Source of the DNA: Opitutia bacterium
GTDB taxonomy: Bacteria; Verrucomicrobiota; Verrucomicrobiia; Opitutales; Opitutaceae
Length of the DNA stretch: 64,000 nt
Assembly (NCBI GenBank): GCA_016187925.1
Contig: JACPIS010000023.1
Span: forward strand, 62,001-126,000
Reading direction: 5' to 3'
Shown here: piece by piece, positions 1 to 64,000 of the stretch
Position numbering within the stretch: position 1 is the stretch's first letter
How the letters are laid out: every line of letters starts with the position of its first letter
Position numbers and translations under genes: made by a program
The notes under the pieces: generated by a model
Seen by the model: only the letters and a program-made list of their open reading frames with translations
What the model was told of the DNA's origin: nothing
Databases searched by the model: none

Positions 1-292
1 TCCTCTTTTTCATCAACTTTCGAAAAGCTAGGGAAAGCAGGGCGACTGCGCTGACGAAAACTGGGAGCAGCGATACAAATGTAAACCAGCTTGGATGCCG
101 GAATGAGCCGTCCTGAACGGCCTCGTACGCGACCCAGCCTCCGATGAGGGTGGAACTACAGGCTGCAACCCAAACCCATTTCTTCACTTCTCGTCTCATT
201 GCACCCACGCAAGCAACTGCACCGAGGATCATCGACAGCGGCAGTGCAGTCCAAAACAAAACGATCAGACTAAAGTCGATGTGTGCTAGCAT
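1..292 (-). CDS. small membrane protein, C-terminus beyond window edge
   Basis: An open frame starts with ATG at 292 and runs without a stop to base 1, so at least 97 residues are coded and the 3' end lies outside the window. The peptide begins MLAHIDFSLIVLFWTALP and shows three hydrophobic stretches (about residues 6-31, 36-55 and 70-88) with a basic patch MRRE between the first two, as in an inner-membrane protein. It starts 12 bp after the stop of the upstream gene on the same strand, so the two are probably cotranscribed. No family is recognised. Base composition is clearly less GC-rich than the rest of the window, like its partner. Confidence 0.5.
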   Translation of the reverse strand, partial: MLAHIDFSLIVLFWTALPLSMILGAVACVGAMRREVKKWVWVAACSSTLIGGWVAYEAVQDGSFRHPSWFTFVSLLPVFVSAVALLSLAFRKLMKKR

Positions 293-304
293 GTTGCCGA
301 ACGC

Positions 305-760
305 TCAAGATGAGCCACGGCCGAAGGCCGTTGGCTCTGGCGAGTGGTCCGTTTTCTTCTTCAAAGTGAACTTAAGCCAAGTCGGCTTTTCGAGAAGCGG
401 CGGCAGCTCCAATTCCGATCTTAAATCATTCCGGAGGCTTTTCATCAGTTCATCTAAATCTGCGGTCTGCCTAGCAGCAAATTCTTCAGTGAACTTTCGG
501 ACCAAACTAATCTGCTCTTGCGTGCCGAAAAGATAAACGTCGGCCACTGCCTCCTCTACTTCTTTGGCCATCGGTGTGACTTCACCGTCGAGCACAGTAC
601 GTGCAAACGTCCGACAAGCCTTTGCTAGGTATTGGACGCGAAGCTCTCTTGCTTTGTTTTTCTTTTCGCGTTGCAGAGTGAGACGATGGACCGCTAGCCA
701 TCCGAGTGCGGTAATGAGGCCCGCAATCGCAACAGGAAGTAAGATGGTCCAGAGGTTCAT
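305..760 (-). CDS. membrane-anchored hypothetical protein
   Basis: 151 residues. One N-terminal membrane segment (about residues 4-24, MNLWTILLPVAIAGLITALG) is followed by a basic stretch (QREKKNKARE) and a mostly helical, charged soluble part. This is a signal-anchor topology with the bulk of the protein in the cytoplasm. The next gene downstream on the same strand is a multi-span membrane protein, which suggests a two-gene unit. I recognise no domain or catalytic motif. The codon mix is less GC-biased than the neighbours, which may indicate recent acquisition. Confidence 0.55.
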   Translation of the reverse strand: MNLWTILLPVAIAGLITALGWLAVHRLTLQREKKNKARELRVQYLAKACRTFARTVLDGEVTPMAKEVEEAVADVYLFGTQEQISLVRKFTEEFAARQTADLDELMKSLRNDLRSELELPPLLEKPTWLKFTLKKKTDHSPEPTAFGRGSS

Positions 761-839
761 TCTTTGCCGAAGTTTTGATCGGACTACCCTGATTTGACGG
801 ACAATAGTCGGGGTTGGTGGTTGGGGTCCGTGAGAAAAC

Positions 840-1397
840 TCAGCTGAACTCCGCGTCCACGCGCTGGCAGAAGTGGTGGACGAGGAAGAGGTGACATTCC
901 TGCGCCGCGGCGCCGCTCTGGCCGGGGACGATGATCTCGCACGTGGCGATGCCCTTTGTTTTGCCGCCGCCGCGGCCGAGCAGCGCGATGGTCTCGATGC
1001 CGTGCCGCTTCGCGGCGTCGAGCGCGGCGAGGATGTTCTTCGAATTGCCGCTCGAGGAGAGCACGACGACGACGTCGCCCGGCTGGGCCAGGCCCTCGAT
1101 CTGCCGGGCGAAGATCGCGTCGTAGCCGTAGTCGTTGCCGATGCAGGTGAGCAGCGTGCCGTCGGCCGTCAGCGCGACGGCGGGCAGGGAGCGGCGGTTC
1201 TTGAAAAACCGGCCGACGAGCTCGGTGGTGAAATGCTGCGCCTCGGCCGCGCTGCCGCCGTTGCCGCAGACGATGATTTTTTTGCTGGCCTTGAGCGCGC
1301 GCAGGATCATGTCCCCGGCCTGCGCGATCTGCGGCTGGAGTGGGTCGAGCGCCTGAAGCGCTTGGATGGTTTCCTGCTGGGCGGCCTTGAAATTCAT
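840..1397 (-). CDS. gmhA: phosphoheptose isomerase (SIS family)
   Basis: Sedoheptulose-7-phosphate isomerase, the first step toward ADP-heptose for lipopolysaccharide inner core; cytoplasmic. The 185-residue product, counted from the ATG at 1397 (MNFKAAQQET), matches the usual GmhA length. A start farther upstream would add a non-homologous leader and run into the recF intergenic region. The SIS sugar-phosphate motif CGNGGSAAEAQHF lies at residues 44-56, a second phosphate loop SSSGNS at 114-119, and the active-site-like E167/H169/H174 cluster sits in QECHLFLVHHFC. DiaA-type SIS proteins are similar, so a replication role cannot be excluded. It is divergent from recF across about 197 bp. Confidence 0.85.
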   Translation of the reverse strand: MNFKAAQQETIQALQALDPLQPQIAQAGDMILRALKASKKIIVCGNGGSAAEAQHFTTELVGRFFKNRRSLPAVALTADGTLLTCIGNDYGYDAIFARQIEGLAQPGDVVVVLSSSGNSKNILAALDAAKRHGIETIALLGRGGGKTKGIATCEIIVPGQSGAAAQECHLFLVHHFCQRVDAEFS

Positions 1398-1594
1398 GGG
1401 CGGAACGCTTGCACAGGAGACAACGGAGGCAACGGAGAAATGGGGAAGTGATTGCCGCAAAAAGCACAAACGGCGCGCGCGCGGCGGAAGATTTCCGTGC
1501 GCCTATAGGCGCCTTGAAGTCTGCCTCGTCAACGGATGCCAGGTGTTTTTTGTGGCCAAAAGGAATCCCCCATTCTTCATCCGTTGCCGACTCC

Positions 1595-2668
1595 ATGCGA
1601 TTCACCTCGGTCACCCTCCAAACCTTCCGCAACCTGCCGCTCGTGCGGACGGAGCTGCAGGGCCGGCGCACCTTCCTGTGCGGGGCGAACGGGCAGGGGA
1701 AGACCAACTACCTCGAGGCGCTCGGCTACGTGACGGCGCTGCGCTCGTTCCGCGGCGCCGAGCCGCGCGCACTCGTCGGGCTCGGGCAGCCGCAGGCCGG
1801 CCTGGCGTTCGTGCTGGAGCATGAGACGTTCGGCGAGAGCCGCGTGACCGTCACCTTCGGCGCCGCCGGCCGCGAGGTGATGTGGGAGCAGAACAAGATC
1901 GCGCGGCTCGCCGACTTCATCGGCAAGTTTCCGACCGTCGTCTTTTCCTCGCAGGACAACCAGTTCCTGCGCGGCTCGCCCTCGCTGCGCCGCCGCTGGC
2001 TCGACCTGACGCTGGCCGCCATGGACGGCGCCTACCTCGCGGCATTGCAGGGCTACACCCGCGCCGTGGCCGAGCGGAATATCCTGCTCAAGCACGGCGC
2101 GCGCGACGCCGGCCAGCTCGAGGCCTTCGAGCACGAGGCCGCGGGCCACGCGGTGCAGCTGCTGACCAAGCGTAGCGCCGGCCTGGACGAACTAAGCGCG
2201 CTTTTCCGCACGGCGCATGCACGACTTGTTCCTTCGGGCGAAGCGGCGGGGCTCGTCTACGCGCCCGACACTGCGGCCGCCACGCGCGAGGAGTTCGCCG
2301 CGCTGTTGGCCAAGTGCCGGCCGCGCGACGCCCTGCTGAAGTCCACCGAGCGCGGCCCGCATCGTGACGACCTGGAGTTTTTGCTCGAAGGCCGCCCGGC
2401 CAAGCTCTTCGCCTCGGAGGGACAGCAGCGCTGCCTCGTCATCGCCCTGCGGCTGGCGCAGGCGGCGTATTTCAAGGCGCAGGGCGGCGTCGAGCCGGTG
2501 CTGCTGTGCGACGACGTGCTCGGCGAACTCGATCCCGTGCGCCGCGCGCGCTTCTGGGCGGCGCTCGACGGCGAGCCGCAGGTCATCGCCACGGGCACGG
2601 AGCCGCCGGAGGGCGACGGTGCGTGGCAGAGGTTTAAGGTTGCCGCGGGTGCGGTGACGCCGGAGTAA
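1595..2668 (+). CDS. recF: DNA replication and repair protein RecF
   Basis: SMC-like ATPase that helps load RecA at single-strand gaps in the RecFOR pathway. The 357 residues from ATG 1595 match normal RecF length. Walker A GANGQGKT is at residues 30-37, the ABC signature region ASEGQQR at 273-279, and Walker B PVLLCDDVLGELD around 301-313 with D306/D307. An in-frame extension upstream to 1409 exists but adds sequence unlike RecF. The downstream TauE/SafE gene starts 5 bp after the stop, so the two are probably cotranscribed. dnaA, dnaN and gyrB, common neighbours of recF, are absent here. Confidence 0.93.
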   Translation: MRFTSVTLQTFRNLPLVRTELQGRRTFLCGANGQGKTNYLEALGYVTALRSFRGAEPRALVGLGQPQAGLAFVLEHETFGESRVTVTFGAAGREVMWEQNKIARLADFIGKFPTVVFSSQDNQFLRGSPSLRRRWLDLTLAAMDGAYLAALQGYTRAVAERNILLKHGARDAGQLEAFEHEAAGHAVQLLTKRSAGLDELSALFRTAHARLVPSGEAAGLVYAPDTAAATREEFAALLAKCRPRDALLKSTERGPHRDDLEFLLEGRPAKLFASEGQQRCLVIALRLAQAAYFKAQGGVEPVLLCDDVLGELDPVRRARFWAALDGEPQVIATGTEPPEGDGAWQRFKVAAGAVTPE

Positions 2669-2673
2669 CGGAC

Positions 2674-3429
2674 ATGCATTACGACTGGTGGCAATGGACC
2701 CTGCTCGCGCTCGGTGCGGGGATCGTCGGTTTTTCGAAGACCGGCATTCCCGGCTTCGGCATCCTGTTCGTGGCGGTTTTTGCCAACGTCATGCCCGCGC
2801 GCCAGGCCACGGGTGTCGTGCTGCCGCTGCTGATGTTTGGCGATTTGTTTTCCGTGGTGCTTTACCGACGCCATCTCGAGTGGCGGCAGGTTTGGCGGCT
2901 CTTCCCGTGGACCTTCGCGGGCGTCGTGCTCGGCTGGCTGGCGCTCGGGCGGATCAACGATGCGCAGACGACGCGCCTCGTGGGCGGCATCCTGGCGTTC
3001 ATGCTCGGCCTGCACGTCTGGCGCCGGGCGAGCAGTGTCGAGGGCGGCGGGCAGGACGCGCTGTCGCTCCACGCCACGCCGGTTCTGGCCGCGACGTGCG
3101 GCGTGCTGGCGGGCTTCACCACGCTCGTCGCCAACGCCGCCGGCCCGGTGATGGTGCTCTATCTCCTCTCGATGCGGCTTGGCAAAATGGAATTCCTCGG
3201 CACGAGTGCGGCGTTCTTCCTTCTGCTCAACTGGACGAAGGTGCCGTTCGTGCTGCAACTCGGCTTGATCAATACCGACAGCCTGGCGCTGAACCTCTGG
3301 CTGGCGCCGGCCGTGATCGGCGGCGCGCTGCTCGGACGCTGGGTCATCGGCCGCATCGAGCAGAAGCACTTTGAGAACACCGCGCTGGCGCTCACCGCCG
3401 CGGCGACGGTGAAGCTGCTCGTGTTTTGA
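2674..3429 (+). CDS. TauE/SafE (TSUP) family membrane transporter
   Basis: 251 residues with about seven to eight hydrophobic segments and the two-halves layout typical of TSUP permeases, each half with a glycine-rich start (GIVGFSKTGIPGFGILF near residue 16, and the GVLAGFTTLVANAAGP loop near 146-160). Family members move anions such as sulfite, sulfoacetate or other small organosulfur acids out of or into the cell; the substrate cannot be read from sequence. It follows recF by 5 bp and precedes ruvC. Given the sulfate-assimilation genes elsewhere in the window, a sulfur anion is plausible but not shown. Confidence 0.85.
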   Translation: MHYDWWQWTLLALGAGIVGFSKTGIPGFGILFVAVFANVMPARQATGVVLPLLMFGDLFSVVLYRRHLEWRQVWRLFPWTFAGVVLGWLALGRINDAQTTRLVGGILAFMLGLHVWRRASSVEGGGQDALSLHATPVLAATCGVLAGFTTLVANAAGPVMVLYLLSMRLGKMEFLGTSAAFFLLLNWTKVPFVLQLGLINTDSLALNLWLAPAVIGGALLGRWVIGRIEQKHFENTALALTAAATVKLLVF

Positions 3430-3465
3430 GTTGGAGTCGCCCGGCGGCACCGTCACAACGAAGCC

Positions 3466-4050
3466 ATGGCGCGGAAATCCGTCCGGCAACTCTGGAAGGC
3501 CAAGCTCGAGGGCACGCTCGCCCCCGCGACGTGGCCCGACGCGCCCACGCTGCACCGGCCGGCGTTTCGCGGTCGGGTGCTGGGCATCGATCCGAGTTTG
3601 CGCGGCACGGGTCTGGCGTTGATCGAGTTCGCGGCGGGCCGCTCGCCGGTCTTGCTCAGCTGCCGCACGGTGCGGGTCGCGCCGAAGTTCCCCATGCCGT
3701 ACTGCCTCGCGGAAATTCACCGGGCGGTGGAGGCGTTGCTGGCGGAGTTCGATGCGCGGCACGTGGCGCTGGAGCAGACGATCTACGTGCAGAATTTCCA
3801 GACGGCGCAGATCCTCGGCGCAGCCCGCGGGGCGGCCATCGCGGCGGCGGCGCTGCGCGGCAAGGACATCTACGAATACCCGCCGTTGCGCGTGAAGCAG
3901 GCGGTGGTCGGCCACGGCCGGGCCAGCAAGGAGCAGATGGCGCGCACGGTCATGGGCCTGCTCGGGCACGGCCGGCCGCTGGCCTTCGACGAAGCCGACG
4001 CCGCGGGCGTGGCGCTCTGCCATGCCTTTACGTGGCGGGACGGCGGTTAA
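3466..4050 (+). CDS. ruvC: Holliday-junction resolvase RuvC
   Basis: Endonuclease that cuts Holliday junctions with RuvAB. 194 residues, longer than typical (about 160-175) because of a 36-residue basic N-terminal extension before the first beta strand. The four catalytic acids are in place: D42 in LGIDPSLRGTG, E103 in ALEQTIY, and D175/D178 in FDEADAAGVALCHA. The start at ATG 3466 is kept because no internal methionine precedes the core. ruvA and ruvB are not in the window. It sits between TSUP and SulP genes on the same strand. Confidence 0.88.
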   Translation: MARKSVRQLWKAKLEGTLAPATWPDAPTLHRPAFRGRVLGIDPSLRGTGLALIEFAAGRSPVLLSCRTVRVAPKFPMPYCLAEIHRAVEALLAEFDARHVALEQTIYVQNFQTAQILGAARGAAIAAAALRGKDIYEYPPLRVKQAVVGHGRASKEQMARTVMGLLGHGRPLAFDEADAAGVALCHAFTWRDGG

Positions 4051-4144
4051 TCGACGGGTGCCCGTTTGCTTATACCCAGTGTTTGGCCATATGAGGGGCT
4101 TGTGTGGCCCGGCCCGGACCCCGCATTAATTTCCACTTTGTGAC

Positions 4145-5959
4145 ATGAGCGCACCTATCTTCAGTTTCCGTCCGCGGTTGTTCGACACGCTGAAGGACTA
4201 CACGCGGGAGCGCTTCCGGGGTGATTTCGGGGCCGGCCTGAACGTCATGATCATGGCGTTCCCGCTCTCGATCGCGTTCGCCATCGCGTCGGGGGTGAAG
4301 CCCGAGCAGGGCCTGTTCACGGCCATCATCGGCGGCGGCCTCATCGCGGCGCTCGGCGGCTCGCGGGTGCAGATCGGCGGTCCGACCGGTGCGTTCGTCG
4401 TCATCACCTACGGCGTGGTGCAGCAATTCGGCCTCGATGGCCTGCTGCTGTGCACGATGCTGGCCGGCGTCATGCTTTGCGTGATGGGCTTCGCGCGCAT
4501 GGGCTCGGTGATCCGCTTCATCCCGTATCCGGTGTCGCGCGCCTTCACCAAGGGCATCGCCATCCTCATCCTCAGCTCGCAGATCAAGAATTTCCTCGGC
4601 CTGCAGGTCGACAAGCTGCCGGTGGATTTCCTCGGCAAAATGAAACTGCTCGCGGCGCACGCCGACGCCGTGCACTGGCCCACGGTCGGGCTGGCGGTGG
4701 CGTCGCTGCTGGTCATCGGCCTGTGGCCGACGCGGCTCGCGCGCTACGTGCCGGGCTCGATGGTCGGGCTGGTCTGCGCGACCGTGGCCGTGGGCGTGTT
4801 CGGACTGGGGGAGAAGTGGCACCTCGCGACCATCGGCTCGCAATTCGGCGGCATCGGCTCCGGCCTGCCGGCGCTGCACCTGCCGGTGGCGGACCTGCCC
4901 GTCCTGCGCGCCCTCGTGCAGCCGGCCTTCACCATCGCGTTGCTCGTTTCCATGCAGGCGCTGCTGTGCGCGGTCGTGACCGACGGCATGCTGGATGAGA
5001 AACACGATTCCAACCAGGAGCTGATCGGGCAGGGCGTGGCGAATGTCGTCGGACCGCTCTTCGGGTGCATCCCGGTGACGGGCGGCGTCGCGCGCTCCAT
5101 CGCCAACGTCCGCGCCGGCGCCCGCACGCCCGTGGCCGGGCTGGTGCATTCGGGTCTGCTGCTGCTGGTGTTGCTGGTGGCGGCGCCGCTCGCCGCGCAC
5201 ATCCCGCTGGCGACGCTGAGCGCCATCCTCGTCGTGGCCGCCTACCGCATGGTGGCGTGGAAACAGTTTCTCCGGCTGCGCCGCTGGCCGTTCAGCGACT
5301 CGTCGGTGTTCGTCGCCACCTTCGCGCTCACGGTCCTGACCGACCTGACCGTGGCGGTGGAGGTGGGCGTCGTCCTCGCCGCACTGCTGATGGTCAAGCG
5401 CATCTCCGAAACCTCCCAGATCACCGCGGTCGACGAGAGCTCCGACACCGAGGGCTCGCACCATTCGCTCATCGGCAAGGAAATCCCCGACGGCGTCCTC
5501 GTGTTCCGCGTGTTCGGCGCGTTCTTCTTCGGCGTGGTCGACAAGCTCGACGACGAACTGAAGCGCGCGACGCAGGAGCCCGACGTCCTGATCCTGCGCA
5601 TCCGCAAGGTCCTCGCGATGGACGCCACCGGGCTACAGGCGCTGGAGGATTTGCACGCCAAGCTCCGCGCCAAGGGCAAACACCTCATCCTCAGCGCGCC
5701 GCACACCCAGCCGCTTTTCGTCATGGAGAAGGCCGGTTTCCTCGACCGCATCGGCCGCGAGAACGTCTGCCCGCACATCGACGCCGCGCTCGCGCGCTCG
5801 CGCGAAATCCTCGGCCTGCCGCCCGTGGCTGAGCCGCCGGATTCCGCCGCCGGCCTGCGCGCCGAGAAACAGCAGCTCGAGTCCGCGCGCCGTGAACTCT
5901 CCGACGCGCTCGCCCGCGCCAACCGCATCCTCGGCGAGACGCCGCCGCCCGCCGCGTAA
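4145..5959 (+). CDS. SulP-family anion transporter with STAS domain
   Basis: 604 residues: an N-terminal region of about 12 membrane segments (roughly residues 30-420) starting with the SulP motif near GDFGAGLNVMIMAFPLSIAF, then a cytoplasmic STAS domain (about 440-550). A C-terminal charged helix (RAEKQQLESARRELSDALAR) may form a coiled coil. SulP proteins carry sulfate, bicarbonate or dicarboxylates, often coupled to Na+ or H+. The gene lies 244 bp upstream of, and parallel to, the Ehr-like complex operon, so a link between anion uptake and that ion pump is possible. Sulfate is the alternative, since a full assimilation pathway is present near 48-57 kb. Confidence 0.9.
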   Translation: MSAPIFSFRPRLFDTLKDYTRERFRGDFGAGLNVMIMAFPLSIAFAIASGVKPEQGLFTAIIGGGLIAALGGSRVQIGGPTGAFVVITYGVVQQFGLDGLLLCTMLAGVMLCVMGFARMGSVIRFIPYPVSRAFTKGIAILILSSQIKNFLGLQVDKLPVDFLGKMKLLAAHADAVHWPTVGLAVASLLVIGLWPTRLARYVPGSMVGLVCATVAVGVFGLGEKWHLATIGSQFGGIGSGLPALHLPVADLPVLRALVQPAFTIALLVSMQALLCAVVTDGMLDEKHDSNQELIGQGVANVVGPLFGCIPVTGGVARSIANVRAGARTPVAGLVHSGLLLLVLLVAAPLAAHIPLATLSAILVVAAYRMVAWKQFLRLRRWPFSDSSVFVATFALTVLTDLTVAVEVGVVLAALLMVKRISETSQITAVDESSDTEGSHHSLIGKEIPDGVLVFRVFGAFFFGVVDKLDDELKRATQEPDVLILRIRKVLAMDATGLQALEDLHAKLRAKGKHLILSAPHTQPLFVMEKAGFLDRIGRENVCPHIDAALARSREILGLPPVAEPPDSAAGLRAEKQQLESARRELSDALARANRILGETPPPAA

Positions 5960-6096
5960 GGGAGGGACGGGCGGAGCTCCGTGGCGGAAGGCCCGGATGA
6001 TGTCGGATCATATAAGCAGCGACCTTGGTCGCGCCTGCGCGCAGGCACGAGGCGCACGCCAACACGCGGCCGACAAGACGAGCGTGGCGGCGGACG

Positions 6097-6121
6097 GTAG
6101 GGCCTGACCTTGCGTCAGGCC
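6097..6121 (+). repeat. REP-like hairpin, GTAGGG family
   Basis: Begins GTAGGGCCTGACC and closes with GTCAGGCC, a 6-7 bp stem (CCTGAC/GTCAGG) with a short loop. Near-copies are at 59806 and 59873. It lies in the 244 bp gap between SulP and the Ehr-like operon, where I see no gene. Confidence 0.6.
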
Positions 6122-6203
6122 TGCATCGTTCACCCGCGCCCCGCATCCGCAGCCGCTGATGAAAGCTGGCCATGCCGCGCGCTTTGGCTCATCGTCTGCG
6201 CGC

Positions 6204-8156
6204 ATGAGCCCCGGTCCGTTGCTCCTCGCCGCTGCTCTCGGCCTTGTCGCCGGGTTGCTGGCCGGACACTGGCTGCCGCGCGTGTGGCTGGCGCTGACCC
6301 TGGCGGGATTGCTGGCCGCGCTGACCGCCGCGGGCGTGGTATTGGGCGGTCTGGCGCCGGCGTGGGAATGGCGGAGCGCTTTCCCGGTGGCCGGCGAACC
6401 GTTGTGCCTGCGGCTCGACGCCGTGAGCGCGCTCTTTCTCGCGCTGCTCGCCGTCGTCGGCGGAGCGGGCGCGGTGTATGCGCGGGAGTATTGGAGCGAC
6501 CGGGTCCATCCGCATTCGGCGCCGCGCGGCCGCGTGTGGTGGAGCGTGCTGCTGGCGAGCATCGTGCTCGTGCTCGTGTCGACACACGGCCTGCAATTTC
6601 TCGTCGGCTGGGAACTGTTCACGCTCAGCGCGTTTTTCCTGATCACGCTCGACCGGCGCCGGAGCGAGGTGCGCGCGGCGGGCTGGCTGTATCTCGGCGC
6701 CTCGCACGCGGCGGTGCTGGCGCTCTTCGCTTTCTTCACGCTCCTCGCGGCGCGCACCGGCAGTTGGGAACTCGGCCCGCTGCGCGGCTATCCGGAGCTG
6801 GCGCCGCTGTTCTGGCTGGCGCTGTTCGGCTTCGGCCTGAAGGCGGGACTGTTTCCGCTGCACATCTGGCTGCCCGCGGCGCACGCCAACGCCCCGAGCC
6901 ACGTCTCGGCCATCCTTTCGGGTGTGACCATCAAGCTCGGCATCTACGGCCTCGTGCGTTTCACCGGCTGGCTGCCCGTGCCGGTGGAGGCGGGTTGGGT
7001 GGTGGCGGCGCTCGGTGTCGCCAGCGCGTTGCTCGGCGTGGCCTTCGCGCTCGGCCAGCACGACCTCAAGCGCCTGCTCGCCTATCACAGCGTCGAGAAC
7101 ATCGGCATCATCCTGATCGGGCTCGGCTTCGCGCTCGTGGCGGCCGGGCGGGGCAACCCGGCCTGGGGCCGGCTCGCGTTGGCGGGCGGGTTGCTGCATG
7201 TGTGGAATCACGGCCTGTTCAAGGCGCTGCTGTTCCTCGGTGCCGGCTCGGTGCTGCACGCCACGGGCACGCGCGAGATGAGCCGGCTCGGCGGACTCTG
7301 GCGGGCGATGCCGTGGACGGCGGGGCTGTTCGCGCTCGGCGCGGCGGCGATCTCGGGCCTGCCGCCGCTCAACGGCTTCGTGAGCGAATGGCTGGTTTAT
7401 CTCGGTCTCTTCGAGGCGGTGGGCGCGCAAGGCGGCACGGTGCTCGCGGCGATCCCGGCCGTGGTGCTGCTGGCGATGACCGGCGCGCTGGCGCTGGCGT
7501 GCTTCATCAAGGTGTGCGGCGTGGTCTTCCTCGGCGCGCCGCGCTCGGCGGTGGCGGAGCGGGCGCATGAGAGCGGGCCGTGGATGCGCGCGCCGATGTT
7601 CGTGCTGGCGGGTGCGTGCGTCGTCATCGGCCTGGCGCCCGTGGTGTTCTGGCCGGCGGTGGCGCGCGCGGCCGGCGAGTGGAATCCGACGTGGAGCGGA
7701 CTCGGCAGCCCCGTATCGCTCTCGATCATCGGCGCCTGCCACGTGACCTTGGTGCTGCTGGCGATCGTCGCGGTGCTGGTGCTCCGGCGACGGGTGCGGC
7801 TCAACGGCCAGCGTCGGGCGGTGACGTGGGACTGCGCCTACGCGGCGCCGACGGCGCGCATGCAATACACCGCGGGCTCCTTCGCCGGCATCATCACGGA
7901 GTGGTTTGCGTGGATTCTCCGTCCGGTGCGGCACGAGCTCCGGCCGGAGGGAGCGCTGCCCGCGGTCGCGGAACTTTCGGAGCACACGCCGGAGACGGTG
8001 CTGGAGCACGTGGTCGAGCCGGCGGGCGGCGCGGTCATGCGCGTGTCGGGGCTGGTGCGGCGGTTGCAGCACGGCCGGCTGCAGGCCTACCTGCTTTATC
8101 TTTTGATCGGCGTCGCCGCACTGGGCGCGTTGGTGCTGAGCGGAGGTGGCCAATGA
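6204..8156 (+). CDS. hyfB: HyfB-like proton-translocating subunit, copy 1
   Basis: 650-residue antiporter-like membrane subunit of the hydrogenase-4/complex I family, with about 14-16 hydrophobic segments. The ion-pathway residues conserved in this family are present: E137 in VGWELFTLS, K213 in GFGLKAGLFPLHIWLP, and K244 in SGVTIKLGIYG. The ATG at 6204 was chosen over 6159 because it gives the same length and N-terminal layout as the paralogue at 8937. First gene of an operon running to 16172. It is highly similar to copy 2, pointing to tandem duplication. No hydrogenase maturation genes are present in the window. Confidence 0.88.
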   Translation: MSPGPLLLAAALGLVAGLLAGHWLPRVWLALTLAGLLAALTAAGVVLGGLAPAWEWRSAFPVAGEPLCLRLDAVSALFLALLAVVGGAGAVYAREYWSDRVHPHSAPRGRVWWSVLLASIVLVLVSTHGLQFLVGWELFTLSAFFLITLDRRRSEVRAAGWLYLGASHAAVLALFAFFTLLAARTGSWELGPLRGYPELAPLFWLALFGFGLKAGLFPLHIWLPAAHANAPSHVSAILSGVTIKLGIYGLVRFTGWLPVPVEAGWVVAALGVASALLGVAFALGQHDLKRLLAYHSVENIGIILIGLGFALVAAGRGNPAWGRLALAGGLLHVWNHGLFKALLFLGAGSVLHATGTREMSRLGGLWRAMPWTAGLFALGAAAISGLPPLNGFVSEWLVYLGLFEAVGAQGGTVLAAIPAVVLLAMTGALALACFIKVCGVVFLGAPRSAVAERAHESGPWMRAPMFVLAGACVVIGLAPVVFWPAVARAAGEWNPTWSGLGSPVSLSIIGACHVTLVLLAIVAVLVLRRRVRLNGQRRAVTWDCAYAAPTARMQYTAGSFAGIITEWFAWILRPVRHELRPEGALPAVAELSEHTPETVLEHVVEPAGGAVMRVSGLVRRLQHGRLQAYLLYLLIGVAALGALVLSGGGQ

Positions 8157-8235
8157 ATGCGCAGACATTCCGCGCCGCGGGCGTAAGATTGTGCGTGCCA
8201 CGAACGCCCTTAACGGACAGACATCCAGCACCGCC

Positions 8236-8940
8236 ATGTATTTGAACCTCGTCCAGATTGCCGAGTCGTTCGGCGTGTCGGAAAGGGTGGTGGAGGACTG
8301 GATCCGCGCCGAGGGGCTGCCGCATGTCCCCGACCGCGGCCGGCTGCTGTTCGACCGCGCGCAGGTGGCGGCGTGGGCGGCGACGCGCGGGCTGGCGGCG
8401 CAGGCGGGCTTTCTGGCGCCGGAAAGTTCGGCGTTCGCGACCGGCTGCCGGCTGGAACCGCTGCTCCGGGCCGGCGGCGTCTGGCGCGACATTTCCGCCG
8501 CGGAACTGCCGGGGGTGATCGACCGCGTCGTCGCGGCCCTGCCGGGCGCGACTCCACCGGTCCGGCAGATGCTGGCGCAACGGCTCCGCGCCAAAGGCGG
8601 TGTGACCATCGCGCCGGTCGGCGGCGGGTACGCTTTGCCGCACCCGAGCACGCGCATCGCGCTCGGGCGCGATTCCGGCACGGTCGCGCTGGTGCTGTTG
8701 CGCGATCCGCTGCCGCTGACCGAGCCGCAGGTGGACGATGTGCCGGTCACGCGGCTGCTGTTCTTCATCGCGCCTTCGCCCCGGGCGCACCTCGACCTGC
8801 TCGGGCGGCTCAGCCGGCTGATTTCGCGCGGCCCGCTGCGCGCCCTGCTCGAGCGCGGCGCGGACGACGAGGAAGTTTATCAAGCGGCTGCGGCGGCGGA
8901 CACCACGCCCGCCACGGCCGGACGGGAGGGCGCGCCATGA
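8236..8940 (+). CDS. HTH-EIIA fusion: DNA-binding-like domain plus PTS IIA domain
   Basis: 234 residues. The N-terminal 50 (MYLNLVQIAESFGVSERVVE...) look like an excisionase/MerR-type helix-turn-helix with a following wing. Residues about 75-220 resemble a fructose/nitrogen-type EIIA domain: the phospho-acceptor position is H136 in GYALPHPST, followed by the VALVLLRDPLPL strand and a FFIAP...HLDLLGRLSRL helix. It sits between two hyfB paralogues. Its stop overlaps the second hyfB start by 4 bp, so it is translated with the complex. A regulatory role, sensing PTS phosphorylation and acting on transcription or on the pump, is inference; no EI or HPr gene is nearby. ATG 8236 is preferred to a GTG at 8146. 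Confidence 0.8.
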   Translation: MYLNLVQIAESFGVSERVVEDWIRAEGLPHVPDRGRLLFDRAQVAAWAATRGLAAQAGFLAPESSAFATGCRLEPLLRAGGVWRDISAAELPGVIDRVVAALPGATPPVRQMLAQRLRAKGGVTIAPVGGGYALPHPSTRIALGRDSGTVALVLLRDPLPLTEPQVDDVPVTRLLFFIAPSPRAHLDLLGRLSRLISRGPLRALLERGADDEEVYQAAAAADTTPATAGREGAP

Positions 8941-10889
8941 TGGCGGGAATGCTGCTGCCCGTCGCCTTGCTGGGCCTCGCGACGGGCATCGTCACCGGCC
9001 CGCGGTGGCCACGCGTGTGGCTCGCCCTGATGCTCGCCGGTTCGGCGGCGGCGCTCGTTGCGGCCGGCTCGGTGCTGGCGGGTGCGCCGGACTGGGATTG
9101 GCACAGCGATTTTCCGCTGGCGGGTGAGCTGCTGCACCTGCGGCTCGATGGCGTGAGCGCGTTCTTCCTCGCCCTGCTGGCCGTGGTCGCCGGCACCGGC
9201 TCGGCCTACGCGCACGAATATTGGAGCGACCAGGAGCAGCCCGCGTCGGCGCCGCGCGGGCGGATGTGGTGGAGCGGCCTCGTGCTCAGCCTGGCGCTCG
9301 TGCTGGTGCTGTCCAACGGCCTGCATTTCCTCATTGCGTGGGAACTCTTCGCGCTCAGCGCGTTTTTCCTCATCACGCTCGACCGGCGCCGGGCCGACGT
9401 GCGCGCGGCGGGCTGGCTGTACCTGGCGGCGTCGCACGCCGGCACGCTGGCGCTGTTTGCCTTTTTCTCCACGCTGGCGGCGCGCACGGGCAGCTGGGAG
9501 CTCGGTCCGGCACTGCGCGATAACGCGGCCCTGGCGCCGCTGTTCTGGCTGGCGCTGGCGGGGTTCGGCATCAAGGCCGGCCTGTTCCCGCTGCACATCT
9601 GGCTGCCGTCGGCGCATGCGAGCGCGCCGAGCCACGTGTCGGCGATGTTGTCCGGCGTGGCGCTCAAGGTCGGTGTGTACGGCATCGTGCGTTTCAGCGG
9701 CTGGCTGCCGGTGCCGCCGGCCGCCGGCTGGGTGCTGGTCGGCGTGGGCGTCGCGAGCGCGCTGCTCGGCATCGCGTTCGCGTTCGCGCAAAACGATTTC
9801 AAGCGCCTGCTGGCTTACTGCTCCGTCGAGAACATCGGCATCATCCTCACCGGGCTCGGCTTCGCGCTGGTGGCGGCCGGGCAGGGCGGCGCGGCGTGGG
9901 GCCGGCTGGCTCTCGTGGGCGGACTGCTGCATGTGTGGAATCACGGCCTGTTCAAGTCGCTGCTGTTCTTCGGCGCGGGCTCGGTGCTGCATGCCACCGG
10001 CACGCGCGAGATGAGCCGGCTCGGCGGACTGTGGCGGGCGATGCCGTGGACGGCCGGGCTGTTCGCGCTCGGCGCCGTGGCGATCTCCGGCCTGCCGCCG
10101 CTCAACGGCTTCGTGAGCGAGTGGCTGGTTTACCTCGGGCTTTTTGATACGGCAACCAGCCGCGGTCCCGCGGCGTGGGCCGCCGTGCCGGCGACGATCC
10201 TCCTGGCGACTTCGGGGGCGCTGGCGCTGGCGACCTTCGTGAAAGCGGGCGCGCTGATCTTCCTCGGTGCGCCGCGCTCGGAGGCGGCGAAGCACGTGCA
10301 CGAGTGCGGACCGTGGATGCGCGGGCCGATGTGGGTGCTCGCGGCGGCGTGCGTGGTCATCGCGCTGGCACCGGGTGCCGTCTGGCCGGCGGTGGCGCGG
10401 GCGGCGGGCGCGTGGCGCCCGGGTTGGGGCGGGCTCGAATTGCCGGCGCCGCTCTTCACGCTCGGCGTGGTCAACGCCACGCTGGCGGGGCTGTTCATCG
10501 TCGCCGCCGCGTGGCTTTGGCGGCGGGCGCTGGGCAACGGCCTGCGCCGGGCGCTGACGTGGGATTGCGGCTACGCGGCGCCGACGGCGCGCATGCAATA
10601 CACGGGCGGCTCCTTCGCGGGCATCGCGGCCGGCTGGTTTTTCTGGATTCTCCGTCCCGAGCGCAAACTGCGGCGGCCGCGCGGGCTGATGCCGGCGGAG
10701 GCGCGCCGCGTGGAGCGTATCCCCGAGACGGTGCTGGAGCAGGTCATCGGCCCGGCGGGCGACGGCGTCCTGCGCGCGTCCACCCTGGTGCGGCGGCTGC
10801 AGCACGGGCGGTTGCAATTCTACATTCTCTACCTGCTCGGCGGCCTTGTCGCGCTGGGCGTGTTGGTTTTAATGGGGGGCACGTCATGA
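8937..10889 (+). CDS. hyfB: HyfB-like proton-translocating subunit, copy 2
   Basis: 650 residues, the same length as copy 1 and colinear with it. It keeps the family residues: the Glu in the IAWELFALS helix, the Lys in GFGIKAGLFPLHIWLP and the Lys in SGVALKVGVYG. Long identical stretches in the central helices, for example around VENIGIIL and the GLWRAMPWTAGLFALG segment, show recent common origin. The start is ATG 8937 (a second ATG follows at once), overlapping the EIIA gene by 4 bp; the 3' end overlaps hyfC by 4 bp. With HyfF this gives the complex three antiporter-like subunits. Confidence 0.88.
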   Translation: MMAGMLLPVALLGLATGIVTGPRWPRVWLALMLAGSAAALVAAGSVLAGAPDWDWHSDFPLAGELLHLRLDGVSAFFLALLAVVAGTGSAYAHEYWSDQEQPASAPRGRMWWSGLVLSLALVLVLSNGLHFLIAWELFALSAFFLITLDRRRADVRAAGWLYLAASHAGTLALFAFFSTLAARTGSWELGPALRDNAALAPLFWLALAGFGIKAGLFPLHIWLPSAHASAPSHVSAMLSGVALKVGVYGIVRFSGWLPVPPAAGWVLVGVGVASALLGIAFAFAQNDFKRLLAYCSVENIGIILTGLGFALVAAGQGGAAWGRLALVGGLLHVWNHGLFKSLLFFGAGSVLHATGTREMSRLGGLWRAMPWTAGLFALGAVAISGLPPLNGFVSEWLVYLGLFDTATSRGPAAWAAVPATILLATSGALALATFVKAGALIFLGAPRSEAAKHVHECGPWMRGPMWVLAAACVVIALAPGAVWPAVARAAGAWRPGWGGLELPAPLFTLGVVNATLAGLFIVAAAWLWRRALGNGLRRALTWDCGYAAPTARMQYTGGSFAGIAAGWFFWILRPERKLRRPRGLMPAEARRVERIPETVLEQVIGPAGDGVLRASTLVRRLQHGRLQFYILYLLGGLVALGVLVLMGGTS

Positions 10890-11794
10890 GCCTGATCTTG
10901 GAGATTTTCCTGCGGCTGGCCGGCTGGGTGATCCTGGCGCCGCTGCTGCCGGGCATCATCAACAAGGTGAAGGCGTGGGTGGCGGGCCGGCGCGGGCCGC
11001 CGGTGCTGCAGCTTTACTACGATCTCGCGCGGCTGTGGCAGAAGGGCGTCGTGCTGAGCACGCTGGCTTCGCCGGGTTTCGTGGCCGGTCCGGCCGTGGC
11101 GTGGGTGGCCGTGGCGGGCGCGGCGCTGCTGCTGCCGCTGGGGCCGGCGGGCGGCGCGCTGAGTTTCCGCGGCGACGTGCTGCTGCTCGTCTATCTGCTC
11201 GCCGTGGCGCGGTTCTGCACGGCGTGGGCCGCACTGGAGACCGGCTCGGCCTTCGAGGGCATGGGCGCGGCGCGCGAGGTGAGCTACGCGGTGCTGACCG
11301 AGGCGGCCGTCATGACCGCGGTGTTGTCGCTCAGCGTGCTGACCGGCAGCGTGACGCTGACCACCATGCTCGCGCCGTCGGCGGGGGCGGGTGCGGCGCT
11401 GCTCGCGGCGGGCCTGTTTGCCGTGCTGCTGGCGGAGAACTGCCGCGTGCCATTCGACGATCCGAACACCCATCTTGAACTCACGATGATCCACGAGGTG
11501 ATGGTGCTCGACCACAGCGGACCGCCGCTGGCGGTGATCCTGCACGGCGCGGCGATGAAACTCCTGCTGTTCGCGCTGCTGTTGTGCGAGGCGGTGCTGC
11601 CGCTCGGCCGGCTGGCGCCGCTGCCGGCCGCCGGAGTGCTGGCGGTCGCGGTGCTGGGGGTGACGGTCGGCGTGGGGCTGGCCGAATCGCTGATGGCGCG
11701 CCTTGCCTTCCGGCGCGTGCCGCTGCTGCTGACGACGGCGTTCCTGCTCTGCCTGTTCGCGCTGCTCGCGGCGTGGAAGGGAGGCGCGGTATGA
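10886..11794 (+). CDS. hyfC: HyfC/NuoH-like membrane subunit
   Basis: 302 residues with about eight hydrophobic segments. It is the membrane anchor that joins the peripheral arm to the ion pumps in hydrogenase-4, Ech and complex I. Family hallmarks are the early GIINKVKAW...GRRGPPVLQLYYDL loop, the acidic LETGSAFEGMGAAREVSYA loop near residue 115, and the AENCRVPFDDPNTHLELTMIH loop near residue 185. The glutamates in these loops line the quinone/ion entry region in characterised relatives. It overlaps the preceding and following genes by 4 bp each. Confidence 0.9.
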   Translation: MSLILEIFLRLAGWVILAPLLPGIINKVKAWVAGRRGPPVLQLYYDLARLWQKGVVLSTLASPGFVAGPAVAWVAVAGAALLLPLGPAGGALSFRGDVLLLVYLLAVARFCTAWAALETGSAFEGMGAAREVSYAVLTEAAVMTAVLSLSVLTGSVTLTTMLAPSAGAGAALLAAGLFAVLLAENCRVPFDDPNTHLELTMIHEVMVLDHSGPPLAVILHGAAMKLLLFALLLCEAVLPLGRLAPLPAAGVLAVAVLGVTVGVGLAESLMARLAFRRVPLLLTTAFLLCLFALLAAWKGGAV

Positions 11795-12432
11795 ACGGCA
11801 CCCTGAACCTGCTCGTCGGCGTCGCGATGGGGCTCAACCTGCTCGCGCTCGGCAGTGGCCGACTGCCGGCCGTCATCCGCGCGATGTCGGTGCAAGGCGT
11901 CGTGCTCGGCGTGATGCCGCTGCTGATGGAACACCAATTCGACTGGCTCGTCGCGCTCGTTGCGCTGGCGACGGTGGCGGTGAAAGGCTTCGTGATTCCC
12001 GGCCTGCTGCGACGCGCCATGCGGACGGCGAACATCGAACGCGAGAATGAGCCGTTCATCGGCTTCGTGCCTTCGCTGCTGCTCGGCGCGGGCGGCACGA
12101 TCGCCGCCGTGGCGCTGGCGCGCGCGCTGCCGCTGCTGCCCGAGCACGCCGGCACGCTGCTGGTGCCGGGCTCGCTGGCGTCGGTGCTGACCGGCTTCGT
12201 GCTGCTGATCGGCCGGGCGAAGGCCATTTCGCAGGTCTGCGGCTATCTCATTCTCGAAAACGGCATCTATCTCTTCGGCCTGCTGCTCATCCATGCCACG
12301 CCGCTGCTGGTGGAGGCGGGCATCCTGCTCGACCTCACCGTCGGCGTGTTCGTGATCGGCATCATCGTGGACCGCATCCAACGCGCGTTCGACTCGCTCG
12401 ACACCCGCAAACTCACCGTGCTGCGCGAATGA
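11791..12432 (+). CDS. hyfE: HyfE-like membrane subunit (NuoK-like C-terminus)
   Basis: 213 residues, mostly hydrophobic, about six to seven membrane segments. The C-terminal half carries the NuoK-like pattern (QVCGYLILENGIYLFGLLL) with a membrane glutamate, and an acidic terminal stretch (DSLDTRKLTVLRE). HyfE homologues are constant partners of HyfB/HyfF in group 4 hydrogenase-type complexes. It starts at ATG 11791, overlapping hyfC, and overlaps hyfF by 4 bp, so it is translationally coupled on both sides. Confidence 0.85.
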   Translation: MNGTLNLLVGVAMGLNLLALGSGRLPAVIRAMSVQGVVLGVMPLLMEHQFDWLVALVALATVAVKGFVIPGLLRRAMRTANIERENEPFIGFVPSLLLGAGGTIAAVALARALPLLPEHAGTLLVPGSLASVLTGFVLLIGRAKAISQVCGYLILENGIYLFGLLLIHATPLLVEAGILLDLTVGVFVIGIIVDRIQRAFDSLDTRKLTVLRE

Positions 12433-13871
12433 AAGAATACCTGCTCATCATCGTGCCTTTTGCCGGGGCGGCGCTCGCGGCGGTCTGGCCGGTCGAGCGC
12501 ACCCGGGCGTGGCTGATGCCGGCGGTCGGCGTCGTGCACACGGCGTTGTCGCTCTGGCTGCTGTTCGCCCCGCCGCCCGTGGCGCCGGGAGCGTGGCTGG
12601 CTTTCGATCCGCTGGCGCGCGCGGTGCTGCCGATGGTGTCGCTGCTGTTCACCTTTTGCGCGGCTTACGGCGTCTCCTACCTCGAAGTGCGGCCGGAGCG
12701 GCCGAACCGGACGTTCGTCGCGCTGATGCTGGCCATGCTGGGCCTGTTGAGCGCGGCCCATCAGGCGCGGCATCTCGGCCTGCTCTGGATCGCGACCGAG
12801 GGCCTGACGCTCGCGGCGGTGCCGCTCCTGCACTTCAACGGCACGGCCCGCGCCTTCGAGGCGACGTGGAAATACCTGCTCGTCGGCGGCACGGGTATCG
12901 CGTTGTCGCTGCTCGGCTCGTTCTGCCTCGGCTACGCGTCGCTGCACGGCGGCGGCGGGGGCGATCTGACTTTTGCCGCGTTGATGGAGCGGGGCTCCGA
13001 TCTCTCTCGTCCGTGGGTGCTGACCGCGTGGGTGCTGCTGCTCGCGGGCTACGGCACCAAGATGGGCCTGGCGCCGATGCACACGTGGAAACCCGATGCC
13101 TACGGCGAGGCGCCCGGCATCGTCGGCGCGATGCTCGCCGGCGGCGTCACGACCGTGGCGTTCACCGCGGTGCTGCGCGTGCGCGCCGTGGTGGCCGCGG
13201 CGGGGGAGGGCGCGGTGGCCGACCGCACGCTGATGGCCATCGGATTGTTTTCCATGCTCGTGGCGGCGCTGTTTCTCCTCGGTACGCGCGACTACAAGCG
13301 CATGCTCGCCTACTCGAGCGTCGAGCACATGGGCATCCTCACGGTCGGCGCGGCCCTGGGCAGCGCGGGCGTGTGGGCGGCGCTCTTCCACGTCTGGAAC
13401 AACAGCCTGACCAAGGGCGCGCTGTTCCTGAGCGCGGGCAACATCCGGCGCGCGGCCGGCGCGAGCACGATGGACGAGGTGCGCGGCATGTCCATCGTCA
13501 CCCCGCAGTCGGCGGCGATTTTCGTGGCGGGCCTGTTCGCCGTGACGGCGTGTCCGCCGTTCGGGCCGTTCTTCAGCGAACTGCTGGTCGTGCGCACGGC
13601 CTTCGCCGCGGACCGGGCCGGCCCGGCCGCGATGTTCCTGGGCTGCCTGCTCTTCGCGTTTTTCGGCCTGACCCGTGTGGTGTTCGGCATCGTCGACGGG
13701 CGCCCGCGCACCGCGGCGCGAGCCGGCAGCCGGCGCTTCCGCGAAACCGCCGGGCTCATCCTGCCGCCGCTGCTCCTGCTCGGCTGCTCGCTCTGGCTCG
13801 GCCTGGCGACACCCACGGTGCTGACCGACGCGTGGACCGACGCGGTCAGCCAACTTTTCCCCACGCCATGA
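12429..13871 (+). CDS. hyfF: HyfF-like proton-translocating subunit
   Basis: 480 residues, about 13-14 membrane segments, a third antiporter-type subunit related to NuoL/M/N and HyfF. Diagnostic stretches are the WIATEGLTLAAVPLLHF helix, the GYGTKMGLAPMHTWKPDAYGEAPG loop with the pathway lysine, and the HMGILTVGAALGS helix. It differs from the two HyfB copies and is not a third duplicate. It overlaps hyfE at the start and the large-subunit gene at the stop, by 4 bp each. Confidence 0.9.
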   Translation: MKEYLLIIVPFAGAALAAVWPVERTRAWLMPAVGVVHTALSLWLLFAPPPVAPGAWLAFDPLARAVLPMVSLLFTFCAAYGVSYLEVRPERPNRTFVALMLAMLGLLSAAHQARHLGLLWIATEGLTLAAVPLLHFNGTARAFEATWKYLLVGGTGIALSLLGSFCLGYASLHGGGGGDLTFAALMERGSDLSRPWVLTAWVLLLAGYGTKMGLAPMHTWKPDAYGEAPGIVGAMLAGGVTTVAFTAVLRVRAVVAAAGEGAVADRTLMAIGLFSMLVAALFLLGTRDYKRMLAYSSVEHMGILTVGAALGSAGVWAALFHVWNNSLTKGALFLSAGNIRRAAGASTMDEVRGMSIVTPQSAAIFVAGLFAVTACPPFGPFFSELLVVRTAFAADRAGPAAMFLGCLLFAFFGLTRVVFGIVDGRPRTAARAGSRRFRETAGLILPPLLLLGCSLWLGLATPTVLTDAWTDAVSQLFPTP

Positions 13872-15349
13872 GTTCGCTCACTCCCTTTGCCCTGCTGGCC
13901 AACGCCACGTCGCTCCCGTGGGCCGAGGTGCCGGCGTGGCCGGCGGCGGAGTTCGTCCGCCTGACCGCGGGCGAGCTGCAGCGCGGCGGGCGGCTTTGCG
14001 CGTGGTTCGGCGTGCCCGGCTCCGGCGGCACGCGGCTCGTGGCGGTGCTGGCGTTCGACGCCGACAACACGCTGGCGGTCGGCCGCAGCCTGCCCGTAGG
14101 CGGCAGTTACCCGTCGCTCACGTTGACGCATGCGCAGGCGCATCTGTTCGAGCGCGAGGTCTGGGAGCAGCACGGCCTCGTGCCGGAGGGCCATCCGTGG
14201 CTCAAACCCGTGCGGCGGAGCGCCGGCACGGCGCCGGCCAACGGCGAATTTTTCCGCGTGGGCGGCAGCGAAGTGCACGAGGTGGCCGTCGGTCCGGTGC
14301 ACGCCGGCATCATCGAGCCCGGGCATTTCCGCTTCCAGTGTGCAGGCGAGGAGGTGCTGCATCTGGAGATCGCGCTCGGCTACCAGCACCGCGGCGTCGA
14401 GACGGCGCTGGCCGGCGGCCCGCATCGCGCGACGCTCAGCCAGCTGGAGACGGTGTCGGGCGACACGACCATTGCGCACGCCACCGCGCACGCGACGCTG
14501 ATCGAGACGCTGGGCGGCGCCGAGGCTCCGTTGCGCGCGCAATGGCTGCGCGCGATCGCACTCGAACTGGAGCGGCTGGCCAACCACACCGGCGACCTCG
14601 GCGCGCTGGCCAACGACGTGGCGTTCCTGCCCACCGCGTCGGCCTGCGGCAAGATCCGCGGCGATTTTCTCAACCTCACCGCGCTGCTCTGCGGCAACCG
14701 CTTCGGCCGCGGGCAGGTGCGCCCCGGCGGCTGCCGGCACGACCTCGAACCGGCGCGCATCGAGCGGATGCGCCCGCTGCTGACCGCGGCGCTGGCCGAG
14801 GTGGAGCAGGCGGCGGTCTGGTTGTGGGACGCCGCGTCGGCGCGCGCGCGCTTCGAGAACACCGGCACGGTGTTCACCGAGCAGGCGGCCGAGATCGGGC
14901 TCGTCGGCCCGGCGGCGCGGGCCTGCGGGCTTGTGCGCGACGTGCGTTTCGACCATCCGGCGGGCTGGCATCGTTTCGCGCAGACGCCGGTGGCCGTGTG
15001 GCCGGGCGGCGACGTGCTCTCCCGCGCGCGCGTGCGCTGGCTCGAAATCCAGCGTTCCGGACAATTCCTGCTCGAGCAGCTCGCCGCACCGCCCGAGGGC
15101 GAAATCCACGCCGCGCCCGCGGTCGCGGCGAGCGACACGCTGGCGGTCGCGCTGGTGGAAGGCTGGCGCGGCGAGGTCTGCCACGTGGCGCTGACCGACG
15201 CGGGCGGGCGTTTCCGCCGCTACAAGATCGTCGATCCATCCTTCCACAACTGGACCGGGCTCGCGCTGGCGTTGCGCGGCCAGGCCATCTCGGATTTCCC
15301 GGTCTGCAACAAGAGCTTCAACCTTTCCTACTGCGGCTTCGATCTCTGA
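13868..15349 (+). CDS. hyfG: HyfG-like large subunit lacking all Ni-Fe ligand cysteines
   Basis: 493 residues: a NuoC-like N-terminal domain (about 1-125, with the FEREVWEQHGLVPEGHPWL motif near 94-112) fused to a NuoD/NiFe-hydrogenase large-subunit domain (about 135-493). In true group 4 hydrogenases two CxxC motifs bind Ni-Fe. Here the first is VSGDT (S197, T200 in place of Cys) and the second reads DPSFHN (S458, N461). GYQHRGVE and NKSFNLSYCGFDL are otherwise typical of the family. The protein therefore should not make or oxidise H2. It fits the energy-converting-hydrogenase-related (Ehr) group, whose electron partners are unsettled. Confidence 0.9.
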   Translation: MSSLTPFALLANATSLPWAEVPAWPAAEFVRLTAGELQRGGRLCAWFGVPGSGGTRLVAVLAFDADNTLAVGRSLPVGGSYPSLTLTHAQAHLFEREVWEQHGLVPEGHPWLKPVRRSAGTAPANGEFFRVGGSEVHEVAVGPVHAGIIEPGHFRFQCAGEEVLHLEIALGYQHRGVETALAGGPHRATLSQLETVSGDTTIAHATAHATLIETLGGAEAPLRAQWLRAIALELERLANHTGDLGALANDVAFLPTASACGKIRGDFLNLTALLCGNRFGRGQVRPGGCRHDLEPARIERMRPLLTAALAEVEQAAVWLWDAASARARFENTGTVFTEQAAEIGLVGPAARACGLVRDVRFDHPAGWHRFAQTPVAVWPGGDVLSRARVRWLEIQRSGQFLLEQLAAPPEGEIHAAPAVAASDTLAVALVEGWRGEVCHVALTDAGGRFRRYKIVDPSFHNWTGLALALRGQAISDFPVCNKSFNLSYCGFDL

Positions 15350-15365
15350 CGCCGCACCCGCCGCC

Positions 15366-16172
15366 ATGTTCGTCTTCGACACCCTCACTCATCGCCTGAA
15401 GCGCGGTTGCGAAACGATGGCCTATCCCAAGGGGCCGCCGCCGGCGCTGCCCGACCGCCACGGCGGCGCGTTGCGCGTCGACGGCGCGAAATGCGCGGAA
15501 GGTTGCACGGCGTGCGTGTCTGTCTGTCCGACCGAGGCGATCACCCGCGTGCCCGGCCGGCCGGTGGCGCTCGACCTGGGACGCTGCATTTTCTGCGCGG
15601 CGTGCGTCGAGACGTGCCCGACGCAGGCGATCACTCAGACCGGCGACCACCGGATGGCGGCGCGCCGCCGCGAGGACCTGGTGCTCGGCGCGTCCGGCGC
15701 GGAGCAGGTGCGGCTCGCCGCGGCGCTCGACGAGAAATTGCGCAAGCTTTTCGGCCGCTCGCTGCGGCTGCGGCAGGTGAGCGCCGGCGGCTGCGCCGCC
15801 TGCGAGGCCGACACGAACGTGCTCGGCACCATCGGCTGGGACCTCGGCCGCTTCGGCGTGCAGTTCGTCGCCTCGCCGCGCCATGCGGACGGCCTGCTCA
15901 TCACCGGGCCGGTGTCATGCAACATGGAGCTGGCGCTGCGCAAGACGTGGGAAGCCGTGCCGGAGCCGAAGATCGTCATCGCGGTCGGCGCCTGCGCGAT
16001 CGCGGGCGGACCGTTCGTCGGCAACCCGGAGGTGCGGAACGGCGCGGCGGCGGTCGTGCCGGTCGATCTTTTCATTCCCGGCTGCCCGCCGCATCCGCTG
16101 ACGATCCTCGACGGACTGCTGCGGTTGCTCGACCGGCTGGAGGAGCGAAAAACGGGGTCGACGGCGAGTTAG
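15366..16172 (+). CDS. hyfI: fused ferredoxin and NuoB/HyfI-like small subunit
   Basis: 268 residues. A two-cluster ferredoxin domain (about 35-90) holds C43/C47/C50/C54 and C74/C77/C80/C84. The first set is spaced C-x3-C-x2-C-x3-C, one residue longer than the usual first gap; the second is canonical. A NuoB/HyfI-like domain (about 125-260) carries C143 and C146 (GGCAACE), C210 (GACAIAGG) and C240 (PGCPPHP), the set that binds the N2-type [4Fe-4S] cluster; an extra C185 lies in GPVSCNME. In E. coli the equivalents HyfH/HycF and HyfI/HycG are separate proteins. Last gene of the operon, 16 bp after the large subunit. Confidence 0.9.
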   Translation: MFVFDTLTHRLKRGCETMAYPKGPPPALPDRHGGALRVDGAKCAEGCTACVSVCPTEAITRVPGRPVALDLGRCIFCAACVETCPTQAITQTGDHRMAARRREDLVLGASGAEQVRLAAALDEKLRKLFGRSLRLRQVSAGGCAACEADTNVLGTIGWDLGRFGVQFVASPRHADGLLITGPVSCNMELALRKTWEAVPEPKIVIAVGACAIAGGPFVGNPEVRNGAAAVVPVDLFIPGCPPHPLTILDGLLRLLDRLEERKTGSTAS

Positions 16173-16205
16173 CGGCGTGGCGGCAATTTCAATCCGGAGT
16201 CGGAT

Positions 16206-18893
16206 TCAGTTTCCCAGGACCTTTTTGATGACACGGCCGAGGTCGCCGATGCGATAGGGTTTGGTCAGGTAGCCGCAGAAGCCCATGTCGAGGAACTGGC
16301 GGGCCATGTCGTCGTTGTCGTAGCCGCTGGCCACGATGGCGCGCACGTTGGGATCGAGGTCGCGCAGGTGCTTGAAGCACTGCTCGCCGCCCATGCCGCC
16401 GATGACGGTGAGGTCCATGATGACGGCGTCGTAGGGGCGGCCGATGTTGAGGTAGCGCTTGTAGAATTGGAGCGCCTCCTCGCCGTTTTTCGCGAGGTCG
16501 TATTTGTAGCCGAGGCCCTCGAGCATCGTGCCGGTGAGGTAGCTGATCTCGGGGTCGTCGTCCATGAACAGCACGCGGCCGGTGCGGTTGGCGTAGTGGA
16601 ACGACGGTGCGCGGCGCGCCTCGACCTCGGCCTCCTGATCGACGCGCGGGAGGAAGACGGTGAACGTCGTGCCGACGCCCACCTCCGAGTCGACGCCCAG
16701 CTGGCCGCCGTGGCGCTTGATGATGGAAAGGACGGTCGCGAGCCCGAGGCCGGTGCCGGTTTTCTTGGTCGTGAAAAACGGGTCGAAGATCCTCTGCAGG
16801 TGCTCGGCCTTGATGCCGCAGCCGTTGTCGCGGACCTCGACGGCCATGTATTGTCCGGCGGCGAGCGGCGGGATCTGGCCTTCGGTGAGCGCGACGTTGC
16901 CGGCGGTGACCCAGATGTTGCCCTGTCCCGTGGGCATGGCCTGGATGGCGTTGATGACGAGGTTTTGGAAAACCTGCAGCATCTGCGCGCGGTCGACTTC
17001 GACGGTGCCAAGGTCGGCGGGGGAGTTGAGCTCGACCTTCACCGCCGAGCCCGCGGCGGAGAGCCGCACGGCGTCGGTGAGGAGTTCGCCCGGTTTGACG
17101 ACCTGGCGGGTGGCGGTGCCGCCCTTCGCGAAGGCGAGGAGCTGCTTGCTGAGACCCTTGGCCGCGAGGCAGGCGCGCTCGCTGTTTTCGAGGCCCGAGT
17201 AGTCGCGGTTGTCCTTGGCCAGCGAGACGCCGCCGAGGATGGTCGTGAGGAGATTGTTGAAATCGTGGGCGATGCCGCCGGCGAGCTGGCCGAGCGAATC
17301 GAAGCGGTTGGCGCGGATGAGTTCCTCGGGCGTCAGGCTCATCTCGTCGGGGTTGCGGAACACCACCACGGCACCCAGGGGCGTGCCGCTCGGGTCGGCG
17401 ATGGCGCGGCAGCTGTAGACGACGGGGACGGGCTTCTGGTCGGGGCCGCAGTCGAGGGCGAACTCGTTGTTCAGCGGCGTGGCCTCGCCGAACGCGAGGG
17501 CGCGGTCGAAGGGATTTTCGCCCGCGGCGTGGCTCAGCCGGTGCACGAGCCGGAAGACATCGACCACGGACTGGCCGACGAGCTGGCCGGCCTCGCGGCC
17601 GAGCAGGCGCTGGGCGACGGTGTTGGCGTGGATGACGTTGGCGTGGGAATCGGCCAGCAGCACGCCCTCGTGCAGCTCGTCGAGGGCGATGGCGAGCTGG
17701 TCGGCCGGCAGGCCGGAGGCGGCGGCCAGGCCCTCGGGCATCGGGGCGGCGAAGCCGATCACGCGCTGCAGCTCGCGCTTGCGTGAGATGACGCGCACGA
17801 CGCCCGCGTAGACCCAGAGGCTGGAGCCGTTGCGGTGGGTGAGTTGCAGCGTGTCGTAATAGACGGCCTGTCCGGGAAACGGTTTGAGGAAATACGCGGC
17901 GAGCCCGCCGGTGGTCTCCGTGGCCGGCAGCGCGCGCAGGAACGAGTCGGGCGAGTCGGGCAGCTCCGTCTCGGCGTAGCCGAGCATGGCCTTGAAGGCG
18001 GGCGAGAGCCACGAATGGTTGTCGGTGAAGTCGAGGTCGAACACCGCGACGCGGCCGCGCTCGCTCAACAGCAGCATGCGCTCCTCGGCGTGCAGCGAGG
18101 TTTCCTCGAATTCCTTGCGGTCGTGGATGTCGAGATGCGCGCCGACCACGCGCTGCAGCGCGCCGTTGGGGCCGTGCAACTGGACGCCGACGCCCTGCAC
18201 CCAGACGTAGTGGCCGCGGGCGTGCTTCATCCGGTATTCGACGGAGAAGGAGCGGCTGCCGGTCGTGGCGCCGGCGCGGCTGGCGAGCTTGTCGGGCGCG
18301 GCGGCGGAGTCCTCGGGATGGATGAGCGCGAGCCAGGTGTCGTAGGTGTTGGCGAGGCTCGAGTCCGTGTAGCCGAGCATGCGCTTCCACGCGGGCGAGT
18401 AGTAGACCTCCTGCTTGACGAAGTTCAGGTCGAAGAAACCGAGCGGGCTGCGGTCGTTGAGAGCGGCGATGAGCGAGGATTCCTCGGCGCTGGCGGTGCC
18501 GGGCACCGCGGCCGGAGCGGCCGCGGGCGCCGGACGCGAGAGGAAGGCGAAGTAGCGCGCGGGCTCCGCCGAGGCAGGCTCGAGCCGCAGCAGCGCGTCG
18601 AACGCCGCGGCCTCCTTCGGTTGCAGTTTTAGCGGGATGGATTGCGGCAGCGCCGCGGCGAGCAACACTTCCCACTGGGCCTGCAGCCAGTCGGCGTCGC
18701 GCGAAGTGACGTCAAACGCGAAGAGGTTCGGCAGGTGATCGCCCGCGAGTTCGGCGGGTTTCGCCTGCCAGAGGCTGGCCGCGCCGGGGCTGGCCAGCTC
18801 GATGCGGCCGTGGGCGTCGAGCACGAGCACCGCCTGCCCGCCGGTGAGGGCTGTGGCGTTGAGCGAGACGGATGAAGTGTTGGCCTGGTTCAA
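16206..18893 (-). CDS. soluble multi-PAS hybrid histidine kinase
   Basis: 895 residues with no membrane segment. In order: a short PAS (about 18-120), PAS fold with PAC-like end (about 140-265), another PAS (270-380), a fourth (395-515), a dimerisation/phosphoacceptor domain with H543 in [11 protein letters not shown], an ATPase domain with VINAIQAMP (N box), DNGCGI and GTGLGLA (G boxes), and a C-terminal receiver (about 775-895) with its aspartate in [11 protein letters not shown] and lysine in LTKPYR. Such kinases sense cytoplasmic redox, ligands or light. No output regulator is adjacent. It converges on the Ehr-like operon with a 33 bp gap. Confidence 0.9.
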
Positions 18894-19024
18894 GGTGACC
18901 TACGTAAACACACTAAACGGCCCGGGGGGAAAGCCGAGCGCAGAAGCAGGGACATTCAGCCTAGGCCGCGGGTTTCAAGAAACTTTTACCGGGCGCATTA
19001 CTTCGCGAGCGAGCCGCGGGCGTG

Positions 19025-20065
19025 TCATGCCGCCACCGCCCCCGTTTGCTGCCAGCGCTGCACGCGTTTATGCAGAAAATCGATCCATACCGGCTGGTCG
19101 TTGAGGCACGGAATGTGCGTGAACGACTCGCCGCCCGCGGTCTTGAAGGTCTCGGCGCCCGCGACGCGGATCTCCTCGAGCGTCTCGAGGCAGTCGGTGA
19201 CGAAGGCCGGTGTGATGACGAGCAGACGTTTCTTGCCGGCCGCGGGCAGCTCCGCCAACGCGTGGTCGGTGTAGGGCGCAAGCCACGGCTCGCCGACGAG
19301 GCGGGACTGGAAGGTGATCGACCACTTGGCGGGATCGAGCCCGGCGCGCTGGGCAAACAGCTGCGTGGTGCGCGTGACCTGCGCCTTGTAGCAGGTGCCG
19401 TGGACGGGCGAGCAGGTGGTGCAGCAACCGGGCACGACCTGGCAGTGCGCGCGCGAGCTGTCGGCCTTGGTCAGGTGGCGTACGGGGATGCCGTGGTAGC
19501 TGAACAGCAGGTGATCGTGCGGCTGGTCGAGGTAGGGACGCGCGCTGGCGACGAGCGCGTCGATGTAGTCGGCGTCGCCGTAGTAGGGTTGCACGCACTC
19601 GATCTTCAGGTCCGGCGCGATGTGGGCGGCCTCGCGCTGGACCTTCACCACGACGGTCTCCCAGCTCGACATGGCGTAGTGCGGGTATTGCGGGAAAAGC
19701 AGGAGGCGGTCGATGCCTTGGTTGGCGAGTGCGTGCAGCACGTCGGGGATGGACGGGTTGCCGTAATTCATCGCCAGCGCGACGGGCAGGTCGGTGCGCT
19801 GTTGCAGGGCGGCCTGGGTGCGCTGGCTCGTGACGATCAGCGGCGAGCCCTCGGGCGTCCAGATGCTCGCGTAGGCGTGGGCGGACTTCGGCGCGCGGAA
19901 CCGGCAGATGATCTGGTTGACGAGCAGGCCGCGCAGGAAGGCGCTCGCGGGCCGGTCGATCACGCGCTCGTCGCCGAGGAATTCGCTGAGGTAGCGCCGG
20001 ACGTCCGGGACGGAAGTGGAGTCGGGCGAGCCGAGGTTGAGCAGCAGGACGGCGGATTTGGCCAT
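19025..20065 (-). CDS. hemH: ferrochelatase
   Basis: Inserts Fe2+ into protoporphyrin (or coproporphyrin) at the end of heme synthesis. 346 residues, normal length. The metal-binding histidine is in LLFSYHGIP and the catalytic-site acid in the DCLETLEEIR helix. A cysteine-rich stretch follows the histidine (HCQVVPGCCTTCSPVHGTC, five Cys in 19 residues); some bacterial ferrochelatases hold an internal [2Fe-2S] cluster, so this could be one, but the ligand pattern needs alignment. hemB lies at 40.5 kb and siroheme genes at 48-50 kb, so tetrapyrrole genes are dispersed. Confidence 0.93.
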   Translation of the reverse strand: MAKSAVLLLNLGSPDSTSVPDVRRYLSEFLGDERVIDRPASAFLRGLLVNQIICRFRAPKSAHAYASIWTPEGSPLIVTSQRTQAALQQRTDLPVALAMNYGNPSIPDVLHALANQGIDRLLLFPQYPHYAMSSWETVVVKVQREAAHIAPDLKIECVQPYYGDADYIDALVASARPYLDQPHDHLLFSYHGIPVRHLTKADSSRAHCQVVPGCCTTCSPVHGTCYKAQVTRTTQLFAQRAGLDPAKWSITFQSRLVGEPWLAPYTDHALAELPAAGKKRLLVITPAFVTDCLETLEEIRVAGAETFKTAGGESFTHIPCLNDQPVWIDFLHKRVQRWQQTGAVAA

Positions 20066-20195
20066 GGGAGGGTGTCGCTCCCAGAGGTGCCGTAACTCCC
20101 GGCAAAGTCAACCGGCGGGGAGCGCGGCCAGACGGCCGCGCCGAGGCAGGGCGACTCTGATGTCCAGCAGGGCGCCGAGCCGTGATCGTTACCCC

Positions 20196-20220
20196 GGCTC
20201 ACCGGGACGGTTCGCCCTAC
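20196..20220 (-). repeat. REP-like hairpin, GTAGGGCGA family
   Basis: Read on the minus strand it starts GTAGGGCGAACC and ends GGTGAGCC with a TCC-type loop. It matches copies at 35589, 41554 and 41861. It lies between hemH and the 103-residue unknown gene, in a 174 bp stretch without another feature. Confidence 0.55.
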
Positions 20221-20239
20221 CGTCGGGCCATCGCGCCTC

Positions 20240-20551
20240 TCACGCCGCCAGCGAGCGGATGGCGGTGATCAGGCGGTGGACGTTCTCGGGCGCGATGCGG
20301 TCGGTCACGATGGTGCGCGGCGTCGCGCGGGTGACATCGAGCCGGGTGCCGAGCTCGCTGCCGGGGCGGACGATGTCGGCGATGAAATCCATGCCGCCCT
20401 TCGGCTTGATCCAGCGGTAGTAAAGGTCGGCGTCGGCCGATTCCAGCACGATGTCCAGGTGCAGCAGCACATGGCAGTAAAGCGTCAGGTCCCGATACGA
20501 GGCGAACCACGTGGGCGGACAAACCAGCTGATCGCGGATGACGAGGGTCAT
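20240..20551 (-). CDS. hypothetical protein, 103 residues
   Basis: Starts MTLVIRDQLVCPPTWFASYR and has mixed helix/strand character with no signal peptide or membrane segment. ATG 20551 is preferred to ATG 20563 because a GGAG sequence sits about 8 bases upstream of it. The strand-rich start, two Tyr/Trp-rich patches (FASYRDLTLY, LYYRWIKPKGGMDF) and a C-terminal helix suggest a compact domain. I do not recognise the family. It is divergent from gpmI. Confidence 0.5.
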   Translation of the reverse strand: MTLVIRDQLVCPPTWFASYRDLTLYCHVLLHLDIVLESADADLYYRWIKPKGGMDFIADIVRPGSELGTRLDVTRATPRTIVTDRIAPENVHRLITAIRSLAA

Positions 20552-20664
20552 GGCAGACTCCATTCTGCAGGGTGCGTGCCTTCCTATGGCTTATGATGGT
20601 GTTTCTTCTGGCGTTGTGGTGGGGCGATCAGTTCAATTGACACTCTTTATCGTCACATTTTCCC

Positions 20665-22245
20665 ATGAGTTCACTGCGTCCTCCCGTCCTCCTGGTCATC
20701 CGCGATGGCTGGGGCAAGAATCCCGATCCTTCGCAGGATAAGACCAATGCCGTCTTCCTCGCCAAGAAGGCCTGTGACGACGCCCTGCACGCGAAATATC
20801 CCTGCACGCTGGTCAAGGCCTCCGGCCTCGACGTCGGCCTGCCCGACGGCGTGATGGGCAACAGCGAGGTTGGCCACGAGAACATCGGCGCCGGCCGCAT
20901 CGTCGACCAGGAACTCGTCCGCCTGAACAAGTTGTTCTCCGAAAAACGCCTCGCGACCAACGCCGTCTGGCACGAACTCGTCGCGCGCGTGAAGTCGAAG
21001 GGTTCTAAGCTCCACCTCTTCGGCATCGTCTCCGACGCCGGCGTGCACGGCATGCTCGAGCACCTTTACGGCATCCTCCGCCAAGCCAGGGAGGACGGCG
21101 TCACGCAGGTTTACCTGCACGCCTTCACCGACGGCCGCGACACGCCGCCGTCGAGCGGCCTCGGCTACATCCGCCAGGTCGAGGCGCAGATGAAGACCAT
21201 CGGCGTCGGCCAGATCGCGACCGTCTGCGGCCGCTTCTGGGCCATGGACCGCGACAACCGCTGGGAGCGCGTGCAGAAAGCCTACGACATGCTCACCGGC
21301 CGCGCCGCCGCCACGGCCAAGAGCGCCGAGGCCGCCGTGCAGGCCTATTACGACCAGCCGCTCAGCGAGACCCAGAAGGGTGACGAGTTCGTGCCCGCCA
21401 CGTGGATTCTAGGCGCCGACGGCAAGCCCGTCGCGACCATCGCCAACGGCGACGCCGTGCTGTTCTACAATTACCGCGGCGACCGTCCGCGCGAGATCAC
21501 CAAGGCCTTCGTGCTCGACCAATTCGACGGCTTCGACCGCGGCGCGAAGCTCGATCTCTACTACGCCACGATGACGGAATACGAGTCCGGCCTGCCGGTG
21601 CACGTCGTCTCGCCGAAGCCCGAGAAGCTGAAGAACATCCTCGGCCAGGTCGTCGCCGACGCCGGCATCGCGCAGTTCCGCTGTGCCGAAACGGAGAAGA
21701 ACCCGCACGTGACTTTCTTCTTCAACAACTATCGCAAGGACCCGTTCCCCGGCGAAGACCGCGCCTGCCCGGCCAGCCCGAAGGTGCCGACCTATGACCT
21801 GCAGCCCGAGATGTCCGCCGCCGAGGTCACCGCCAAGGCGAAGGAAGCCATCCTCTCTGGCAAATACGGCCTCATCATCGTCAACTACGCCAACCCCGAC
21901 ATGGTCGGGCACACCGGCTCGCTGCCCGCGACGATCAAGGCCGTCGAGGCCACCGATGCGGGCGTGGGCGAGCTGCTCGCGGCTCTTGCGCAGAAGGGCG
22001 GCAAGGCCCTCGTCTGCGCCGACCACGGCAATGCCGAGCAGATGTGGGACCCGACCGTCAACGGCCCGCACACCGCGCACACGCTGAACCTCGTCGAGGT
22101 CTTCGTGGTGGGCGAGGGGCTCGTCGCCGGAAAGTCCAAGATGCGCACCGGCGGCCGCCTGGCCGACCTCGCGCCGACGGTCCTCCACCTCATGGGCCTG
22201 CCCAAGCCCGCCGAGATGACCGGCGAGAGTTTGGTTCTCGGGTAA
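20665..22245 (+). CDS. gpmI: 2,3-bisphosphoglycerate-independent phosphoglycerate mutase
   Basis: Interconverts 3- and 2-phosphoglycerate in glycolysis, Mn-dependent, cytoplasmic. 526 residues, close to the usual 510-550. The nucleophile is S67 in GNSEVGHENIGAGR; metal ligands include D14 (VIRDGWG) and the C-terminal CADHGNAEQMWD and GPHTAHTLN motifs. It belongs to the alkaline-phosphatase superfamily. It stands alone, with no glycolytic neighbour. A long inverted repeat follows its stop, so transcription of gpmI may end before aspS. Confidence 0.95.
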   Translation: MSSLRPPVLLVIRDGWGKNPDPSQDKTNAVFLAKKACDDALHAKYPCTLVKASGLDVGLPDGVMGNSEVGHENIGAGRIVDQELVRLNKLFSEKRLATNAVWHELVARVKSKGSKLHLFGIVSDAGVHGMLEHLYGILRQAREDGVTQVYLHAFTDGRDTPPSSGLGYIRQVEAQMKTIGVGQIATVCGRFWAMDRDNRWERVQKAYDMLTGRAAATAKSAEAAVQAYYDQPLSETQKGDEFVPATWILGADGKPVATIANGDAVLFYNYRGDRPREITKAFVLDQFDGFDRGAKLDLYYATMTEYESGLPVHVVSPKPEKLKNILGQVVADAGIAQFRCAETEKNPHVTFFFNNYRKDPFPGEDRACPASPKVPTYDLQPEMSAAEVTAKAKEAILSGKYGLIIVNYANPDMVGHTGSLPATIKAVEATDAGVGELLAALAQKGGKALVCADHGNAEQMWDPTVNGPHTAHTLNLVEVFVVGEGLVAGKSKMRTGGRLADLAPTVLHLMGLPKPAEMTGESLVLG

Positions 22246-22293
22246 GCATTTTTGCGACCCCACGTCTCCGAGGGTCACGCCCGGCGGTCCGGG

Positions 22294-22357
22294 TGTGGGG
22301 GGCTTTATGCCCCGACTTCTCGCGGGTATCCTGTCGGGGCATAAAGCCCCTCCCACA
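22294..22357. repeat. head-to-head REP-like pair with 18 bp perfect arms
   Basis: Two arms, GGGGCTTTATGCCCCGAC and its exact complement, are separated by a 16-base spacer and framed by TGTGGG on the left and CCCACA on the right. Each arm is itself a small hairpin (GGGGC/GCCCC). The frame and the GGCTTTATGCC core resemble REP elements of Pseudomonas. It fills much of the 225 bp gpmI-aspS gap. Confidence 0.7.
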
Positions 22358-22470
22358 ACTGTCGCCTCTCTCCGACGATCATACCGCGGTCCGCTTTCTC
22401 CTCTGTCATAGCCACCCAAATTCTGTTTGCTCCCCGGGGGCGCGGGCCGTTTGGTTGGGCGTTCCGTCCC

Positions 22471-24249
<1,779 letters not shown>

Positions 24250-24276
24250 CCGCGCCACCCGCGCGGGAATTTCGTT

Positions 24277-24302
24277 GAAGGGCCCACGTCCCCGTGGGCC
24301 GC
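24277..24302 (+). repeat. REP-like hairpin, GGAGGG family
   Basis: GAAGGGCCCACG, loop TCCC, CGTGGGCCGC: a perfect stem with the family's right flank. It is followed directly by the aspS terminator. Confidence 0.6.
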
Positions 24303-24304
24303 CC

Positions 24305-24328
24305 AGCCCGCCGACCGGCGGGCTTTTT
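24305..24328 (+). terminator. Rho-independent terminator of aspS
   Basis: An 8 bp perfect stem AGCCCGCC/GGCGGGCT with a GACC loop is followed by a run of five T, 55 bp after the aspS stop. Confidence 0.75.
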
Positions 24329-24334
24329 GTTTTG

Positions 24335-24394
24335 GGTGGAACGCATTGACCTCAATGCGTTCGAGGCAGCGCGTTGGGAGCAACGCGCTCCACC
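24335..24394. repeat. double-hairpin REP element, left of RAYT gene
   Basis: Framed by GGTGGA and TCCACC. The first stem is AACGCATTGA/TCAATGCGTT with a CC loop; the second is GCGTTG/CAACGC with a GGAG loop. Near-identical copies are at 24915 (overlapping the RAYT 3' end) and 35842. The layout is that of a REP doublet (BIME). Confidence 0.85.
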
Positions 24395-24467
24395 AAGGAT
24401 TGACCGCAACGTGTGCTGCGTGCAATGAGATCACCGCACTCCAGCGGGCCGGCGGCGTGCATTGCGT

Positions 24468-24929
24468 ATGCAAGAGTATCCTCGCCGGCTGCAGCATAAC
24501 ACACCCGCGTGGGTGAAGGACGGGGCCTTGTTTCACATCCGGGTTCGGGCGTCCGAGGAACAGAAGCGGTCGCTGATTGATGCCGCGCTTGGCCGTGAAC
24601 TGCTGGCCGCCGCGCAACGCTACCACGAGTTGAGTCGCTGGTGGTGTGAGCTGTTCCTGCTTATGCCGGACCATTGGCACGCCTTGCTCCTGTTTCCGCG
24701 TGAGCAGGGTATGGCGTCGACGATGCGCGATTGGAAGCGGGGAACCGCCCGCTTCCAAGGCGTGCTTTGGCAGGAGAATTTTTTCGACCATCGCATCAGG
24801 ACCAAAAAATCAGGCGAAGAGAAGTGGCGCTACATACGCCGCAATCCGGCGGCGAAGGGGCTGTGCGCTCGTGAAGGCGATTGGCCGTGGTGGTGGAGCG
24901 GTGCTCTCGATGAAGGTGGAACGCATTGA
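24468..24929 (+). CDS. RAYT: REP-associated Y1 tyrosine transposase
   Basis: 153 residues from ATG 24468 (an in-frame TTG lies 6 bp upstream). The HUH motif is H69-W70-H71 in LMPDHWHALLLF, and the catalytic Tyr is most likely Y122 in EEKWRYIRRNP, both typical of the TnpA-REP branch of IS200/IS605 Y1 transposases. WQENFFDHRIR is also characteristic of the branch. RAYTs cut and join single-stranded REP hairpins, are usually single-copy and do not behave as ordinary IS elements. Here the gene is bracketed by two copies of one double-hairpin element, and its last codons and stop lie inside the right copy. Confidence 0.88.
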   Translation: MQEYPRRLQHNTPAWVKDGALFHIRVRASEEQKRSLIDAALGRELLAAAQRYHELSRWWCELFLLMPDHWHALLLFPREQGMASTMRDWKRGTARFQGVLWQENFFDHRIRTKKSGEEKWRYIRRNPAAKGLCAREGDWPWWWSGALDEGGTH

Positions 24930-24976
24930 CCTCAATGCGTTCAAGCCGAAGCGCGTTGGGGTCAACGCGCTCCACC
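24915..24976. repeat. double-hairpin REP element, right of RAYT gene
   Basis: Same design as the left copy: GGTGGA, stem AACGCATTGA/TCAATGCGTT, spacer, stem GCGCGTTG/CAACGCGC, TCCACC. The first stem contains the TGA stop of the RAYT gene (24927-24929), so the element encodes the protein's last residues GGTH. Confidence 0.85.
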
Positions 24977-24999
24977 AGCGCAAGGCAAAGGACCGTTGC

Positions 25000-26493
25000 T
25001 CAAACCCCCAGCCGCTGCTTCAGAATCTCGTCGACCAGCTTCGGGTTGGCTTTGCCGGCGGAGAGTTTCATCACGGAGCCCTTGAGGGCGTTGATCGCCT
25101 TGGCGTTGCCGGCGCGCACCTGCTCGGCGGACTTCGGGTCGTTGGCGATGGCGGTGTCGCACCAGCCTTCGAGCTGGCCGGTGTCGGTGGACTGCCTCAG
25201 GCCCTTGCGGTCGACGACGGCGGCGGGCGTCTCGCCGGATTGGAACATCTCGGCAAAGACCACCTTGGCCTGCGTGCTGGAGACGACGCCCTGATCGAGC
25301 AACGCCACGAGCCCGGCGATGTGCGCGGGCGTGACCTTGCTGTCGGCGAGCTCGTGTCCGGCGGCGGCGAGGTCGCGCAGCAGGTCGTTCGTGATCCAGT
25401 TGGCGGCGGCGCCGGGCTTGGCACCGAGCTTTACCGCTTCCTCGAAGAAATCGCTGAACGCGCGGTCGCGGATCAGCACCGACGCGGCGGAGTAGGGCAG
25501 CGCAAACGCTTCGATGAAGCGACGCTGCTTCGCAAAGGGGGCTTCCGGCAGCTCGGCGGCGAGGCGGGCTTTCCACTCCGCGTCGATGCGCACGGGCATC
25601 AGGTCGGGGTCGGGGAAGTAGCGGTAGTCGTGCGCCATCTCCTTCGAACGCATCGCGGCGGAGCGGCCGGTCTCGCCGTCGTAGAGGCGCGTCTCCTGCG
25701 TGATCGTGCCACCGGAGGTGACCACGTTGATCTGGCGCTTGATCTCCGTGGCGATGCCGTCGCGCACGTAGGAGATGGAGTTGAGGTTCTTCAACTCGAC
25801 CTTGGTGCCGAGCTTCGTCTCGCCGACGGGGCGGATGGAGATGTTGGCGTCGCAGCGCATCTGGCCCTTTTCCATGTCGCAGTCGGAGATGCCGGCGTAG
25901 ATGAGCGAGGTGCGGAGCGAGGTGAGGAAGGCGAACGCCTCCTCCGGCGAGCGGATGACCGGCTCGGTGACGATCTCCATCAGCGGCGTGCCGGCGCGGT
26001 TGTAGTCGACGAGCGAGTCGTTGGCGCCGTGCGTGAGCTTGCCGACGTCCTCCTCGAGGTGGATGCGGGTGAGCTCGATCTTCTGGTGTTCGCCCATGAC
26101 GGCGAGCGATGCGCCCGGCAGCTCGATCTCGACGGCGCCGTGGCGGCAGACGGGCTGGTCGTATTGCGAGAGCTGGTAGTTCTTCGGGCTGTCGGGATAG
26201 AAATAGTTCTTCCGATCCCAGCGCGTGACCTGCGCGATCTCGCAGCCGAGCATCAGGCCGGTCTTGATGATGGCGTCGAGCGCCGCCTTGTTGAGCACGG
26301 GCAGGGCGCCGGGCAGGGCGAGCACGACGGGATCGGTGAGGGTATTCTCCGGCTGGCCGTAGCCCGCGGCGACGCGCGTGAACATCTTCGACGCCGTCCT
26401 GATCTGGACGTGCACCTCGAGGCCGATGACTGCTTCGTAAACGGAGTGATCGGAGTGGGACACAGAGACGGAAGGAGGGGGCACGGAGGTCAC
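25000..26493 (-). CDS. gatB: Asp/Glu-tRNA amidotransferase subunit B
   Basis: Kinase/tRNA-binding subunit of GatCAB, which amidates Asp-tRNA-Asn or Glu-tRNA-Gln. 497 residues. GatB hallmarks are YEAVIGLEVHVQI, YFYPDSPKNYQLSQYD, and the TRIHLEEDVGKL and LVDYNRAGTPLMEIVTEP motifs; the C-terminal YqeY/tail domain (about 350-497) is complete. The start is uncertain. GTG 26493 overlaps the upstream stop (GTGA), but the first dozen residues (MTSVPPPSVSVS) are encoded by a repeat that recurs untranslated before thrS; GTG 26463 is an alternative. gatA follows upstream after one intervening gene. Confidence 0.93.
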   Translation of the reverse strand: MTSVPPPSVSVSHSDHSVYEAVIGLEVHVQIRTASKMFTRVAAGYGQPENTLTDPVVLALPGALPVLNKAALDAIIKTGLMLGCEIAQVTRWDRKNYFYPDSPKNYQLSQYDQPVCRHGAVEIELPGASLAVMGEHQKIELTRIHLEEDVGKLTHGANDSLVDYNRAGTPLMEIVTEPVIRSPEEAFAFLTSLRTSLIYAGISDCDMEKGQMRCDANISIRPVGETKLGTKVELKNLNSISYVRDGIATEIKRQINVVTSGGTITQETRLYDGETGRSAAMRSKEMAHDYRYFPDPDLMPVRIDAEWKARLAAELPEAPFAKQRRFIEAFALPYSAASVLIRDRAFSDFFEEAVKLGAKPGAAANWITNDLLRDLAAAGHELADSKVTPAHIAGLVALLDQGVVSSTQAKVVFAEMFQSGETPAAVVDRKGLRQSTDTGQLEGWCDTAIANDPKSAEQVRAGNAKAINALKGSVMKLSAGKANPKLVDEILKQRLGV

Positions 26494-26867
26494 AGAGCGA
26501 GGCGACGTAGACCGCGGGTTAATACCGTGGAGCGGAAATTCATGAGCAACCCGATGTGGCAGCCGGTGAACTTCAGGTAGGTCAAGACTTGCGCGTCATG
26601 CACGTCAAGCAGTGCATCAACAGTCTTGAGTTCGACAACGACGAGACCGTTTACCAGAAAGTCGAAGCGGTAGGCGTCGTCGATCAGCAGATCCTTGTAG
26701 CGCACAGGGCACGATATCTGTTCTTCGAATGTCATGCCTCTGAGTTTCAATTCATGCGCTAGCGCCCGCTGGTAGGCCGATTCCAGCAAACCGGGCCCCA
26801 ACTCGCGATGCACTTCTATTGCGGCACCGATGATCTGCTCCGTCAATGTGTTGATCTCTGGGTTCAT
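26490..26867 (-). CDS. GxxExxY family protein (PD-(D/E)XK nuclease-like)
   Basis: 125 residues. The family signature lies in GPGLLESAYQRALAHEL, and the nuclease-fold core pattern is RFDFLVNGLVVVELKTVD with a following HDAQVLTYLK helix; an acidic residue and the ELK triplet match PD-(D/E)XK geometry. The biological role is unknown. Members are found scattered and often duplicated in environmental genomes. It sits between gatA and gatB on the same strand, and its stop overlaps the possible gatB start by 4 bp. Confidence 0.85.
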   Translation of the reverse strand: MNPEINTLTEQIIGAAIEVHRELGPGLLESAYQRALAHELKLRGMTFEEQISCPVRYKDLLIDDAYRFDFLVNGLVVVELKTVDALLDVHDAQVLTYLKFTGCHIGLLMNFRSTVLTRGLRRLAL

Positions 26868-26869
26868 CT

Positions 26870-26905
26870 CCGTGTCCTCTGTGGCCCTCTGGTTTTCTCT
26901 GTGAC
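26870..26905 (-). repeat. CTCTGTG-type intergenic repeat
   Basis: Tandem-like variants of CTCTGTGNCC and CTCTGTGG fill the gatA to GxxExxY gap. The same vocabulary occurs at 26458-26494 and 38588-38690. Confidence 0.5.
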
Positions 26906-26910
26906 CAAAT

Positions 26911-28371
26911 TCAAAGCGCTGGATGCCGTGTGGTCCACTCGTGCGCCTGCTCGTAGGCGTGGGCGGCGGCGAGGAGGCTGGCTTCCTGGAACGGTTGGCC
27001 GATGAGCTGCAGGCCGATGGGCAGGCCGCCGGTCGTGAAGCCGCAGGGCACGCTCAGCGCGGGCAGGCCGGCGAGGTTCACGCCGATGGTGTAGATGTCG
27101 CAGAGGTAGAGCGCGAGCGGGTCGGATTTCTCGCCGAGCTTGAACGCTGGCACGGGGGACGTGGGCGTGAGCAGCGCGTCGATCTCGCGGAAGGCATGGA
27201 GGAAATCCTGCCGGATGAGCGTGCGGACCTTCTGGGCGCGCAGGTAATAGGCGTCGTAGTAACCGCTGCTGAGCACGTAGGTGCCGAGGATGATGCGGCG
27301 CTTCACCTCGGGGCCGAAACCCTCGGCACGCGACAGCGAGTAAAGGTCGATGGCGTCGGTCGCGGCCTTGGAGCGGTGGCCGTAGCGCACGCCGTCGTAG
27401 CGCGCGAGGTTCGACGACGCCTCGGCGGTGGCGATGATGTAGTAGGTGTCGAGGCAGTAGCGGGTGTGCGGCAGCGACACCTCCTTCACCTCGCAGCCGC
27501 GGTCGCGGTAGAACTTCACCGCGGCCTCCACGGCGGCGCCGACCTCGGGATCGAGGCCTTCGCCAAAATATTCCTTTGGGATGCCGAGCTTCCACGGGCC
27601 CCGGCGCTGCGCGAGCTCGCCGCGGTAGTCGGGCAAGTCGGTCTTGAACGACGTCGAGTCGAGCGGGTCGTGGCCGGCGATGGCCTGAAGCACGAGCGCC
27701 GTGTCCTCGACCGTGCGGCCGAAGGGCCCGATCTGGTCGAGCGACGACGCGAACGCCGCCAAGCCGTAGCGCGAGACGAGGCCGTAGGTGGGCTTGAGGC
27801 CGACTACGCCGCAGAGCGCCGCGGGCTGGCGGATCGAGCCGCCGGTGTCGGAGCCGAGCGTGGCGATGGCCGCGCCGGCTGCGAGCGCCGCCGCGCTGCC
27901 GCCCGACGAGCCGCCGGGCACGCGCGCGAGATCCCACGGGTTGGCGGTCGGATGGGAAGCGGAGTTCTCCGTCGACGAGCCCATGGCGAACTCGTCCATG
28001 TTCAACCGGCCCCAGACGACCGCGCCGGCGTCCTTCAGCTTGCGCGTGACGGTGGCGTCGTAGGGTGAGACGTAGTTCGCCAGCATCTTGCTCGAGGCCG
28101 TGAGCGGCTGGCCGGCGACGGCAATGATGTCCTTCAGGCCGACAGGAATGCCATCGAGCGGGCCGCGCGCCTGGCCGGCGGCGCGCCGGGCGTCGGAGGC
28201 GGCGGCCTGCGCGAGCGCGTCGGCGGTGTCGTAGGAATTGAAAGCTCGCACACGCGGCTCGACCGCCTGCGTGCGGGCCAGCACGGCCTGCATCAGCTCG
28301 ACGGCCGAGAGCTTTCCGGACGCGAGCAGCGCGGCGAGGGTGGCGAGCGGTTGATAAAACAGTTCGGACAT
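26911..28371 (-). CDS. gatA: Asp/Glu-tRNA amidotransferase subunit A
   Basis: Amidase subunit that releases ammonia from glutamine for GatB. 486 residues from ATG 28371 ([19 protein letters not shown]); the longer frame upstream reads into a dispersed repeat and is rejected. The catalytic Lys-cisSer-Ser triad is visible: Lys in [12 protein letters not shown], the serine-rich [14 protein letters not shown] loop and the [19 protein letters not shown] segment. It is ordered gatC, gatA, then GxxExxY and gatB on the minus strand. Confidence 0.95.
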
Positions 28372-28380
28372 CAGTGACGT

Positions 28381-28462
28381 GTCATTGCGAGGAGTCCACC
28401 GGACGACGAAGCAATCCATCTGACTGGATCGCCACGGCGGGCCTTGCCCGCCTCGCGATGAC
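28381..28462. repeat. GTCATTGCGAGG dispersed inverted repeat
   Basis: Starts GTCATTGCGAGGAG and ends CCTCGCGATGAC, with CGAAGCAATCC and GGATCGCCACG in the middle. This type of imperfect inverted repeat is seen between genes in many unrelated bacteria. It fills the gatA-gatC gap. Confidence 0.6.
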
Positions 28463-28473
28463 AAAGAGGGTTT

Positions 28474-28764
28474 TCATTCCACGACCTTCGGCACGCTGAT
28501 CATGTGTTCGCGCTGGGCGGGGGCGTTCTTCAGCGCCAGTTCGACCGGCAGGCCAGGGCACGCCACGTCGTCGGCCCAGACGTTCTCGACCGGGAAGGCA
28601 TGCGCCGTGGGCTCGACGCCGCTTACGTCCACCTTGCCGAGCTGCTCGATGTGGTGGAGCACGTCGCCCAGCTGGTGCGCGAACTTCGCCTTCTCCTCGG
28701 GCGTCAGCGCGAGCCGGGCGAGGCGGGCGACGTAGTCGATGTTGAGTTCCTGGGGCGATGACAT
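28474..28764 (-). CDS. gatC: Asp/Glu-tRNA amidotransferase subunit C
   Basis: Small stabilising subunit of GatCAB. 96 residues, the usual length. The typical start is MSSPQELNIDYVARLARLAL, then EEKAKFAHQLGDVLHHIEQL, a central VEPTAHAFPV segment and the C-terminal REHMISVPKVVE, which contacts GatA. The internal ATG at 28764 is preferred to a longer frame. First gene of the gat group, divergent from the P-II gene across 112 bp. Confidence 0.93.
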   Translation of the reverse strand: MSSPQELNIDYVARLARLALTPEEKAKFAHQLGDVLHHIEQLGKVDVSGVEPTAHAFPVENVWADDVACPGLPVELALKNAPAQREHMISVPKVVE

Positions 28765-28876
28765 GGTGACGGTGGCCCGCCAGCATGCGAAACCGGTTCG
28801 CCGCATGGCAACGGGCAAAACACGGACGTTGAGGATAATCTTGCCGCGGGCGAGCCGCTGGAGTGTCTTATGCGGC

Positions 28877-29215
28877 ATGAAGCTCGTCGTCGCCGTCATC
28901 CGCCCGTTCAAGCTCGAGGAGGTCAAGGAAACGCTGGCCCGCCTCGGGATCACCGGGTTGACCGTGCTCGAGGTCAAGAGTTTCGGCCGTCAGCGCGACA
29001 ACACCGAGGTCTACCGCGGCAGCGAATACACGGTGGACTACCAGGCGAAGCTGAAGGTCGAGTTCATGGTCACCGACGAGCAGAAGGACGCCGTGGTCAA
29101 GGCCGTCGTGGCCGCCGCGCAGACGGGCAAGACCGGCGACGGCCGCGTGTTCGTGGTGCCGGTCGACGAGATGGTGCGCATCCGCAACGGCGAGCAGCTC
29201 ACCACCGAATTTTGA
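28877..29215 (+). CDS. glnB: P-II nitrogen regulatory protein
   Basis: 112 residues, exactly the P-II length. The T-loop carries Q39, the uridylylation tyrosine Y51 (YRGSEYTVDYQAK) and K58; the B-loop reads TGKTGDGRVFVVPVDE and the C-loop VRIRNGEQ. P-II trimers bind ATP/ADP and 2-oxoglutarate and control nitrogen enzymes and transporters. No amtB or glnA is adjacent. Instead the gene ends 6 bp before a hydroxyproline epimerase gene, so it is probably cotranscribed with an amino-acid catabolic cluster whose end product is 2-oxoglutarate, a P-II ligand. Confidence 0.93.
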   Translation: MKLVVAVIRPFKLEEVKETLARLGITGLTVLEVKSFGRQRDNTEVYRGSEYTVDYQAKLKVEFMVTDEQKDAVVKAVVAAAQTGKTGDGRVFVVPVDEMVRIRNGEQLTTEF

Positions 29216-29221
29216 CGCGCC

Positions 29222-30154
29222 ATGCCGGCTCCGGCCCAGCGCATCCGCGTGGTCGACTCCCACACCGGGGGCGAGCCGACGCGATTGGTGCTCGAAGGCG
29301 GCCCCGACCTCGGCCGCGGGCCGCTCAGCGGGCGCGTGCAGGTTTTTCGGGAAAAATTCGACCGGTTCCGCTCGGCCGTCGTGAACGAGCCGCGCGGCTC
29401 CAACGTAATGGTCGGCGCGCTGCTGGTCGAGCCACACGAGCCGGGCTGCGCGTTCGGCGTGATCTTTTTCAACAACGTCGGCTACCTCGGCATGTGCGGA
29501 CACGGCACCATCGGGCTCGTCGTCGCGCTGGCGCGCCTCGGGCGCGTGGTACCCGGCGCCGTGCGCATCGACACGCCGGTCGGGCCGGTCGAGGCGGAGC
29601 TGCACGCCGATGGCAGCGTCTCCGTCGCCAACGTCCCCAGCTGGCGCCAGGCCGCGGGCGTGACCGTGACGGTGCCGGGCCTCGGCGCGGTGCGCGGTGA
29701 CGTGGCGTGGGGCGGCAACTGGTTTTTCCTCGTCGAAGAGCACGGCCAGCGGCTCGAGCTGGCCAACGTCGAGGTGTTGACCGACTACGCCTGGCGCGTG
29801 CGGCAGGCGGTCAACGCGCAGGGTTTTCCCGCGGTCGACCATGTGGAATTGTTTGCGCCGTCACTCACACCGGGCGTGCACAGCCGCAACTTCGTGCTTT
29901 GCCCCGGCAAGGCCTACGACCGCTCGCCGTGCGGCACGGGCACGAGCGCCAAGCTCGCGTGCCTCGCCGCCGCGGGCAAACTGGCCGAGGGCACCGAGTG
30001 GGTGCAGGAGAGCATCGTCGGCAGCATCTTCCGCGGACGCTATCGCCGCGACGGCGAGCGCATCGTGCCGACCATCACGGGCACCGCGCACGTGAGCGGG
30101 GAGGGCGTGTTGTTGCTCGACGCGGCCGATCCTTTTCGCTGGGGTATCCGTTGA
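29222..30154 (+). CDS. lhpA: 4-hydroxyproline 2-epimerase (proline racemase family)
   Basis: Converts trans-4-hydroxy-L-proline to cis-4-hydroxy-D-proline. 310 residues. The acid/base pair is C92 (GMCGHGTIG) and C237 ([10 protein letters not shown]); both Cys are kept, as in racemases and epimerases and unlike the Ser/Cys or Thr dehydratases. [11 protein letters not shown] is the family start. The next gene, an FAD oxidase, begins 1 bp after its stop and the rest of the pathway follows, which supports hydroxyproline rather than proline. Confidence 0.92.
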
Positions 30155-30155
30155 T

Positions 30156-31418
30156 ATGAGCAAGCCGCGTTCGGTCATCATCTGTGGCGGAGGCATCGTC
30201 GGCCTCAGCACTGCGTATTATCTCGCCCGCGAGGGTTTCAAAGTGACGCTCCTCGAGCGCAACGCCGAGGGCGCCGATTCGTGCGCGCACGGCAGCGCCG
30301 GCTACATCTCGCCGAGCCACGTCATTCCGCTCTGCGCGCCAGGCATGGTTTGGAAGGGCCTCAAGTGGATGATGAGTTCGCGCAGCCCGTTCTACATCAA
30401 GCCGCGCCTCGACACCGATCTCATCCGCTGGGGCCTGATCTTCGCGCGCCACTGCAACCCGTCGTACATGCGGCAGGCGGCGCCCGTCCTGCGCGACCTC
30501 TGCCTCGGCGGGCGCAAGCTCTACGTCGAACTCGCCGACATCACCGGCAACGCTTTTGAGCTGAAGACCGAGGGCCTGCTCGACCTCTGCAAGAGCCAGG
30601 AAGCGCTCGACCACGAGGCGCACGGGCACGTTGCCCTGGCCAACTCGCTCGGCGTGGAGGCCCGCGTGCTCGACGCCAAGCAGACCGCCGCCCTCGAACC
30701 GGGCGTGCGCATGGACATCGCCGGCTCCGTCTATTTTCCCATCGACGCGCACATCACGCCGCGCAAGTTCGCCCCCGCGATCACGGCGCTGCTCAAGGAT
30801 ATGGGCGTGAAATTCCACTGGAACACCAGCGTGTACGGCTGGCGCTCCGAGGGCGGCCGCATCGCCGGCGTGCAGACGACGGCCGGCGATCTCGTCGCCG
30901 ACGAATACGTGCTCACGGGCGGCTCGTGGTCGCCGTCGATGGTGGCCGGCCTGGGCATCCGCCTCCCGATGCAGCCGGGCAAGGGCTACAACCTCACCCT
31001 CGAGAAGCCGCGCTTCAAGCTGACCAAGTCCATGATCCTCACCGAGCGCCGCGTGGCCATCACGCCCATCGGCGAGCGGCTGAGCTTCGGCGGCACGATG
31101 GAACTGAGTGGCCACAGCGACAACGTGCGCCCCGAGCGCATCGAGCAGATCATCGCCGCGGCGAAGTTCTACCTGCCCGAGTTCACCGACCAGGATTTCG
31201 CCGGTATCAAGCCGTGGTTCGGCTACCGCCCCGTCTCGCCCGACGGCCTGCCCTACATCGGCCGTTTCGGCCGCCACCAGAACCTCACCGCCGCGTGCGG
31301 CCACGCGATGCTCGGCCTCACGATGGCCCCCATCAGCGGCCTGCTCGTCTCCGAGATCCTCACCGGCCGCCAGCCGAGCGTCGACCTCGCGATGCTGAAT
31401 CCTGACCGGTATGCGTGA
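30156..31418 (+). CDS. FAD D-amino-acid dehydrogenase, likely D-hydroxyproline oxidising
   Basis: 420 residues, DadA/DAO family. The N-terminal dinucleotide fold is SVIICGGGIVGLSTAYYLAREG with the acidic strand end LLERN; the C-terminal substrate/FAD segment is WFGYRPVSPDGLPYIGR...GHAMLGLTMAP. In hydroxyproline clusters this enzyme oxidises cis-4-hydroxy-D-proline to 1-pyrroline-4-hydroxy-2-carboxylate (HypO in Sinorhizobium). It is 1 bp downstream of the epimerase. A D-amino-acid dehydrogenase of broader range is the alternative. Confidence 0.9.
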   Translation: MSKPRSVIICGGGIVGLSTAYYLAREGFKVTLLERNAEGADSCAHGSAGYISPSHVIPLCAPGMVWKGLKWMMSSRSPFYIKPRLDTDLIRWGLIFARHCNPSYMRQAAPVLRDLCLGGRKLYVELADITGNAFELKTEGLLDLCKSQEALDHEAHGHVALANSLGVEARVLDAKQTAALEPGVRMDIAGSVYFPIDAHITPRKFAPAITALLKDMGVKFHWNTSVYGWRSEGGRIAGVQTTAGDLVADEYVLTGGSWSPSMVAGLGIRLPMQPGKGYNLTLEKPRFKLTKSMILTERRVAITPIGERLSFGGTMELSGHSDNVRPERIEQIIAAAKFYLPEFTDQDFAGIKPWFGYRPVSPDGLPYIGRFGRHQNLTAACGHAMLGLTMAPISGLLVSEILTGRQPSVDLAMLNPDRYA

Positions 31419-31421
31419 ACG

Positions 31422-31473
31422 GGAGGGCCCACGTCCCCGTGGGCCGCGCGGCCCGGCAGGAGCCGGGCCCTCC
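31422..31473. repeat. head-to-head REP-like pair, GGAGGG family
   Basis: Left hairpin GGAGGGCCCACG-TCCC-CGTGGGCCGC, right hairpin its inverse with a different stem (CCCGGC/GCCGGG) ending GGGCCCTCC. The stems differ but both pair perfectly, and flanks and loops are conserved. It lies 3 bp after the oxidase stop. Confidence 0.75.
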
Positions 31474-31492
31474 ACCCGAAACTGCACTTGCG

Positions 31493-31573
31493 TGTCATTC
31501 TGAGCGCAGCGAAGAATCCACGTCGTCGAGCGCGGCGCCCTGCTTCTTTGGATTCGCTGTGCTCAGAATGACA
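31493..31573. repeat. TGTCATTCTGAGC dispersed inverted repeat
   Basis: Starts TGTCATTCTGAGCGCAGCG and ends GTGCTCAGAATGACA, with GAAGAATCC / GGATTCG inside. A second copy is at 47832-47919. Confidence 0.65.
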
Positions 31574-31647
31574 GTCACCGAAAATTCATTTTCCCATGCT
31601 AACCCCGACCGCGACGCGTAAATTAGAGGGTTCGTTTTGCGATGCGT

Positions 31648-31674
31648 CGCGGCTCACCGGGAGGTGAGCCCTCC
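31648..31674 (-). repeat. REP-like hairpin, GGAGGG family
   Basis: On the minus strand: GGAGGGCTCACC, loop TCCC, GGTGAGCCGCG. Identical in stem to the right half of the element at 32609-32658. With the two preceding repeats it accounts for most of the 294 bp gap before the deaminase gene. Confidence 0.65.
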
Positions 31675-31712
31675 ACCAGAACGACCGACGTCGGAAATCC
31701 ATTCCTACCCCT

Positions 31713-32606
31713 ATGCACTGGAAAGGCGTCATTCCTGCGGTCACGACCAACCTCAAGGCCGACCTGTCGGTCGACCACGCTGCGTTCGGGGCGCATTGCC
31801 GCTGGCTGGTCGACGCCGGTTGCACCGGTCTCGTGGTCGGCGGTTCGCTCGGCGAGGCTGCGACGCTCACGTTCGACGAGAAGATCGCCCTCGTGCGCAC
31901 CGCCGTCGAGGCCGCGGGCAAGCGCGCGCCCGTGGCGCTGGGCATTGCCGCGCTCAGCACGGCCGAGGCCGTCGCGCTGGCCCGGACCGCCGGGTCGGCT
32001 GGCGCGCAGGGCCTGATGGTGCTGCCGCCCTACGTCTATTCGAGCGACTGGCGCGAGATGAAGGCGCATGTTGGCGCAGTCATCGCGGCGACCAAGCTCT
32101 CCTGCCTGCTCTACAACAATCCGCCGGCCTACAAGACGGACTTCCTGCCCGGGCAGATTGCTGAGCTGGCGACGGAGCACGCCAATCTCCACGCCGTGAA
32201 GGAATCGAGCGGCGACGTCCGCCGCGTGACGGCCATCCGCGCCCTCTGCGGCCGGCGGCTCGACATTCTCGTCGGCATGGACGATGCGATCGTCGAAGGC
32301 GTCTACGCTGGCGCGGTCGGTTGGATCGCGGGTTTGGTGAACGCGTTCCCCGAGGAGAGTGTGGCGCTGTTCGATTACGCCAGCCGGGGCGACAAGGCCC
32401 GCGCGCACGCGCTCTACTCGTGGTTCCTGCCGTTGCTGCGGCTCGATACGGTGCCGAAATTCGTCCAACTCATCAAATGGGTGCAGGCCGAGGTCGGTCG
32501 CGGCACGCCGTTCGTCCGTCCGCCGCGCCTGCCGTTGGACGGTGCGGATCTGGAGCTGGCAAAAGCGGTGCTCGCTAAGGCGCTGAAGGAGCGGCCGAGG
32601 CTTTGA
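31713..32606 (+). CDS. lhpC: DapA-family lyase, 1-pyrroline-4-hydroxy-2-carboxylate deaminase
   Basis: 297 residues, TIM-barrel DapA/NAL family. The Schiff-base lysine is K163 in HAVKESSGD and the conserved tyrosine is Y134 in LLYNNPP; the substrate-carboxylate loop is GGSLGEAATL at residues 43-52. In hydroxyproline pathways this enzyme deaminates and dehydrates 1-pyrroline-4-hydroxy-2-carboxylate to 2-oxoglutarate semialdehyde. Its neighbours, the epimerase and oxidase upstream and an aldehyde dehydrogenase downstream, make this function more likely than dihydrodipicolinate synthase. Confidence 0.9.
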   Translation: MHWKGVIPAVTTNLKADLSVDHAAFGAHCRWLVDAGCTGLVVGGSLGEAATLTFDEKIALVRTAVEAAGKRAPVALGIAALSTAEAVALARTAGSAGAQGLMVLPPYVYSSDWREMKAHVGAVIAATKLSCLLYNNPPAYKTDFLPGQIAELATEHANLHAVKESSGDVRRVTAIRALCGRRLDILVGMDDAIVEGVYAGAVGWIAGLVNAFPEESVALFDYASRGDKARAHALYSWFLPLLRLDTVPKFVQLIKWVQAEVGRGTPFVRPPRLPLDGADLELAKAVLAKALKERPRL

Positions 32607-32608
32607 TT

Positions 32609-32658
32609 GGATGGCCCGTCTCCTGACGGGCCGCGGCTCACCGGGAGGTGAGCCCTCC
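32609..32658. repeat. head-to-head REP-like pair
   Basis: GGATGGCCCGTC-TCCT-GACGGGCCGCGG followed by the inverse of GGAGGGCTCACC-TCCC-GGTGAGCC. Both stems are perfect and the two halves share a central CCGCGG. Confidence 0.7.
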
Positions 32659-32717
32659 AACGCGGGGGCTGCGCCTGTGGGTCCTGTGGCGCGCATTACG
32701 CCAAAAAGAACGTTCTG

Positions 32718-32741
32718 GCGGGGGCGGCGACCCCGCCCTAC
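32718..32741 (-). repeat. REP-like hairpin, GTAGGGCGGGGTC family
   Basis: On the minus strand GTAGGGCGGGGTC...CCCCGCC. A relative lies at 60440-60465. Confidence 0.5.
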
Positions 32742-32770
32742 AAAGTGCAACCCCAAGAAATTACCCACGC

Positions 32771-34357
32771 ATGAAACCTGACGGCGCTTCGCTCATTGGC
32801 TTTGGTTCCGGCTCGCCCGGTGGCGCGACCTTCCGCGCCTTCAACCCCGTCAAGGATGCGGCCATCGAGCCGCTCTTCGATTCGGCCACGCTGGACGATG
32901 TCGCGCGCGCCGCGCTGCTCGCCACGGCGGCGGCACCGGTGCTGGCCCGGCTCTCCGGCGCGGAGCGCAGCCACTTTCTCCAATCCATCGCCGACAAGCT
33001 CGAGATGAACGCCGTCGCGCTCGCCGAGCGCGCCACGCAGGAGACGGCGCTGCCGTTGCCGCGTTGCACGAGCGAAATCGCGCGCACCGTCGGCCAGCTG
33101 CGGCTTTACGGCGCGGCCGCGGAGCGCGGCGACTGGCTCGATGCCCGCATCGAGACGGCGCAGCCCGAGCGCCAGCCGCTGCCGAAGCCCGACCACCGTT
33201 CGATGCTCCGGCCGCTCGGTCCGGTGCTGGTGTTCGGTTCCAGCAATTTCCCCTTCGCCTACTCGGTGGCGGGCGGCGATACGGCGTCGGCCTTCGCGGC
33301 CGGCTGCCCGGTGATCGTCAAGGCCCACCCGGCGCACCCGGGCACGAGCGAACTCGTCGGCCGCCTGATCCTGCAGGCGGTGAAGGAACACAAGCTGCCC
33401 GAGGGCACGTTCTCACTGCTGTTCGACGCGGGCTTCGAAATCGGGCAGGCGCTGGTGAAGCACCCGCTCATCAAGGCCGTGGGCTTCACCGGCTCGCTGC
33501 GCGGCGGCCGGATGCTGGCGGATCTCGCCGCGGCGCGGCCCGAGCCGATCCCGGTCTACGCCGAGATGGGCAGCATCAATCCGGTGTTCATCCTGCCCGG
33601 CGCGCTCGCCGAGCGGCGGGCGGCCTTGGTGGAAGGCTTGCATAGCTCCGCGATGGTGGGCGTCGGACAATTCTGCACCAACCCCGGCGTGATCGTGCTG
33701 CGGCGGTCGGCGGAAGCCGAGCTGTTCGTCAAGGAACTGGCCGCGCGCCTGACCGCCACGCCGGAGGGCGTGATGCTGACGCCCGGCATCCGGAAGAATT
33801 TCGTGGCCGGCACCGATGGGCGCGCCCATGTGCCGGGCGTGAAGGTCGTCGCGCTGGCCGCGTCGGACGCCGCCTGCGGCGCCGCGCCGGTGTGGTTCGA
33901 GACGGATGCGCTCAACTTCCTCGGCACCCACTCGCTGGCGGAGGAGATTTTCGGTCCCAGCTCGCTGATCGTCTGGTGCAAGGACCGGGCGCAGATGCTC
34001 ACCGTGGCACGCAGCCTTGAAGGCAGCCTGACGGCCACGCTGCACGCCGGCGGCACCGAGGCGAAGGAGCAGGGCGACTTGGTCGACGTGCTCGCGGCCA
34101 AGGCCGGGCGCGTGATTCTCAATGGCTGGCCGACGGGGCTGGAGGTCAGCCACGCCACCGTGCATGGCGGCCCGTATCCGGCCACGAGCGACGGCGGGCG
34201 CAGCACCTCGGTCGGCACCCGCGCGCTCCACCGCTGGGCGCGGCTGGTGTGCTATCAGAATTTTTCCGACGACCTGCTGCCGCCCGAACTGCAGAACGCC
34301 AACCCGCGTGGTCTGCAGCGGCTCGTGAACGGCAAGTGGACGAGCGCGGCCGTGTAG
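32771..34357 (+). CDS. lhpG: 2-oxoglutarate semialdehyde dehydrogenase
   Basis: NAD(P)-dependent aldehyde dehydrogenase that completes hydroxyproline breakdown to 2-oxoglutarate. 528 residues from ATG 32771, consistent with the KGSA dehydrogenase group. General-base E265 (VYAEMGSINP), nucleophile C302 (GVGQFCTNPG) and the cofactor-fold motif GFTGSLRGG at 239-247 are present. The late LNGWPTGLEVSHATVHGGPYPAT segment is typical of the keto-acid semialdehyde subgroup. Separated from the lyase gene by 164 bp of REP-like repeats. Confidence 0.92.
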   Translation: MKPDGASLIGFGSGSPGGATFRAFNPVKDAAIEPLFDSATLDDVARAALLATAAAPVLARLSGAERSHFLQSIADKLEMNAVALAERATQETALPLPRCTSEIARTVGQLRLYGAAAERGDWLDARIETAQPERQPLPKPDHRSMLRPLGPVLVFGSSNFPFAYSVAGGDTASAFAAGCPVIVKAHPAHPGTSELVGRLILQAVKEHKLPEGTFSLLFDAGFEIGQALVKHPLIKAVGFTGSLRGGRMLADLAAARPEPIPVYAEMGSINPVFILPGALAERRAALVEGLHSSAMVGVGQFCTNPGVIVLRRSAEAELFVKELAARLTATPEGVMLTPGIRKNFVAGTDGRAHVPGVKVVALAASDAACGAAPVWFETDALNFLGTHSLAEEIFGPSSLIVWCKDRAQMLTVARSLEGSLTATLHAGGTEAKEQGDLVDVLAAKAGRVILNGWPTGLEVSHATVHGGPYPATSDGGRSTSVGTRALHRWARLVCYQNFSDDLLPPELQNANPRGLQRLVNGKWTSAAV

Positions 34358-34479
34358 TTGATCACGCAGAGGCGCAACGGGCGCGCTGGCCGAGGGCGCG
34401 GTCTGACCGGCTGGCCGTTCGGCCACTGTCTGGCTTCTTGCTTTGGCCCGGGGGGCTGCTATCTCTCGGCCTTCCTCCC

Positions 34480-35568
34480 ATGGCAGACTTTCCCAAGCCG
34501 CCTTCCAAACCCCAGCTCGTCCTCGCGAGCAAAGCCCATCTGGTCGCCAAGGCGGAGGAGAGGGAAAAGCAGCTGCAGCAGCGGACCGAGGAGCTGGCCG
34601 AGCTGGAAAAGCAGCTGCACGAGCAGCAGGAAGAACTCGAGGCCCGGCGGATCGAGACGGAGAACAAGTCCCGGGCGTTGGTCGAGAGCGAGCTGCTGTT
34701 TAAGAACCAAAAGCTGCTTTACCAAAAACAGTTTGCCCAGCTGATGGACCAGAAGGAACTGGCGAAGCTGCGCGACGACCTGCTGAAGAAGGAAGAATTT
34801 CTCCAACAGACCGAGAAGCGCCTGAACGACCAGTTCTCCACGCGGGAGCGCGAGCTGGACAAGCGCGAGGCCTGGGTTTCCGCCGAGCACGAGAAGGCGA
34901 CGCTCGTCGGGAGCCGCCGGCTGCAGGCCATCGTCTTCACCGATGTCGTCAGCTACTCCGCCCTGATGCAGGCCGACGAGGGCCTGACCATCCAGAAGGT
35001 GCGGGCGGACCTGCAGCGCATGCAGACCGAGGGCAAGGCGCAGGGCGGGATGCTCATCAACACGATGGGCGACGGCATGCTCATGATTTTCCCGAGCGCG
35101 ATCCAGGCGGTGCGCTTCTCGCTCGGCATGCAGCGGACCTTCAATCTCTCCGTCGGCACCGACGGCCTGCGGCATCGCTTCGGCATTCACATCGCCGACG
35201 TGGCGCTGCTGCCCGACGGCGGCATCGCGGGGGACGGCGTGAACATCGCCTCGCGGCTCGAATCGAAGGCGCCGAACGGCGGCATCTGCCTCAGCCTGGT
35301 CGTCTACACCCTCGTGAAGGGCAAGCTGCACCTGCCGCCGAGCAGCATGGAGGAAGTCGCGCTCAAGAACATCGCGGAGCCGATGCCCGTCTACAAATAC
35401 ACTCGGGAAGCGATCCTTTCGATGGCCGATCCCAGCGGCTCCACGCCGCAGATTCCCGTGGAGGAAGAGCGCACCATGCCGCCGTTCGCTTTCACCGCCG
35501 CGCGGGCCGGCGGCGGCAGCAGCGCGCCGGGATTCGGGAATCCTTCGACGCCGCCGATAGGGCAGTAA
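34480..35568 (+). CDS. class III nucleotide cyclase with N-terminal coiled coil
   Basis: 362 residues. Residues about 18-140 form a long charged helix (EEREKQLQQRTEELAELEKQ), and about 147-330 form a class III cyclase homology domain. Metal aspartates D155 (IVFTDVVSYS) and D198 (NTMGDGMLMIF) and transition-state N255/R259 (GVNIASRLES) are present. The two usual purine-selecting positions differ: Asn at 194 where Lys is typical, Gly at 248 where Asp is typical. No membrane segment; a proline/glycine-rich C-terminal tail follows. It probably makes cAMP, but nucleotide choice is open. The start at ATG 34480 avoids a long non-homologous leader. Confidence 0.85.
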   Translation: MADFPKPPSKPQLVLASKAHLVAKAEEREKQLQQRTEELAELEKQLHEQQEELEARRIETENKSRALVESELLFKNQKLLYQKQFAQLMDQKELAKLRDDLLKKEEFLQQTEKRLNDQFSTRERELDKREAWVSAEHEKATLVGSRRLQAIVFTDVVSYSALMQADEGLTIQKVRADLQRMQTEGKAQGGMLINTMGDGMLMIFPSAIQAVRFSLGMQRTFNLSVGTDGLRHRFGIHIADVALLPDGGIAGDGVNIASRLESKAPNGGICLSLVVYTLVKGKLHLPPSSMEEVALKNIAEPMPVYKYTREAILSMADPSGSTPQIPVEEERTMPPFAFTAARAGGGSSAPGFGNPSTPPIGQ

Positions 35569-36008
35569 AGCGGGCGGCCAGCTGAAGCGGCTCATCCGGA
35601 GGATTCGCCCTACCGGGGCGAGGTAGCGCGCGGTGTTCGAGCCGGATTTGTTTCGGCCACGAAAAACACACAAATGCTTTGCCGGCGCGGGAGCGATGAT
35701 CGCGCGGCGATAACCGCCAGCGAGTGCCGTTGGCCGTCGGAGTTTTGTGCCATTTTGTGGCTGACACCTGCTTTGGCTTGGGCGCGAGCGAGCTCGCTGC
35801 TTACGGCTCGATGACACTAGCGAAAGATTCCGGCGATCGCGGGTGGAACGCGTTGACCTCAACGCGTTCGCCAATGAGCGCATTGGGTCAATGCGCTCCA
35901 CCTTGCGGCGTACTCGCGATATGGCCGATGGGCGCTGCTTGTCGCTCGGGGATTTGTCGGGCCTGAACTTGTGTCGGGCCGAGCCGAGGCTCGACGCGAG
36001 GTCGAGCC
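35569..36008. other. 440 bp intergenic region packed with repeats
   Basis: I see no gene. It contains a GTAGGGCGA-family hairpin (35589-35613, minus), a segment with CACGAAAAACACACAAA and TTTTGTGCCATTTTGTGG, a GCGCGAGCGAGCTCGC palindrome (about 35782-35797) whose relative is near 63501, the third double-hairpin REP (35842-35902), and the start of a GGCTCGAC hairpin. Confidence 0.6.
35842..35902. repeat. double-hairpin REP element, third copy
   Basis: GGTGGA, stem AACGCGTTGA/TCAACGCGTT, spacer, stem GCGCATTG/CAATGCGC, TCCACC. The two stem types seen beside the RAYT gene (CATTGA and CGTTG) have swapped sides here, showing the halves are exchangeable modules. Confidence 0.8.
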
Positions 36009-36012
36009 CTAC
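35988..36012 (-). repeat. REP-like hairpin, GTAGGGCTCGAC variant
   Basis: On the minus strand GTAGGGCTCGACCTCGCGTCGAGCC, a stem CTCGAC/GTCGAG. It overlaps the stop codon of the TPR gene (TAG inside GTAGGG). A copy is at 59834. Confidence 0.6.
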
Positions 36013-36506
36013 AACTTTGTCGCCGCGTGGCGGAGGGCGCGGCCGTAGGCGGTGAGGCCGGGGTCGTCGGTCGTGTCGCAGAGGGTTTCGATCACGAGCT
36101 GCAGCGCCTCGGCGTGCTTGCCCTCGTCGTGCAGCGCGAGGGCGAGGAAGACGTCGAGCTCGCGGTTGTCGGGAAACTGGAGCTTGGCGGAACGCAGCGC
36201 CTCGGCGGCGCGGGCGGGCTGGCCGAGGGCGCGCAAGGTCGAACCGAGGCCGACGAAGGCGCCGGAGAGTTCGTTGGGCGGCAGACCGAGCGCGATGGCT
36301 TTCTCGTAATAGGGCAGGGCCTCGGCGTGGCGGCCGAGCGTGTCGCACGTCCACGCGAGCTGGTAGGCGATCTCGGCGACGTTCGGGTGGCGTTCGTCGA
36401 GCGACTTCAGGCGCGGCAGCAGCTGGTTGAACTGCCCGTGCGCGCGCGCGCCGACGATGGCGTCGAGTTCTTCCTTCCAGGCGGGGAGGTCGGTGGCGGC
36501 GGACAT
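36009..36506 (-). CDS. tetratricopeptide-repeat protein
   Basis: 165 residues, soluble. Three to four TPR-like helix pairs are visible, for example AEIAYQLAWTCDTLGRHAEA, ELSGAFVGLGSTLRALGQPA and ELDVFLALALHDEGKHAEA. The N-terminal WKEELDAIVGARAHGQFNQ helix resembles the start of small TPR proteins in which the TPR array is the whole protein. A scaffold or adaptor role is probable; the partner is unknown. It is downstream of thrS on the same strand, and its stop codon is supplied by a REP-like hairpin. Confidence 0.8.
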   Translation of the reverse strand: MSAATDLPAWKEELDAIVGARAHGQFNQLLPRLKSLDERHPNVAEIAYQLAWTCDTLGRHAEALPYYEKAIALGLPPNELSGAFVGLGSTLRALGQPARAAEALRSAKLQFPDNRELDVFLALALHDEGKHAEALQLVIETLCDTTDDPGLTAYGRALRHAATKL

Positions 36507-36540
36507 TGGGATGAAACGCTAACGCGCCAAGGCGCGAAAT

Positions 36541-36590
36541 GGAGGGCCCGGCTCCGGCCGGGCCGCGGCCCACGAGGACGTGGGCCCTCC
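36541..36590. repeat. head-to-head REP-like pair, GGAGGG family
   Basis: GGAGGGCCCGGC-TCCG-GCCGGGCC, central GCGG, then the inverse of GGAGGGCCCACG-TCC-CGTGGGCC. It ends 3 bp from the thrS stop and could act as its transcript-end hairpin. Confidence 0.75.
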
Positions 36591-36593
36591 AGG

Positions 36594-38534
36594 TCAGGCT
36601 TTGGGGGCGTTGTTCGCGGGGGCGGCGGTCTTCTTCTCCGGGAGGGCGCGGGTGGCGACTTCCGTTTTGAAGCGGGCGATGAGGTCGGCGACCGGGTGCA
36701 CGCCTTCGTCGCCCTTGGCGCGGGAGCGGACGGAGGCGCTGAGGGCCTCGGCCTCCTTCTGGCCGAGCACGAGCACGTAGGGCACCTTCTCCAATTCGGC
36801 GCGGCGGATCTTGGCACCGAGCTTGTCGGAGTGGGTGTCGAGCGAGGCGCGGAGGTCGGCGGCCTGCAGCTGGGCCAGCGTGGCCTTGGCGTAGTCGAGG
36901 ACCTTGTCGGAGATGGGCACGAGGCGGATCTGCTCGGGGGCGAGCCAGAGCGGGAAGTCGCCGGCGAAGTGCTCGATGAGCACGCCGCAGAAACGCTCCA
37001 TCGAGCCGAAGGGCGCGCGGTGGATCATGACCGGGCGGTGCGCGGCGTTGTCGGCGCCGATGTAGGAGAGGTCGAAGCGGATGGGCAGGTTGTAGTCGAC
37101 CTGCACGGTGCCGAGCTGCCACTCGCGGCCGATGACATCGCGGACCATGAAGTCGATCTTCGGGCCGTAGAAAGCGGCTTCGCCGGCCTCCTCGGTGTAG
37201 GCCATGTCCAGAGACTGGGCGGCCGCACGGAGCGCGGCTTCGGCCTTGTCCCAGAGGGCGGGTTCGCCGGTGTATTTGTTGGAGTCGGGATCGCGCAGGC
37301 CGATCCGCACGCGGTAATCGTGCATGCCGAGGGTCGTGAGAATAATCTTCACGAGCGAGAGGCAGCCGAGGATTTCCGGCTGCACCTGCTCCTCGGTGCA
37401 GAAGAGGTGGGCGTCGTCCTGCGTGAAGCCGCGGACGCGGGTCATGCCGTTGAGCTCGCCGGACTGTTCCCAGCGGTAGACGGTGCCGAACTCCGCGAGG
37501 CGCACGGGCAGGTCGCGGTAGCTATGCGGCTGCGAGGCGTAGATCTTCACGTGGTGCGGACAGTTCATCGGCTTGAGCAGGAAGCCGTCGATGAGCTGGT
37601 CGTCGGGGAGGATGCGGTCCTTGGTGATCGTCTCCGCGCCGGTGCGGGCGTTCACGCCGTCGGCGAACTTCTGGGAGACGGCCTCGATGCGGTTGGACAT
37701 CTCGGCGCAGGAGCAGCCGGAGGCGACGAGCTGGTCGAGGAAGTCGCGCTCCACGACGGGCGGGAACTGGGACTCCTTGTAATACGGGAAGTGGCCGGAG
37801 GTCTTGTAGAGGGCGAGGCGGCCGATGTGCGGCGTGAAGACCTGCGAGTAGCCCTGCTTGCGCAGCTCGGCGCTGATGAAGTTCTGCAGCTCCTGGCGGA
37901 GGATGGCGCCGTTGGGCGTCCAGAGGATGAGGCCCTGGCCGACGTCCTCGTCGATGTGGAAAAGCTGGAGGTCCTTGCCGAGCTTGCGGTGGTCGCGGAG
38001 CTTGGCCTGCTCGAGCTGGGTGAGGTAGTGGGCGAGCTCGTCCTTCGAGGCGAAGGCGGTGCCGTAGATGCGCTGGAGCTGCTTGTTGCGCTCGTCGCCG
38101 CGGTGGTAGGCGCCGGCGATGGAGAGGAGCTTGAAGGCCTTGATCTGTTTCGTGTAGCGGACGTGGGTGCCGGCGCAGAGGTCGGTGAACTCGCCGTTCG
38201 AGTAGAACGAGATGGCCTCGCCCTCGGGGATGTCGGCGAGGCGGCCGAGCTTGTAGCGCTCCTGCTTGCGCTCGCGGATGATCTGCTCGGCCTCGGCGCG
38301 CGGGACCTCCTTGCGGGTGAAGGCCTGGTTCTCGTCGATGACGTCCTTCATGACGGACTCGATCTTCGCGAGGTCGTCGGTGGTCAGCTTGTGGTCGAGG
38401 TCGATGTCGTAATAGAAGCCGCTGTCCGTGGGCGGGCCGATGTCGAGCTTGGCGTCGGGGAAGACGCGGAGGACGGCAGTGGCCAGCACGTGCGAACACG
38501 AGTGGCGGATTTCTTCGAGCGGGGACATGGACAT
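36594..38534 (-). CDS. thrS: threonyl-tRNA synthetase without TGS domain
   Basis: 646 residues. The protein begins directly with the editing domain: HxxxH at H11/H15 and CAGTH at C120-H124. There is no N-terminal TGS domain. The catalytic core has the Zn ligands C325 (MNCPHH) plus the later histidines in QDDAHLF and HRAPFGSMER, and a C-terminal anticodon domain; an Ala/Pro/Lys tail follows. An extra block of about 50 residues (roughly 260-315, with C274 and C276) sits between YYKESQF and LLKPMNC. Start choice ATG 38534 is limited by a repeat-filled leader upstream. It precedes the TPR gene. Confidence 0.95.
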   Translation of the reverse strand: MSMSPLEEIRHSCSHVLATAVLRVFPDAKLDIGPPTDSGFYYDIDLDHKLTTDDLAKIESVMKDVIDENQAFTRKEVPRAEAEQIIRERKQERYKLGRLADIPEGEAISFYSNGEFTDLCAGTHVRYTKQIKAFKLLSIAGAYHRGDERNKQLQRIYGTAFASKDELAHYLTQLEQAKLRDHRKLGKDLQLFHIDEDVGQGLILWTPNGAILRQELQNFISAELRKQGYSQVFTPHIGRLALYKTSGHFPYYKESQFPPVVERDFLDQLVASGCSCAEMSNRIEAVSQKFADGVNARTGAETITKDRILPDDQLIDGFLLKPMNCPHHVKIYASQPHSYRDLPVRLAEFGTVYRWEQSGELNGMTRVRGFTQDDAHLFCTEEQVQPEILGCLSLVKIILTTLGMHDYRVRIGLRDPDSNKYTGEPALWDKAEAALRAAAQSLDMAYTEEAGEAAFYGPKIDFMVRDVIGREWQLGTVQVDYNLPIRFDLSYIGADNAAHRPVMIHRAPFGSMERFCGVLIEHFAGDFPLWLAPEQIRLVPISDKVLDYAKATLAQLQAADLRASLDTHSDKLGAKIRRAELEKVPYVLVLGQKEAEALSASVRSRAKGDEGVHPVADLIARFKTEVATRALPEKKTAAPANNAPKA

Positions 38535-38587
38535 GACTTGGGTGGGTTGTGGTCCTGCCTACGAATGCAGGGCCGGAAGGGATTTGG

Positions 38588-38690
38588 GGACACAGAGACG
38601 GAGGGAGGGGGCACAGAGATCACGGAGGAGCCGGTTTGGACTCCGTGTGCTCGGTGGAACCTCTGTGCTCTCTGTGACCATGGCTTGAAA
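38588..38690 (-). repeat. CACAGAG/CTCTGTG repeat block before thrS
   Basis: Contains GGACACAGAGACGGAGG and GGGGGCAC, shared almost base for base with 26458-26483 at the gatB start, plus CTCTGTGCTCTCTGTGACC. It fills the cysS-thrS gap of about 158 bp. Confidence 0.6.
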
Positions 38691-38692
38691 AA

Positions 38693-40075
38693 TTACTTCT
38701 TGAGCGGCTCGAGGGAGTAGCCGTCTTTGCGGTCGAGCATGGACCAGCCGGCGGTGGCGAGTTCCTTGCGCAGGGCGTCGGCGGCGGCGAAGTCCTTGGC
38801 GGTTTTCGCGGCCCAGCGCTTTTCGGCGAGGGCTTCGACCTCGGCGGGAGCGGCGGCCTTAGGCGACTCGGCGGCTTGCAGGTCGAAGCCGAGCGCGAAC
38901 ATGGCGCGGTCGAAGTGTTCCGCGCTGACCTCGGCGGGTTTGTGGTGATTGATGGCAGTGAAGAGCGCGCCGAGCGCGCCGGGCGTGTTGAGATCGTCCT
39001 GCAGCGCCTCGAGCACCGGCTGGTCGACGAACACCGTGCCGCCTTGCGCAGGCAGCGCGGCGCGGTAGGCGCGCAGAGTCTTCAACGCGCTCTCCGCGGC
39101 GTGGAGGCCGTCGAGCGTGAAGTTGAGTTGCTTGCGCGGGTGGCCGGCGAGCAGGGAGTAGCGGAGCGCCATCGGGCTGAAGCCTTTCGCCTTGAGGTCG
39201 TCGAGCGTGTAGAGGTTGCCGAGGCTCTTGGACATCTTCTTGCCGTCCACGAGCAGGTGTTCGCTGTGATACCAGTGGTTGGCGAAGGTGACGCCGTTGC
39301 AGCACTCGCTCTGCGCGATCTCGTTTTCGTGATGCGGGAAGAGCAGGTCGACGCCGCCGGTGTGCAGGTCGATGTTGTCGCCGAGATGCTTTTTGCTCAT
39401 GGCGCTGCACTCGATGTGCCAGCCCGGGCGGCCGGCGGCGGCATCGTCGGGGCCGGGCCACTTGACGTCGCCGTCCTCGGGTTTCCACGCCTTCCAGAGG
39501 GCGAAGTCCGAGCCGTCCTCCTTCTCGTCGGCGTCGGCGGTCTGGGGCTTGCCGGCGAGGGCGGAGCCGGTCTTGAGCTCGCGCTCCTGGAGGTGCGAGA
39601 GTTCGCCGTATTCCTGGAAGGACGAGACGCGGAAATAGACGGAGCCGTCGGGCGCGCGGTAGGCGTGGCGTTTGCGCAGGAGCACCTCGATCATGTCGAC
39701 CTGCTCCTTGATGTGGCCGGTGGCGGTGGGCTCGACGTGGGGCGGCAGGCAGTTGAGGGCGGCGCAATCCGCGTGGAACTTGTCGGTCCACTGCTTCGTG
39801 ACCTCGGCCAGCGGGCGGCCCTCGTCGCGGGCACGGCGGATGGTCTTGTCGTCGACGTCGGTGAGGTTGCGGACGTGCCTCACCTTGTCTTTGCCGAACT
39901 CAAGCTCGAGCAGGCGGCGGATGACGTCGTTGACGACGAAGGTGCGGAAGTTGCCGATGTGCGCGGGGGCGTAGACGGTCGGACCGCAGTTGTAGAAGCG
40001 GAAGACACCATCTTTTTGGTGGGCTTCGAGGGGCTTGAGCTCGCGATTGAGTGAATCGTAGAGGCGGATCGGCAT
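38693..40075 (-). CDS. cysS: cysteinyl-tRNA synthetase
   Basis: Class I synthetase, 460 residues from ATG 40075 (MPIRLYDSLNRELKPLEA), the family's usual length. The HIGH-type motif is PAHIGNFRT, KMSKS is complete (GKKMSKSLGN), and the zinc ligands appear as the early Cys in FYNCGPTVY, GWHIECSAMS, and the histidines of FPHHENE. The C-terminal DALR-like helical domain follows. An in-frame extension upstream to 40117 (MPNRPFSSDLIPLF) is not family-like. Confidence 0.96.
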   Translation of the reverse strand: MPIRLYDSLNRELKPLEAHQKDGVFRFYNCGPTVYAPAHIGNFRTFVVNDVIRRLLELEFGKDKVRHVRNLTDVDDKTIRRARDEGRPLAEVTKQWTDKFHADCAALNCLPPHVEPTATGHIKEQVDMIEVLLRKRHAYRAPDGSVYFRVSSFQEYGELSHLQERELKTGSALAGKPQTADADEKEDGSDFALWKAWKPEDGDVKWPGPDDAAAGRPGWHIECSAMSKKHLGDNIDLHTGGVDLLFPHHENEIAQSECCNGVTFANHWYHSEHLLVDGKKMSKSLGNLYTLDDLKAKGFSPMALRYSLLAGHPRKQLNFTLDGLHAAESALKTLRAYRAALPAQGGTVFVDQPVLEALQDDLNTPGALGALFTAINHHKPAEVSAEHFDRAMFALGFDLQAAESPKAAAPAEVEALAEKRWAAKTAKDFAAADALRKELATAGWSMLDRKDGYSLEPLKK

Positions 40076-40501
40076 GAAAAGAGGGATTAAGTCAGAGGAA
40101 AACGGGCGGTTTGGCAAATACGCCCTTTGGCGGGCGTGTGTCGTAAAAACCGGCTGGCGGAGCGGGCGGGCCTACCCCGTGCGGCGGGGGCTGGGGCGGC
40201 CAGACTCAGCGGCAGCCGAAAATAGTTCGGCCACACGTCGTCGTGGACGTGATAAAGCGGCGGAACTGGAGACAGGACGACATCAGGCGTGAAGCGATGA
40301 AGGAGAATGCGATAGCGCGGTTGTTCAAGCCGGAATTCCTCCGCCTCCCCGGAGCCGCGGCGCCCTCGCCGCGGCCGGAGGCTGACGCGCCGGGGCGGCG
40401 TGACTCCCGTTTCTCCGGGCGGCGGAAGCAAGGGATGAGTGTTTTCGGGCAAATATTGGATAGTCGGAAACGGGCCGGCGTGCTTTAGTTACGGCAAATC
40501 A
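40076..40501. other. 426 bp intergenic region, no confident gene
   Basis: Divergent leader between cysS and hemB. Open frames of 121 codons (minus, 40087-40452) and 81 codons (plus, 40243-40488) overlap each other, are Arg/Pro/Ala-rich and show no domain. Short palindromes such as GCCGCGGCGCCCTCGCCGCGG (split stem around 40355-40375) are visible. I would leave it uncalled. Confidence 0.4.
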
Positions 40502-41515
40502 ATGCAAAAGAACTTTAAGCTCCAGCTCACCCAACGCCCCCGGCGGCTGCGCCGGTATCCCAGCCGCCGCCTCATGGTCGAGGAGACCGTGCTCCGGCCG
40601 GCCGACCTCATCGCCCCGTTGTTCGTGGTCGACGGGAAGGGCAAGCCCGAGGAGATCGGTTCCATGCCGGGCGTCTTCCGCCTGAGCATCCGGGACCTCG
40701 TCAAGGAGTGCAGGGAGCTGAACAAGCTCGGCATCCCGGCCGTGGCGCTCTTCCCCAAGCTCGACCCGAAGCTCAAGGACGAGGTCGGCTCCCGCGCGCT
40801 CGATCCCGACACGCTCGTCCTCCGCGCCGTGCGCGCCGTGAAGGACGCGGTGCCGGAGCTCTCGATCATCACCGACGTCGCGCTCGATCCCTACACTAGC
40901 CACGGCCACGACGGCGTGCTCACCGAAGCCAAGGACAACGTCGATAACGACCGCACGGTCGGCATCCTGTGCGAGATGGCCGTCATGCAGGCCGAGGCCG
41001 GCGTCGATTTCGTGGCGCCGTCGGACATGATGGACGGCCGCGTGGGCGCGATCCGCAAGGCGCTCGACGCCGCCGAATTCACCGACACCGCCATCCTGGC
41101 CTACTCGGCGAAATACAATTCCGCCTATTACGGCCCGTTCCGCGACGCCGTGGGCAGCGCGCAGGCCGCCGGCACGCGCCTGCTCAGCAAGGCCACCTAC
41201 CAGATGAACCCCGCCAACCGCCGCGAGGCCGTCGAGGAGGTGCTGCTCGACGTCTCCGAGGGCGCCGACATCGTCATGGTCAAGCCCGCCGGGCTCTACC
41301 TCGACATCATCCGCGAGGTGCGCAACGCGACGAACCGCCCCGTGGCCGCCTACCAAATCTCCGGCGAATACGCGCAGATCCACGCCGCCGCGCGGCTCGG
41401 CTGGCTCGATCTCGCCAAGTGCCGCCGCGAGTCGCTGCTCGCCATCAAGCGCGCCGGCGCCGACCTGATCCTGACCTATTTCGCGAAGGATTTCGCGAAG
41501 GAATACAAGGGCTGA
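40502..41515 (+). CDS. hemB: delta-aminolevulinic acid dehydratase, Mg-type
   Basis: Condenses two 5-aminolevulinate molecules to porphobilinogen. 337 residues from ATG 40502. Schiff-base lysines are in AYSAKYNSAYYGPFRDA and IVMVKPAGLYLD. The metal loop reads DVALDPYTSHGHDGVL: the three zinc cysteines of the E. coli/human type are replaced by Ala, Asp and Asp, the pattern of Mg2+-dependent enzymes. A final AAARLGWLDL helix and the C-terminal segment are complete. Followed by REP-like repeats and a terminator-like hairpin at 41725. Confidence 0.95.
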   Translation: MQKNFKLQLTQRPRRLRRYPSRRLMVEETVLRPADLIAPLFVVDGKGKPEEIGSMPGVFRLSIRDLVKECRELNKLGIPAVALFPKLDPKLKDEVGSRALDPDTLVLRAVRAVKDAVPELSIITDVALDPYTSHGHDGVLTEAKDNVDNDRTVGILCEMAVMQAEAGVDFVAPSDMMDGRVGAIRKALDAAEFTDTAILAYSAKYNSAYYGPFRDAVGSAQAAGTRLLSKATYQMNPANRREAVEEVLLDVSEGADIVMVKPAGLYLDIIREVRNATNRPVAAYQISGEYAQIHAAARLGWLDLAKCRRESLLAIKRAGADLILTYFAKDFAKEYKG

Positions 41516-41553
41516 AACTCGCAGGCCTGTCTTGCGAAGACTGTTTAGCCCGG

Positions 41554-41604
41554 GTAGGGCGAGTCCTCCGGACGAGCCGCGGCCCACCGGGAGGTGGGCC
41601 CTCC
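41554..41604. repeat. mixed REP-like pair (GTAGGGCGA plus GGAGGG types)
   Basis: GTAGGGCGAGTCC...GGACGAGCC joins through CGCGG to the inverse of GGAGGGCCCACC-TCCC-GGTGGGCC. Two families combined in one head-to-head pair show that they share an architecture. Confidence 0.7.
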
Positions 41605-41724
41605 AGCAATCCGGCAAACCGACCGTCGGACCAATCGATTCAACGGGTCGCGCCGTGTGTGCGGTCTGGATTGCCCGGCTACTACGCACCCGGATGGATT
41701 TCAGGGACATTCTGTAATCTGGAG

Positions 41725-41748
41725 CCGGGGCGCCCCGCCCCGGTTTTC
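41725..41748 (+). terminator. terminator-like hairpin after hemB
   Basis: CCGGGGCG, loop CCC, CGCCCCGG, then TTTTC. The 8 bp stem is perfect; it lies about 210 bp after the hemB stop on the same strand. Confidence 0.55.
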
Positions 41749-41860
41749 TAGAGCAACGCGGCGAGAGCGCCGCGTCTTCATGAAAGATCCATGCTCGGCG
41801 CGACGCGAGGGCACGCCCGACAAAACACGCAGGCCGTCTTGCGAAGACCGTTTAGGCCGG

Positions 41861-41933
41861 GTAGGGCGAGTCCTCCGGACGAGCCGAAAAGTTTCCGTTG
41901 CGTGAGACGGCTCGTCGGGACGGCTCGCCCTAC
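41861..41933. repeat. head-to-head GTAGGGCGA pair
   Basis: GTAGGGCGAGTCC...GACGAGCC, a 23-base spacer, then GGCTCGTC...CTCGCCCTAC. The left half and the roughly 30 bases before it (from 41829) repeat 41520-41578 almost exactly. It sits just before the permease stop. Confidence 0.65.
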
Positions 41934-41947
41934 CGGCGGAAAGCCGT

Positions 41948-43447
41948 TCAGGCCTTGGCCAGTTTGCTGTGCTTGCGGCTGTAGCCGAAGTAGACGGCGA
42001 AGCCGAGGGCCATCCAAATGGTGAGGTTGAGCCAGGTGATCGCCGGCAGGGAGAACATCTGCACGATGCAGATGACGATGCCGAGCAAGGGCACCAGCGG
42101 CACCCAGGGCGTGCGGAACGAGCGAGGGAGGTCCGGCTGAGTCCGGCGCAGCACGAGCACGCCGGCGCAGACGAGTGAGAAAGCGAGCAGCGTGCCGATG
42201 GAGATGAGTTCGCCGAGCAGATTGAGCGGGAACAGGCCGGAGATGATCGCGCAGGAGATGCCGGTGATCCAGGTCGTGACGTGCGGCGTGCCGTACTTCG
42301 GATGGATTTTGGCGAAGGTGGCGGGGAGGAGTCCGTCGTTCGCCATCGAGAAGAAAATGCGCGGCTGGCCGAGCAGCGAGACGAGGATGACCGATGTGAG
42401 GCCCGCGAGCGTGGCCGCTTCGATGAGGTAGCGGAACAGCGCGGGGGCGTGGACCTGCTGGAGCGCGTAGATGAACGGCGCGTCGACGTTGAGCTGATCG
42501 TAGTGAACCAGGCCGGTCAGCACGAGCGAGACGGAGATGAACAGGAACGAGACGATGAGCAGCGTGCCGAGCAGGCCGACAGGGAGGTCGCGCTGCGGGT
42601 TCTTGGTTTCCTGGGCGGCGGAGGAGACGCAGTCGAAGCCGACGTAGGCGAAGAAGATCGCGCCGGCGCCGCGGAAGACGCCGCTCCAGCCGTGTTCGCC
42701 GAAGGTGCCTTCATTCGGTGGAATGAAGGGCGTCCAGTTCGCGAGGACGGAGGCGCTGTGGCCGAAGAAATACCAGATGCCGTAGCCGACGAGAGCGAGC
42801 AGCACACCGACTTTGATCAGCACCATCAGGTTGTTGAAGTTGGCCGACTCTTTGATGCCGATGTAGAGAATGTACGTCAGCACGAGGGAGATGAAGACGG
42901 CGGGGATGTTGATCAGCGCGCCGGTGGTCTTGAGCGTCTGGAGCTGGAACGTCACGAAGCCGAGGTTGATCGGGATCGTGTGATCGGGGTCGACGTCGAG
43001 CGGGGCGTTGGCCAGCGAGGCTGGCAGCGCGAGATGAAACTCGTTGAGGATGTCGCGCGTGGCGCCGGACCAGCTGACGGCCACGGCGGCGCCGGAGAAG
43101 AGGTATTCGAGGATGAGGCACCAGCCGACGACCCAGGCGAGCACCTCGCCGAGGCTGCCGTAGGTGTAGGTGTAGGCGCTGCCGGAGACGGGGATCATCG
43201 ACGCCAGTTCCGCGTAGCAGAGGCCCGCGAAGAGGCAGGCGATGCCCGAGACGATGAAGGAGATGGCGATAGCCGGGCCGCCGTAGAGCGCGGCGGCCTG
43301 GCCGGTCTGGACAAAGATGCCCGCGCCGACGACGGAGCCGATGCCCAGGCTGATGAGGCTGATGGGACCGAGGGTGCGCTTGTAGCCGTGCTCGGCGGCC
43401 GCCTCGGCCTGCAGCGAGGCGATGGACTTGGTGCGGAAGAGACTCAT
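41948..43447 (-). CDS. APC-family amino acid permease, copy A
   Basis: 499 residues with about 12-14 membrane segments. Starts MSLFRTKSIASLQAEAAAEH (ATG 43447). The first helix motif GIGSVVGAGIFVQTG carries the unwound Gly-rich substrate site of APC transporters; the [24 protein letters not shown] segment is typical of the cationic amino acid (CAT-like) branch. It likely imports amino acids with protons; the substrate is unknown. Tandem with a clear paralogue 13 bp upstream on the same strand; the two share the odd MSLFxTKSI N-terminus. Confidence 0.9.
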   Translation of the reverse strand: MSLFRTKSIASLQAEAAAEHGYKRTLGPISLISLGIGSVVGAGIFVQTGQAAALYGGPAIAISFIVSGIACLFAGLCYAELASMIPVSGSAYTYTYGSLGEVLAWVVGWCLILEYLFSGAAVAVSWSGATRDILNEFHLALPASLANAPLDVDPDHTIPINLGFVTFQLQTLKTTGALINIPAVFISLVLTYILYIGIKESANFNNLMVLIKVGVLLALVGYGIWYFFGHSASVLANWTPFIPPNEGTFGEHGWSGVFRGAGAIFFAYVGFDCVSSAAQETKNPQRDLPVGLLGTLLIVSFLFISVSLVLTGLVHYDQLNVDAPFIYALQQVHAPALFRYLIEAATLAGLTSVILVSLLGQPRIFFSMANDGLLPATFAKIHPKYGTPHVTTWITGISCAIISGLFPLNLLGELISIGTLLAFSLVCAGVLVLRRTQPDLPRSFRTPWVPLVPLLGIVICIVQMFSLPAITWLNLTIWMALGFAVYFGYSRKHSKLAKA

Positions 43448-43460
43448 GGAGGCGGCGGGC

Positions 43461-44921
43461 TTACTTGGCACCCTGGCCCAGCTTGCTGTGGCGGCGGCTG
43501 TAGCCGAAGTAGATCACGAAGCCGATGGCCATCCAGACGATGAGCCGCATCCAGGTGTCGTGCGGCAGGGACTTCATCTGCCAGAAGCAGAGGCCCGCGC
43601 CGAGCAGCGGCACGACCGGCACCCACGGCGTGCGGAAGGTGCGCACGAGGTTGGGCTGCTTGTAGCGCAGGATCGGGATGGCGATGCAGACGATGACGAA
43701 GGCGAAGAGCGTGCCGATCGAGACCAGTTCGCCGAGCAGCGAGAGGGGGAAGATGCCGCCGATGAAGGTGGCGGCGACGCCGGTCACGAGTGTGGTGACG
43801 TAGGGCGTGCGGAAGCGCGGGTGGACCTTGGCGAAGGCTGCGGGCAGCAGGCCGTCGTTGGCCATCGAGAAGAAGATGCGGGGCTGGCCCATGAGCATGA
43901 CGAGGATGACCGAGCTCAGGCCGGCGATGGCGGCGATCTCGACCACGAAGCGCAGGGCGAACGGCGCGCCGGCGGCCTGCAGCGCGTTGACCACGGGGGC
44001 GGCGTTGTTGAGCTCCGTGTATTTCGACATGCCGGTCAGGACGAGCGAGATGGTGATGAACAGCACGGTGCAGATGGCGAGGGAGCCAAGGATGCCCGCC
44101 GGCATGTCCTTCTGCGGGTTCTTCGCCTCCTGCGCGGAGGTCGAGACGGCGTCGAAGCCGATGAAGGCGAAAAAGATCACGCCCGCGCCGCGCCAGATGC
44201 CGCTCCAGCCGAACTGACCCTCGACGCCGGTGTTTTCCGGGATGAAGGGCGTCCAGTTCTGCCGCGCCAAGCCGGGGTTCTTCAACAGATACCAGATGCC
44301 GAAGCCGATGACGGCGAGCAGCACCGAGACCTTGGTGACGACCATGAGGTTGTTGAAGGTGGCCGACTCCTTGATGCCGATGTAGAGCAGCGCGGTCAGC
44401 ACGACGATGATGCCCATGGCGGGCAGGTTCATCAGGGCGCCGGTCGCGACGAAGTGGCCGTCGACGAAATTGAGCGGGGCGTTGGTGAGCTTTTCCGGCA
44501 GCACGATGCCGAACTCCCGGATAAAGGCGACGAAGTGACCGGACCAGCCGACGGCGACGGTGGGCGCGGTGAACAGATATTCGAGGATGAGGTCCCAGCC
44601 GATGATCCAGGCGAGGAATTCGCCCATGGTGGCATACGCGTAGGTGTAGGCGCTGCCCGCGATCGGGATCATCGCCGCGAACTCCGCGTAGCACAGGCCG
44701 GCGAACAGGCAGCCGAGGCCCGAGATCATGAAGGAGATGGCGATGGCCGGGCCGGCGTATTGCGCGGCGGCCTGCCCGGTGAGCACGAAGATGCCGGCGC
44801 CGATGATGGCGCCCACACCGAGGCTCACGAGATTCAGCTTCGACAAGCTCCGGCGCAGACCGGCGTCGGTGGAGGCCTCTTGCTGAAGCGACTCGATGGA
44901 TTTGGTTTGGAACAAGCTCAT
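43461..44921 (-). CDS. APC-family amino acid permease, copy B
   Basis: 486 residues. Same architecture as copy [17 protein letters not shown] start, [15 protein letters not shown] first helix, [24 protein letters not shown], and a C-terminal [11 protein letters not shown] tail closely matching copy A's GYSRKHSKLAKA. The second extracellular loop ([11 protein letters not shown] versus VDPDHTIPINLG) differs most, which could mean different substrates or folds outside the membrane. The first of the pair to be transcribed. Confidence 0.9.
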
Positions 44922-44992
44922 GGGGAACTGGAACAGCTAGGTCGTCAGGGAAGTCCCGGCGGGGTGACCGGGGCGTGGAGGGTTTTTCGAAA

Positions 44993-45592
44993 TCAGAACG
45001 CCGAGCGCGGCACCTGGATCGAGTCGCCGGGGAAAAGCAGCGGGTCCTCGTCGGGTTTGCGTTGGGCGAGACGGACGTCGAAATCGTAGGCCTTGCGGTC
45101 GCGGGTCAGCGTGACCTTGGACTCCTTGGCGTAGAGCGTGAACCCGCCGGCGGACTGCACGGCCTTGGCCAGCGTCAGGTCGGCCGACCACGGGATGCGG
45201 CCCGGGTGCTGCACCTCGCCCCCGATGTAGACGTAGCGCTCGGTGACGGTGACGGAGACGCTGAGCTCCGTGTAGAACCGGCGCGCGATGTAGGCCGAGC
45301 GGATGGTCTGGCTGAGTTCGTTGGTGGTGAGCCCGGCGGCGGTCAGTGTGCCGAGGTAGGGCAGGCTGATGAGCCCTTGGTCGTCGATCTGCACCGGGTT
45401 GTTGCTCGGATCGGGGATGCTCGCGAGCGTGACGGTGAGAGAATCTCCCGGCCGCAACTGCGCGGAGCTGGTGGCGGCGGCGACCCGGGGATTCGTGCCG
45501 GCGGAGGCGCTGCTGTCACCCGAGGCGCAACCGCCGAGCAGCGCAAAAAGCGCGAGCAGGGCGGAGGTCAGGGACAGACGGGCGAGAGGCAT
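44993..45592 (-). CDS. polysaccharide export lipoprotein (Wza/SLBB type)
   Basis: 199 residues from ATG 45592. The signal peptide MPLARLSLTSALLALFALLG ends in a lipobox LGGC with the lipidated Cys at residue 22. A poly-export domain (QLRPGDSLTVTLASIPDPSN) and an SLBB-like domain (VYIGGEVQHPGRIPWSADLTLAKAV) follow. Proteins of this class form outer-membrane or periplasmic parts of capsule/EPS export. It is shorter than Wza, with a single SLBB unit, and has no other polysaccharide genes around it. A longer frame upstream (Lys/Arg/Thr-rich) is the antisense of the acidic gene next door and is rejected. Confidence 0.88.
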   Translation of the reverse strand: MPLARLSLTSALLALFALLGGCASGDSSASAGTNPRVAAATSSAQLRPGDSLTVTLASIPDPSNNPVQIDDQGLISLPYLGTLTAAGLTTNELSQTIRSAYIARRFYTELSVSVTVTERYVYIGGEVQHPGRIPWSADLTLAKAVQSAGGFTLYAKESKVTLTRDRKAYDFDVRLAQRKPDEDPLLFPGDSIQVPRSAF

Positions 45593-45650
45593 GCGGGGGA
45601 GACTGGTTAGTGAGTGAACACCCGCGCCGTGGCAACAAGCCTTTTCAGAC

Positions 45651-46484
45651 TCAGCGCCGGCGGCTGCTCTTGCGACTCGGCTTGTCGTCGTCTTCCTCGG
45701 CCTCGTCGGAGTCTTCGTCGTCGAAATCCTTTTCTTCGCCGTCGTCCTCGTCCTCTTCGTCGTCGCCTTCCTTGCCTTCCTTACCCTCCTTGCCTTCGGC
45801 GTCCTCGTCCTTCTCTTCGTCTTCGTCATCCCACTTGAGGGAGGCGTCGTTCTTCATGCGCTCGTCCTCCTCCTCCTCGATGTCGGGCAGGTCGTCCTCG
45901 TCCTCTTCGGCGGTGCCGCGCTTGCGGTCGGTTTCCTCGTCGTCGTCGCCGTAACCGGCGGGCATGAAGTCGAGGATGGCGCTGATCTCGCTGAAGAGAT
46001 GCACGGCCTTGCCCTCGATGAAGTCGTTGTTCTCCTGCTCGCGGATCTGGTCCTCCACCTCGTCGACCGTGAGCTTCTCCTCGAAGTCGAACAGGTCGTT
46101 GAGCAGCTTCACGCGCAAGCGCGTGATGTGGTCGAGGAAGTCGGCGTAGGGGCCGTTCTCCTCGTCGATGATGTCGGGCAGGGCGAAAAGCTTTTCGTCG
46201 GACTCGAGCAGGGACTCCTTGGTGCGGGCGAGCCGCACCTTGCCCTTGCCGAGGTCCTTGGTGATGCGGAAGGCGATGAAGGCGCGCTCGAAGACATCGG
46301 GGTCGAAGCCGTATTCGCGCAGCGGCTCGATCAACTCGATGATGTGGTCGACCTGGCGCGGGTCGATGATGCTGAGGCCGTCGACGTCCCAGTGCACGGG
46401 ATCGCTGACCTCATCGACCCACCAATTGTGATCTTCGCCCAGACGGACGATGCACCATTCGAGTTGTGGAGTTCCTTTCGCCAT
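45651..46484 (-). CDS. conserved-looking protein with long acidic tail
   Basis: 277 residues from ATG 46484 (MAKGTPQLEWCIVRLGEDHN). Residues about 1-170 form a globular part with many aromatic and acidic residues (NWWVDEVSDPVHWDVDGLS); about 175-265 are almost pure Asp/Glu with a few Lys/Gly (repeats of GKEGKEGKEG), ending in a basic cap KPSRKSSRRR. No signal or membrane segment. Acidic tails of this kind occur in histone chaperones, DNA mimics and RNA-polymerase delta-like proteins; which applies here is unknown. Divergent from pyrD across 194 bp. Confidence 0.75.
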   Translation of the reverse strand: MAKGTPQLEWCIVRLGEDHNWWVDEVSDPVHWDVDGLSIIDPRQVDHIIELIEPLREYGFDPDVFERAFIAFRITKDLGKGKVRLARTKESLLESDEKLFALPDIIDEENGPYADFLDHITRLRVKLLNDLFDFEEKLTVDEVEDQIREQENNDFIEGKAVHLFSEISAILDFMPAGYGDDDEETDRKRGTAEEDEDDLPDIEEEEDERMKNDASLKWDDEDEEKDEDAEGKEGKEGKEGDDEEDEDDGEEKDFDDEDSDEAEEDDDKPSRKSSRRR

Positions 46485-46559
46485 AGAATCTAAAGTGGCT
46501 GCACGAAAAAGACTGGCGTTCGGCGTTGTCAAATCCTGAAACGCAGAAAGTTGGAAAAT

Positions 46560-46578
46560 CTTTTTCCCGGGGAAAAAG
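46560..46578. promoter_or_regulatory. CTTTTTCCC palindrome in divergent pyrD leader
   Basis: CTTTTTCCC-G-GGGAAAAAG, a 9+9 near-perfect palindrome midway between the acidic-tail gene and pyrD starts. It could be an operator or a leader hairpin; no further support. Confidence 0.3.
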
Positions 46579-46678
46579 GCGGCGGCAGGGTGGGCCTGCT
46601 TCTTGAAATAACAAGCCCCAAATCTTTGACGGTGCGGGTGCTTGAAACTTCGCGCCCGGGTGCCACAGTCCGCCCGGC

Positions 46679-47740
46679 ATGGGCTGGATTTATGATCACG
46701 TGGGCAAGCCTTTCTTCTTCCGTCACGACGCGGAGGCCGCGCATGAGCTGGCGGTGAACCTGATGACGCTGCTCGGGCACATCCGCCCGGCCTGCGCTTT
46801 GCTGGAAAAGTTCAACCAGCTGCCGGTCAGCCGCTACCGGCCGGTCGAGTGTTGCGGGCTGAAATTCCCCAACGCCGTGGGCCTCGCCGCGGGCTTCGAC
46901 AAGCACGGCACCGCCTGGCCCGCCGCCGCGGCGTTCGGCTTCGGCCACGTCGAGATCGGCACCGTCACGCTGCACGCCCAGCCCGGCAACCCCCCGCCGC
47001 GTGCCTTCCGCTACCCGGCCGAGGAGGCCGTCATCAACCGCATGGGTTTCAACAACCACGGTGCCGCCGCGCTCGCCGCGCGCCTGGCGAAGCAGCCCGG
47101 CCCGGGCCGCCGCGTGATTCCGCTCGGCATCAATCTCGGCAAGACGAAGGTCACGCCGCTCGAGCAGGCGACGGAGGATTACCTCGGCAGTTTCCGGCTG
47201 CTCGCGGACCACGCCGACTATCTCGTCGTCAACGTCAGCAGCCCCAACACGCCCGGCCTGCGCGAACTGCAGGACGCCGCCTGGCTGAAACCGCTGCTCG
47301 CCGCGCTCGTGGCGGAAAACAAGGCGCGTACCGCGGCCGGCAAACCCCGCCGCCCGCTCCTGCTCAAGATCGCCCCCGATCTCACGTTTCCGCAAATCGA
47401 CGCCGCACTGCAGGTCATCGCCGATCTCGGGCTCGACGGCATCATCGCCACCAACACCACGCTCGCCCGGCCCGGACGCTTCGCGGCGGTGAACGAAGCC
47501 GGCGGACTCAGCGGGCGACCCCTGCGCCGTCGCGCGACGGAAATCATCAACTACATCGCCCGCGCCACCGACGGCCGGCTGCCCATCATCGGGGTCGGCG
47601 GTATCCACGACGAGGCCTCGGCCGGCGAAAAGCTCGATGCCGGCGCCACGCTCGTGCAGGTCTACACCGGCATGATCTTCCGCGGGCCGTTCTTCGCCGC
47701 CGAACTCGCCCGCGCGCTGTCGGAGCGGCAAAGAAAGTGA
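46679..47740 (+). CDS. pyrD: dihydroorotate dehydrogenase, class 2
   Basis: Fourth step of pyrimidine synthesis, FMN- and quinone-dependent, membrane-associated. 353 residues. The class 2 N-terminal helical part (MGWIYDHVGKPFFFRHDAEAA, about 1-45) mediates membrane/quinone contact. VGLAAGFDKHGTAW and GFGHVEIGTVT bind FMN, the catalytic serine lies in VVNVSSPNTPGLRELQ, and the GVGGI and VQVYTGMI phosphate-binding ends are present. pyrC is at the right edge of the window, so the pathway genes are dispersed. Confidence 0.95.
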   Translation: MGWIYDHVGKPFFFRHDAEAAHELAVNLMTLLGHIRPACALLEKFNQLPVSRYRPVECCGLKFPNAVGLAAGFDKHGTAWPAAAAFGFGHVEIGTVTLHAQPGNPPPRAFRYPAEEAVINRMGFNNHGAAALAARLAKQPGPGRRVIPLGINLGKTKVTPLEQATEDYLGSFRLLADHADYLVVNVSSPNTPGLRELQDAAWLKPLLAALVAENKARTAAGKPRRPLLLKIAPDLTFPQIDAALQVIADLGLDGIIATNTTLARPGRFAAVNEAGGLSGRPLRRRATEIINYIARATDGRLPIIGVGGIHDEASAGEKLDAGATLVQVYTGMIFRGPFFAAELARALSERQRK

Positions 47741-47771
47741 AACCGGTCCGGCCCACTGCGCGCTTCGCTCC

Positions 47772-48027
47772 TGTAGCGGCGGTCTATGACCACAGCCGTC
47801 CCACAAGAACTCGTTTCGGTCCTCTTTTGCATGTCATCCTGAGCGAAGCGAAGGATCCGCGTGCTCGGGCGCGATGCAGGATTCGCACGCGTGGATTCTT
47901 CGCTGCGCTCAGAATGACAGGATACGAAGTTGGCGCGGGAAGTCGGGTGCGCTGTGGGATGTCTGTGGTCTATGACCGCCGACCAAATGCCGTTTGGAAA
48001 GACCGGCGGTCATAGACCGCCGCTACA
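47772..48027. repeat. repeat cluster between pyrD and cbiX
   Basis: Three elements and no gene: a TGTAGCGGCGGTCTATGACC hairpin pair (47772-47805), a TGTCATCCTGAGCG inverted repeat (47832-47919, second copy of the 31493 family), and a larger TGTGGGATG...CGCCGCTACA inverted repeat (47953-48027) built from the same GGCGGTCATAGACC core. The last ends 14 bp before the cbiX start and may act as its leader hairpin. Confidence 0.65.
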
Positions 48028-48041
48028 CGGGGCGACAACCG

Positions 48042-48854
48042 ATGCCGGAATCCCTCACACTGTTGGTCGACAACGGCTCGCTGGAACCCGCGGCGACGCT
48101 GCAGCTGCGCGAGCTCGCCGCCGCGCTTGCGGGGAGAATCGGCGCGCCGGTCGCGCCCGTTTCGTTGCTGCACTCGAGCGGCATCGCACCGGCGCAGCTC
48201 GGTGGCGCGCCGGCGGAAATTCTGGAGCCGGCGCTCGTGCGGCGGCTGGCGGAGGGATTAAAAGATTTCATCATCGTGCCGCTGTTCTTCGGGCCGAGCC
48301 GGGCGCTGACGGAATATCTGCCGGAGCGCGTGGCGCACCTGCGGAAGCCGCATCCGGGGCTGCGTGTGCAGCTCGCGCCGCCGCTGTTCGCCGCGGGCGA
48401 CGACCGGCTCGCGCGCATCCTGGCGGACCACGTACGCGCCGTCGGCGTGACCGGGCCGCTGCGCGTGGCGCTGGTCGATCACGGCAGTCCGGCGCGCGAG
48501 GTCAACGCGGTGCGCGATGCCCTGGCCGCGCAGTTGCAGGGTTTGCTCGGGAGCGGAGCGGTTGTCGCGGCGTGCAGCATGGAGCGTCGGCCGGAGCCGG
48601 AATACGATTTCAACGAGCCGCTGCTGGGAAAGCTGCTCGCGCGACCGGAGTGGACCGGTGATGTGGTCGTGGCGCTGCAGTTTCTCTCCCCGGGCCGGCA
48701 TGCGGGGCCGGAGGGCGAGGTGGCGCAAATCTGCCGGCGGGCCGAGACAGGGCGACCGGGGCTGCGCACGCATCTGACGCCGCTCGTCGGCGCGCATCCG
48801 GCGCTCAGTGCGATTCTGGCCGATCGCTGGCGGGCAACGAAGCGGGAGCTTTGA
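48042..48854 (+). CDS. cbiX: sirohydrochlorin chelatase (CbiX/SirB family)
   Basis: 270 residues from ATG 48042, the double-length CbiX form. Each half has a metal-site start: LLVDNGSLEPAATLQL near residue 6 and VALVDHGSPAREVNAVR in the second half, the latter with the chelatase histidine. It likely inserts Fe2+ into sirohydrochlorin to make siroheme, since a siroheme-type reductase (cysI) and the methyltransferase (cobA) are adjacent; Co2+ for cobalamin is the alternative. It converges with cobA; a short reading frame overlaps its 3' end on the other strand. Confidence 0.88.
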   Translation: MPESLTLLVDNGSLEPAATLQLRELAAALAGRIGAPVAPVSLLHSSGIAPAQLGGAPAEILEPALVRRLAEGLKDFIIVPLFFGPSRALTEYLPERVAHLRKPHPGLRVQLAPPLFAAGDDRLARILADHVRAVGVTGPLRVALVDHGSPAREVNAVRDALAAQLQGLLGSGAVVAACSMERRPEPEYDFNEPLLGKLLARPEWTGDVVVALQFLSPGRHAGPEGEVAQICRRAETGRPGLRTHLTPLVGAHPALSAILADRWRATKREL

Positions 48855-48990
48855 CCGACTCTTTCGCCGGCGTGGCGACACCGAAGGCTTCGACGGGCAG
48901 CTCCGGTTCGATGCCCCGCTCGGAACTGGGCAGCCGGTCGAGCAGGCGTTGCCAGAGCCCGTGCAGACGTTGAAAGAGCGTCTCAGGCAT
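48805..48990 (-). CDS. small ORF downstream of cobA, 61 residues
   Basis: MPETLFQRLHGLWQRLLDRL begins an amphipathic helix, then SSERGIEPELPVEAFGV and a Pro/Ala/Ser tail. Its ATG (48990) overlaps the cobA stop by 8 bp, suggesting translational coupling, and its last 50 bp overlap the cbiX 3' end on the opposite strand. The composition is protein-like in the first 40 residues. I recognise no family, and it may not be expressed. Confidence 0.4.
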   Translation of the reverse strand: MPETLFQRLHGLWQRLLDRLPSSERGIEPELPVEAFGVATPAKESVKAPASLPASDRPESH

Positions 48991-49783
48991 GAGTGACAGC
49001 GGTGAAATGGTTGGCCGCGGCGGACGGTGCGCCTTGCGCGGCGACTTCGCCGATGAGGATGAGCGACGGCGTGCCCTGCGCGTCGTCGGCGAGTTCGCCC
49101 GCGGTCTCGAGCGTGCCGGAGCGGATGACTTGCGTGGGCAGGGAGGCGTTGCTGATGACGAGCAGGGGAGTGTCGGACGAATGGCCGTGCGCGATGAGGC
49201 GCGAGGCGAGCGGCCCGAGGCTGCGCGTGCCCATGTAGACGCAAAGCGTGGTGCCCGGCTGCGCGAGCGCTTCCCAATCGAGGGCGGGACCGGTTTTGCC
49301 CGCGCATTCGTGGCCCGTGGCCAGCACGGCGGCGGAGGCGAGGCCGCGTTGCGTGAGGCTGATGCCCGCGGAGGCCGCGGCGGCGCACGCGGCCGTGACG
49401 CCGGGAACGATTTCGTACGGGATGCCCGCCGCGCGCAGCACGGCGGTCTCCTCACCGAGTCGGCCGAAGACCGCCGGGTCGCCGCCCTTGAGGCGAACGA
49501 CTCGTCGTCCGGCCCGCGCATGCAACACCAGCAGGCGATTTATTTCCTGTTGGGTGGCGCTGTGGCAACCAGCGCGCTTGCCCACGTAGAGGAATTCGCA
49601 CCCCGGCGGGCAATGCGCCAGCAGCTCGCGATTGGCGAGGTCGTCGTGGATAACTATCTCGGCTCCAGCCAAAGCGTTGCGTCCCCGCAAAGTGATCAAA
49701 TCCGCCGCACCCGGACCGGCACCCACCAGCCAGACATGGCCGGTGCGGAGGGGTTGGTCGGTGTTAATCATTAGTGGGGACAT
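48983..49783 (-). CDS. cobA: uroporphyrinogen-III C-methyltransferase
   Basis: SAM-dependent methylation of uroporphyrinogen III to precorrin-2, the branch to siroheme and cobalamin. 266 residues, single-domain (no CysG-type dehydrogenase/ferrochelatase fusion). Motifs: VWLVGAGPGAADLITLRG, LYVGKRAGCHSATQQEIN, RLKGGDPAVFGR, EIVPGVTAA, and LCVYMGTRSL. It is divergent from cysI across 58 bp, consistent with supply of siroheme to sulfite reductase. The start is ATG 49783; ATG 49771 is possible. Confidence 0.93.
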   Translation of the reverse strand: MSPLMINTDQPLRTGHVWLVGAGPGAADLITLRGRNALAGAEIVIHDDLANRELLAHCPPGCEFLYVGKRAGCHSATQQEINRLLVLHARAGRRVVRLKGGDPAVFGRLGEETAVLRAAGIPYEIVPGVTAACAAAASAGISLTQRGLASAAVLATGHECAGKTGPALDWEALAQPGTTLCVYMGTRSLGPLASRLIAHGHSSDTPLLVISNASLPTQVIRSGTLETAGELADDAQGTPSLILIGEVAAQGAPSAAANHFTAVTHA

Positions 49784-49841
49784 GACCTATGACATGTTTA
49801 GACTTTGCTTTGGGTCAAGTCTGGTTATGCGTTTCCGTGTC

Positions 49842-51536
49842 ATGCCCGAAACCACCCTTTCGCCCCTTTCCAAGAACGAGCTCCTCAAGCAGCGCGCCCC
49901 GACGTTGGCCGGCAACCTCGCCGCCACCATGGCCGACCCGGCCGCCGACCGCTTTGCGGAGGACGACGAGCAGTTCCTGAAATTCCACGGCGCCTACCAG
50001 CAGGACGACCGCGATCTGCGCAAGACCGGCAAGAAATACATCATGATGATCCGCGGCCGCATTCCCGGCGGCATCATGACCGCGGCGCAATGGCTGGTGT
50101 TCGACGACCTCGCCACACGCTACGGCAACGACACGCTCCGCGTCACCACGCGCCAGAGCATCCAGTTTCACGGCGTCGTATTGTCCGGCCTCGGCCCGCT
50201 GATCAAAAAAATCAACGAGTCGCTCCTCTCCACGCTCGCGGCGTGCGGCGACGTGAACCGCAACGTCACCGCGTCGCCCACACCCGCGACCACGCCGGCC
50301 CGCGCCGACATGATCGACGATGTCCGTCTCGTCGCGGACGCGCTCTCGCCGGTCACGCCCGCCTACCACTCGATCTGGATCGACAACGTCCAGCTCGATC
50401 TCGATTCGCCCGAGAACAAGGACTTCGTCGATCCGCTCTACGGCCAGACGTACCTGCCGCGCAAATTCAAGACGTCCTTCGTCATCCCGCCGGTGAACGA
50501 CATGGACGTCTTCACGAACGACCTCGGCTTCATCGCCCTCGTCGAGGGCGGCCGGCTCGTCGGCTACAATCTCGCGGTCGGCGGCGGCATGGGCCGCAGC
50601 CACGGCAACGAGCAGACCTTCCCGCGCCTCGCCGATCTCCTCGGATTTTTCCCGCGCGAGCGCCTCGTCGAGGTGGCGAAGGCCGTGTTGACGATCCATC
50701 GCGATTTCGGCGACCGCACGAACCGCAAGCACGCGCGCCTCAAGTACGTCGTCGAGGAGCGCGGCGCCGCGTGGGTGCGCGACGAGATCAACCGCCGCAC
50801 GAACAGCGCGCTCGCGGCGGCGCGCCCGTACCAGTTTACCACGACGGGCGACCTCTACGGCTGGCACCGCGCTGTCGACGGTTCGCTGTTCCTGACGCTC
50901 TTCGTCGAGGCCGGCCGCATCAAGGACGCGCCCGGCCACCAGCTGAAGACCGCGCTGCGCCGCGTCGCGGAGAAATTCCCGTCCATCGAATTCCGGCTCT
51001 CGGCGAACCAGAATGTCATCCTGGCGAACATCCCGGAGGCGGATCGCGCCGGCATCACGGCGCTGCTCGCCGGGCACGGCGTGAAGGTGGAGAACCAGGC
51101 CAGCGTGCTGCACGCGGCCTCGATGGCCTGCCCGGCGCTGCCGACCTGCGGCCTGGCGCTGGCCGAGTCCGAGCGCTGGCTGCCCGGCATGCTCGACCGC
51201 ATCGAGAAGCTCGGCGCCGAGCTCGGCCTCGGCGGCGAGGAGATCATCATTCGCTCCACCGGCTGTCCGAACGGATGCGCCCGTCCCTACATGGCCGAGA
51301 TCGCCTTCGTGGGCAAAGGCCCCGGCCGCTACCAGCTCTGGCTCGGCGGCGCCGTCTCCGGCACGAGGCTCAATCGCGTTTACCGCGAGGTGGTCAAGGA
51401 CGGCGAGATCGAGAGCGAACTCCGTCCGCTGCTCACCCGCTGGCGCGACGAGCGTCAACCCGGCGAGCGCTTCGGCGATTTCGCCACGCGCGTGGTTCTG
51501 CCCGAACTGTCAGCGGTGAAGGAGACCAGCGCATGA
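49842..51536 (+). CDS. cysI: sulfite reductase hemoprotein (siroheme/[4Fe-4S])
   Basis: Reduces sulfite to sulfide with six electrons. 564 residues from ATG 49842, near CysI length. The two-fold repeated sulfite/nitrite reductase layout is visible: LRVTTRQSIQFHGV in the first half, and the siroheme-cluster cysteines in ACPALPTCGLALAESER (C-x5-C) and STGCPNGCARPYMAEI (C-x3-C) in the second. No flavoprotein partner (CysJ) is in the window, so a ferredoxin-dependent enzyme is likely. A nitrite reductase is possible by sequence, but the cysH, cysD and cysN neighbours favour sulfite. Confidence 0.93.
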   Translation: MPETTLSPLSKNELLKQRAPTLAGNLAATMADPAADRFAEDDEQFLKFHGAYQQDDRDLRKTGKKYIMMIRGRIPGGIMTAAQWLVFDDLATRYGNDTLRVTTRQSIQFHGVVLSGLGPLIKKINESLLSTLAACGDVNRNVTASPTPATTPARADMIDDVRLVADALSPVTPAYHSIWIDNVQLDLDSPENKDFVDPLYGQTYLPRKFKTSFVIPPVNDMDVFTNDLGFIALVEGGRLVGYNLAVGGGMGRSHGNEQTFPRLADLLGFFPRERLVEVAKAVLTIHRDFGDRTNRKHARLKYVVEERGAAWVRDEINRRTNSALAAARPYQFTTTGDLYGWHRAVDGSLFLTLFVEAGRIKDAPGHQLKTALRRVAEKFPSIEFRLSANQNVILANIPEADRAGITALLAGHGVKVENQASVLHAASMACPALPTCGLALAESERWLPGMLDRIEKLGAELGLGGEEIIIRSTGCPNGCARPYMAEIAFVGKGPGRYQLWLGGAVSGTRLNRVYREVVKDGEIESELRPLLTRWRDERQPGERFGDFATRVVLPELSAVKETSA

Positions 51537-52216
51537 GCAAAACCGTCTCCGCCAAGGAACTCGCCGCTTGGAACGAGCAACTGCGCGCGGTCTCGCCGTT
51601 GGAAGTCGTGCATTGGGCCGTTGCGCGCGCCGGGGGGCGTGCGGTCGTCTCGACCAATTTTCGTCCGTACGAGGCCGTGGTGCTTCACCTCGCCACGCAG
51701 GCGCAGCCTGACATTCCGGTGCTGTGGGTCGACCACGGCTACAACCGCCCGGCGACCTACCGCCACGCGGAGGCGCTGCGCGCGCAGCTCGGGCTGAACC
51801 TGAAGCCCTACCTGCCGCGCCAGACGCCGGCGCACCGCGAGGCGTTGCACGGTCCGGTGCCTGCGCTCGACGACGAGGCGGGTCTCAAGCAATTCAGCGC
51901 CCAGATGAAGCTCGAGCCGTTCCAGCGCGGGATGCGCGAGCTTGCGCCGACAGTCTGGATCACGGCGCTCCGTCGCTCCCAGAATCCCGGTCGCGCGGGT
52001 CTCGACATCGTCACCTGGGACGAAAACTTCGGCACGCTCAAGGTCAGTCCGGTGTTTTATTGGGACGACGCTGCGCTGGAGACCTACCTGCGCGCGCACG
52101 CGCTGCCGAACGAGTGGGATTACTTCGATCCGGCCAAGGCCGATGAGAAACGCGAGTGCGGCCTGCATGCCGCTTGGGGCCGCACGGCGGTCGCGACGGT
52201 GGAGGCCGCGCGATGA
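51533..52216 (+). CDS. cysH: phosphoadenylyl-sulfate reductase
   Basis: Reduces PAPS (or APS) to sulfite. 227 residues. VVSTNFRPYEAVVLHLATQ is the P-loop-like start, PVLWVDHGYNRPATYRHAE the sulfate-binding stretch, VWITALRRSQNPGRAG the Arg-rich loop, and the catalytic cysteine is in the C-terminal KRECGLH. The paired CC/CxxC cysteines that hold the [4Fe-4S] cluster of bacterial APS reductases are missing, so PAPS is the expected substrate, which requires an APS kinase not found here. It overlaps cysI and cysD by 4 bp each. Confidence 0.92.
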   Translation: MSKTVSAKELAAWNEQLRAVSPLEVVHWAVARAGGRAVVSTNFRPYEAVVLHLATQAQPDIPVLWVDHGYNRPATYRHAEALRAQLGLNLKPYLPRQTPAHREALHGPVPALDDEAGLKQFSAQMKLEPFQRGMRELAPTVWITALRRSQNPGRAGLDIVTWDENFGTLKVSPVFYWDDAALETYLRAHALPNEWDYFDPAKADEKRECGLHAAWGRTAVATVEAAR

Positions 52217-53115
52217 GCCGTTACCACCTCGACCACCTCCAGCACCTCGAGACCGAAGCCATCCATGTGATGCGCGAGGTCGCGGGCGAATTCGAGCGGC
52301 CCGCGCTGCTGTTCTCGGGTGGCAAGGATTCGATCTGCCTGCTGCGGCTCGCGGAAAAGGCGTTCCGCCCGTCGGAGCTCCCGCTGCCGCTGCTCAACGT
52401 GGACACGGGGCACCATTTCCCCGAGCTGAACGATTTCCGTGATCGTCGCGCGCAGGAACTCAAAGCCCGGCTCATCGTGCGCACGGTCGAGGAGGCCATC
52501 GCGCGCGGCGTCGCCGTGCCCGCGCCCGGCGAGATCAGCCGCAACCGCCTGCAGATTCCCACGCTGCTCGCGGCCGTCGAGGAGTTCCGCTTCGACTGCC
52601 TCATCGGCGGCGCCCGGCGCGACGAGGAGAAGGCCCGCGCGAAGGAGCGCTTCTTCAGTTTCCGCGACAGCTTCGGCCAATGGGATCCGAAGAATCAGCG
52701 GCCCGAAATCTGGAACCTCTACAACGGGCGCCTCAATCCCGGCGAAAACATGCGCGTGTTTCCGCTCAGCAACTGGACGGAGACGGACATCTGGGAATAC
52801 ATCCGCCGCGAGCGGCTGGAGGTGCCGACGATCTATTTCAGCCACCGCCGCTCGTGCGTGCGCCGCGGCGGCCAGTGGCTGCCGGTCAACGATCTCATCC
52901 CGCCAAAGCCGAGCGAGGAGGTGCGCGAGCTCGTCGTCCGCGTGCGCACTATCGGCGACATTATCAGCACCGGTCTGATCGAGTCGCCCGCCGATTCGGT
53001 GGACGACATCATCGCCGAGATCGCCGCCGCGCGCGTGACCGAGCGCGGTTCCCGCGCCGACGACCGCGCCTCCGAGGCCGCGATGGAGGACCGTAAGAAG
53101 GCCGGGTATTTCTAA
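52213..53115 (+). CDS. cysD: sulfate adenylyltransferase subunit 2
   Basis: Small catalytic subunit of ATP sulfurylase, an N-type ATP pyrophosphatase. 300 residues from ATG 52213. The PP-loop is LFSGGKDSICLL; LNVDTGHHFPELNDFRD, CLIGGARRDEEKARAKERFFSF and the ENMRVFPLSNWTETDIWEYI segment are characteristic. It overlaps cysH by 4 bp. A REP-like palindrome separates it from cysN, its GTPase partner. Confidence 0.96.
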   Translation: MSRYHLDHLQHLETEAIHVMREVAGEFERPALLFSGGKDSICLLRLAEKAFRPSELPLPLLNVDTGHHFPELNDFRDRRAQELKARLIVRTVEEAIARGVAVPAPGEISRNRLQIPTLLAAVEEFRFDCLIGGARRDEEKARAKERFFSFRDSFGQWDPKNQRPEIWNLYNGRLNPGENMRVFPLSNWTETDIWEYIRRERLEVPTIYFSHRRSCVRRGGQWLPVNDLIPPKPSEEVRELVVRVRTIGDIISTGLIESPADSVDDIIAEIAAARVTERGSRADDRASEAAMEDRKKAGYF

Positions 53116-53135
53116 ACATTTCCAAGGTGCATGTC

Positions 53136-53191
53136 TGTAGGAGCCTGCTTGCCGGCGACCTGCGAACATCGCCGGCAAGCAGGCTCCAACA
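53136..53191. repeat. Pseudomonas-type REP pair between cysD and cysN
   Basis: TGTAGGAGCCTGCTTGCCGGCGA, ten bases, then its inverse ending AGGCTCCAACA. The 19 bp arms are exactly complementary. The GTAGGAGC...GCTTGCC...GCGA form is that of REPs common in Pseudomonas. It ends 11 bp before the cysN start. Confidence 0.75.
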
Positions 53192-53202
53192 AAAAAATTT
53201 CA

Positions 53203-54573
53203 ATGTCCGCCATCGTTTCTCCCGTCCCAGTCACTGAATCCCGATCCATGGGCGCGCCTTCGCTTTCGCCACCCGTGATCGACATTCTCCGCTTCAACAC
53301 CTGCGGCAGTGTCGACGATGGCAAGTCCACCCTCATCGGCCGTCTGCTCTACGACTCGAAGTCGCTGATGGAGGACCAGCTCGAGGCGCTCGAGCGCTCC
53401 GCCGCCATCACCGGCGGCGGCCAGGTCAACCTCGCCAACCTCACCGACGGCCTCCGCGCCGAGCGTGAGCAGGGCATCACGATCGATGTCGCCTATCGCT
53501 ACTTCGCGACGCCGCGCCGCCGGTTCATCATCGCCGACACGCCCGGGCATGTGCAGTACACGCGCAACATGGTCACGGGCGCCAGCACGGCGAACCTCTC
53601 CATCGTGCTGGTGGATGCCCGCGCCGGCGTCAGCGAGCAGAGCCGCCGCCACACCGCCATCGCATCGCTCCTGCGCATCCCGCATCTCGTCGTCGCGGTG
53701 AACAAGATGGACCTCGTCGGCTGGAGCGAGGAGCGCTTCCACGAGATTCGTGAGGAATTCGAGGAATTTCTCCCGCGCCTGGACATGAAGGACGTGAAGT
53801 TCATCCCGCTCAGCGCGCTCAACGGCGACAACGTCGTCGATCCCTCGCCGCACACGCCCTGGTATGCCGGCCCGACTTTGCTCGGCCACCTCGAGACGGT
53901 GCACATCGGCAGCGACTGGAACCTGCAGGGCTTCCGTCTGCCGGTGCAATGGGTCAACCGCCCCAACAATCCCACGGACGCCCGCCTGCATGACTTCCGC
54001 GGGTTCAGCGGACAGATCGCCGGCGGCATCGTGCGGGTGGGGCAGAAGATCATGGCTTTGCCGGGCGGGTTGGCTTCAACCGTGAAGGAAATCCACACCG
54101 GCGACGGTCCCGTCGACGAGGCGTTCTGTCCGCAATCGGTCACGCTCGTGCTCGAGCACGACATCGACATCAGCCGCGGCACCCTGCTTGTGAATCCGGA
54201 CGAGTTGCCCGGCGGCGGCACGGACCTGCGCGCCCGCGTCTGCTGGATGCACCCGCGCGCGCTCCAGCGCGGGAAAAAATATCTGCTCAAACACACCTCC
54301 AGCACGGTGCAGGCGGTGGTCACCGAACTCGTGAACCGCATCGACATCGCCACGCTCGAGCCCGCGGCGGCGCCCGCCGAACTGGCGTTGAACGACATCG
54401 GCGAAATCCGCCTGCGCACGGCGCGTCCGATTTTCTACGACGGCTACGCAGTCAACCGCCTGACCGGATCGTTCATCCTCATCGAGCCTGGCACTCACGC
54501 CACCGTGGCCGCGGGCCTGCTGCACGCGCCGGCCGAGGCGGTCCGCCCCGAGCACACCGACTACGCGATCTGA
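53203..54573 (+). CDS. cysN: sulfate adenylyltransferase subunit 1 (GTPase)
   Basis: GTPase that drives sulfate activation with CysD; EF-Tu-like fold. 456 residues from ATG 53203. G1 GSVDDGKSTLIG, G3 DTPGH, G4 NKMD and a SALNGDNV G5-like loop are present, followed by two beta-barrel domains. There is no C-terminal APS-kinase (CysC) fusion. The start inside the frame was chosen over 53131, which would translate the REP element. Followed by a small AT-rich gap and the Rrf2 gene. Confidence 0.95.
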   Translation: MSAIVSPVPVTESRSMGAPSLSPPVIDILRFNTCGSVDDGKSTLIGRLLYDSKSLMEDQLEALERSAAITGGGQVNLANLTDGLRAEREQGITIDVAYRYFATPRRRFIIADTPGHVQYTRNMVTGASTANLSIVLVDARAGVSEQSRRHTAIASLLRIPHLVVAVNKMDLVGWSEERFHEIREEFEEFLPRLDMKDVKFIPLSALNGDNVVDPSPHTPWYAGPTLLGHLETVHIGSDWNLQGFRLPVQWVNRPNNPTDARLHDFRGFSGQIAGGIVRVGQKIMALPGGLASTVKEIHTGDGPVDEAFCPQSVTLVLEHDIDISRGTLLVNPDELPGGGTDLRARVCWMHPRALQRGKKYLLKHTSSTVQAVVTELVNRIDIATLEPAAAPAELALNDIGEIRLRTARPIFYDGYAVNRLTGSFILIEPGTHATVAAGLLHAPAEAVRPEHTDYAI

Positions 54574-54714
54574 GACATGGGTGTGTAGCGGAAAGTGTCA
54601 TATTATAGATGCCACTTCCAATATCCCCGTTTTCCGCGCATGTGAAGCGGGGCACGCGCGCGTGGCGAAACGAATTGCCCGCGCGACCGCAGCGCCATTA
54701 GCCTCGCGGCCACC

Positions 54715-55128
54715 TTGAAGATCACCGTCAAGCTCGACTACACCTGCCGCATCCTGTGCGAACTCGCGCGCCATTACGCCGGCGGCGAGCCTGTGCGCAT
54801 CGACGATCTGTCGAAGGTCGAGGCCGTGCCGGCCAATTTTCTCGCCCAGATCCTCGGCGAACTGCGCAACGGCAAGCTCGTGGTCAGCAAGCGCGGCGTG
54901 CAGGGCGGCTTCCTGCTCGCGCGGGCGCCCGACCAGATCACGTTGCATGATATCGTGAAAGTCATGGAGGGTGACCTGCTCGAACTCAGCGGCAATCACG
55001 GCGGCAAGTCAGGCCGGCGCGTGAAACAGATTTGGCAGGAAATCCGCGAAGTCGCCGCCCAGAAAGCCCGCGGCTACACGTTGGAAATGATGGCGGCGCA
55101 AAAAGAGCCCGAGATGTATCACATCTGA
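54715..55128 (+). CDS. Rrf2-family transcription regulator (CymR-like)
   Basis: 137 residues starting at TTG 54715; no ATG is available at the right distance from the winged-helix start KITVKLDYTCRILCELARHY. The helix-turn-helix (RIDDLSKVEAVPANFLAQIL) and wing (VSKRGVQGGFLLARAPDQITL) are clear. The three cysteines that bind Fe-S clusters in IscR/NsrR (around residues 90-110) are absent, as in CymR, which with CysK controls cysteine genes in Firmicutes. It lies directly before cysK and after cysN, so control of this sulfur cluster is a strong inference. An AT-rich CATATTATAG tract near 54599 may hold its promoter. Confidence 0.85.
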   Translation: MKITVKLDYTCRILCELARHYAGGEPVRIDDLSKVEAVPANFLAQILGELRNGKLVVSKRGVQGGFLLARAPDQITLHDIVKVMEGDLLELSGNHGGKSGRRVKQIWQEIREVAAQKARGYTLEMMAAQKEPEMYHI

Positions 55129-55230
55129 ATCCCAGCGGGTTGGGCGGACTAAACCAACCTGAGCCGAGGCGCGTGTAATAACCGGATAGGCGGTTGACAG
55201 AAGGAGGTTCATGGAAACATTTAATAGGTC

Positions 55231-56181
<951 letters not shown>

Positions 56182-56188
56182 GCCGCGC

Positions 56189-57127
56189 TCAGATCATCCA
56201 GTCGCCCTTGAATTCCTCGGCCGTCGCGCGTGACTCGACGGCCGATTCCTTTTTGCGGCGTGGCCGGACGACGAGGTTGGTGTCCTTGTAGTAGGCGATG
56301 CTGTGGGGCGGGGTGGACTCGAGCAGCCAGACGTTGGCGCCCACGACCGTGTGCGCGCCGATGCGCGTGTCGCCGCCGAGGATGGTGGCGTGCGCGTAGA
56401 TGGTGACGTGGTCGTCGATGTCCGGGTGGCGTTTCACGCCCTTGATCGGCGTGCCGGTGGCATCGGTCTCGAAGGACTTCGCGCCGAGCGTGACGCCTTG
56501 GTAGACCTTCACGTGCGCGCCGAGGCGGGCGGTTTCGCCGATGACGACGCCGGTGCCGTGGTCGATGAAGAAATACGGGCCGATCTCGGCGCCCGGGTGG
56601 ATGTCGATGCCGGTGCGCTCGTGGGCGTATTCGGTGAGCATGCGCGGTAGCAGCGGGACGCCCAGCCGGTAGAGCACGTGCGCCACGCGTTGCAGCGAGA
56701 TGGCGAGCACGCACGGGTAGGCGAGGATGATCTCGTCCAGGCTGCGCGCCGCCGGATCGCCCGCGTAGGCGGCGGCGACGTCGGTCTGCACGATGCGGCG
56801 CACCTCGGGCAGGCGGGTGAGGGCTTCGGTGGCGATGCGCCGCGCGTTGTGTTTCGGGTCAGGATCGGCGGCATGGCGCAGGCATTTCTCCACCTCGGTG
56901 ACGAGGCGTTTTTCGATCTTGGCCAGCATGTCGTCGAGCCACGCGGGGGCGTCCTTGCGGGCCAGTGCGGTGCTCTCGAAAAATCCAGGGAAGAGCACAT
57001 GCATGAAATCCCGGGCCAGCTCGTTGGCGAGGTCCTGCGAGGGAAGGTTGGCGCCGTCGAGGTGGTTGATGCCGCCGTCGCGGTCGTAGGAATCGAGCAG
57101 GGCCTGGAGAAGGGCGTTCTTGGACAT
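56189..57127 (-). CDS. cysE: serine O-acetyltransferase
   Basis: Makes O-acetylserine for CysK. 312 residues: an extended N-terminal helical domain (about 1-170, as in the longer SAT types) followed by a left-handed beta-helix of hexapeptide repeats (GIDIHPGAEIGPYFFIDHGTGVVIGETARLG, shown in the sequence around residues 172-202). The catalytic His is in FIDHGTG and another in KRHPDIDDHVTIYA. The C-terminus ends in Ile (GDWMI), as required for docking into the CysK active site. Convergent with cysK. Confidence 0.95.
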   Translation of the reverse strand: MSKNALLQALLDSYDRDGGINHLDGANLPSQDLANELARDFMHVLFPGFFESTALARKDAPAWLDDMLAKIEKRLVTEVEKCLRHAADPDPKHNARRIATEALTRLPEVRRIVQTDVAAAYAGDPAARSLDEIILAYPCVLAISLQRVAHVLYRLGVPLLPRMLTEYAHERTGIDIHPGAEIGPYFFIDHGTGVVIGETARLGAHVKVYQGVTLGAKSFETDATGTPIKGVKRHPDIDDHVTIYAHATILGGDTRIGAHTVVGANVWLLESTPPHSIAYYKDTNLVVRPRRKKESAVESRATAEEFKGDWMI

Positions 57128-57226
57128 GAGCGAGCCTCATGGTCGCCCATTTTTGCTCTGCGTCAAATGCGGCTCCCGCCATAAATGGACGGATGATCGA
57201 TCATCGTGACCGGTTGCGGGCGTACA

Positions 57227-57254
57227 GTCCGCCTTCGCCGAGGCTTCGGCGGAC
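57227..57254. repeat. GTCCGCC inverted repeat
   Basis: GTCCGCCTTCGCCGAGGC and TTCGGCGGAC; imperfect hairpin. It is followed at 57256-57282 by a perfect 12 bp palindrome CTTTTCTTTCCG-CTC-CGGAAAGAAAAG next to the tRNA 3' end. Confidence 0.5.
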
Positions 57255-57282
57255 ACTTTTCTTTCCGCTCCGGAAAGAAAAG

Positions 57283-57367
57283 TGGTGCTCAGGGGGGGAC
57301 TCGAACCCCCACGCCTTACGGCACACGCCCCTCAAACGTGTGTGTCTACCAATTCCACCACCTGAGC
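57283..57367 (-). tRNA. tRNA-Leu (anticodon GAG)
   Basis: Acceptor stem GCTCAGG/CCTGAGC, D-arm GGTGGAATTGGTAGAC, anticodon stem CACGT/GCGTG with loop TTGAGGG (anticodon GAG), a long class II variable arm, T-arm GGGGGTTCGAGTCCCCC, discriminator A, and an encoded CCA (57285-57283). It reads CUC/CUU codons. Confidence 0.95.
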
Positions 57368-57554
57368 ATTTGAAAGAAAGGAAGGGCGAATTAGGTAAAT
57401 CCCGCGCGCCTTGTAAAGCCCCGAAATGCGCTTGCGTTGCTCTTTTTCGACAGGGACACTGCGATTTTCCCGTGCGCGCACCTAACGCCACGGAACACCA
57501 AGCAATAAAACCGACTCCCACCGGGTAACCACTCCCGTTGTTTCCCGCCCATAC

Positions 57555-59570
57555 ATGGACGACCAAACGCCCGCCCCCGAAAGCAATGAGCCGCAGGGTC
57601 TGAACAAAATCGACCTCAGCCAGTTGCAGGACTTCACCTTCGGCACCCAATGGTCCGAGGTTAAACCCGTCTCGCCGCAACAGCGCCGCGACCGCGACTT
57701 CGACCGCGGTGAGCGCCGTGACCGCCGCGAGGGCGGCGGCGGTGAACGCGGCGCTCCGCCGCGCGACCGTCGCGGCTTCCGCAAGCCCGCGGGCGCACCC
57801 GCCGGTGCTCCCGGTGGCGGCGAGGGCGGCCAGCGTCCGCCGCAGGGCGACCGTCCCCCGTTTGGCGGCGGTGACCGTCCGCGCGGCGAGGGTTTCCGCG
57901 GCGGTCCGCGGGGCGACTTCCGTGGCGGCGGTTTCCGCGGTGGTGAGCGTCGCGATTTCCGCGGCGAGGGTGGCGAGCGCGGCGCGCCGATGGAGCGCGG
58001 CCCGTACATCAGCCCGTATTTCAACATCACCTGCTATCCCGAGGACGCCGGCTTTGCCGCGATGGTGAAGGCCGTCCGCGCCTCGTGCCGCACGTTCCAG
58101 CTTTTCGAGATCACGAAGGCCGTGCTCGAGAAGAACGAGCGCTTCGTCGTCGTCATCCAGCGCAAGCCGTCGGAACGGCCCGCCGCCGCGCCCGCCGCGG
58201 AAGGCGCCCCGGTTCCCACCGAGCCGGCCAAGGCCGCCAAGACCGCGCCGATGTTCATGTCGCAGCCCGACCATCTGCCGTTCGAGACGGAGGAAGCCGC
58301 CATCCAGCACGTGCTCAAGAATCACCTGAGCCTGTTCTTCGAGGCGCAGGAAGTGGAGATTGATCCGCCCAAGGGCAATTTCCCGATCATCAACAAGTGC
58401 GGCATCACCGGCGAGTTGCTCGGGCCGCCGAACTACCACCTCTACCAGCAGATCATCCAGCAGCACCACGCCGCGCGCCTGGGCCGCATGCCGTTCGAGA
58501 AATTCCGCGATGGCATCGTCTCCGCCCGCGAGCCCGAGGTCGTCCAGCAGTGGCTGGACAAGATGAAGAAGACCACGCGCTACACGTGGAAGACCGTCGC
58601 CGCCAAGCCTGCCCCGGCCCCCGCCACCGAGACTCCGGCCGCGCCGGCTGAGGCAGCGTCCGCCGAAGTCGCCGCTCCTGCTCCCGAAGTCGCGGCCGCG
58701 CCCGCTCCCGAGGCCGTCGCTCCGGCTCCCGCCGCTGAGATGCCCGCGGCGCCGGTTGGTCCGAGCTTTGACAGCCTCGATGAGGCCCGCGCCCACCTGC
58801 TCACCAACGCGAAGGACAAGGTCGTGCGCGCGGTCGAGACCGTCCGTTTCCACGGCAAGCTCCTCGAGTCGCTCCCCGGCGGCGAGATCAAGCGCGCCGT
58901 CGAGGGTCACGTCGAGCGCCAGCGCCGCTTCCCGCTCGACACCGCCAACGCGCTGCGCGGCCGCCTGCGCCGCGAGGGTTTCACGATCTTCAAGAAGGGC
59001 TCGCGGGGCGTCTCCTACGTCTGCGCCGTCAAGCGCCGCTTCCGCGTCCCGGGCCAGGTGTTCTCCGAGTCCATCACCGCGCTGATCGACTGCATCGAGA
59101 AAAACCCGATGGTCCACGTGAAGGATCTGCCCTCGAAGTTCCTCGGCGTCGACATCGCCGCCGCGCTCGCCGCCACGCCGCTGCCCGAGGGCACCGCCGC
59201 CTCGCAGGCTCCGTTCATGGTGCTCACGCCCGAGCAGGGCGAGAAGCTCCGCAAGATGAACAACGACCTGCGCTGGCTCGTCACCGAGGGCTACGTCACG
59301 GAGTTCTCCGACGGCAAGCTCTTCGCCCCGCCGCCCATGGCGCCGCAAGCCGCCAAGAAGGCCGACGAGCACGGTGAGGAGCACGACCCCGTCGACTTCC
59401 CCGAAGCCCCGGCCCCCGCCGCCGCTCCGGCTCCCACAGCCGAAGCCGCTTCTGCGGCCCCGGCGGCAGAGACACCGGCGGTCGAACCCGCCGCGGAACC
59501 GGCCCCGGCTCCCGTCGCGGAACCAACGCCGGCCCCCGCTGAAGAACCGAAGCCCGAAGGCCAGGCCTGA
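57555..59570 (+). CDS. RGG-rich, likely RNA-binding protein
   Basis: 671 residues. Residues about 44-150 are Arg/Gly-rich with repeated RGG/RGE/FRGG units (RRDFRGEGG, GFRGGPRGDFRGG). Two globular parts follow, about 150-350 (YISPYFNITCYPEDAGFAAM...) and 410-600 (SLDEARAHLLTNAKDKVV..., then a winged-helix-like NNDLRWLVTEGYVTEFSDGKLF end), joined and tailed by Pro/Ala-rich linkers. RGG boxes bind RNA in many proteins; the globular parts are not recognised. Highly basic N-terminus, no signal. Preceded by tRNA-Leu on the other strand and followed by a strong terminator, so transcribed alone. Confidence 0.8.
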   Translation: MDDQTPAPESNEPQGLNKIDLSQLQDFTFGTQWSEVKPVSPQQRRDRDFDRGERRDRREGGGGERGAPPRDRRGFRKPAGAPAGAPGGGEGGQRPPQGDRPPFGGGDRPRGEGFRGGPRGDFRGGGFRGGERRDFRGEGGERGAPMERGPYISPYFNITCYPEDAGFAAMVKAVRASCRTFQLFEITKAVLEKNERFVVVIQRKPSERPAAAPAAEGAPVPTEPAKAAKTAPMFMSQPDHLPFETEEAAIQHVLKNHLSLFFEAQEVEIDPPKGNFPIINKCGITGELLGPPNYHLYQQIIQQHHAARLGRMPFEKFRDGIVSAREPEVVQQWLDKMKKTTRYTWKTVAAKPAPAPATETPAAPAEAASAEVAAPAPEVAAAPAPEAVAPAPAAEMPAAPVGPSFDSLDEARAHLLTNAKDKVVRAVETVRFHGKLLESLPGGEIKRAVEGHVERQRRFPLDTANALRGRLRREGFTIFKKGSRGVSYVCAVKRRFRVPGQVFSESITALIDCIEKNPMVHVKDLPSKFLGVDIAAALAATPLPEGTAASQAPFMVLTPEQGEKLRKMNNDLRWLVTEGYVTEFSDGKLFAPPPMAPQAAKKADEHGEEHDPVDFPEAPAPAAAPAPTAEAASAAPAAETPAVEPAAEPAPAPVAEPTPAPAEEPKPEGQA

Positions 59571-59580
59571 TAACTTCCCA

Positions 59581-59606
59581 AGCCCGCTCGCAAGAGCGGG
59601 CTTTTT
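59581..59606 (+). terminator. Rho-independent terminator of the RGG-rich gene
   Basis: AGCCCGCTC, loop GCAA, GAGCGGGCT followed by a T-run; a 9 bp perfect stem 10 bp after the stop codon. Confidence 0.85.
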
Positions 59607-59633
59607 CTTTGGCGCGCCCGGGCTCGATTCACG

Positions 59634-59897
59634 GGAGGGTCCGTGTCCCCACGGGCCGTTTGGAAGTTGCTTCGGCTCTCCCTTTGGCCGGCGCGGTGGC
59701 GGAATCTTTCATCGGCCGGTCTCTGGGGTGAGCATCGTTTCGCGGATGCTTGGAGGGTCCACGTCCCCGTGGACCGCGGCTCGCGGGGACGCGAGCCCTC
59801 CAGCCGTAGGGCCTGACTTCACGTGAGGTTACAGGCTCGACGCAAGGTCGAGCCCTACGCCCTGCCGCAGCCGTAGGGCCTGACCTCGTGTCAGGGC
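59634..59897. repeat. cluster of REP-like hairpins
   Basis: No gene. Five elements in 264 bp: GGAGGGTCCGTG hairpin (59634-59657); head-to-head pair GGAGGGTCCACG / inverse GGAGGGCTCGCG (59752-59801); GTAGGGCCTGAC (59806-59827); inverse GTAGGGCTCGAC (59834-59858); GTAGGGCCTGAC (59873-59897). Stems differ but pair; flanks and loops are constant. Confidence 0.75.
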
Positions 59898-59934
59898 TGA
59901 GGCCCGACGCTCTGCCCTCTGGCGGGGCCAGACT

Positions 59935-60417
59935 CTACCGCAGCTGCACGCGGTGCTTGTCGCCGTCGACGATCGAGAGCGTGAGATGCTGGGCGTTGGC
60001 GGGCAGCCAGCGGCCGATCTTCTCCGGCCACTCGACGGCCAGCACCCACGGGCTGATCAGGAACTCGTCGAGCAGCAGCTCCTCGATCTGGTGTTCGTTC
60101 TCCAGCCGGTAGGCGTCGAGGTGCACGAGCGTGCGCCTCGCTGCGCTTTTGCCGGACGAGCGGTCGGAGCTTTGCAGGGCAGGTCCCGCGCCGCGATAGA
60201 CCGAATAGATGGCGAACGTCGGGCTGGTGACGTGCTCGTGTACGCCGAGGCCCTGCGCGAGGCCCTGCACGAAGGTCGTCTTGCCCACGCCCATGTCGCC
60301 ATGCAGCGCCAAAGTCGTGTCGGGCGGCAACGTGGCAGCAAACTCCGCGGCCAGCGCGCGCGTCGCCTCGGCGGACTCAGTCGTGATGCCCTGGCGGAGC
60401 TTTTCAAGGATGCTCAT
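59935..60417 (-). CDS. tsaE: tRNA threonylcarbamoyladenosine biosynthesis ATPase TsaE
   Basis: P-loop ATPase needed with TsaB/TsaD for t6A37 modification of ANN-decoding tRNAs. 160 residues from ATG 60417 (MSILEKLRQGITTESAEAT). Walker A LHGDMGVGKTTF at residues 39-49, VTSPTFAIYSVY switch, LVHLDAYRLEN and the VLAVEWPEKIGRWLP motif are diagnostic. A short insert (GPALQSSDRSSGKSAARR) precedes the LVHLDAY strand. Next to thiL, a pairing often seen in bacterial genomes. Confidence 0.92.
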   Translation of the reverse strand: MSILEKLRQGITTESAEATRALAAEFAATLPPDTTLALHGDMGVGKTTFVQGLAQGLGVHEHVTSPTFAIYSVYRGAGPALQSSDRSSGKSAARRTLVHLDAYRLENEHQIEELLLDEFLISPWVLAVEWPEKIGRWLPANAQHLTLSIVDGDKHRVQLR

Positions 60418-60439
60418 GGCAGGTCCGCGCGCCGAAGTT

Positions 60440-60465
60440 GTAGGGCGGGGTCGACTGACCCCGCC
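60440..60465 (+). repeat. REP-like hairpin, GTAGGGCGGGGTC family
   Basis: GTAGGGCGGGGTCGACTGACCCCGCC; stem GGCGGGGTC/GACCCCGCC apart from a short loop. A related GACCCCGCC occurs at 60529 in the same tsaE-thiL gap. Confidence 0.6.
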
Positions 60466-60549
60466 TCGATGAAGTGCATGACTTCGAGGAACGGTGGGGT
60501 GCGGCCGCCGAGGCAGTCGCACTCGTCGCGACCCCGCCATCCATTGATC

Positions 60550-61509
60550 TTAGCGCAGATGCTCATAGCCATGGTAGTCGGCGAGGCGCAGCGCGCCCGC
60601 GGGCAATTTGCCCTGCTTCGCAAACGTGCCGATCAGCGTGAGCCGCAGGCGCGGGAAACGTTTCCGCCAGGCTTGCTCGAATTTCTTCGCGTCGGCGCGG
60701 CCACGCACGACGACGAGCAATTCGTAGTCCTCACCGTCGCTCAGCGCGTGGGCCAGCGCGGTCCGGTGCGAGCGCTCGGCGCTGGTCCGCGCGGCGGGGC
60801 TGACCGGCACGGCCGGGCCGCAGAGGGCCGGCACCAGGCCGGCGGTGGTGAGAGAGGTGAGGTCCTTCGCCAAGCCGTCGCTCACGTCCATCATGGCGCG
60901 GACTTCCGGGCGGCCGGCGAGCCACGCGCCCTCGGCGAGACGCGGCGTGAATTGGAAATGCTTGCCGAGCCGGCTGCCACCGAGTGAGCCGGTGACGTAG
61001 ATGCGGTCGCCGGCGCGGGCGCCCTGACGCGTGACGATGCGTGAGTTCGTTGCCTCGCCGTGCAGGGTGAGGAAGGCGCCGAAGAAGCCCGCGGGCGCCT
61101 GGGCGACGTCGCCCCCGACGATGTTCACGCCGAAGCGCCGGGCGCAGTCGGCAAGGCCGAGGTAGAAGTCGCGCAGCCACGCCACGCGGGTGTTGGCGGC
61201 CAGCGCCAGCGAAATGACGGCGGCGACCGGCCGGCCGCCCATCGCGGCGATGTCGCTCAGGTTGCGCTTGAGCAGCTTGGCGCCGACGGCGCGGGCCGGG
61301 ATGGCGTCGTCGAAATGCCAGCCGTAGATCACGGGGTCGGTGGTGACAAGCTGTGCGCGCCGGGCCGGTGGCAGCACGGCGCAATCGTCGCCGATGCCGA
61401 ATGGCGCCCGGGGCGTCACATCGCCCAGCCAGCCGCGCACCTGTTCGATGAGGCGCAGTTCGCCGTAGGCGGAGACGGCGGCGGAGCGTTGGGCGGTGAA
61501 AATCTTCAT
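60550..61509 (-). CDS. thiL: thiamine-monophosphate kinase
   Basis: Phosphorylates thiamine phosphate to thiamine diphosphate, the cofactor form. 319 residues. The AIR-synthase-like layout is seen in the metal/ATP motifs FGIGDDCAVL, TTDPVIYGWHF, NLSDIAAMGG and NIVGGD, and in the MMDVSDGLAKDL and LSDGEDYELLV segments. Starts MKIFTAQRSAAVSAYGEL at ATG 61509. Other thiamine genes are not in the window. Confidence 0.92.
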   Translation of the reverse strand: MKIFTAQRSAAVSAYGELRLIEQVRGWLGDVTPRAPFGIGDDCAVLPPARRAQLVTTDPVIYGWHFDDAIPARAVGAKLLKRNLSDIAAMGGRPVAAVISLALAANTRVAWLRDFYLGLADCARRFGVNIVGGDVAQAPAGFFGAFLTLHGEATNSRIVTRQGARAGDRIYVTGSLGGSRLGKHFQFTPRLAEGAWLAGRPEVRAMMDVSDGLAKDLTSLTTAGLVPALCGPAVPVSPAARTSAERSHRTALAHALSDGEDYELLVVVRGRADAKKFEQAWRKRFPRLRLTLIGTFAKQGKLPAGALRLADYHGYEHLR

Positions 61510-61632
61510 GTCGACGGGACGAGCCTAAGGCTTGGCCACGAAGAGGCACGAAAAACCATGGGAAGGCAGAGCATCCGCCGAAATATATTTTCGTGAGTAC
61601 TTGTGCCGTTTTGTGGACACAGTTTTAGGCGT

Positions 61633-62502
61633 TCAGGTGACACCGGGCAGGCCGGAGAGCACGATGACGATCGTGTTCAGATTGAACAGGCAGTGGGCGA
61701 TGATCGGCACACGGATGTCGCCGGTCGCCTCGTAGGCGAGGCCGAGGGCGGCGCCGAGCAGTGCGAGCGGCACGAAGCCCGCCAGATTCATGTGCAACGC
61801 GCCGAAGCACACCGCGCTCGCGGCAAACGCGATGAGCCGGCCGAAGCGCTGACGCAGATAGCGGAAGACGCCGTGGCGGAAGAGCAGTTCTTCGTTCACC
61901 GGTCCGGCGATGCACGCCACGGCGAACATGCCGAGCACGACGAGCGGCGACTTCACGTGTCCAAAAATGGCGATGAGATCCTGCGGCTCGTCCGGCAGGC
62001 CGGCGAAGCGCAACAGGGCAGTCCAGCCCGCGCTCAGCAGCACGACGACGGGCAGCGCCATCAGCAATGTGCCTGCGCCCTTGAGCGCGGCCGCCAGCCA
62101 ACTCATCCGCGGAGCCGGGTTGAGCCCGGGCGGCTCGGCGCCGTAGTCAGCATAGAGTCGCCGGCGGAGCAGGGCAAAGACCGGCCAGCCGAGCAGCGCG
62201 CAGGCGTGGAAACCCAGCCCGTAGGCGATGACCTCCAGTCCGGCGCGGTCGGCCGCGCCCTTGATCGACTTGCTGAAAAGCTGGAACGAGAGCGCCTGTC
62301 CGATGAAGCCGAGCAGGAAGATCAGCACGATCAGCAGCGTCACCTCGAAGCCTGTGATGTTCCAACGCCCCAGGCGCTTCGAGGCAAAGGTCGCTTCCCG
62401 CAGCGGGGCGACGAACACGGCCCGCAGGAGCAGCGCCGCGCCCGCGAGCAGGGCGGTCAGCTCAAAGACGGACAGGGCGATCTGGAATGGCGTCAGGGAC
62501 AC
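61633..62502 (-). CDS. CPBP-family intramembrane metalloprotease
   Basis: About 289 residues if translated from GTG 62502 (SLTPFQIALSVFELTALLAG follows); the frame extends upstream but overlaps the next gene. Roughly eight membrane segments. The CPBP (CAAX-protease-like) motifs are present: EELLFRHGVFRYLR (Glu-Glu...Arg), FGALHMN and the final HCLFNLN. Such proteases process peptides or act in bacteriocin/self-immunity and protein maturation; the substrate is unknown. Confidence 0.82.
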   Translation of the reverse strand: MSLTPFQIALSVFELTALLAGAALLLRAVFVAPLREATFASKRLGRWNITGFEVTLLIVLIFLLGFIGQALSFQLFSKSIKGAADRAGLEVIAYGLGFHACALLGWPVFALLRRRLYADYGAEPPGLNPAPRMSWLAAALKGAGTLLMALPVVVLLSAGWTALLRFAGLPDEPQDLIAIFGHVKSPLVVLGMFAVACIAGPVNEELLFRHGVFRYLRQRFGRLIAFAASAVCFGALHMNLAGFVPLALLGAALGLAYEATGDIRVPIIAHCLFNLNTIVIVLSGLPGVT

Positions 62503-62591
62503 GGCGCCCACGAATGAACGCGATTTGCACCGAAGGGAAACAAGAAGTTGGTCGTTTCCGTCGGCTATCACACCGGTAAGAGCATCTTGTC

Positions 62592-62966
62592 CTATGTAGC
62601 ATAGCCATACCGTCGGAGATGCATTTGCAGCAGGACATAGATGCCGAAGGTCGCGATTGCCCAAGCAAAGACAAACAAGGTCTGTCGCCAGCCGAAATGG
62701 CTTACTTTCAAATTCATCACCAACCGACTGCCGTGAACTCCTCCAACTACAAGCGCTACGGACCACAGGGACGAGAATGTAGTGATGCCAATAGCGGTAA
62801 TAGAATAGACCACATGCTCGGCATGCTTAGTAGCCGCCTCCCAAGGCGTGAGAATAAAGAAGTAAGCCAGCACCCAACTGGCAATAATTCCCACGGCTCC
62901 GAAAGAACGTGCGAACAGCTCGAAAGCGTCCTTGGGTTCGTCTGACTCTGGCTCGGTATCGGGCAT
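62592..62966 (-). CDS. small three-span membrane protein
   Basis: 124 residues from ATG 62966. The acidic soluble start MPDTEPESDEPKDAFELF is followed by three membrane segments (about 23-42, 54-76 and 95-115) and a basic end LRRYGYAT. No family recognised. Composition is less GC-rich than the neighbouring housekeeping genes. It begins 2 bp after the stop of a truncated second copy of the pyrC 3' end, so it lies at the border of a possible insertion. Confidence 0.6.
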   Translation of the reverse strand: MPDTEPESDEPKDAFELFARSFGAVGIIASWVLAYFFILTPWEAATKHAEHVVYSITAIGITTFSSLWSVALVVGGVHGSRLVMNLKVSHFGWRQTLFVFAWAIATFGIYVLLQMHLRRYGYAT

Positions 62967-62968
62967 TT

Positions 62969-63038
62969 TCAAATCATCTTGCCGTTGGCGTATATGAAGC
63001 AGGCGCAGGCGAACTCGGTCTGCATACGGCCGGTGGGG
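62969..63038 (-). pseudogene. remnant of pyrC 3' end
   Basis: Ungapped match to the end of the pyrC gene (63531-63600): 22 of the first 24 bases agree (ending in a shared CTTGCCGTTGGCGTA) and similarity continues through CGGCCGGTG. In translation, GRMQTEFACACFIYANGKMI aligns with GRVRTTIVGGKIVYANGKLV, both followed by a stop at the same place. With the intact copy it brackets hicAB, as expected if DNA was inserted at or recombined into the 3' end of pyrC. Confidence 0.6.
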
Positions 63039-63048
63039 TGCCGATAAC

Positions 63049-63285
63049 TCAGACGAGCACGGCATCCCGCATCGGGCGGGTGTTGGCGGCGGGGAGAACC
63101 TGGCGTTGGCGACCGAGCTGAACAACCTCCGCGCGCACCAAAAGCCGTAGCTTGCGGTAGGTGGCCTCCTCGGTGGCTCCGTGACAGACCCCGCCCCACG
63201 GGAAGAGATCCGGGCAGTAGCCGACGTAGGCGCGGTCGGCTTCGCTCCAGCGGACAAACTTGAGATAGCGGTCTTCGGGCTTCAT
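63049..63285 (-). CDS. hicB: HicB-like antitoxin
   Basis: 78 residues from ATG 63285, overlapping the hicA stop by 4 bp. YLKFVRWSEADRAYVGYCPDL is the degraded RNase H-like HicB core, followed by the GATEEATYRKLRLLVRAEVVQL helix. The usual C-terminal DNA-binding domain is short or missing, so autoregulation may differ. Type II toxin-antitoxin partner of the adjacent hicA. Confidence 0.8.
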   Translation of the reverse strand: MKPEDRYLKFVRWSEADRAYVGYCPDLFPWGGVCHGATEEATYRKLRLLVRAEVVQLGRQRQVLPAANTRPMRDAVLV

Positions 63286-63482
63286 CGGGTCGCTTCGCGT
63301 ATGGCGTTGCTGACTTGTTTCTCCTGATAGTGATGTGCGTCGTCGCCGTCTTTGCCACTCAAAATTACCGCGCCCATCAGACGCGGATGCCGGAATTTCC
63401 GGTGGGAGCCCTTGCCGCCGGAAACCACCACAAATCCCACTCTGGCTAGATCGGAGATCAATTGGCGGATTTTCCGAGGCAT
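63282..63482 (-). CDS. hicA: HicA-like toxin (mRNA interferase)
   Basis: 66 residues. The double-stranded-RNA-binding-like fold is typical of HicA: the helix KIRQLISDLARVGFVVV, then GGKGSHRKFRHP with the catalytic-position His at residue 27. Toxin first, antitoxin second, the common hicAB order. It sits between the pyrC gene and a truncated pyrC 3' copy. Confidence 0.82.
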   Translation of the reverse strand: MPRKIRQLISDLARVGFVVVSGGKGSHRKFRHPRLMGAVILSGKDGDDAHHYQEKQVSNAIREATR

Positions 63483-63530
63483 AAACGTGCGAAGGGTTGG
63501 GCGCGAGCGGGCTCGCAGCCTGTGAGGGAC

Positions 63531-64000
63531 TCAAACCAGCTTGCCGTTGGCGTAGACGATCTTGCCGCCGACGATGGTGGTTCTCACGCGGCCGGTGAGT
63601 TTCTGGCCGTGCCACGGAGAGTTGCGGGACTTGGAGAAGCCCTTCGTGGCGTCGTAGGTCCATTGCTCATCGGGGGCGAAGACGCAGACGTCGGCGTTGG
63701 CGCCGGGGGCGAGGGTGCCGGCGGGCAGCTTGAGCACGTCGGCGGCGCGGCGCGTCATGAGGTCGATGACGGCGGGCAGCTTGAACTTGTTCTGGCGGAC
63801 GAGCACGTCGAGGCAGACGGCGAGCGCGGTCTCGAGGCCGAGGATGCCGTTGGGGGCGTAGTCGAACTCGCGGTCTTTCTCGTCGGGTGTGTGCGGGGCG
63901 TGGTCAGTGCCGATGCAGTCGAGCGTGCCGTCCTTGAGGCCGGCGATGATGGCCCGGCGGTCCGCCTCGGTGCGGAGCGGCGGGTTCATCTTGAAGTTGG
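63531..64000 (-). CDS. pyrC: dihydroorotase, C-terminal part (runs off window)
   Basis: Third step of pyrimidine synthesis. About 156 C-terminal residues are visible; the 5' part lies beyond base 64000. FKMNPPLRTEADRRAIIAGL and DCIGTDHAPHTPDEKD (metal-binding/catalytic Asp and His) mark the class I amidohydrolase-type dihydroorotase; the end is VGGKIVYANGKLV. A partial second copy of this end lies 0.56 kb downstream. Confidence 0.93.
   Translation of the reverse strand, partial: NFKMNPPLRTEADRRAIIAGLKDGTLDCIGTDHAPHTPDEKDREFDYAPNGILGLETALAVCLDVLVRQNKFKLPAVIDLMTRRAADVLKLPAGTLAPGANADVCVFAPDEQWTYDATKGFSKSRNSPWHGQKLTGRVRTTIVGGKIVYANGKLV

Follow-up and report, generated by a model that had tools for sequence, protein, structure and literature searches.

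An Ehr-type operon with a remodelled NiFe pocket and an internal HTH-EIIA gene in an Opitutaceae genome

The window analysed here is a stretch of 64,000 nucleotides (positions 62001-126000 of contig C38) from an Opitutaceae genome. Eight plus-strand genes at 6204-16172, most of them joined by ATGA-type overlaps, were identified in the order hyfB1, HTH-EIIA, hyfB2, hyfC, hyfE, hyfF, large subunit, and small subunit. Antiporter-like subunits, a NuoH-like membrane anchor, and a NuoB-like small subunit are thus encoded in a single operon, as in the energy-converting-hydrogenase-related (Ehr) complexes. The genes, the coordinates, and the letters S197, T200, S458, and N461 of the 493-residue large subunit given by an earlier, sequence-only reading of this DNA were all recovered. 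The membrane arm includes two hyfB-like antiporter subunits, the first of EhrA-1 type (6204..8156; Proton_antipo_M, 3e-48; hydrogenase 4 subunit B, 6e-156) and the second of EhrA-2 type (8937..10889; Proton_antipo_M, 2.4e-45), and a hyfF-like antiporter subunit (12429..13871; Proton_antipo_M, 5.3e-43; hydrogenase 4 subunit F, 2.6e-70), bearing out the three antiporter-like subunits proposed earlier. The TM5 Glu, TM7 Lys, TM10 Lys, and TM12 Glu channel residues are present in all three, and the number of HyfB copies among relatives is one to two. The arm is completed by the hyfC/NuoH-like anchor (10886..11794; NADHdh, 3.3e-24) and a hyfE-like membrane subunit (11791..12432) that matched the hydrogenase 4 membrane subunit model at 9e-21, under the model cut-off, and is alignable to E. 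coli HyfE. No match to the NADH-input module NuoE/F/G of complex I was found among the eight genes.

The small subunit (EhrS; 15366..16172) consists of an N-terminal 2x[4Fe-4S] ferredoxin domain (Fer4 families) fused to a NuoB/HycG-like domain (Oxidored_q6, 1.1e-25). Its proximal set comprises four cysteines (C143-x2-C146, C210, and C240) that are spaced as in the hydrogenase subunit HycG, with a CxxC. The description of this set as N2-type is therefore only loosely apt, as the spacing is not that of the adjacent N2-ligating Cys pair of NuoB.

The large subunit (EhrL/HyfG-like; 13868..15349) was aligned to E. coli HycE (7z0s_E) via a profile built from 12 relatives (327.7 bits, gap-free over the C-terminus) and, independently, to E. 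coli HycE, HyfG, and NuoCD with MAFFT, and the two alignments agreed. HycE C241/C244 pair with S197/T200 and HycE C531/C534 pair with S487/G490, such that none of the four Ni-ligating cysteines of group 4 [NiFe] hydrogenases is present at these positions. The sequence-only reading was correct in stating that all four ligands are replaced and in naming S197/T200, but it took S458/N461 for the C-terminal pair, which is in fact S487/G490. S458/N461 are part of a DPSFHN motif that pairs with HycE ATYAN (T502/N505) in both alignments and whose counterpart in Nqo4, the APSF motif, does not serve as a ligand site. Since both alignments place these two residues outside the Ni site, they were ruled out as catalytic or Ni-site residues. 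In a set of 100 relatives drawn from many phyla, at most one of the four Ni-ligand cysteines is present in any single sequence, position 197 being A/S in 97, 200 being T/S in 95, 487 being S in 99, and 490 being G in all 100.

In 100/100 relatives the protein stops one residue after D492, whereas HycE carries 33 more residues that include the part cut off by the maturation protease; this extension is accordingly absent throughout. No maturation gene lies in the neighbourhood of the operon, as had been noted, but hypB, hypF, hypD, and a HypE-like ORF occur ~59-69 kb downstream on the same contig, where a complete, separate [NiFe] large subunit is also encoded ~71 kb from the operon. At least 5 of the 11 Opitutaceae genomes that carry this Ehr have no match to the [NiFe] large-subunit family PF00374, and Ehr is therefore independent of hydrogenase metabolism. 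A maturation-dependent hydrogenase was rejected on the basis of the missing extension and of these carriers. Nine cysteines are retained in the large subunit, two of which (C480 and C489, each in 88/100 relatives) lie close to the C-terminal pocket and could be imagined to substitute for the lost ligands in a functional hydrogenase with a shifted pair. Cysteines elsewhere in the pocket had been named as grounds for abandoning the Ni-free assignment; C480 and C489 are near the old site but off the ligand positions and have no N-terminal partner pair, which is gone in 100/100 relatives (one has a single Cys). Together with the missing protease extension and the carriers lacking a [NiFe] large-subunit match, this makes an unusual-ligand hydrogenase extremely unlikely.

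Phylogenetic analysis of 63 large subunits placed all 54 Ehr sequences in one clade (SH-aLRT 100) that includes the Geobacteraceae Ehr and is sister to HycE/HyfG (96) and separate from NuoD, in a tree inferred by a quick method and containing some long branches. The comparison with NuoD, HycE, and Ehr proposed in the sequence-only reading thus positions this large subunit in the Ehr clade beside HycE/HyfG. Taken with a gene set like that of Geobacter EhrA-1/A-2/B/C/D/L/S, this upholds the suggested membership in the Ehr complexes, and, judged by sequence, the operon is a genuine member of this already known family. Calling the system undescribed was too strong: Ehr was described and named in 2005/2013 (Coppi; Marreiros et al., as cited in PMC6688271) and has been noted in Geobacter, Nitrospira, ammonia-oxidising archaea, and Methylacidiphilum (PMC7894505, PMC10284858, PMC10432482, PMC6688271). 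What this analysis adds is a corrected map of the residues, the retention of the proton route, and HTH-EIIA as a partner.

Several residues around the vacated site are strictly maintained. E150 on the beta1-beta2 loop (equivalent to HycE E193 and MbhL E21), the canopy Arg R434, H240, and E393 are each present in 100/100 relatives and R351 in 99/100. Functional roles have been described for HycE Glu193, Cys531, and the canopy (PMC9474812), and Glu21 of MBH is a coupling element (PMC11228991). The canopy Asp (HycE Asp529), for which strict conservation across hydrogenases and complex I has been described (PMC9474812), is replaced by Asn (N485) in 97/100 relatives, and an N481-K482-S483 (NKS) motif, of which N481 and K482 are missing from HycE, is found in 100/100. 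The residues of the proton-delivery route are therefore retained while the metal ligands, the canopy Asp, and the quinone residues are lost. An AlphaFold model of the large subunit (pLDDT 85) has HycE as its nearest fold (Z 39.2) followed by complex I chains (Z ~33-34); the pocket segments 140-152 and 478-493 are at pLDDT <50 in this model, which contains no partner subunits, and its pocket geometry is unusable.

The NuoD fold (Z ~33 to complex I chains), a Complex1_49kDa match, and a loss of Ni ligands that is common to complex I would suit a quinone reductase, in which the vacated pocket binds menaquinone and the complex operates as a ferredoxin:quinone oxidoreductase, a simpler version of the FPO or NDH-1 type. 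Against this, the position of the complex I quinone His (Nqo4 H38, NuoCD H224) is I149 in 100/100 relatives and that of the Tyr is Q192, the proximal cluster shows no adjacent Cys pair but the CxxC of hydrogenases, the canopy Asp of complex I is Asn, and two further NuoD homologs are already encoded in the same genome; this explanation was considered unlikely. The Pyrococcus MBS is a Ni-free group 4 relative of proven function that also has no quinone residues (PMC7684303) and so offers a precedent for a sulfane-sulfur (polysulfide) reductase. MBS holds its proximal cluster on three cysteines only, keeps two of the four Ni-site cysteines, and is missing the Glu equivalent to MbhL E21 (PMC7684303), whereas four proximal cysteines, none of the four Ni-site cysteines, and an invariant Glu are found here, rendering polysulfide reduction very unlikely.

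The redox site might instead be dead, with the operon encoding a regulated H+/Na+ antiporter or representing a decaying remnant. The missing Ni site is compatible with this, and EIIA-Ntr proteins regulate ion transport, which would fit such an antiporter. Geobacter Ehr has in addition been treated as nonfunctional in one study (PMC13194489), but its subunits were found by proteomics, with the highest levels on formate (PMC7894505). Comparisons with five relatives gave dN/dS values (Nei-Gojobori) of 0.08-0.32 for every operon gene (~0.1 for hyfC), which rules out a decaying remnant. The subunits that carry the Fe-S clusters and the pocket are strongly constrained by purifying selection (0.14-0.22 for the large and 0.14-0.24 for the small subunit, five pairs) and the pocket residues are invariant across phyla, which argues for a continuing importance of electron transfer into the pocket and leaves a dead redox site decidedly unlikely.

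The second gene of the operon (8236..8940) codes for an N-terminal HTH domain (HTH_17, 1.7e-7) fused to a PTS EIIA-Ntr-like domain (PTS_EIIA_2, 2e-7; profile match to PtsN 1a6j, 8e-25). This gene was not mentioned in the sequence-only reading. Four-base start/stop overlaps, the first with hyfB2, run from the EIIA gene through the large subunit and identify it as part of the operon. The EIIA domain matched EIIA-family PDB entries and has His residues available for predicted phosphorylation (H136 and H185, both retained in 96% of the 46 homologs compared), and EI and HPr are encoded in the same genome. In 57 related genomes, the HTH-EIIA ortholog (>=58% identity) was found in 11/11 Opitutaceae with this Ehr (>=75% identity) and in 0/46 genomes without it (Fisher p 5e-12, phylogeny ignored). 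Across many phyla it was present in 44/80 loci and adjoined Ehr in 43 of the 60 informative loci, i.e., those where the surroundings of the first hyfB could be judged, being missing from the other 17. That the gene is exclusive to Ehr was rejected, as paralogs adjoin unrelated genes away from Ehr; these paralogs and the loci lacking the gene indicate that the complex need not include it. Literature searches pairing EIIA with energy-converting hydrogenase yielded no linking paper.

A SulP-family anion transporter with a STAS domain (4145..5959, plus strand; Sulfate_transp, 1.5e-82) lies immediately upstream of the operon. SulP also adjoins Ehr in genomes G006, G007, G012, and G022 and at the divergent Ehr loci of G021 and G028 (~60% identity), the SulP entries of loci L037 and L039 being disregarded as spurious matches; this is suggestive of a possible functional neighbour of Ehr. 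De novo clustering of neighbouring genes in this G+C-rich DNA gave mostly wrong-frame ORFs, and the usable signals besides the core genes were SulP and a histidine-kinase-like gene in 11 loci. RnfC_N and nifD had no clear association with Ehr. The genome encodes a pyruvate:ferredoxin oxidoreductase (PFOR), which was identified in 11/11 Opitutaceae with this Ehr (one fragmented) compared to 16/26 family members without it (Fisher p 0.018, a weak test with no phylogeny correction). The electron donor is probably ferredoxin, given the 2x[4Fe-4S] domain fused into the small subunit and the presence of PFOR in all carriers.

The predicted subunit anatomy is consistent with the earlier proposal that the complex is fed by a ferredoxin-type donor and pumps ions in return. 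On balance, Ehr is somewhat more probably than otherwise a group-4-hydrogenase-like ion pump of the complex I superfamily that is fed by ferredoxin, uses a small polar or anionic acceptor in the former NiFe pocket, and is tied to the PTS through EIIA. Reduced ferredoxin, for example from PFOR, would reduce the 2x[4Fe-4S] domain of the small subunit, from which electrons would pass via the four-Cys proximal cluster to an acceptor occupying the ancestral NiFe pocket. The product would be protonated by E150 of the beta1-beta2 loop and through the R434/H240/E393/R351 route, and movement of this loop may drive H+ (or H+/Na+) translocation via the three antiporter-like subunits, as in MBH/FHL, while the HTH-EIIA protein may couple operon expression or complex activity to the PTS phosphorelay; both the direction of pumping and the role of EIIA are inferred. 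A small polar or anionic molecule is the likeliest acceptor, ahead of H+, polysulfide, and quinone. It is favoured by the invariant R434 and K482 together with S487 in the pocket, the missing Ni site excludes H+, and the pocket and cluster residues disfavour quinone and polysulfide. A fuller and more tentative version, which is possible but rather doubtful, is a PTS-controlled, ferredoxin-fed pump whose remodelled NiFe pocket (E150, R434, K482, S487, N485, and often C480/C489) reduces the small polar or anionic substrate, with HTH-EIIA-Ntr as a conserved, non-obligate regulatory partner across phyla. Ehr complexes are spread over many phyla, and the map of pocket losses and retentions plus the conserved regulatory gene offer a limited set of residues to test and a genetic entry point to the question of the acceptor.

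Among known systems, the Geobacter Ehr (ehrA-1, A-2, B, C, D, L, S; GSU0739-0745) has the same core genes, twin HyfB-like subunits included (PMC7894505, PMC13194489), and the Geobacteraceae EhrL are 54-56% identical to the large subunit in the window and share its clade. Some Geobacteraceae loci (L076, L077, and L091) likewise have HTH-EIIA next to them, although in L076 and L077 it lies ahead of both HyfB genes compared to between them in the window, and the window operon differs further by the SulP gene immediately upstream. The closest enzymes by tree and predicted fold (Z 39.2) are the E. coli formate hydrogenlyases FHL-1/FHL-2 (HycE/HyfG), with the same kinds of membrane subunits, the same proton-donor Glu, and the same proton route. 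FHL differs in a large subunit with four Ni cysteines, a canopy Asp, and a C-terminal extension of 33 residues, all of which are lost here; the operon in the window also has no maturation protease gene, and its small subunit carries a fused ferredoxin domain. MBS of Pyrococcus is likewise a Ni-free group 4 relative with antiporter-like subunits, whereas the window complex has a four-Cys proximal cluster (C143, C146, C210, and C240) instead of a three-Cys one, no leftover Ni-site Cys, and a retained Glu. Complex I (NuoD/NuoB) has the same superfamily fold and pumping arm but differs in its quinone His/Tyr, absent here, and in the hydrogenase-type CxxC of the window complex. Finally, the protein encoded at 8236-8940 belongs to the EIIA family with both conserved His present as in EIIA-Ntr (PtsN), from which it is distinguished by the fused N-terminal HTH_17 domain and by its location inside an Ehr operon.

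The Ehr operon is rearranged around ruvC, since the RuvC gene lies upstream of the SulP gene in the window (3466-4050) and in the related genomes G006, G007, and G012, whereas in G010, G018, and G033 it is downstream of and convergent with the gene for the Ehr small subunit. The SulP/STAS anion transporter gene (4145-5959) immediately precedes the Ehr operon and also adjoins Ehr in four close relatives. G021 and G028 likewise have SulP at their divergent Ehr loci, with an EIIA gene in front of it. On the minus strand, a large hybrid histidine-kinase-like gene (16206-18893) is convergent with the operon and similar genes were found near Ehr in 11 of the 90 compared loci. A paralog of the operon's HTH-EIIA gene at locus L152 (G026:C104, 5849-6655) adjoins NuoM/NuoN-like genes rather than Ehr.

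Two different Ehr types occurred together at loci L040 (G015) and L054, in tandem operons at L054 and with the first operon split between hyfF and the large subunit by the second at L040. Among 100 relatives, only the large subunit of L072 from a Kiritimatiellae relative displayed a Cys, a single one, at the equivalent of residue 197, the first Ni-ligand position.

Outside the window, the region C38:135000-150000 of the host genome (G000; loci L145 and L146) encodes hypB, hypF, hypD, and a HypE-like ORF, followed by a complete [NiFe] hydrogenase large subunit (147829-149379). Two further NuoD homologs were identified on contig C40 (3191-4351 and 171553-172644), and the host therefore appears to maintain two complex-I-type systems in addition to Ehr.

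Follow-up and report, generated by a model that had tools for sequence, protein, structure and literature searches.

An HTH-EIIA protein encoded within Ehr operons is a candidate PTS output acting on a complex-I-like pump

The window, i.e., the whole analysed stretch of 64,000 nucleotides from an Opitutia bacterium (contig JACPIS010000023.1, positions 62,001 to 126,000), contains an operon for a membrane complex in which a two-domain protein, here called HTH-EIIA, is encoded among the subunit genes, see Table 1. The sequence-only reading had placed this gene between two ion-pump genes. It does lie between two hyfB-like genes, but both encode subunits of one Ehr-type complex. From HTH-EIIA via hyfB2, hyfC, hyfE and hyfF to hyfG the 4-bp overlaps are unbroken, and the suggested translational coupling to the second hyfB copy is borne out by the shared ATGA as well as by a 4-bp overlap with the next gene in 56 of the 73 homologous loci tested. 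In some operons the gene after HTH-EIIA is hyfC, not hyfB.

Table 1. Features of the HTH-EIIA gene and the surrounding operon, in positions of the window.
Feature	Position	Strand	Remark
SulP anion transporter with STAS domain	4145–5959	+	directly 5' of the Ehr operon (hyfB1)
hyfB copy 1 (EhrA-like, Proton_antipo_M)	6159–8156	+	
hyfB1/HTH-EIIA gap	8157–8235	+	79 nt
HTH-EIIA gene	8236–8940	+	234 aa ORF; Pfam and profile matches
HTH-EIIA layout	aa 1–53, 54–70, 71–222		HTH, linker, EIIA-like domain
H136 codon	8641–8643		phospho-acceptor position; H185 is the second active-site His
hyfB copy 2	8937–10889	+	4-bp ATGA overlap (8937–8940) with the HTH-EIIA stop
hyfC/NuoH-like subunit	10886–11794	+	4-bp overlap
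hyfE-like subunit	11791–12432	+	4-bp overlap
hyfF-like subunit	12429–13871	+	4-bp overlap
hyfG/EhrL-like fused NuoC-NuoD subunit	13868–15349	+	NiFe CxxC pairs replaced: SGDT, NKSFNLSYCG
hyfI/NuoB-like small subunit	15417–16172	+	N-terminal 2x[4Fe-4S] domain

The gap before HTH-EIIA recurs with exactly the same length in several relatives, and its sequence is poorly conserved. Within it, TAAGAT at 8184–8189 resembles a -10 box by eye. A 30-codon ORF (8153–8245) runs across both the stop of hyfB1 and the start of HTH-EIIA; as the ATG of HTH-EIIA has no clear Shine-Dalgarno, coupling through this short ORF is possible. The SulP-STAS gene is also found directly 5' of the operon in about 20 of the 77 relatives, and SulP is a possible anion partner of the pump.

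The large subunit HyfG matches HycE, Mbh and complex I subunit D. Aligned to HycE, the NiFe ligand motifs VCGIC and DPCYSC are changed to VSGDT and NLSYCG, i.e., the four cysteine ligands of the group 4 NiFe hydrogenases (hydrogenase 4/FHL) are not retained, and the pairs are replaced in the remaining aligned HyfG sequences as well. By its gene content the operon thus encodes an Ehr (energy-converting-hydrogenase-related) complex, with the subunit set of a group 4 hydrogenase without the NiFe ligands. The respiratory-type pump of the earlier description is this Ehr complex. A hydrogenase role was rejected because of the lost ligands. Ion translocation is predicted, as the antiporter-like subunits are recognised by sequence. 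HypD is encoded elsewhere in the same genome (C38:141271–142314), about 15 kb past the window. The organism thus has NiFe hydrogenase maturation even though this complex has no ligands.

Ehr complexes are known from Geobacter, Nitrospira and Margulisbacteria (PMC7894505, PMC10284858, PMC12342949, PMC6349859), and their function is described there as unknown (PMC12342949, PMC10284858) or no more than suggested. They share the HyfB/C/E/F/G/I-like set, the absence of NiFe ligands and the Fe-S small subunit with the operon studied here, while the latter also has HTH-EIIA, a pair of hyfB copies and, frequently, SulP. A PTS-type partner is not mentioned in the passages of these accounts that were consulted. 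A literature search found no publication on an EIIA-Ehr pairing; most subscription papers were outside its coverage, hence this is weak evidence.

The sequence-only reading described HTH-EIIA as a DNA-binding-like N-terminus joined to an EIIA-like domain with phospho-acceptor H136, and both domains are recognised by profiles. Pfam assigns HTH_17 to residues 2–51 (E 1.7e-7, 31.8 bits) and PTS_EIIA_2 (PF00359) to residues 129–216 (E 2e-7, 31.5 bits), each above a curated cut-off of 27, while the score against the NCBIfam excise profile (21.7 bits) is under its cut-off of 28.8. With a profile of 64 relatives, crystal structures of PtsN/EIIA-Ntr are matched over the entire EIIA domain (4gqx, E 2e-17; 1a6j, E 5e-15), and for the HTH there is a match to the winged helix of Nu1 terminase (1j9i, E 3e-4). 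The EIIA fold, which is predicted from these profile matches, was thus not rejected. The phospho-histidine of PtsN aligns with H136, which is invariant in 64/64 sequences.

Compared with a copy from the same genus, HTH-EIIA has a dS of 0.73 and a dN of 0.13 (dN/dS about 0.18), and the dN values of HyfB1 (0.13) and HyfB2 (0.12) are similar. The gene is under purifying selection, with a dN/dS comparable to that of HyfB and HyfG. This low dN relative to dS, together with the retention of H136 and of the neighbourhood across phyla, shows that it is not a chance ORF.

Relatives were sought across the genomes of 84,980 species, which gave 77 homologous loci. In all 77, HTH-EIIA adjoins a hyf gene or the SulP gene of the same operon, in agreement with the proposed co-occurrence with hyfB-type genes. 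The loci come from Verrucomicrobiota and from a small number of genomes that binning assigns to Desulfovibrionales, Desulfomicrobium, Proteobacteria and other groups, where many contigs come from MAGs, so that host labels may be wrong and some taxonomy is coarse. A survey of the phylum (387 genomes) placed 65 HTH-EIIA-like matches against HyfG, with two fragments excluded. Forty-two of these are at most 20 kb from HyfG on the same contig, mostly at 5 to 8 kb, and 41 of the 42 are on the same strand and upstream of HyfG; the other 23 are on different contigs, far away, or in a genome without a HyfG match. Of the surveyed Verrucomicrobiota genomes whose HyfG is close (at least 77% identity), 8/8 contain the EIIA. 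Among the best 20 matches in Desulfobacterota, 19 adjoin HyfB or HyfG. The 20th has a gene for a ClC channel with CBS domains directly 3', as do seven others whose genomes have no HyfG match, and this order is found in 8/8 examined loci (L147–L154). HTH-EIIA is a constant component of an Ehr operon that is widespread, and from its conservation across phyla the adjacency is not an accident of recent ancestry. In four loci (L037, L045, L071 and L080) a second, divergent Ehr operon is found in tandem with the first.

The gene is not present in every Ehr operon. When Ehr operons were fetched from genomes without an EIIA match, HTH-EIIA was nearby in 0/18, and the idea that it is a core subunit throughout the Ehr complexes was therefore rejected. 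In the HyfG tree, which left two of the tandem second operons unscored and did not include the surveyed EIIA-linked HyfGs of only 43–44% identity, the EIIA-bearing operons cluster, separate from the EIIA-less ones. HTH-EIIA is thus a clade-specific addition, and a single gain in one Ehr lineage would fit this topology.

The tree of HTH-EIIA itself separates two Ehr-linked versions. The proteins of the window's group form their own clade (support 1.0), and the other groups are canonical Ehr-linked, ClC-linked (0.99) and largely unlinked Verrucomicrobiota sequences. The unlinked ones from Opitutaceae and relatives (L115–L124) have no consistent partner. Both versions occur in one operon in L045, L063 and L085. 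Among the canonical Ehr-linked proteins, a TVYRW-type recognition helix is found in most, and the active-site arginine is retained. In the window clade, TVYRW is changed to VVEDW (T18 to V, Y20 to E, R21 to G/D) and the mean net charge of the HTH is -1.7, compared with +1 to +2 in four divergent relatives, i.e., a basic recognition helix with typical contact residues is not retained. The HTH is still the most conserved segment of the clade (mean entropy 0.73 bits versus 1.10 for the EIIA core), with Q7, E10, S11, F12, E16 and W22 invariant and R24, R34, R36 and R41 conserved. In the EIIA domain, H136 and H185 are present in 60/60 members of the clade. Residue 120, which corresponds to the active-site arginine R57 of E. 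coli EIIA-Ntr, is mostly P/K/S/A (R in 2/60), but is R in all other HTH-EIIAs tested. The two-domain character proposed earlier is thus confirmed at the level of domains, but not for the usual DNA-contact residues, the positive HTH charge or the active-site arginine.

The genome encodes one HPr (GIHARPA), a full-length EI and an HPr kinase (HprK), and HPr is found in 10/10 further genomes bearing the HTH-EIIA gene. Both the phosphate donors and the histidine, kept in the orthologues, on which the sequence-only reading depended are thus present. No match to a PTS EIIC was found in the genome, and a role in a sugar-transport PTS was rejected for this reason; with EI, HPr and HprK present, the PTS here appears regulatory. 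Two further EIIAs are encoded, one stand-alone and one fused to a diadenylate cyclase. The latter is a 450-aa ORF on another contig, C34 (L126:8254–9606), consisting of PTS_EIIA_2, DacZ_P and DAC, and would offer a possible direct route from the PTS state to c-di-AMP.

We suggest, tentatively and at a little less than an even chance, that HTH-EIIA is a derived PTS-output protein of one Ehr clade, acting on the complex by protein contact. An ancestor of this Ehr clade would have gained the gene, and in the lineage of the window the HTH would have diverged into a mainly protein-binding module. Produced together with the membrane subunits, the protein would probably bind the Ehr complex, most likely at a HyfB antiporter-like subunit. 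EI and HPr would set the phosphorylation state of H136, and this state would adjust the activity of the pump. As Ehr complexes without the EIIA exist, HTH-EIIA would not be a core subunit. An action of this type has a precedent, as unphosphorylated PtsN1 binds KdpD (PMC9239096) and PtsN is also described as contacting TrkA (Lee 2007, as cited in PMC9239096).

Alternatively, HTH-EIIA could be an autogenous transcription factor, whose HTH would recognise an operator belonging to the Ehr operon, with phosphorylation of the EIIA domain switching this binding. The HTH_17 scaffold scoring above the Pfam cut-off, the strong conservation of the HTH and the excisionase/BldC-like recognition helix kept by canonical sisters in the same operon, three operons even sharing both versions, all agree with this, and the four conserved arginines could still support DNA binding. 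However, the contact residues are replaced and the HTH is net negative in the window clade, and a comparison of relatives by eye, covering the 79-nt gap before the gene, gave no convincing conserved operator or palindrome. As the usual DNA-contact residues are lost, protein contact is favoured over transcription, and we regard a transcription factor as rather unlikely.

The loss of the active-site arginine throughout the clade, while it is kept elsewhere, means that phosphorylation of H136 may be weak or absent. HTH-EIIA could then be a pseudo-EIIA that acts independently of phosphorylation: it would keep the EIIA fold, carry no phosphate and serve, in stoichiometric amounts, the assembly or stability of Ehr. 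The translational chain with the membrane subunits would suit such a protein. A dead site would however not need the two histidines that are invariant in the 60 clade members, and EI and HPr are present, which makes this quite improbable. That the gene merely hitchhikes, with a function elsewhere and a place in the operon that is only an accident of its descent, is very hard to believe: related HTH-EIIAs are indeed found away from Ehr, but the retention in 77/77 loci, the 4-bp overlaps and the ties of relatives to Ehr in another phylum, and to ClC where Ehr is absent, all speak against it.

HTH-EIIA resembles EIIA-Ntr (PtsN; 1a6j, 4gqx) in the EIIA fold, as judged by profile, and in the retained phospho-histidine and second histidine, and the protein contacts of PtsN with K+ systems may be a parallel to the proposed mode. 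It differs by the N-terminal HTH, the unconserved position of the active-site arginine and the location in an Ehr operon. With HTH_17/excisionase/BldC-like regulators it shares the winged-helix scaffold, but not the recognition-helix contacts or an excise-level score. The ClC-CBS-linked proteins are the same two-domain protein directly 5' of an ion-transport gene; they keep the canonical arginine and have ClC, not Ehr, as partner. It can be speculated, although this is somewhat doubtful, that HTH-EIIAs are general PTS-output partners of ion transporters (Ehr, ClC and perhaps SulP), and that in the lineage of the window a DNA-binding regulator became a protein-binding regulatory subunit through which the PEP/PTS state gates a complex-I-like pump directly.

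The built-in PTS-type protein provides a handle on the signal that may control this Ehr clade, namely PEP and the state of the regulatory PTS. If our suggestion is true, EIIA control would reach beyond K+ transport and include a complex-I-like pump, and in these bacteria the activity of the Ehr pump may be tied directly to the metabolic state. That the same family also occurs beside ClC channels points to a broader connection of metabolism with ion balance, and in Verrucomicrobiota without a detected EIIC, HTH-EIIA may be one main output of the PTS.

Follow-up and report, generated by a model that had tools for sequence, protein, structure and literature searches.

The window, a stretch of 64,000 nucleotides from an Opitutaceae genome of 4.0 Mb, harbours a small RAYT (TnpA-REP) gene between the convergent genes aspS (named from its sequence; ends at 24249) and gatB (ends at 25000). 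The most likely start of its open reading frame is the ATG at 24468, with the stop ending at 24929; the TTG at 24462, upstream of this ATG, is a possible alternative start. The gene is bordered on both sides by inverted REPs, each with a GT(A/G)G head and an adjoining palindrome (Table 1). An earlier note on this DNA had described two near-identical hairpin doublets framing the gene, and these were indeed found where it had placed them, with a mutual identity of 90%. Each doublet (24335-24394 and 24915-24976) is built from GGTGG, a 9-bp stem and a 4-nt loop (GGTGGAACGCATTGACCTCAATGCGTT..AGCGCGTTG(4 nt)CAACGCGCTCCACC), followed by a short spacer and the inverted unit, with the GTGG feet facing outward. 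The chance expectation of the REP 27-mer, allowing up to 3 mismatches, was 0 in 100 shuffles. The stop codon TGA of the RAYT gene is provided by the downstream REP unit (GGT GGA ACG CAT TGA). A stop located within the downstream REP (24915-24929 in the window) was also observed in two relatives, L082 and L091, the proteins having GGTH or GGTR as C-terminus.

Table 1 Features of the RAYT locus, REPs lying in frame in genes, and REPs flanking the RAYT genes of the genome (plain numbers are window positions; gene names of REP-bearing genes are presumed)
Feature	Location	Strand	Sequence or support
REP unit, GTGG head outward, left half of upstream doublet	24335..24361	+	covariance model R1, 46.5 bits
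REP unit, head outward, right half of upstream doublet	24368..24394	-	R1, 43.3 bits
RAYT / TnpA-REP HUH-Y1 nuclease gene, 153 aa	24468..24929	+	NF047646 2.5e-20; 4er8 7.7e-6 by sequence; 4er8 Z 14.1 by fold
HUH motif codons H69-W70-H71	24672..24680	+	sequence; H69 and H71 invariant in 34 RAYTs
W101-Q102-x4-D107-H108-x2-R111, counterpart of E. coli TnpA-REP guide-contact region	24768..24800	+	alignment; E. coli residues from PMC6006769
Catalytic tyrosine codon Y122 (YIRRNP motif)	24831..24833	+	sequence; invariant in 34 RAYTs
REP unit, head outward, left half of downstream doublet	24915..24941	+	R1, 46.5 bits
REP unit, head outward, right half of downstream doublet	24950..24976	-	R1, 49.8 bits
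REP unit of dispersed doublet 11 kb off	35842..35868	+	R1, 48.2 bits
Partner REP unit of the 11-kb-distant doublet, 3-nt loop	35877..35902	-	R1, 40.2 bits
In-frame REP, uvrA	L192 3033-3089		
In-frame REP, methylmalonyl-CoA-mutase-like gene	L182 3059-3141		
In-frame REP, FAD oxidoreductase	L185 2999-3065		
In-frame REP, nuoM	L199 2995-3021		
In-frame REP, queA	L183 2975-3001		
In-frame REP, 8-oxoguanine-glycosylase-like gene	L187 2997-3023		
REP at start of purU-like gene	L184		
RAYT-flanking REP, window RAYT			GGTGGA
RAYT-flanking REP	C38:211k		GGTAGGGGC..
RAYT-flanking REP	C5		GGTAGGGCGAGTTC..
RAYT-flanking REP	C35		GGTAGGGCGGGGC..
RAYT-flanking REP	C9		TGTAGGGCGGGGTC..
RAYT-flanking REP	C44		TGGAGGGCCCGCG..
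RAYT-flanking REP	C27		CGTAGGCAGCGAGC.., read by eye
RAYT-flanking REP	C42		TGTGGGAGGGGCTTTATG.., read by eye

The encoded protein displays the HUH motif H69-W70-H71 and a single tyrosine followed by N-P (Y122-IRR-N126-P127), at the positions already given for it as a Y1 HUH transposase. Alignment of 34 RAYTs revealed M66, P67, D68, H69, H71, K90, W101, Y122, N126, P127 and W139 as invariant. In E. coli TnpA-REP the guide-contact region comprises W94, Q95, E100, H101 and R104 (PMC6006769); these are matched by W101, Q102, D107, H108 and R111, giving WQ and (D/E)-H..R, and the reading frame is intact with every catalytic and guide-contact residue present in that alignment. The NCBIfam equivalog NF047646 (REP_Tyr_transpos) matches with 72.8 bits, below its curated cut-off of 80, and the protein is placed outside this equivalog, in the wider RAYT kind only. 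The Pfam Y1_Tnp profile matches weakly. For the confident AlphaFold2 model (mean pLDDT 90), E. coli TnpA-REP bound to REP (4er8) ranked first in Foldseek (E 1.5e-8) and VIA-align (Z 14.1, 142 residues, 20% identity) alike, above the IS608 and ISDra2 structures (VIA-align Z <= 11.3); the fold is nearer to TnpA-REP than to IS200/IS605. In motif terms the protein (DHWH, WQ, YIRRNP) falls outside Quentin subclass 2.5, Bertels group 3 (DH[LF]H, WQ, YI[VI]ANP). It agrees with Quentin subclass 2.7 ([ND]HVH, WQ, YI[LR][NQ]NP, GT[AG]G REPs) in WQ and in the D at the E100 position, while DHWH and YIRRNP fit only partially. The marks of IS200/IS605 class 1.1, Y[IV]ENQ and high-copy near-identical transposase genes, are absent: the window RAYT has YIRRNP and occurs in the genome as one copy, the next best relative being 44% identical. 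Its codon usage is atypical, with a GC content of 61% against 66% in neighbouring genes, and the codon-usage gene caller passes over it.

Counting over the whole genome relied on a covariance model of one REP unit. At E up to 1 it gave 60 matches, from which 4 overlapping reverse-strand echoes were removed, leaving 56 REP units at 37 places; the lowest-ranked few are weak and many units are degenerate. This number lies below the 100 copies that REPs usually exceed, 'usually' being no strict criterion (PMC2817692). The REP is thus dispersed in its host genome, mostly outside genes (28 of the places are intergenic), and the outcome of only three copies is excluded. The third copy that had been reported 11 kb away is present (35842-35902), as one of many and not as a special element. 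All doublets with both halves detected are in head-out order. The bare pattern GGTGGANCGC was too weak for counting (146 matches versus 81 in the control) and was replaced by the covariance model; a loose GTAG-plus-stem pattern, with 3 matches versus 3 in the control, was uninformative on the copy numbers of GTAG families. Within the stem 99.3% of cells are paired, 4 pairs have two-sided changes, and the covariation score was reached by 0 of 500 shuffles; as the sequences were preselected for having a stem, this score speaks for the family without proving it independently. The better argument is that the stems differ between genomes and yet pair in each.

Placement was analyzed with genes called by a simple codon-usage caller. 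With only ~18% of the DNA non-coding, 28 of 37 REP places are intergenic, 16 of them convergent, 12 co-directional and 0 divergent (p ~0.0007 for the absence of divergent places and 0.0002 for the convergent excess, against a null made of the window's own gaps only). By this mapping to gene ends, which the earlier note had proposed, the intergenic copies are located at gene 3' ends. Called genes are overlapped at 9 of the 37 places, of which C9:119786 (E 0.42) is doubtful. Several copies lie in frame within genes, leaving the reading frame unbroken and translating as VERVDLNAL or, reversed, as RVEVNALHP. Several of the overlapped genes are conserved ones and presumably, judged from their sequence, uvrA (L192), nuoM (L199), queA (L183), an 8-oxoguanine-glycosylase-like gene (L187), a methylmalonyl-CoA-mutase-like gene (L182), an FAD oxidoreductase (L185) and, with the REP at its start, a purU-like gene (L184).

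Comparison with congeners revealed presence and absence of such insertions. G000, G004 and G005 carry the in-frame insertion in the mutase gene, all with the same inner spacer, and it is missing without trace from G007, G010 and G011. The insertion in the FAD oxidoreductase gene occurs only in G000 and, in compound form, in G011, and is absent in the other congeners compared. Furthermore, a 21-nt inner spacer is common to six dispersed doublets with 57-95% identity, where the 99th percentile of shuffled sequences is 52%. By this shared spacer and the congeneric presence and absence, the doublets behave as inserting units. Since the mutase insertion is common to three species, some REP copies are old, and the system may or may not be active today. 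At the RAYT locus itself, aspS and gatB are likewise convergent in G001 and G012 but lie only ~110-150 bp apart, with no RAYT between them. A conserved aspS-RAYT-gatB arrangement was considered and rejected, because the nearest RAYT relatives sit elsewhere and the junction is empty in these two genomes. G009 carries a different RAYT (41% identical) after gatB, between two identical GGTAG doublets. The GTAG RAYT L033 (C5:84k) is apparently in the same place as L124 of a congener, the REP stem being changed by paired substitutions from TTCTCCGAA to TCGTCCCGA; this pair appears to be a vertically inherited contrast to the window RAYT.

The genome harbours 10 RAYT-like genes, 8 of which have their own flanking REP, and the feet of these eight RAYT/REP pairs are GTAG, GTGG and GGAG. 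The GTAG paralogue at C38:211526, 44% identical to the window RAYT, has a REP in which loop and upper stem are nearly the same as in the window REP. REPs of the window type also flank the nearest relatives that the window RAYT has in other genomes. In a set of 36 RAYTs, drawn from Opitutaceae and from a few further phyla, distances between RAYTs correlate with those between their REPs (Mantel rho 0.42, p 0.001), also within the GTGG clade (0.45, p 0.001) and the GTAG subset (0.58). The RAYT phylogeny called for earlier shows that the GTGG foot marks one well-supported clade: 17 of the 18 GTGG RAYTs share one branch (support 100/99), with members from Verrucomicrobiota, Lentisphaerota and one Acidobacteriota record, and the foot label requires 2 changes over the tree, where shuffled labels averaged 12.6. 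The pairing of the window RAYT with its REP is thus supported by clade-level co-evolution. RAYTs of the GTGG clade share the Y motif YIR[RKQN]NP and carry, on strand beta-1, H25-x-R27-x-R29 (residues counted from TTG 24462) in place of the F-x-T-x-C/N of GTAG RAYTs; beta-1 is among the foot-contacting regions of E. coli TnpA-REP (PMC8266576). A rule that H-x-R-x-R means GTGG was rejected, as L120 of G008 has GTGG REPs with F-x-T-x-G, and the signature may reflect clade history rather than determine the foot.

The third foot type belongs to the RAYT on contig C44 (L036/L230, G000:C44:261880-262467), which is flanked by REPs with the foot GGAG. This REP has 111 matches genome-wide with <=3 mismatches, versus 1 in the control, and is more abundant than the window REP family. 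Copies occur in the window near 31424, 31651, 32635, 36567, 41581 and 59778. Relatives of the C44 RAYT in six congeners (53-62% identical) are likewise flanked by GGAG REPs; this is a separate RAYT clade, and the foot of its REPs falls outside the GT(A/G)G rule. The available text of earlier work names the foot variants GYAG, GYRG, GTRG and GTMG (PMC3733652) and GT[AG]G, CnGA and 'atypical' (PMC6006769); a search of main texts found no mention of a GGAG foot. A degenerate GGAG copy is located at 24277, just upstream of the window RAYT.

The verrucomicrobial host suspected from the letters is indeed an Opitutaceae genome, and the GTGG foot, which had been put forward as a signature replacing the usual GTAG, is real. 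It is not new: the REP head has been defined as GT(A/G)G since 2010 (PMC2817692), and according to the available text of Di Nocera 2013 (PMC3733652) Opitutus terrae is REP-rich with several families (GTAG-17, -19, -20), of which GTAG-20 mostly has GTGG. REPs within genes, both uvrA genes included, are also described there. Opitutus terrae thus resembles this genome as a member of the Opitutaceae with several REP families, GTGG elements and REPs in uvrA and other genes. It differs in being another genome with another RAYT set, and the available text of that paper contains neither a link between foot and RAYT clade nor congeneric presence and absence. The novelty is smaller than had been claimed. 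Several RAYTs in one genome, each with its own REP, have also been published (PMC6006769). Fresh are the eight RAYT/REP pairs in one genome, the beta-1 H-x-R-x-R of the GTGG clade and the RAYT clade with GGAG-foot REPs.

Among characterized systems, the RAYTs and REPs of Stenotrophomonas maltophilia (group 3, subclass 2.5; PMC2817692, PMC8266576) are similar in the perfect 8-9 bp stem right after the foot, the short loop, the inverted doublets and the many RAYTs in one genome, each with its own REP; there the foot is mostly GTAG and the motif YI[VI]ANP, whereas here they are GTGG and YIRRNP. E. coli TnpA-REP (4er8; group 2, subclass 2.2) shares the HUH/Y1 fold and the guide region with W-x and acidic-H-R, but its REPs have a bulged stem and strictly GTAG, and it has a foot-contacting C-terminal tail that the short group 3-like proteins lack. 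IS200/IS605 elements (IS608, ISDra2) share the fold, the HUH and Y1 chemistry and the hairpin substrates. They differ from the window RAYT in their Y motif; here there is one transposase copy, with short repeats dispersed in trans.

The locus is very probably a REPtron, in which a RAYT gene lies between members of the REP family that its enzyme processes. The RAYT profile match, the 4er8 fold match and the 56 REP units agree with this layout, as proposed before. TnpA-REP enzymes recognise the folded REP strand, cut adjacent single-stranded DNA and can rejoin the ends, as in vitro work on three RAYTs has described (PMC8266576). By analogy the window RAYT would act as a dimer and bind the REP when this is single-stranded and folded, recognising its 5' G-GTGG foot, the 9-bp stem and the 4-nt loop. 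Y122 would then cut single-stranded DNA near the REP, retain a 5' phosphotyrosine and rejoin the ends. The head-out pair (REPIN, 57-83 bp) would move in trans as one unit, by the window RAYT rather than a paralogue, while the RAYT gene stays single-copy; new REPINs would persist mainly downstream of genes or in frame inside proteins. In the Marinomonas Mb enzyme a change from GTAG to GTGG permits cutting at CC, and a G3-G4 guide rule is the basis for predicting the cut site (PMC8266576); for this reason natural GTGG REPs are predicted to be cut at CC. Tabulation of the 20-nt flanks of 55 REP units, to the left and to the right, revealed no dinucleotide at a fixed position outside the REPs, so that the CC site remains a prediction; a mild inner pattern in the flanks stems from the shared spacer class.

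As a rival explanation, the unit could be an autonomous IS200/IS605 insertion sequence of the ordinary kind, its hairpin ends being repeated by happenstance. Such an element would also have a Y1 HUH fold and flanking hairpins, and would account for the aspS-gatB junction being empty in G001 and G012 and for the unusual codon use and GC content (0.61 versus 0.66) of the RAYT gene. This explanation is very unlikely: a single RAYT copy stands against 56 REP units, the Y motif is YIRRNP instead of the class 1.1 Y[IV]ENQ, 4er8 (Z 14.1) is a better structural match than IS608 (<=11.3), and the ends are symmetrical head-out doublets without distinct left and right ends. No tnpB was seen beside the window RAYT. 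Also very unlikely is a role of the doublets as RNA hairpins at 3' ends, where they would terminate transcripts or stabilise mRNA and be maintained through selection on adjacent genes, the RAYT being a bystander. The strong convergent 3'-end bias and the lack of divergent copies would suit such a role, but not the in-frame copies within uvrA, nuoM, queA and others, the inner spacer conserved at unrelated places, the clean insertion and absence among congeners, or a REP that changes with its RAYT across lineages. Such a role has been proposed for REPs in other species in the available text of PMC3733652, and a secondary RNA role following insertion is compatible with the REPtron reading.

It could further be argued that the locus is a relic, the RAYT having formerly moved these REPs and now being inactive or acting elsewhere, so that a paralogue or nothing moves them today. 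The modest copy number with many degenerate units, the insertion common to three species and the coexistence of eight RAYTs in the genome point that way. With an intact reading frame that retains all catalytic and guide-contact residues, flanking doublets that are still 90% identical, and nearest relatives elsewhere that carry the same flanking REP type, this is improbable, and the REPtron reading is preferred.

More tentatively, it is possible, if rather doubtful, that the REP foot in the genus is an evolvable guide that switches with its RAYT, with a deep GTGG clade (beta-1 H-x-R-x-R for F-x-T-x-C) and a separate GGAG clade. If true, the eight RAYT/REP pairs would provide a natural panel of specificities, with joint changes of foot, cut site and protein residues. 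These data bear on how a RAYT reads the foot of its REP, with which of its parts, and on whether the cut site follows from the foot. Eight RAYTs with their own REPs (GTAG, GTGG and GGAG feet), and congeners with or without the insertions, offer ready-made comparisons for this, and as a member of the GTGG group the window RAYT makes the CC cut site a testable prediction.

Two minor elements were observed in the window. A GxxExxY/PDDEXK_3 nuclease-like gene (26490-26867) lies between gatA and gatB, as it does in G008, G009 and G010; it was not seen at this place in the remaining congeners compared. A perfect 30-nt repeat (TGTCATTCTGAGCGCAGCGAAGAATCCACG) occurs at 31493-31522 and 47890-47919 in opposite orientations, and a similar sequence adjoins the REP doublet L197 3067-3123 on contig C19.
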